17,493 nt of DNA, taken from the NCBI GenBank assembly GCA_003663525.1, contig QMUF01000014.1, positions 1 through 17,493 of the forward strand, given 5' to 3'. Below the pieces are notes generated by a model. The model was given only the letters and a program-made list of their open reading frames with translations. It was not told the origin of the DNA and ran no database searches. This DNA is from Thermococci archaeon (GTDB lineage Archaea; Methanobacteriota_B; Thermococci; Thermococcales; Thermococcaceae). Position numbers and translations under genes: made by a program. Positions 1-17,493 of this stretch are shown here, piece by piece (the stretch's first letter is position 1; every line of letters starts with the position of its first letter).

Positions 1-384
1 ATTGTAGACAGCGAAGCCGGGGCGGAGGTATTCGGACGTGGACTGGCGGAGAAGTTTGACCTAATGGTATGCGTAGCAGAGCCAACCTTAAAATCCCTAA
101 TGATAGCAAGAAAACTCATAGAAATGGGAAAACAGCTTAGCATCTCAAACATACTTCTCGTAATAAATAAGGTTCACGACTTTCTAAAAGCCTCCCAACA
201 TTATGCAAAAGTCTTCTCAGATTCAACCCCCTACCACATTGTAAGCTTTGATGAAAGCGTTATCTCTGTCGATAACGAAGGAAAAGGCGTTGATGCAATC
301 CCAAAGGATTCTCCAATATATAAGGACGTTAACTCCCTTGCAAAAAAGATACTGAGCATAAAAAAGCGTTCAAAGGTGGGATGA
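1..384 (+). CDS. cooC: CooC, CO dehydrogenase nickel-insertion ATPase (3' part; 5' end outside window)
   Basis: The frame is open from base 1, so this is the C-terminal 127 residues of a protein of about 250, cut by the window edge. It starts inside the stretch VDSEAGAEVFGRG, the counterpart of the D-x-EAG-x-E-x-x-GRG segment of CooC in the MinD/ParA-like P-loop ATPase family. The segment MVCVAEPTLKSL and the following NKV strand fit the rest of that fold. CooC hydrolyses ATP to help load nickel into the C-cluster of the CO dehydrogenase CooS. The Walker A site and the expected CXC metal-binding motif lie upstream and cannot be checked. The stop codon is directly followed by the ATG of the CooT-like gene, and hydrogenase genes come next, which supports a CO-oxidation role. 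The identification is strong from motif and context together. Confidence 0.85.
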   Translation: MVDSEAGAEVFGRGLAEKFDLMVCVAEPTLKSLMIARKLIEMGKQLSISNILLVINKVHDFLKASQHYAKVFSDSTPYHIVSFDESVISVDNEGKGVDAIPKDSPIYKDVNSLAKKILSIKKRSKVG

Positions 385-606
385 ATGTGCCAGTCTAAGG
401 TCATACTTCTTGAAGATGGGAAAGCTGAGGTAGTTATGACAGACGTAACTTTGCTCGAAATTAAGGATAACAAGATCATCATCAAAAATTTGCTTGGAAA
501 AGAGCTCGCTCTTGAGGGATACCGAATTGAGTATATCGATTTCATTTCTCATAAGGTGTATCTGAAACTCTCAAGCGGGGAGGAAATAAAAGCTGGTGAA
601 CAGTGA
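385..606 (+). CDS. cooT: CooT-like small nickel-binding protein
   Basis: This 73-residue protein begins MCQSKV. In Rhodospirillum rubrum, CooT is a dimeric protein of about 66 residues starting MCMAKV that binds one Ni(II) through Cys2; it is encoded in cooCTJ and assists CO dehydrogenase maturation. Cys2, the short length, the beta-rich pattern of alternating hydrophobic and charged residues, and the position straight after cooC all match that family. Cys2 is the only cysteine in the protein. The ATG follows the cooC stop without a gap, with GGTGGG at 375-380 as ribosome binding site. Homologues in Thermococcales are often listed as hypothetical. Nickel binding here is inferred from the family. 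No CooJ-like His-rich protein is seen in the window. Confidence 0.72.
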   Translation: MCQSKVILLEDGKAEVVMTDVTLLEIKDNKIIIKNLLGKELALEGYRIEYIDFISHKVYLKLSSGEEIKAGEQ

Positions 607-2519
607 TGGAAGCTCAGATATTGTTGCTACCCATTGGTATATTAATTATAGCGGCACTGATAGGGTTGTCAAAGGCAAAAGTAGTTCTCAAGATAGTAAA
701 CATGTTATCAGCAGTGTCATCAGGAGTAATAATATACGATGGAGTCTTAGGACTTAAAACAACCATTGAGCTTAAATACAACTTGTTCAATTCGTCCTCA
801 TTTTTTGCATCTCTTGACTATCTTGTTTTTAGAGTCGATGCACTCTCAGCCTTTTTTCTGTTGATATTAGGAATCCTAAGCCTTTGCGCATCAGTTTATG
901 GTATCAAATATATGGAAAGGTATTTTGAGAGGGAGGATATGCGTGTTTATACTTTCAACTATCCTCTTTTCATACTGACAATGTACCTTGTGGTGATATG
1001 CTGGAATTTGCTGTGGTTTATAATCTTCTGGGAGCTCATGACCCTGTTTTCACAGTTCTTGGTTGCATTTGAACAGAGAAAGGAGAAGGCTGTAAAGGCG
1101 GCATTCAAATACTTCTGCATGACAAAAGCTGGAGCTGAATTTATTGTTTTAGCTCTTATACTGATAATCCTTAAAGCTACGAACTTTAATGCCAACTACT
1201 CCGAAATTGCTAATGTTCTGCCAGCTTATCTCTCAGTTCATTCGGCAACCCTCTATACCTTAACATTCGCATTGCTCATAGGACTTGGAGTTAAAGCGGC
1301 TATGGTGCCACTTCACTCTTGGCTTCCCGATGCTCACCCAGAGGCTCCGAGCAATGTTTCGGCGTTACTAAGTGGGATTATGATTAAACTACCAATATAT
1401 ATGATGTTCCGCTTTTTCCTTGGCTTTTTCCCATTAAAACCAGAAATTGGAATTGTAATAGCCATATTTGGAATTCTGACACTTTTCTTCAGCATGATGT
1501 ATGCTTTGCTCCAAAAAGATTCAAAACGTTTATTGGCTTTTTCAAGTATAGACAACATTGGATACATCCTTTTGCCAATGGGAGCTGGGATCTACTTCCT
1601 TGCGAATGGAAGTCAGCTTTTTGGAGGCATAGCTCTAGCCGCTGCACTCTTCCATACAATGAACCATGCTTTCTTCAAAGGCCTCCTCTTCCTCACGGCC
1701 GGTTCAGTAATGTATGAAACCGGCACGAGAGATTTAAACTATTTGGGTAGCTTAGCAAAGAAGATGCCTCTAACTGCTTTCACTGCTTTGATAGGGTCAC
1801 TTGCAATAGCGGGTATCCCCCCTCTCAATGGATTTGTAAGCAAATGGATGATTTATATTTCAACACTCACTTCTCCAGCAACTTCACTCTTTGGAATAAT
1901 TGCAATTTTCATAAGCGCTGTAACCCTTGGAACTTTTGTAAAGTACTTTACAGCAATCTTTACAAAACCCCCAGTTAAGGAAATCAACGCAAAAGAAGTT
2001 CCACTCTTAATGTCTGTTTCTCAGCTTCTCTTAGCCTTGCTTTGTATAGTATTTGGAATTTATCCTTTCCTCCCATTGAAAATGATATCTCAAGCCTTAG
2101 GTTCAATAGGTGTTCAAATTCATTTAGACTCTCTTGTAGTTTATCCTTCTCTTGTTGTGCCGAAAACTGGCAACTATTCGCCAATAATAATCTTTGCGTT
2201 CCTGCTAGTTTCAACACTAATAGTCTTGCTGCTTATTCCCTCAAGAGGTGAAGTTGTGCCAACTTGGAAGACTGGGAGAAGCGAAGACCTCAACATGAGC
2301 ATGCCCGCTGATGCGTATTACAGGGACTTTAGAGAGGTTTTCAGGGAAGTCTATACTGTAGGTGACGCCAGTAAGAGATTTGTGCAAAAAATTGCGGAGA
2401 TCGGGGGAATGTTTGGAATCAAGTTTGAAGTCTTGTCCTATGACTTGAACTCAATGCTCTCTATTGCAATGGTCCTGATAGTGATTTTAGTGGCAGTTTT
2501 AGGAGGTGTTGAACTATGA
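606..2519 (+). CDS. Group 4 hydrogenase membrane subunit, NuoL/HyfB-like ion-pumping subunit
   Basis: This 637-residue polytopic membrane protein belongs to the NuoL/M/N-MrpA/D family. Key antiporter residues are present: Glu143 in FWELMTLFSQ (TM5 type), Lys220 and His227 in GVKAAMVPLHSWLPDAHP (TM7 and loop), Lys241 (TM8), His334 and Lys338 in NHAFFKGLLF, and Lys393 after IPPLNGFVSK (TM12). The C-terminal part, from about residue 555, is a charged amphipathic stretch followed by a last membrane helix, as in HyfB/HycC. It should form part of the ion channel of a CO-dependent membrane-bound hydrogenase. An ATG at 606 overlaps the CooT-like stop by one base. GGTGA at 595-599 is well spaced for that ATG and too close for the GTG at 603, so I chose 606. 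Confidence 0.88.
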   Translation: MEAQILLLPIGILIIAALIGLSKAKVVLKIVNMLSAVSSGVIIYDGVLGLKTTIELKYNLFNSSSFFASLDYLVFRVDALSAFFLLILGILSLCASVYGIKYMERYFEREDMRVYTFNYPLFILTMYLVVICWNLLWFIIFWELMTLFSQFLVAFEQRKEKAVKAAFKYFCMTKAGAEFIVLALILIILKATNFNANYSEIANVLPAYLSVHSATLYTLTFALLIGLGVKAAMVPLHSWLPDAHPEAPSNVSALLSGIMIKLPIYMMFRFFLGFFPLKPEIGIVIAIFGILTLFFSMMYALLQKDSKRLLAFSSIDNIGYILLPMGAGIYFLANGSQLFGGIALAAALFHTMNHAFFKGLLFLTAGSVMYETGTRDLNYLGSLAKKMPLTAFTALIGSLAIAGIPPLNGFVSKWMIYISTLTSPATSLFGIIAIFISAVTLGTFVKYFTAIFTKPPVKEINAKEVPLLMSVSQLLLALLCIVFGIYPFLPLKMISQALGSIGVQIHLDSLVVYPSLVVPKTGNYSPIIIFAFLLVSTLIVLLLIPSRGEVVPTWKTGRSEDLNMSMPADAYYRDFREVFREVYTVGDASKRFVQKIAEIGGMFGIKFEVLSYDLNSMLSIAMVLIVILVAVLGGVEL

Positions 2520-3397
2520 ACATCATTTTCATAGCAATCAACTTGGCATTCGCCCTAATCATTGCCCCCCTAATAGATGGTTTTGAGAGAAAAATCAGAG
2601 CACGCTTGCAGAACAGACAAGGGCCATCAATACTTCAGACATGGTGGGACTTAATAAAGCTCTTCAAGAGGCCCACAATTGAACCCCAAGATTCCATTAA
2701 ATCACTTTACAAGCTCGCTCCCTATATAACTTTTACATCTGTTCTGACAGCTTATCTAATAATCCCAACACTCTTACCTGCTTCAACAAACTTCATCGGG
2801 GACCTTATACTTGTTGTCTATCTTCTTGGTTTGGCAACTTTGAGCTTTGTCATAGGGGCATTTTCCTCAGGAAATGCATATGCTCAGATAGGTTCAAACA
2901 GAGATGTTTCCCTCTTTATGAGTGAAGAACTGCTTTTGGCTTTTATCATAGGTACGATAGCTGTAATAGGCAAAAGCCTGAGTTTTGATCAGTTGTTTCC
3001 TTTGCCTTTTAGGATTTCCTCACTCCTTGCATTACTCCTGCTTTTCCTTGTGATATATGTTGCAAGCACTAGATTGCCCTTTGACATTGCCGAAGCTGAA
3101 CCTGAAATAATTGAAGGCCCTCTAATCGAATACAGCGGAAAACATCTTGGCTTACTTAAGTATTTCGTCTTCCTGAAGCGCCTTCTCCTTTACAGCTTGA
3201 TTTTAGACTTCATCATTCCAATCCAGAACCCAATAAGACTCACTTGTTATCTCATTGGCATAATAATTCTCTCAATAGTTTATTCAACATTCGAAGCTTA
3301 TTATGGAAGATTCAGGATTGACCAAGCCATTAGGATACTGAAACGGGCCTCCATAGTGGCATTGATTGTGTGGATGATCGCTGTAGTGGGGTGGTGA
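2516..3397 (+). CDS. Group 4 hydrogenase membrane anchor subunit, NuoH/HyfC-like
   Basis: This 293-residue protein has about eight hydrophobic helices. It is the counterpart of NuoH (complex I), HyfC/HycD and MbhM, the subunit that docks the hydrophilic hydrogenase arm to the membrane arm. Signatures seen are ERKIRARLQNRQGP (residues 24-37, the NuoH RK-x-x-AR-x-Q-x-R-x-GP motif), a cytosolic loop WDLIKLFKRP, YKLAPYI, and the acidic loop RLPFDIAEAEPEIIEGPLIE (176-195), which in NuoH lines the quinone or redox-coupling cavity. Its ATG overlaps the previous stop as ATGA, with a strong GGAGGTG site at 2502-2508, so the two membrane subunits are probably translationally coupled. Confidence 0.9.
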   Translation: MNIIFIAINLAFALIIAPLIDGFERKIRARLQNRQGPSILQTWWDLIKLFKRPTIEPQDSIKSLYKLAPYITFTSVLTAYLIIPTLLPASTNFIGDLILVVYLLGLATLSFVIGAFSSGNAYAQIGSNRDVSLFMSEELLLAFIIGTIAVIGKSLSFDQLFPLPFRISSLLALLLLFLVIYVASTRLPFDIAEAEPEIIEGPLIEYSGKHLGLLKYFVFLKRLLLYSLILDFIIPIQNPIRLTCYLIGIIILSIVYSTFEAYYGRFRIDQAIRILKRASIVALIVWMIAVVGW

Positions 3398-3399
3398 AA

Positions 3400-5010
3400 G
3401 TGATCCTTGAAATCTTAAAGAGTAACAATGCTAAAATTCTAAGACACGATGAAAAAGTTACTGTGGCATTGGTACCCAATGATAAGCTCAGAACTACTGC
3501 AGAGCTACTTTTCAAGGCAGGCTGCTATTATGCAACTGGAGCTGGTGTTGATGAACGCTTATTGGGAGTTGGTTTTTCAATGTATCACATCTTCAACTGC
3601 GAGGTTGAAGGAAGATATATAATCATCAAGGCAGTTGCAAGCAACTTAAAGATTCCTTCAATTACTCCCATTATAAGCGGCGCAAATTGGGCCGAAAGAG
3701 AAGTAATGGACATGTTGGGAATTTTCTTTGATGAGCATCCAGAGCCGGTGAGGCTTATTCTACCTGATGATTGGCCTGAGGGTGTTTATCCACTTAGAAA
3801 AGACTTTCGTTACAATGAAAGGCCTCCAAGAGTTGAATTTGAGCAAAAGAGGGAGAAAAAACCTGGAGTCATAGAAGTTCCAGTTGGTCCCTATCATCCA
3901 GCACTTCATGAGCCGGAAATGTTTGAGCTGTATGTTAAAGGTGAGGAGATAGTTGGAGCAGTGTACAGAGGATTTCATATCCACAGAGGAATGGAAAAAT
4001 TAGCGGAGGGGAGAATGACAATAAATCAGATTCCATTCTTGGCTGAGAGGATTTGTGGAATTTGTGGCTATACTCACAACTGTGCATATGTCCAAGCAAT
4101 TGAAGATGCCGCTAAAATTGAAGTTCCAGAGAGAGCTCTCTACATAAGGACTATACTCCTTGAACTCGAAAGAATACACTCACATATGCTCTGGCTTGGC
4201 GTTGCTTTCCATTTACTTGGCTTTGAGTCTGGATTCATGCATACATGGCGGATAAGAGAGACATTCATGGACCTAGCGGAGCTTTTGACAGGAAATAGAA
4301 AAACCTACGGAATGAATCTCATTGGTGGGGTTAGAAGGAATATAGATGAAAACAAAAAGAAAGGACTCTCGGAAATTTTAGATAAGACGAAAAAAGAGAT
4401 AAGAGAGATTTTTGACAATGCCACACAAATGAGAGAGTTAATAAATAGAATGGAGGGAATCGGAGTTCTCTCAAAGAAGAAGGGAAGAGAAATAGGTGTA
4501 GTTGGCCCAACTGCTAGAGGCTCTGACATTGATACTGATGTAAGGAGAGATCATCCATATGCCGCTTATGGAGACTTAGAGTTCAAAGTTCCCATATATA
4601 AGGATGGGGATGTTCTTTCGAGATTTCTGGTTAGATATGAAGAAGTGCTTGAAAGCATCTGGCTCATTGAACAGGCTTTAGACCAACTACCTCCAGGGGA
4701 CATTCTAAACGAGGAGTATGAACTCCCAGAACACACCATTTGTGTGGGAGCAACTGAAGCTCCGAGAGGAGAAGACGTGCACTTTGCTATAATGGGGGAG
4801 GGCAATAAAGTTTACAGATGGCATCCTAGAGCACCGACTTACAATAACTTGCCTGCAGTCCCTATAATGCTCAAGGGAGAGAAACTGGCCGATGCGCCGA
4901 TAATAATAGCCTCAATAGATCCTTGTTTCTCGTGTACAGATCACATTGTTATTGTTGATGGAGAAAAGGTATACAGGTGCTCTCTTGATAATTATCTTGG
5001 GGGGCTCTAA
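3400..5010 (+). CDS. [NiFe] hydrogenase large subunit with fused NuoC-like domain (HycE/HyfG type)
   Basis: This 536-residue fusion starts with a 30-kDa complex I (NuoC) domain at about residues 1-145, seen by WAEREVMDMLGIFF and PLRKDF. The rest is a NuoD/[NiFe] catalytic domain. The nickel ligands are present as RICGICGYTH (Cys219, Cys222) and DPCFSCTDH (Cys509, Cys512). It should carry the NiFe(CN)2CO site that reduces protons to H2 with CO-derived electrons. A 21-residue tail follows His515, the position where HycE-type precursors are cleaved by a maturation protease, so a processed precursor is likely. CooH of R. rubrum is reported to lack such processing. The start is uncertain: an in-frame GTG at 3370 lies inside the upstream gene. 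I prefer the GTG at 3400, just downstream of GGTGGTGA (3390-3397) and the upstream stop. Confidence 0.92.
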   Translation: MILEILKSNNAKILRHDEKVTVALVPNDKLRTTAELLFKAGCYYATGAGVDERLLGVGFSMYHIFNCEVEGRYIIIKAVASNLKIPSITPIISGANWAEREVMDMLGIFFDEHPEPVRLILPDDWPEGVYPLRKDFRYNERPPRVEFEQKREKKPGVIEVPVGPYHPALHEPEMFELYVKGEEIVGAVYRGFHIHRGMEKLAEGRMTINQIPFLAERICGICGYTHNCAYVQAIEDAAKIEVPERALYIRTILLELERIHSHMLWLGVAFHLLGFESGFMHTWRIRETFMDLAELLTGNRKTYGMNLIGGVRRNIDENKKKGLSEILDKTKKEIREIFDNATQMRELINRMEGIGVLSKKKGREIGVVGPTARGSDIDTDVRRDHPYAAYGDLEFKVPIYKDGDVLSRFLVRYEEVLESIWLIEQALDQLPPGDILNEEYELPEHTICVGATEAPRGEDVHFAIMGEGNKVYRWHPRAPTYNNLPAVPIMLKGEKLADAPIIIASIDPCFSCTDHIVIVDGEKVYRCSLDNYLGGL

Positions 5011-5013
5011 ACA

Positions 5014-5529
5014 ATGGGAAGATTTAAGCTTATTACCAAGGCTATAAGCATTGGAAGAGTAACAGAAAAGTATCCTTTTGTCCCACTTGAAGTTCCAGAA
5101 GGATTTAGGGGAAAGCCAGTAATTGACCCAGAAAAATGCATTGGCTGCACAGCTTGTTCAAATGCCTGCCCTCCTCAAGCATTACAGGTTTATGATGACT
5201 TGGAAAGTGGAGTTAGAGTAGTTCACCTCTTTATAGGAAGGTGCATCTTCTGTGCTCGCTGTCAGGATGTATGTCCCACTGAAGCAATAAAGTTGACTAA
5301 AGAGTTTGAGCTTGCAACATTATCTGATGAAGACCTTCACCAAATAGTAGAACTTCAAATGGTTCGCTGTGAAGAATGTGGTAAACCATTTGATACCTTT
5401 AGACATTTACTTTACACAGCAAAGGAGCTTCAGCCTTGGGAAAGAGAGATGATGTTTCTATGCCCAGAATGTAGAGCAAAGAAAGTTTCTGAGAAATTGA
5501 TCTTTGGGAAAGGTGGGGGATATGTTTGA
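5014..5529 (+). CDS. Hydrogenase-associated 2x[4Fe-4S] ferredoxin-like subunit with extra four-Cys site (NuoI/HycF-like)
   Basis: This 171-residue electron-transfer subunit has two classical motifs: C42-x2-C45-x2-C48-x3-C52-P and C77-x2-C80-x2-C83-x3-C87-P, each able to hold a [4Fe-4S] cluster as in NuoI, HycF and MbhN. It probably passes electrons from the CO dehydrogenase ferredoxin CooF (expected upstream) to the small subunit. A second pair of cysteine pairs, CEEC (119-122) and CPEC (150-153), looks like a zinc-ribbon or rubredoxin-like metal site in the C-terminal third. The gene starts three bases after the large-subunit stop, with a G-rich site at 4999-5004, and its end overlaps the next gene by eight bases. 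Confidence 0.9.
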   Translation: MGRFKLITKAISIGRVTEKYPFVPLEVPEGFRGKPVIDPEKCIGCTACSNACPPQALQVYDDLESGVRVVHLFIGRCIFCARCQDVCPTEAIKLTKEFELATLSDEDLHQIVELQMVRCEECGKPFDTFRHLLYTAKELQPWEREMMFLCPECRAKKVSEKLIFGKGGGYV

Positions 5530-6100
5530 GAAGAGTTTGTGGGTTTTTCACTTAAACAGTGGAGGTTGCAACGGCTGTGACATTGAAGTACTTAACATAT
5601 TCACTCCCAGGCAAGATGTTGAAAGGCTTGGAATTAAGCTTGTTGGTTCACCAAGGCATGCTGATGCGATAGCTTTTACAGGCCCAGTCACAAGAGAGTG
5701 CCTGCCAAAGGTCATTGAAGCATTTAAGGCAGTCCCAGAGCCAAAGATAGTCTTAGCTATTGGCTCCTGTGCTTGTGGTGGAGGAATATGGTACGACACC
5801 TATGCGGTAATTGGGGGCGTGAAAGAGCTGTACAAAATCCTCAAGGAAGAGTATGGCATTGAGCCTCCCACAACAATTTACATTCCAGGTTGTCCTCCTA
5901 AACCAGAGGCAATGATCTATGCTGTAGGGATTGCAAGAGGTTTAGTAAAGCAGAAGCAAAAAAAGGAAATTTATATTGAAGAGCTTGACGAGAAGACAAA
6001 GGATATGATTGAAATTCTCTTTGAGGAAGCAAGGGGAACAAGACACTTTTTACCTCAAATAATTGTTAAAACTTCGGAGGAGAGCAAAAATGAATCTTGA
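5522..6100 (+). CDS. [NiFe] hydrogenase small subunit, NuoB/HycG-like
   Basis: This 192-residue protein carries the ligands of the proximal [4Fe-4S] cluster: SGGCNGCDIE (Cys16, Cys19), GSCACGGGIW (Cys83) and IPGCPPKP (Cys124). It pairs with the large subunit and relays electrons to the NiFe site in the cytosol. It belongs to the compact group 4 small subunits: no Tat signal and no room for medial and distal clusters. After residue 150 there is a charged tail, rich in Lys and Glu, of about 40 residues. I chose the ATG at 5522, preceded by GGTGGGG (5512-5518), over an in-frame start at 5504 inside the preceding gene. It overlaps the ferredoxin gene by eight bases. Confidence 0.92.
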   Translation: MFEKSLWVFHLNSGGCNGCDIEVLNIFTPRQDVERLGIKLVGSPRHADAIAFTGPVTRECLPKVIEAFKAVPEPKIVLAIGSCACGGGIWYDTYAVIGGVKELYKILKEEYGIEPPTTIYIPGCPPKPEAMIYAVGIARGLVKQKQKKEIYIEELDEKTKDMIEILFEEARGTRHFLPQIIVKTSEESKNES

Positions 6101-6374
6101 AAATAGTTTTTTTCTTTTGATGAAGTTTGTCATCCCGGTTTATCTGTTGGCGTTCATCATTTATGCGATTAGAGCTTTCAAGGGCCCAACGATAGTGGAT
6201 ATAATCCTAGCAGTTGACTGTATGAGTTTTGATATTGCTGCGTTTATGGCGATTCTCGCAATTTACTTTAAATCGGCGTTTCTTATTAGTGGAGCAATAA
6301 CACTAGCATTGTGGGCATATCTGCTGGACATTTACATCGCGAAGCATCTGGTTGGCAAGGAGGTGGGAGTGTGA
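6090..6374 (+). CDS. mnhF: Na+/H+ antiporter subunit MnhF/MrpF
   Basis: This 94-residue protein has three predicted membrane helices. The signature FKGPTIVDIILAVD (residues 30-43) matches the GPT-x2-D-x4-ALD motif of MrpF and MbhA. It is the first gene of the antiporter module, which in Mrp and Mbh complexes exchanges Na+ and H+. Here it is fused in an operon to the hydrogenase, so it should turn the energy of H2 formation into a Na+ gradient. The ATG at 6090 follows GGAGGAG (6076-6082) and overlaps the small-subunit gene by 11 bases. A longer frame open from 6063 lies inside that gene and begins with an unlikely basic leader. Confidence 0.88.
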   Translation: MNLENSFFLLMKFVIPVYLLAFIIYAIRAFKGPTIVDIILAVDCMSFDIAAFMAILAIYFKSAFLISGAITLALWAYLLDIYIAKHLVGKEVGV

Positions 6375-6721
6375 GCGAGATTTTATTCTACTTGGGAGCA
6401 GTCATGATAACCATTGGTGGAATTTGTGATCTGTTTGGTGCTCTCGGACTATTAAAATTCCCAAACTTTTACATTCGTTTGCACGCTGCCACGGTAGGAA
6501 CTATTGGCGGGGCAGTAGTGCCGTTATTTGGTGTTGGCTTCCTTGCACTCGGAGCAGATTTCTTACCTCACAAGTATGCAATCGCAGGCGCTAGTTTCGT
6601 GACTGGAATAATTGTCTTACTTGCAGCACCAGCGGGTTCTCACGCTTTGGCCTACGCTGCCCACAAAACTAAAATCGTCAAGTGGGAGCCAAAATGCGAC
6701 CACTTGGAGGTGGAAGAATGA
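6371..6721 (+). CDS. mnhG: Na+/H+ antiporter subunit MnhG/MrpG
   Basis: This 116-residue protein has three hydrophobic segments. The segment from GGICDLFGALGLLKFPNFY through IRLHAATVG is the MrpG/MnhG/MbhC signature, in which the F-G-x-x-GLL-x-FP-x-F-Y-x-RLHA pattern is highly conserved. It is a small membrane subunit of the antiporter module, with no catalytic residues of its own assigned. I chose the GTG at 6371, which overlaps the mnhF stop as GTGA and has a strong GGAGGTG site at 6359-6365. The upstream start at 6311 would lie inside mnhF. The C-terminus is hydrophilic and acidic. Confidence 0.88.
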   Translation: MSEILFYLGAVMITIGGICDLFGALGLLKFPNFYIRLHAATVGTIGGAVVPLFGVGFLALGADFLPHKYAIAGASFVTGIIVLLAAPAGSHALAYAAHKTKIVKWEPKCDHLEVEE

Positions 6722-6972
6722 TTGAAATCCACTTGTTAATGCTCCTTATCACAGTAATCATTGGATTAATATTTTCCTATCTTGCCATAATAGAGAAGGA
6801 TTCGCTCAAGGCCATTGGCTTCTCAGCAGTCCATGCTATTGCTTATGCAATAGCCTTCTACATTCTCATGGCACCTGATATAGTCCTAGCTTATGTAGCA
6901 GTGGCTGTTGGTATCTATTCCGCACTGTTGATCTTTGTGGTGAGTAAAACAGAAAGATATGAGGTGGTGTGA
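6718..6972 (+). CDS. MbhD-like / MrpA C-terminal (DUF4040-type) antiporter subunit
   Basis: This 84-residue protein has three hydrophobic helices. It resembles MbhD and the DUF4040 segment found at the C-terminal side of MrpA. The segment LMAPDIVLAYVAVAVG (about residues 47-62) aligns with the APD-x-ALT-type helix of that family. As in Mbh, this piece of MrpA is a free-standing subunit, and the large NuoL-like half of MrpA is absent from the cluster. The conserved acidic or polar residues of the helix (ALTQ-LLVE in MrpA, ALTE in MbhD) seem to be replaced by Tyr, Val and Ala. The ATG overlaps the mnhG stop (ATGA), with GGAGGTGG at 6706-6713. Confidence 0.75.
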   Translation: MIEIHLLMLLITVIIGLIFSYLAIIEKDSLKAIGFSAVHAIAYAIAFYILMAPDIVLAYVAVAVGIYSALLIFVVSKTERYEVV

Positions 6973-6973
6973 G

Positions 6974-7744
6974 ATGAAGAGGTTAGTTCCGCTCATAATC
7001 CTGCTCATCACAATATTTGGGTTAGCCTACTACATCACTCCAAAACTCCCACAGCAAACTGAACTAAGACCGTTGGGTGAATTCTACCTGAAAAACAGTT
7101 ATTTTGGTGATTATTCCGCAAAGAGCCCCGAAGTTGTAACCTCAATCCTCTGGGACTACCGTGGACTTGATACTCTCTTCGAAACCTCGGTATTCTTCAT
7201 CGCAATAATTGGAAGCTTAACACTCTTCAGACTAAATAAAAAGCAAGAAGAAGAGGCGAAACAAAAGGCAGAAGAGTTTAGGATTGGTTTAACTCTTATT
7301 ATAAAGTCGGTTACAAGGGTTATTGTAGTCATGATTCTTGCAGTTTCGGCTTCAATAGCTTTGCACGGCCACTTGACTCCTGGCGGCGGCTTCCAAGGTG
7401 GTTCAGCACTAGCAGTAGCGCCCTTGCTAATAATTGCAGCTTACTCCAAGTATGCTTTAGAAGAACATGGTTTGGACAAGACTAGGGCTTTAATCTTCCG
7501 TTCTATTGGTCTCTTAGGAATTGCCCTCGTAGCATTAGTCCCCTTGCTTAGTGGTGGCTTCCTAATGCAGAACCAACCGATTTTTCCAGCCAAGCTTGGA
7601 GGACAGCTTGTAAGTGGTTCATTGATTTACTACAACTTCTTTGAATTCCTGGCAGTTGGAGCTGGGTTCACGGCAGTATTCTTACTCCTAGCAATTCCGG
7701 AAAAAGTATTCAAGAAGTTCTTGAGGAGGGAAGCCAATGAATGA
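6974..7744 (+). CDS. mnhB: Fused MbhE-like + MnhB antiporter subunit
   Basis: This 256-residue protein joins two units that are separate (MbhE and MbhF) in the Mbh hydrogenase. Residues 1 to about 86 resemble MbhE, the last part of MrpA: a membrane helix, then VVTSILWDYRGLDTLFE and a second helix. A charged Lys/Glu-rich linker (about 88-102) follows. Residues 105-256 are MnhB/MrpB (Pfam PF04039 type), with HGHLTPGGGFQGG at 131-143. The protein is a membrane subunit of the antiporter module. The upstream ATG at 6959 lies inside the previous gene. I chose 6974, preceded by GAGGTGGTG (6961-6969), one base after the previous stop. Confidence 0.86.
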   Translation: MKRLVPLIILLITIFGLAYYITPKLPQQTELRPLGEFYLKNSYFGDYSAKSPEVVTSILWDYRGLDTLFETSVFFIAIIGSLTLFRLNKKQEEEAKQKAEEFRIGLTLIIKSVTRVIVVMILAVSASIALHGHLTPGGGFQGGSALAVAPLLIIAAYSKYALEEHGLDKTRALIFRSIGLLGIALVALVPLLSGGFLMQNQPIFPAKLGGQLVSGSLIYYNFFEFLAVGAGFTAVFLLLAIPEKVFKKFLRREANE

Positions 7745-8150
7745 AGTTATAACATTCATCTGGACAGTTATTATATTATCTCTGATTGCAACAGTCATAA
7801 TAAGCCTCTATGGAATTGCGAGGAGACCTAACTTAACCAAGAAACTCATTGCATTGACAATCTTCACTGACACCGCTAACTTGCTTGTCGTTTTACTCGG
7901 ATATCGCTTAATTTATCCGGTAGCACCCCCGGTTTTACCAAGCTTTAGCAAGGAAGCTCTTCAAACTTTTGTTAAGACTGCTGTAGATCCTCTCCCACAA
8001 GCATTTGTAATCACTGCTGTTGTCATTGGAATGGCCGTAAACGTACTCATAGCCTTTGCAATAATTCAAATTTACCGTTTATATGGGACTGTGGATGCAA
8101 GAAAGCTTGGTGAAAAGCAGTCTACTCTACTAAAGGAGGGTGGAATATGA
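7737..8150 (+). CDS. mnhC: Na+/H+ antiporter subunit MnhC/MrpC (NuoK-like)
   Basis: This 137-residue protein has three membrane helices and belongs to the NuoK/MrpC/MbhG family. The segment DPLPQAFVITAVVIGMAVN (about residues 83-101) is the MrpC signature DPLPQALVLTAIVIG. It overlaps mnhB by eight bases and has a GGAGGG site just upstream (7725-7730). Compared with bacterial MrpC (about 112 residues) it has a longer loop between helices two and three (LIYPVAPPVLPSFSKEALQ) and a charged C-terminus. It is expected to sit next to MrpD in the ion-translocating membrane arm. Confidence 0.88.
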   Translation: MNEVITFIWTVIILSLIATVIISLYGIARRPNLTKKLIALTIFTDTANLLVVLLGYRLIYPVAPPVLPSFSKEALQTFVKTAVDPLPQAFVITAVVIGMAVNVLIAFAIIQIYRLYGTVDARKLGEKQSTLLKEGGI

Positions 8151-8632
8151 GGGGTATAATTTCCACTGCAGTGTTGACATTCATCACTTACATCCTATTT
8201 AGTGGTTCAACAAAGCCATTCGACTTAGTTACAGGGATAATTGTTGCTGTTGGAGTGGGCCTGCTTGTTGGAAAATATCTCGTTCAGAATGATGCTAAGG
8301 CTTTGAATCCACTCAGGTGGCTCTGGGGTGTGATTTATTTCATCTGGTACATGCTTGTCGCAGAAACAAAAGCACACTTGGATGTGATGATGAGGGTAAT
8401 AACTGGGAAGTACGAGGCCGGAATTGTTAAAGTACCAATTGAGGTGAAGACTGATTATGCAAAAACTCTCATTGCAAATTCAATAACGAACACTCCAGGA
8501 ACTGTCGTGGTTGACTTGGATGACAAATATATGTATGTAAATTGGATTAATGTGATTACGGAAGAACCTGAAGAAGCAAAGAAAAAGATTTGCGAGGATT
8601 TTGAACGCTTTGCTAAGAAGATTTTCGAGTGA
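8147..8632 (+). CDS. mnhE: Na+/H+ antiporter subunit MnhE/MrpE
   Basis: This 161-residue protein has two or three N-terminal membrane helices followed by a cytosolic domain, the layout of MrpE (Pfam PF01899). The stretches TKAHLDVMMRVITGK and TLIANSITNTPGTVVVDLD match the family motifs, where the latter is the conserved LAN-x-IT-x-TPGT-x-x-x-D segment. MrpE is a structural or assembly subunit needed for antiport in bacterial Mrp. The ATG overlaps the mnhC stop (ATGA), after GGAGGGTGG (8135-8143). It ends 11 bases before mnhD. Confidence 0.9.
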   Translation: MRGIISTAVLTFITYILFSGSTKPFDLVTGIIVAVGVGLLVGKYLVQNDAKALNPLRWLWGVIYFIWYMLVAETKAHLDVMMRVITGKYEAGIVKVPIEVKTDYAKTLIANSITNTPGTVVVDLDDKYMYVNWINVITEEPEEAKKKICEDFERFAKKIFE

Positions 8633-8643
8633 GGTGGCGAAGA

Positions 8644-10206
8644 ATGAATGTTATTGGTTTAACTCCGATAATTCCAATCGTCTTTGCATTTGCACTCCCG
8701 TTATTCTCAATCCTAATTAAGGGAAACAGAAAAATCATTCAATTTTATGCTTTAATTGGAACTGGATTAACTTTAATCTCTTCATATAAATTATTCCAAT
8801 TGGGCTACTCTTCAAATGTTCCCCTAGTCTATACTTTTGGCAAGTGGATTGCCCCAATTGGAATTGTCTACGAGGTTGACAAGTTAAATGCCTTAATTGC
8901 CTTGCTCACTGCTGGATTAATGTTTTTAATTGCAATCTACAGTTATCGTTATCTCGAACACGATGAAGGCTTGGAGTGGTATTACACTCTCTACCTCGGC
9001 CTTGAGGCCGGTCTACTCGGAGTTCTCTTGACAGGTGATGCTTTCAACCTCTTTGTTATGATTGAAGTCACAAGCATAGCAGCTTATGCATTAGTAATGT
9101 TTTATCGCGACAGGGGTGATTCAGTTTTTTCTGGATTAAAATACGCTTTAATAGGAGCTACTGGAACGACAATGTACTTCCTCGCCTTAGGAATGTTTTA
9201 TGGCACATTTGGTACAGTTAATTTTGCTGATTTATCTGCAAAGGTTCATGGCCTAAGCTTCCCAGTTAGTGGAATGCCAGCTGGTAACATCGTAATTACC
9301 TCGGGTATTGCTTTAGCGTTAGCCACGTGGGCGTTCCTTATCAAGGCGGCCATTGTCCCAAACCACTTTTGGCTTCCAGAGGCCCACCCAGCAGCACCAA
9401 GCCCAATTTCAGCAATCCTCTCTGGTTTGGTCGTTAATGTTGGTGTTTATGCGTTGATTAGATTTTTGTACACTGTTTATGGGGGTTCTTTAGCTCCAGA
9501 ATTGGCTCACGTAGTCAGCCTGCTCAGTGTTATTGCCATTGCTCTTGGTGCTGTTTCAGCACTTTTTAGTGCTTTGATGATGAATGTCCAAAAAGACGTT
9601 AAGAGGCTTATAGCGTATTCAACTATAATGCATATGGGTTACCTTTTCATGGCTGTTGGTTTGGGGACAGAATTAGGCTTACAAGCAGCATTGTTCCATT
9701 TGGTTAATCATTCCATTGCCAAGGCATTATTATTCCTCGCGGCCGGAATCTTCATTCATGCTATTGGGTCTAGGAACATTGAAGATTTGTCTGGAGTGGG
9801 AAGAAGAATGCCGATTGCTACCTTCTCACTAGCAATTGCAACATTAAGCTTGGTCGGTATTCCACCACTTAACGTGTTCTTCAGCAAATTATTATTATTC
9901 AACGCCTTCATTGATAAAAACCTGATTTTGGCTTGGATCCTTGTTATAAGCTCGGTAATTGCGTTGATTGCATACATGCGCCTCTTCTATGTCATCTGGT
10001 TTGGAAAACCGAAAGAAGATATAAAAACCAAAGAACCACTCAGCATGAGCCTAACTTGTCTGCTGTTAGCATTAACATGTCTCGCAATTGGACTGATGGC
10101 ACCAACTATCGTAGACAACTTCATAGCCCCTGCAGCGGCACAAACGCTAGATTACAACAGCTATATAAACGCAGTCTTAAATCTCCTCTCAAAACTTCTT
10201 CACTGA
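8644..10206 (+). CDS. mnhD: Na+/H+ antiporter subunit MnhD/MrpD (NuoN/M-like ion-pumping subunit)
   Basis: This 520-residue polytopic protein is related to MrpD and MbhH. Glu141 (FVMIEVTS, TM5), Lys224 (FLIKAAIVPNHFWLPEAHP, TM7) and the TM12 lysine in IPPLNVFFSK are present, as needed for proton or sodium translocation. The TM8 position that carries Lys in NuoM and in the NuoL-like subunit of this operon (SG-x-x-x-K) is Asn255 here. The segment HLVNHSIAKALLFLAAG matches the family's His/Lys broken helix. It is the last gene of the operon: T-rich sequence and a new promoter follow. I chose the ATG at 8644 with GAGGTGG at 8631-8637. The earlier GTG at 8629 overlaps mnhE. Confidence 0.9.
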   Translation: MNVIGLTPIIPIVFAFALPLFSILIKGNRKIIQFYALIGTGLTLISSYKLFQLGYSSNVPLVYTFGKWIAPIGIVYEVDKLNALIALLTAGLMFLIAIYSYRYLEHDEGLEWYYTLYLGLEAGLLGVLLTGDAFNLFVMIEVTSIAAYALVMFYRDRGDSVFSGLKYALIGATGTTMYFLALGMFYGTFGTVNFADLSAKVHGLSFPVSGMPAGNIVITSGIALALATWAFLIKAAIVPNHFWLPEAHPAAPSPISAILSGLVVNVGVYALIRFLYTVYGGSLAPELAHVVSLLSVIAIALGAVSALFSALMMNVQKDVKRLIAYSTIMHMGYLFMAVGLGTELGLQAALFHLVNHSIAKALLFLAAGIFIHAIGSRNIEDLSGVGRRMPIATFSLAIATLSLVGIPPLNVFFSKLLLFNAFIDKNLILAWILVISSVIALIAYMRLFYVIWFGKPKEDIKTKEPLSMSLTCLLLALTCLAIGLMAPTIVDNFIAPAAAQTLDYNSYINAVLNLLSKLLH

Positions 10207-10207
10207 C

Positions 10208-10240
10208 CTTCTCTTTCTTGGGCATGCTTGATTTTTTAGA
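10208..10240 (+). terminator. Probable U-rich terminator of the CO-hydrogenase-antiporter operon
   Basis: Just after the mnhD stop there is a pyrimidine-rich tract (10208-10219) and a run of six T (10232-10237). Archaeal intrinsic termination uses oligo-U tracts without needing a strong hairpin, and I see no convincing hairpin. A new promoter lies about 40 bases further on, which fits a transcript end here. This is inferred from composition and position only. Confidence 0.45.
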
Positions 10241-10279
10241 AAGAAAACCTAGTTTAAAGTTTGTCATTTATCCCAAGTG

Positions 10280-10287
10280 TTTATAAG
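10280..10287 (+). promoter_or_regulatory. TATA box for the M20 hydrolase operon
   Basis: The sequence TTTATAAG is an archaeal TATA box match. The usual distance of about 25 bases from the box centre puts the transcript start near 10309, directly before AGGTGA and the ATG at 10320. This gives a leader of about 11 bases, typical of Thermococcales. No clear BRE is seen. Confidence 0.6.
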
Positions 10288-10319
10288 TGAGAAAATCCCA
10301 TTCCACTTAGGTGACCCTA

Positions 10320-11372
10320 ATGAAAGCCGAAAGGGCAAAAGAAATTTTAGTTGAGCTATTAAAGATTCCTTCCCCTTCAGACCATGAAGATCGCCTTGCA
10401 TTACACATAATGGAATTCCTTCACAAGCTTGATTATGATGTCCACATAGAAAGCGATGGAAAAGTAATTGACCTTGTTGTGAATCCAGAAGCTGACCTTT
10501 TCTTTGAAGTACACATGGATACGATAGATATAAGGGCCAAACCTTTTGTTAGAGGTAATATAGTTTATGGAACCGGTGCTAGTGATGTTAAAGGAGGCCT
10601 GGCAAGCGTACTTCTCATGATGGAGAGCCTCAAGAGGGGGAACCAAGGGCTTAATGTTGGTGTTGTATTTGTGAGTGATGAAGAAAAAGGCGGCATGGGT
10701 TCAGCATTATTCATGGAGCGCTATAAACCAAAGATGGCTATCGTGATAGAACCCACTGATCTTGAAGTGCACATAGCCCATGCTGGAAACATAGAAGCAT
10801 ATTTTGAAGTTAATGGAAAAGAGGCCCATGGGGCCTGTCCTGAAAGTGGTATAAATGCTATTGATCAAACTTATAAAATGATAGAAGAACTTAAGGGCTT
10901 AGAACCATTTAAACAGAAGGGCAAATATTTTAATGCTTACATAGGCCTACAAGAGCTTATATGTGAAAACCCCTACTACTTAATTCCTGCTCTCTGTAAA
11001 GGGAGATTGGAAGCAAGGCTTTTACCAACCCAAGAGGTCGAAGACATTTTAGATCTTATAGAACCTATTTTGGAAGAATATACACTCAAATATGAGTATA
11101 CTGAGATATGGGACGGTTATGAACTTGATGAAGATGAGGAAATTGTCCAACTTGCGAAAAAGGCAATGGATGAAGTCGGAATTGAAGATTTCGGAGGAAT
11201 GCGGAGCTGGACAGATGCTATCAACTTTATGTACAATGGGACAAAAACAATAGTCTTTGGACCCGGAAATCTTGATATTTCTCACACAAAAAGCGAGAGA
11301 ATAGACGTTAGAGATGTTGTGGAGGCAAGTGAATTCCTAAAGAAAATCAACGAAATCTACGGCCGGAGTTAG
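10320..11372 (+). CDS. M20-family zinc-dependent deacylase/peptidase (ArgE/DapE/LysK-like)
   Basis: This 350-residue protein is the usual length for M20 peptidases. The dinuclear metal and catalytic residues are in order: His65 in EVHMDT, Asp89 in GTGASDVKGG (bridging), Glu121/Glu122 in SDEEK (general base and metal), Glu144 in IEPTD, and His322 in DISHT. The dimerization (lid) domain lies between about residues 155 and 255. Such enzymes remove acyl groups from acylated amino acids or cleave small peptides in the cytosol. The metal-site sequence GTGASD differs from the GRGAVDAKGPL I associate with LysK, and no lysine or arginine biosynthesis genes are near, so I do not assign a substrate. ATG 10320 is chosen over GTG 10311 because GGTGA (10310-10314) is its ribosome binding site. 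Confidence 0.85.
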   Translation: MKAERAKEILVELLKIPSPSDHEDRLALHIMEFLHKLDYDVHIESDGKVIDLVVNPEADLFFEVHMDTIDIRAKPFVRGNIVYGTGASDVKGGLASVLLMMESLKRGNQGLNVGVVFVSDEEKGGMGSALFMERYKPKMAIVIEPTDLEVHIAHAGNIEAYFEVNGKEAHGACPESGINAIDQTYKMIEELKGLEPFKQKGKYFNAYIGLQELICENPYYLIPALCKGRLEARLLPTQEVEDILDLIEPILEEYTLKYEYTEIWDGYELDEDEEIVQLAKKAMDEVGIEDFGGMRSWTDAINFMYNGTKTIVFGPGNLDISHTKSERIDVRDVVEASEFLKKINEIYGRS

Positions 11373-11378
11373 AGAACA

Positions 11379-12308
11379 ATGAAAAAGCTCTACAAATTTT
11401 TTATTGGAGTCTTTCTCTTCTTAATAACCCTCTGCTTAATTCCCATACCAAGTACCGGTCAAAATGTAGAAGATATAGCTCTTCCAGAGAGTAAATTCAT
11501 TGAAGTGTGTGGGTTAAAGGTTCATTATGTAGAAAAACCAGGTGAGGGGAATTTACTGCTTTTACACGGCTTTGGAGCCAGTACATTTTCCTGGAGATAT
11601 TTGCTCGAGGGCAATTTGAGTGAGAGAGTTGTTGCGTTTGACAGGCCCGGTTTTGGACTCACGGAAAGAAAAAATCCCAAAGGACTACTCTGTAACCCTT
11701 ACTCTCCTGAAGGAGCTGCAGAGTTGACTTTAAAACTAATGGATGAACTTGGGATGGAAAAGGCCACCTTAGTTGGCCATTCTGCAGGTGCAAGGGTAGC
11801 ACTCTTAGTTTCGATTAAAGCCCCCGAAAGAGTTGAAAAATTGATTTTAGTGGCCCCTGCATGGGGAGCAAGAAACCAAAACACTTTTCAAAAGCTCATT
11901 TTCTCTCTTCCATGGACTGAGAAGTATTTTCCACTAATACTTCGTTTTTCAGTTGGCAGGCTAGAAGGAATCCTTGAAAACGCGTGGTATAACCAAAGCA
12001 AACTAACTGGAGAGGTTTGGGAAGGGTATAAGAGGCCTTTAAAGGCCAAAGACTGGGATAAAGGCCTGTTTTGGGTAACTAAATATGGAGAATACCCCAA
12101 TATGGCGGAAGAACTCAAAAATCTAAATATTCCTACTCTGATAGTCCACTGCAGGCAAGATAAGATAGTACCTCTAGAAAGTGGAAAAAAGCTACATCAA
12201 ATTATTCCAAACTCTCAGCTGGCGATAATGGAAGAATGCGGTCATTTACCCCATGAAGAAAAACCAAGTGAATTCCTTCGAATTTTAAGCGACTTCTTGA
12301 AAGGATAA
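11379..12308 (+). CDS. Exported or membrane-anchored alpha/beta hydrolase
   Basis: This 309-residue protein starts with MKKLYKFF and a hydrophobic stretch (residues 8-22), a signal peptide or membrane anchor that points to action outside the cell membrane. The body is an alpha/beta hydrolase fold. It has the oxyanion loop HGFGAS (63-68), nucleophile Ser135 in GHSAGA, acid Asp261 in CRQDKIVP and catalytic His289 in CGHLPHEEKP. The cap region at about 163-235 is rich in aromatic residues. The substrate cannot be read from the sequence; esterases, lipases and epoxide- or C-C-bond hydrolases share this layout. It lies six bases after the M20 gene and is probably cotranscribed. Its TAA abuts the stop of the opposing Lhr gene. 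Confidence 0.83.
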   Translation: MKKLYKFFIGVFLFLITLCLIPIPSTGQNVEDIALPESKFIEVCGLKVHYVEKPGEGNLLLLHGFGASTFSWRYLLEGNLSERVVAFDRPGFGLTERKNPKGLLCNPYSPEGAAELTLKLMDELGMEKATLVGHSAGARVALLVSIKAPERVEKLILVAPAWGARNQNTFQKLIFSLPWTEKYFPLILRFSVGRLEGILENAWYNQSKLTGEVWEGYKRPLKAKDWDKGLFWVTKYGEYPNMAEELKNLNIPTLIVHCRQDKIVPLESGKKLHQIIPNSQLAIMEECGHLPHEEKPSEFLRILSDFLKG

Positions 12309-15059
12309 TCACTCCTTCCAAAACTTTCTTGTTCTTATGTATCTTCTTTCGGCCTCAAGCAGTGCAACAAGAAGAGCTTCCCCCTTATACTGACTTAGAA
12401 GCCTTGCGGCGGTATCAGGCCCTACACCATAACTCGCAAGTGCCAAAACCGCATCAAATCCATAAACCTTAAGGAGATCACTAGCCTTTATCAACCTTCT
12501 ATATGCGCTCTCCTCCTCTTTTTCAAGACCCTCTTTTCTGTTGAGTTTCTTCAACGCTGAAACAAATAACTCAGCATCTATTGGATGTGCCACAGTGACC
12601 ATAAGAGAGGAGCACTTTGGACATTGTAAATGTTCAAGCCTATTCTTTAAGCGTGAGACCCTTGTAGTGCTTTTCCATCCACAGTTTGTGCATATTAAAG
12701 CAACTTCAGTATTTAGAAGGCGCTCTTTAAATAACATAAGAATCTCATCTTTCTCGAGTTCTCCTCCTACAAGAAATTCTCCTCCAATATTCAAATTAAT
12801 GACTGCAAGGGGGGAAGGCTCCTTCCTTAAAACTCCTTTAATCCTGATCCTCCCCTCCTTCAAAACCCTTAAAACCTCCCCTGCCCTTTCAATATCAATT
12901 TTATCATGGAATAATTCGTTTAAAGTTTCCCTCTCAATCACAGTATTTTCAAAGAGTCTCTCCACTTTCCTTATCCTTGCCTCTTTCCTTAAAACCCCTA
13001 TTCTCTTTGCAACATTCAACATTCTCCACCTGTAAGGTGAACTTCCTCTCAGTCCTCTGGAGATGACAAATTCAAGGACCCTATGATCCTGGAGAAGATA
13101 TTCCTTTACTTCTTTGGGGTTGACCTGAAATGGAGTCCGAATAACTATTGCATGAGCTTGAGCCTTCATTACAAAGACTTTTCCATATTTTGCTGCCAAA
13201 AACGCCATTAAAAATCTGCCAATGGCTTCATTAGCTTGATTACCGAAATCTGCATGAATAACTAAGGCCTTTGGGATGGATTCTAAACCTATGTCTCTAT
13301 CAGTTCCCAAGGGTTCTTGCTTTTCCAGAATATTCTTTACAAGTTTTAGATCCTCCTCCCGAAAATCTACAAGTGAGATTGACCTCCTAGCAGAACTAAA
13401 ATCAAATAAGAGTTCTCGTTTGAGTTTTCCAACTTCTAATGCAACCTCAAATGGAACAGGGATCATTTCTCCCTCCCAACTTGGTACAGCACTCTGCAAA
13501 CTCTTACTCTCCCTAACTCTAAGGAGCCTAGATTCCTCATCGACTCCAAGCAACATCCAGCTTCTTCCGTGCATAATAAACTCCATACCCTCTTCTAAAT
13601 CCATTACAAAGCTCTCGTCCAAACGACCAACAATTCTTCCACTCTTAACGTCAAAAACACGGTAGCTAATCTCATCGGGAATCGTGGAAAGGTTTTCATA
13701 GTAGTACTGATACGCTCCTCTTCTCAGGTATAAAAGGCCACTATCCTCATCATAACCAATTAAGCGTGCGTCACTTAACATGTGGAGAACTGCCCCGTAA
13801 TCTTCCCATGTTAAGTCTCTATAGGGATATGCTCTCTTAGCAATCTCAAATGGGGCCTCTTTTGGCAATCTTCTGTGTTCCATTAAAAGCCCAACTATAA
13901 AATGGCCCAAAACATCAAGGGCATTCTTATATGGCCTTACTGCCTCAAGTTTACCTTCTAAAGCCCTTTTAGCAATAATCAAGCTTTCTAAATAATCTTC
14001 CACATTGGTAGTAATGATATAACCCTCACTCACCTCTCCGGCCCTATGTTTTGAACGCCCGATTCTCTGGATAAGTCGATTAACCTGCCTTGGGCTCATA
14101 TACTGGATAACAACATCCACCTCACCTATATCTATCCCAAGTTCCATCGAAGAAGTACAAACCAAGGCCTTAATACTCCCTTCTTTGAGTGCTTTCTCAG
14201 CTTGAACTCTGGCCTCCTTAGAGAGACTTCCATGATGAACTTCAACAGGCTTTCCCCAAGCTTTAAAACGATGGGCCAAGATTTCAGCAAATTGTCTGGT
14301 ATTTGTGAAGACTAAGGCCCTTTCGTACTTTTCAATTATTTCCCACAAAACTCGTAAACGAGTGGCAACATCTAAAGGGACACTTAATTTCCTAGAGAGC
14401 TCAATGTCCCTTTCATCCGGCTGAGGAAAGAGGACATTAACTTTATACCCTTTTTCTATCGGTGGTCTAACTACTACATCAGCCTTAAGCCACGTCTTAA
14501 TCTCTTCTTCATTTCCGACAGTTGCAGAAAGACCAACTCTTTGAAATTCTGCAATTTCGGCAAGTCTCTCAAGTGCTAAACTGAGTTGTGCTCCTCTTTT
14601 GTTATCAACGAGCTCAACTATCTCATCAACCACCACAAATTTAACATTTGAAATGGCCTTACGGAGAGATTTCATTGTAAGAATGATTCCAAGAGTTTCA
14701 GGAGTGATAATGAGAACATGTGGAGGCTTTTTTACCTGTTGGGCCTTCCTATATGCAGAAGTATCCCCATGTCTAACCTCCACATTAAGGTTTAACTTTT
14801 CCCCCCACCAGAGCAACCTATCTAAAAGATCCCTATTAAGAGCCTTTAAAGGAGCTATGTAAAGGGCAGAAATTGGTTTTAGACCATCTTCTAAGATTGC
14901 ATTAAAAACCGGCAACACTGCCGCTTCAGTTTTTCCACTTCCTGTAGGAGCCACTATTAAAACACTCTTTCCAGAGCTAACCTCCTCAAAAGCCTTCATC
15001 TGAAGCTCATTAACCCCTCCAAATTTTTCCTTTATAGCTTTTTTCAGGAGAAAGTGCAT
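12309..15059 (-). CDS. lhr: Lhr-type superfamily 2 helicase
   Basis: This 916-residue Lhr-core protein is an ATP-dependent translocase proposed to act in nucleic acid repair or RNA metabolism in archaea. In order it has: Walker A APTGSGKT (near residues 37-44); IAPLKALNRDL (Ia); ITPETL (Ib); motif II VVDEIVEL, where DExH helicases have DEIHEL; motif III GLSATV; a second RecA domain with TNTRQ, HHGSLS, CTSSMELGIDIG and motif VI QRIGRSKHR. A winged-helix region and a DEAD/H-associated domain (about 340-770) follow. The C-terminus has a four-Cys zinc-type site (Cys790, 793, 813, 816). Two starts are possible: a GTG at 15092 overlapping the dehydrogenase stop as GTGA, and the ATG at 15059 that lies about 25 bases from a TATA box. 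I prefer the ATG, which would be leaderless. Confidence 0.9.
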   Translation of the reverse strand: MHFLLKKAIKEKFGGVNELQMKAFEEVSSGKSVLIVAPTGSGKTEAAVLPVFNAILEDGLKPISALYIAPLKALNRDLLDRLLWWGEKLNLNVEVRHGDTSAYRKAQQVKKPPHVLIITPETLGIILTMKSLRKAISNVKFVVVDEIVELVDNKRGAQLSLALERLAEIAEFQRVGLSATVGNEEEIKTWLKADVVVRPPIEKGYKVNVLFPQPDERDIELSRKLSVPLDVATRLRVLWEIIEKYERALVFTNTRQFAEILAHRFKAWGKPVEVHHGSLSKEARVQAEKALKEGSIKALVCTSSMELGIDIGEVDVVIQYMSPRQVNRLIQRIGRSKHRAGEVSEGYIITTNVEDYLESLIIAKRALEGKLEAVRPYKNALDVLGHFIVGLLMEHRRLPKEAPFEIAKRAYPYRDLTWEDYGAVLHMLSDARLIGYDEDSGLLYLRRGAYQYYYENLSTIPDEISYRVFDVKSGRIVGRLDESFVMDLEEGMEFIMHGRSWMLLGVDEESRLLRVRESKSLQSAVPSWEGEMIPVPFEVALEVGKLKRELLFDFSSARRSISLVDFREEDLKLVKNILEKQEPLGTDRDIGLESIPKALVIHADFGNQANEAIGRFLMAFLAAKYGKVFVMKAQAHAIVIRTPFQVNPKEVKEYLLQDHRVLEFVISRGLRGSSPYRWRMLNVAKRIGVLRKEARIRKVERLFENTVIERETLNELFHDKIDIERAGEVLRVLKEGRIRIKGVLRKEPSPLAVINLNIGGEFLVGGELEKDEILMLFKERLLNTEVALICTNCGWKSTTRVSRLKNRLEHLQCPKCSSLMVTVAHPIDAELFVSALKKLNRKEGLEKEEESAYRRLIKASDLLKVYGFDAVLALASYGVGPDTAARLLSQYKGEALLVALLEAERRYIRTRKFWKE

Positions 15060-15080
15060 GATAGAAAAAGTGAAAGAGGG

Positions 15081-15088
15081 TTTAAAAA
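15081..15088 (-). promoter_or_regulatory. TATA box for lhr, giving a leaderless transcript
   Basis: On the minus strand the sequence TTTTTAAA has its centre about 25 bases before the ATG at 15059, the distance expected between box and transcript start. No ribosome binding site precedes that ATG, only a pyrimidine-rich stretch, so the message would begin at the start codon. The box sits next to the last codons of the upstream dehydrogenase gene, whose stop is at 15089-15091. Confidence 0.5.
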
Positions 15089-16231
15089 TCACTCGCCATA
15101 ATAAGCTTTCCTATACAGCTCTTTTATGTCTCCAATGCTAGGTTCTACAGGGTTAAAATTAACTAAAGGATCATTATAAGCCTTTTCTGCCATTTCATCG
15201 AGCTTTGAAAGGAGTGTTTCTTCATCAACAAGCTCATTAAGCTTTGGAACTCCAAGCATTTCATTGAACTCTTTAATGACTTCAAGAAGCTCTTCAGATG
15301 TATTAAACCCTATCTCTTTGGCTATCTTGGCATATTTCTTCCTTGTACTTTCATCCTTCATGTTAAAATTTATTACATAGGGCAGAAATATTGCATTAAG
15401 CAAGCCATGTGACCCTATCCAAGCGGCCTTATGACTTAAACTGTGGCATATTCCAAGGCGAGCATTTAGAAACGCTATTCCTGCCATAGTTGCAGCATAG
15501 TGAATCTTTTCCCTTGCTTTCCCATCACCCTTAACCGACAAAGGAAGCCATTTAAAGACTGTTTTTATAGCCCCCAATGCCATAGCATCACTAAAAGGAG
15601 TTGCCACCTTTGTTGTATAGGCCTCTATACCATGCACCAAAACATCTAAGCCACTATTTCTGGCAATCTCTTCTGACATCGTTCTTGGTAACCTTGGATC
15701 AAGAATTGCATACTCTGGAGCAATTTCGTAGGAAACAAGGTTATATTTTGCTCCATCTTTTTTGAGCACGCTAGCTGCAGAAACTTCACTTCCAGCCCCA
15801 CTTGTGGAAGGTATAGCTATCAAAGGAGTCTTAAGTTTAGGGATAATTCTAACTGGTCTTGTGAATCTATTAAGAAAAGCTACTTCCTCAAATCCCAAAT
15901 CAGGCACTTCATAAAACACCTTTATAGCCTTTGTTATATCTATTACACTTCCACCACCAAGGGCAATAAGTAAGTCAGGAGAGAACTCCCTAACCCTTGG
16001 AAGGATCTCTTCTACGTCTTCATAAGTTGGCTCAGCCGATAAACCCTCTATAGCATCCACTTCCGCACCGGCCTCTTCTGCATAGTCCATAACCTCATTC
16101 AAAAACCCGTGAATACGCATAGATTTACTTGAAAGTATCATGACTCTTTCATAATTCCTAGCCACACTTTCTATATATCTTAAACTTCCCTCTCCCATAA
16201 TTATCCTCGTCTTTAAACTGAAAAACCTCAT
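15089..16231 (-). CDS. Iron-containing (group III) alcohol dehydrogenase
   Basis: This 380-residue protein belongs to the Fe-dependent alcohol dehydrogenase family, NAD(P)-linked cytosolic enzymes that interconvert alcohols and aldehydes. GGGSVIDITKA (92-102) is the dinucleotide pyrophosphate-binding motif. Asp196, His200 (GLDVLVHGIEAY), His263 (CHSLSH) and His275 (GSHGLLNA) are the expected metal ligands. The last two are 12 residues apart, two fewer than in E. coli FucO. In Thermococcales such enzymes may dispose of aldehydes from fermentation. The actual substrate is unknown and a glycerol dehydrogenase-like role is possible. Three starts lie close together. I chose ATG 16231 because GGTGA (16238-16242) is five bases ahead of it. 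Confidence 0.88.
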   Translation of the reverse strand: MRFFSLKTRIIMGEGSLRYIESVARNYERVMILSSKSMRIHGFLNEVMDYAEEAGAEVDAIEGLSAEPTYEDVEEILPRVREFSPDLLIALGGGSVIDITKAIKVFYEVPDLGFEEVAFLNRFTRPVRIIPKLKTPLIAIPSTSGAGSEVSAASVLKKDGAKYNLVSYEIAPEYAILDPRLPRTMSEEIARNSGLDVLVHGIEAYTTKVATPFSDAMALGAIKTVFKWLPLSVKGDGKAREKIHYAATMAGIAFLNARLGICHSLSHKAAWIGSHGLLNAIFLPYVINFNMKDESTRKKYAKIAKEIGFNTSEELLEVIKEFNEMLGVPKLNELVDEETLLSKLDEMAEKAYNDPLVNFNPVEPSIGDIKELYRKAYYGE

Positions 16232-16261
16232 GAGCATCACCAGAAAAAATAAGGAATGAGG

Positions 16262-16269
16262 ATATTTAA
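16262..16269 (-). promoter_or_regulatory. TATA box for the Fe-alcohol dehydrogenase gene
   Basis: On the minus strand TTAAATAT lies in the 56-base gap after mtnA. Its centre is about 25 bases before 16240, which would start a short leader carrying GGTGA before the ATG at 16231. This suggests the dehydrogenase is transcribed apart from mtnA. Confidence 0.5.
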
Positions 16270-16287
16270 CTCTTCTTGGACAACCAA

Positions 16288-17352
16288 TTATTCAAAAAGT
16301 TTCTTTAAATTCCTTTCAAACGGTGGGTACACTACTCCTCTGTCAGTAATTATTGCCGTTAGGTATTTATGGGGTGTTACATCAAAGGCAGGGTTATAAA
16401 CATCAACATTTGGGGCTATTTTGCATCCTCCACAGGTTAATACTTCCTCTTTTGGTCTCTCTTCAATTGGAATCTCCTTTCCGCTCTTAAGGTTCATATC
16501 AACTGTGGAAATTGGTGCAATTGTGAAGAACGGGATTTTATGTTCCTTTGCAAGCACAGCCAGAGAATAGGTCCCTATTTTGTTGGCAAAATCACCATTG
16601 GCGACTATTCTATCTGCACCAACGATTATCGCATCCACCTTTCCCTGTTGCATGATAAATCCCGCCATATTATCGCTTATTAACTTTAGTGGAATTCCAT
16701 CGTAGTGATATTCCCAAGCAGATAAGCGGGCCCCTTGAAGCACAGGCCTTGTTTCATCAACCCATAGAAGTTTGAGCTTTCCCTCTCTATGCATCACTCT
16801 TAACACCGCTCCAACTGTGCCGAGATGCACCGTGGCTAAGCTACCTGCATTGCAATGTGTTAGAACATTCCCTTCAGGGAGAATCTCGGCTCCATAATGG
16901 CCCATTCTAAGGTTCGCCTCAACATCTTCATCTGCTATCTTGTGAGCCTCTTCAATAATCAGCTTCTTTATTGTGTCAAGATTATCCTCCTTATGCTCCT
17001 CTACAAGACTTTTAATCCTATTAAGGGCCCAGAAGAGGTTAACTGCAGTTGGTCTGGTATTTTTAAGGATTTCAAATGCTTTGTAAAACTCATCGAAAAA
17101 CTTTTCCTTTGTCTTTGCGTTACTCTTTTCTGCAAGCAAAGCCAATCCATAAGCAGCCGTTGCACCTATAGCTGGAGCACCACGAACTTGAAGGGTTTTT
17201 ATGGCTCTAGCAACTTCCTCAACTTTTTCCAATGCTATTACTTTGAACTCGCTAGGAAGCAAAAGCTGATCAATAAGATACACTTTTCCTTCTCTAAATT
17301 CAACACTTCTAGGAAGTCTCGTCAATTCCTCAGGTTTATACTTTATTTTCAT
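16288..17352 (-). CDS. mtnA: Methylthioribose-1-phosphate isomerase MtnA (eIF2B-alpha-like fold)
   Basis: This 354-residue enzyme of the methionine salvage pathway converts 5-methylthioribose-1-phosphate, formed from methylthioadenosine, to methylthioribulose-1-phosphate. Motifs are VRGAPAIGA (56-64) for phosphate binding, LTHCNAGSLATVHLGT (164-179) with catalytic Cys167, DNMAG, and GADRIVANGDFANKIGTY (245-262) with catalytic Asp247, then FDVTP near the end. These fit MtnA better than the related archaeal ribose-1,5-bisphosphate isomerase, and the length fits. Such genes were once annotated as initiation factor eIF-2B. I chose ATG 17352, preceded by GGTGGTGGTTGG, over GTG starts in that purine-rich site. 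No other salvage gene is in view. Confidence 0.9.
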   Translation of the reverse strand: MKIKYKPEELTRLPRSVEFREGKVYLIDQLLLPSEFKVIALEKVEEVARAIKTLQVRGAPAIGATAAYGLALLAEKSNAKTKEKFFDEFYKAFEILKNTRPTAVNLFWALNRIKSLVEEHKEDNLDTIKKLIIEEAHKIADEDVEANLRMGHYGAEILPEGNVLTHCNAGSLATVHLGTVGAVLRVMHREGKLKLLWVDETRPVLQGARLSAWEYHYDGIPLKLISDNMAGFIMQQGKVDAIIVGADRIVANGDFANKIGTYSLAVLAKEHKIPFFTIAPISTVDMNLKSGKEIPIEERPKEEVLTCGGCKIAPNVDVYNPAFDVTPHKYLTAIITDRGVVYPPFERNLKKLFE

Positions 17353-17369
17353 TCCAACCACCACCACCC

Positions 17370-17493
17370 TTTCTTCACTGAATGATTTAAAGTTTGCTTT
17401 TACTCAACAAGTTTTTACTTCCAGTATTGTTAACAATACTGGAAGTAAAAACTTGTTGAGTAAAAGCAAACTTTAAATCATTCAGTGAAGAAA
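17370..17493. repeat. Perfect 124-bp inverted repeat reaching the window edge
   Basis: Bases 17370-17431 and 17432-17493 are exact reverse complements, 62 bases each, with no spacer and no mismatch. The centre lies inside GTATTGTTAACAATAC (17424-17439). The outer end equals the window end, so the full length is unknown and could be longer. The left arm contains the mtnA promoter. It is either a fold-back or contig-end artefact or a real symmetric structure. Confidence 0.95.
17386..17391 (-). promoter_or_regulatory. TATA-like box for mtnA (inside the palindrome)
   Basis: On the minus strand CTTTAAATC gives a TTTAAA core whose centre is about 25 bases from 17363. This would start a leader of about 11 bases carrying GTGGTGGTT before the ATG at 17352. 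The perfect inverted repeat places an identical box at 17472-17477 facing out of the window. Confidence 0.5.

Follow-up and report, generated by a model that had tools for sequence, protein, structure and literature searches.

A perfect 124-base palindrome at a contig end upstream of mtnA in a Thermococcales draft genome is very probably an assembly turn-back

Cells do not stably maintain long palindromes that lack a spacer. In de Bruijn graphs, neighbouring contigs share exact sequence of one fixed length at their ends, and with an odd k no k-mer can be its own reverse complement, whereas a (k+1)-mer can. A path that turns back crosses such a self-complementary (k+1)-mer and then meets itself. 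Fold-back chimeric reads are described for human libraries in the PDSM model, where they arise from natural inverted repeats or palindromes (PMC10908179). For hydrothermal metagenomes assembled by JGI, two reports give a MEGAHIT k-list ending in 123 (PMC6258724; PMC8065059). The palindrome analysed in this study resembles the self-complementary edge of an odd-k graph of the MEGAHIT type in that a perfect palindrome of 124 bases, without a spacer, terminates the contig, and in that other contig ends of the same draft genome share exactly 123. The comparison with an odd-k assembler was made through a toy walk only, and an even-k assembler would fit equally well if k were 124 and its contigs overlapped by k-1. 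Like the PDSM reads (PMC10908179), the palindrome joins a strand with its own inverted complement within a single molecule; in contrast to that model, whose starting point is a natural repeat of inverted type or a palindrome, no such structure is seen at this place in relative G009.

The window, a stretch of 17,493 bases, is the complete contig C14 (G000:C14:1-17493) of a Thermococcales draft genome (1623465 bases, 220 contigs, completeness 82.83). Its last 124 bases, 17370-17493, are equal to their own reverse complement, with two arms of 62 nt, 100% reverse-complementary and with a spacer of 0 nt, which confirms the perfect palindrome at the window edge described in the first-pass annotation. 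The runner-up spacerless palindrome in the whole window has arms of only 8 bases, so a chance origin is excluded. The centre of symmetry is 64 bases away from the mtnA reading frame, on its upstream side (Table 1). The window edge was also found to be the end of the record: C14 fits into the length order of the contigs (C13, 17741; C15, 17477), and the same locus fetched with flanks (L095, length 1794) stops at 17493. Because the palindrome is truncated by the contig end, its true extent may exceed the observed one.

Table 1. Features at the right end of the window
Feature	Coordinates	Strand	Basis
mtnA, S-methyl-5-thioribose-1-phosphate isomerase	16288..17367	-	NCBIfam TIGR00512, 428.4 bits, cut-off 279
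Inner arm, genuine mtnA upstream region	17370..17431	-	62/62 bases identical in G009
Centre of symmetry; homology to G009 ends here	17431..17432	.	G009 match starts at 17431
Outer arm, reverse-complement copy of inner arm, judged artefactual	17432..17493	+	Perfect complement; 17/62 vs G009

When 84 contigs of this genome were examined at both ends (168 ends; 26 further contigs reading as N only were left out), a terminal palindrome of more than 8 bases turned up once, at the right end of C14. Among 80 mtnA loci (the best 80 of 335 relatives) the longest terminal palindrome at either end was 10 bases, a figure that gives no proper base rate because many of these loci stop short of a contig end.

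The mtnA reading frame was called from a GTG at 17367, although the true start may be the ATG at 17352, which follows a GGTGGTGGT stretch. The assembly contains one mtnA, its two other matches being 37% and 29% identical, and the closest public relatives of the window gene, within the best 80 of 335, belong to Thermococcus and other Thermococcales genomes. The inner arm carries the 17-base stretch AAAGCAAACTTTAAATC at 17384-17400, which can be read as a putative TATA-like element and which also occurs upstream of mtnA in all three relatives compared (G009, G005 and G010); the inner arm is thus the normal mtnA upstream region. A mirror copy of this stretch stands at 17463-17479 in the outer arm. 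The inner arm is real DNA, and the outer arm almost certainly an untrustworthy backward copy without function.

Relatives were compared across the centre by a DNA search of window 17442-17200 against 61 genomes, the own genome included, of which 19 matched. The best other match was G009, in which homology starts at base 12 of the query (window:17200-17442:-), the last base of the inner arm; the outer-arm count in Table 1 refers to an ungapped comparison at the corresponding place. G005 and G010 share non-symmetric sequence that runs through the centre, and differ from G009 there by substitutions, G010 also by an insertion. The symmetry is absent at the centre in all three genomes, and the proposed comparison with the mtnA upstream region of close relatives therefore returned ordinary, non-symmetric sequence. 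The upstream regions of 20 Thermococcales loci from a protein-based scan (L003-L022) were indecisive, two of them (L004 and L005) sharing the TATA-like stretch with divergent sequence further upstream; the closer relatives from the DNA search settled the matter. As a separate observation, the G010 locus (L098) carries upstream of mtnA an insertion of 46 alignment columns between a conserved TTGTTGA and GTAAAAGC. This insertion includes a hairpin-like CCTCCTCCCCGCCCTAAAGGACGAGGCTTTC stretch and presumably resembles the ends of IS200/IS605-type elements.

The natural neighbour of the inner arm was found on another contig of the same genome. In G009, the 1500-base stretch on the upstream side of the centre contains a reading frame of 391 residues that is divergent from mtnA (L096 107-1282). 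The same stretch is present in the own genome as C99:1-1453 with a 96% match; other own-genome matches to it are weaker (C72, 67%; C175, 52 bases at 94%). The first base of C99 corresponds to base 1453 of L096, 47 bases short of the centre at 1500. The end of C99 showed no fold-back and is not palindromic. The likely chromosomal order, as read from these alignments, is C99, an unassembled gap of about 47 bases, and C14.

The length of the palindrome can be compared with the sharing between other contig ends. Among the 168 ends examined, exactly 123 bases are common to C152_L and C172_R (a dovetail) and to C188_L and C18_L (a common prefix). Since these two end pairs are independent, the overlap length of the graph is taken as 123, a value that rests on the two exact pairs together with one near pair, C2_R and C173, which have 119 bases in common, spanning bases 5 to 123 of the C173 end. 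Seven other end-shared stretches of 21 to 50 bases count against a fixed length of 123: C14_L/C140 (26 bases), C181_R/C4_L (50), C173_R/C181 (25), C2_R/C181 (21), C146_R/C154 (34), C154_L/C146 (23) and C8_R/C13_L (24), the last an exact dovetail. The palindrome of 124 bases is one base longer than the 123-base overlap. Sharing of 123 bases fits k = 123 or k = 124 with contig overlaps of k-1, and a self-complementary 124-mer fits both. The draft genome may come from a MEGAHIT run with a k-list ending in 123.

We ran a toy unitig walk on window 15001-17431, to which a fold-back arm of 62, 100, 400 or 1500 bases was appended. The walk stopped at an edge whose reverse complement had already been used, a rule of our own and not that of a real assembler. 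At k = 123 the walk ended on a palindrome of 124 for all four fold-back lengths, and at k = 23, 55, 77 and 99 on one of k+1, in four of four cases each; the length of k+1 follows because our stop rule imposes it. At k = 127 and 141 the three longer arms again gave k+1, and the arm of 62 bases gave 124 as a plain tip. Thus, a fold-back of 62 bases also yields 124 at k above 123, and the length alone is no proof. As the graph accounts for the observed length, 62 bases per arm is a minimum for the fold-back only.

We consider it very probable that the palindrome is an assembly turn-back artefact and not a chromosomal feature. The first-pass annotation had favoured a fold-back chimera or the collapse of a contig end at a hairpin, a reading that gains support from the relation of 124 to 123+1, from the non-symmetric relatives and from the position of the C99 end, 47 bases from the centre. 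In the proposed mechanism, the stretch of about 47 bases between C99 and C14 would have been left unassembled, fold-back sequence at this place would link the region upstream of mtnA with the reverse complement of that region, and the graph path would cross a self-complementary 124-mer, the (k+1)-mer at k = 123, enter its own reverse complement and be cut there. A fold-back chimera formed in the library is the likeliest source of the first fold-back, although no natural inverted repeat is seen at the turn in G009. Priming on a natural short inverted repeat at 17421-17442 had been put forward as a possible origin. No such repeat was seen in G009, which has an identical inner arm, although the species of the window may differ beyond the centre: within 80 bases of the centre in G009 the longest spacerless arm is 3 bases, and with loops of up to 29 bases a single repeat appears, with 6-base arms and a 25-base loop, about 50 bases away towards mtnA.

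Much the same trace would be left if some or all cells carried a true head-to-head duplication, centred on 17431/17432 and with each arm at least 62 bases long, that the assembler had collapsed. The toy fold-backs of 62 to 1500 bases all end at 124 at k = 123, which makes a long duplication compatible with the observed length, and a single mtnA in the assembly is also what a collapsed copy would give. Against this stand the natural upstream neighbour on C99, the instability of such palindromes in cells and the lack of a duplication at the centre in G009, G005 and G010, and we regard such a duplication, which had been offered as an alternative, as highly unlikely. The slight probability left to it reflects that its assembly would collapse into an identical contig end. 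There is a similarly slim chance that part of the source population carried a real spacerless inverted duplication, for example as an amplification intermediate in a hyperthermophile.

The two TATA-like stretches in mirror positions would suit a functional symmetric element, with two identical divergent promoters around a central operator. In relatives, such an element would be expected to be conserved in both arms, but only the inner arm is matched in G009 (Table 1). Homology to G009 stops at the centre and not at the end of the element, nothing in G009, G005 or G010 corresponds to the outer arm at this position, the length equals the contig overlap plus one, and C14 carries no gene beyond the palindrome. 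The divergent double promoter suggested earlier is accordingly disfavoured, to the point of being extremely improbable. The insertion in G010 shows that the upstream region can take insertions, as would be needed for a mobile palindromic (MITE-like) element that had landed upstream of mtnA and was truncated where the contig stops. Yet the arm is nothing other than the upstream region of mtnA, conserved throughout in G009, and a search of the own genome with 17300-17493 returned no further copy at E <= 0.001, a search that short contigs reading as N may escape; there is hardly any probability left for a mobile element.

With an assembly turn-back as the preferred reading, the last trustworthy base of C14 would be 17431. 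A perfectly palindromic contig end exceeding the assembly's overlap by one base is a readable sign of such a turn-back, and spotting it avoids the annotation of false palindromic elements or false divergent promoters.

Two further observations concern the remainder of C14. At window 1-102, its left end and the end of C140 overlap in the opposite sense for 102 bases (94%), a pattern that would suit a mixture of two strains or copies in the bin; because this overlap is inexact, it yields no overlap length. Window 603-10206 holds a cluster of hydrogenase or complex-I-like subunits and Mrp antiporter-like subunits, with Pfam matches above the cut-off; the NCBIfam matches of the two large membrane subunits in it are below their cut-offs. 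Clusters of hydrogenase or complex-I-like and Mrp antiporter-like subunits are known from Thermococcales.
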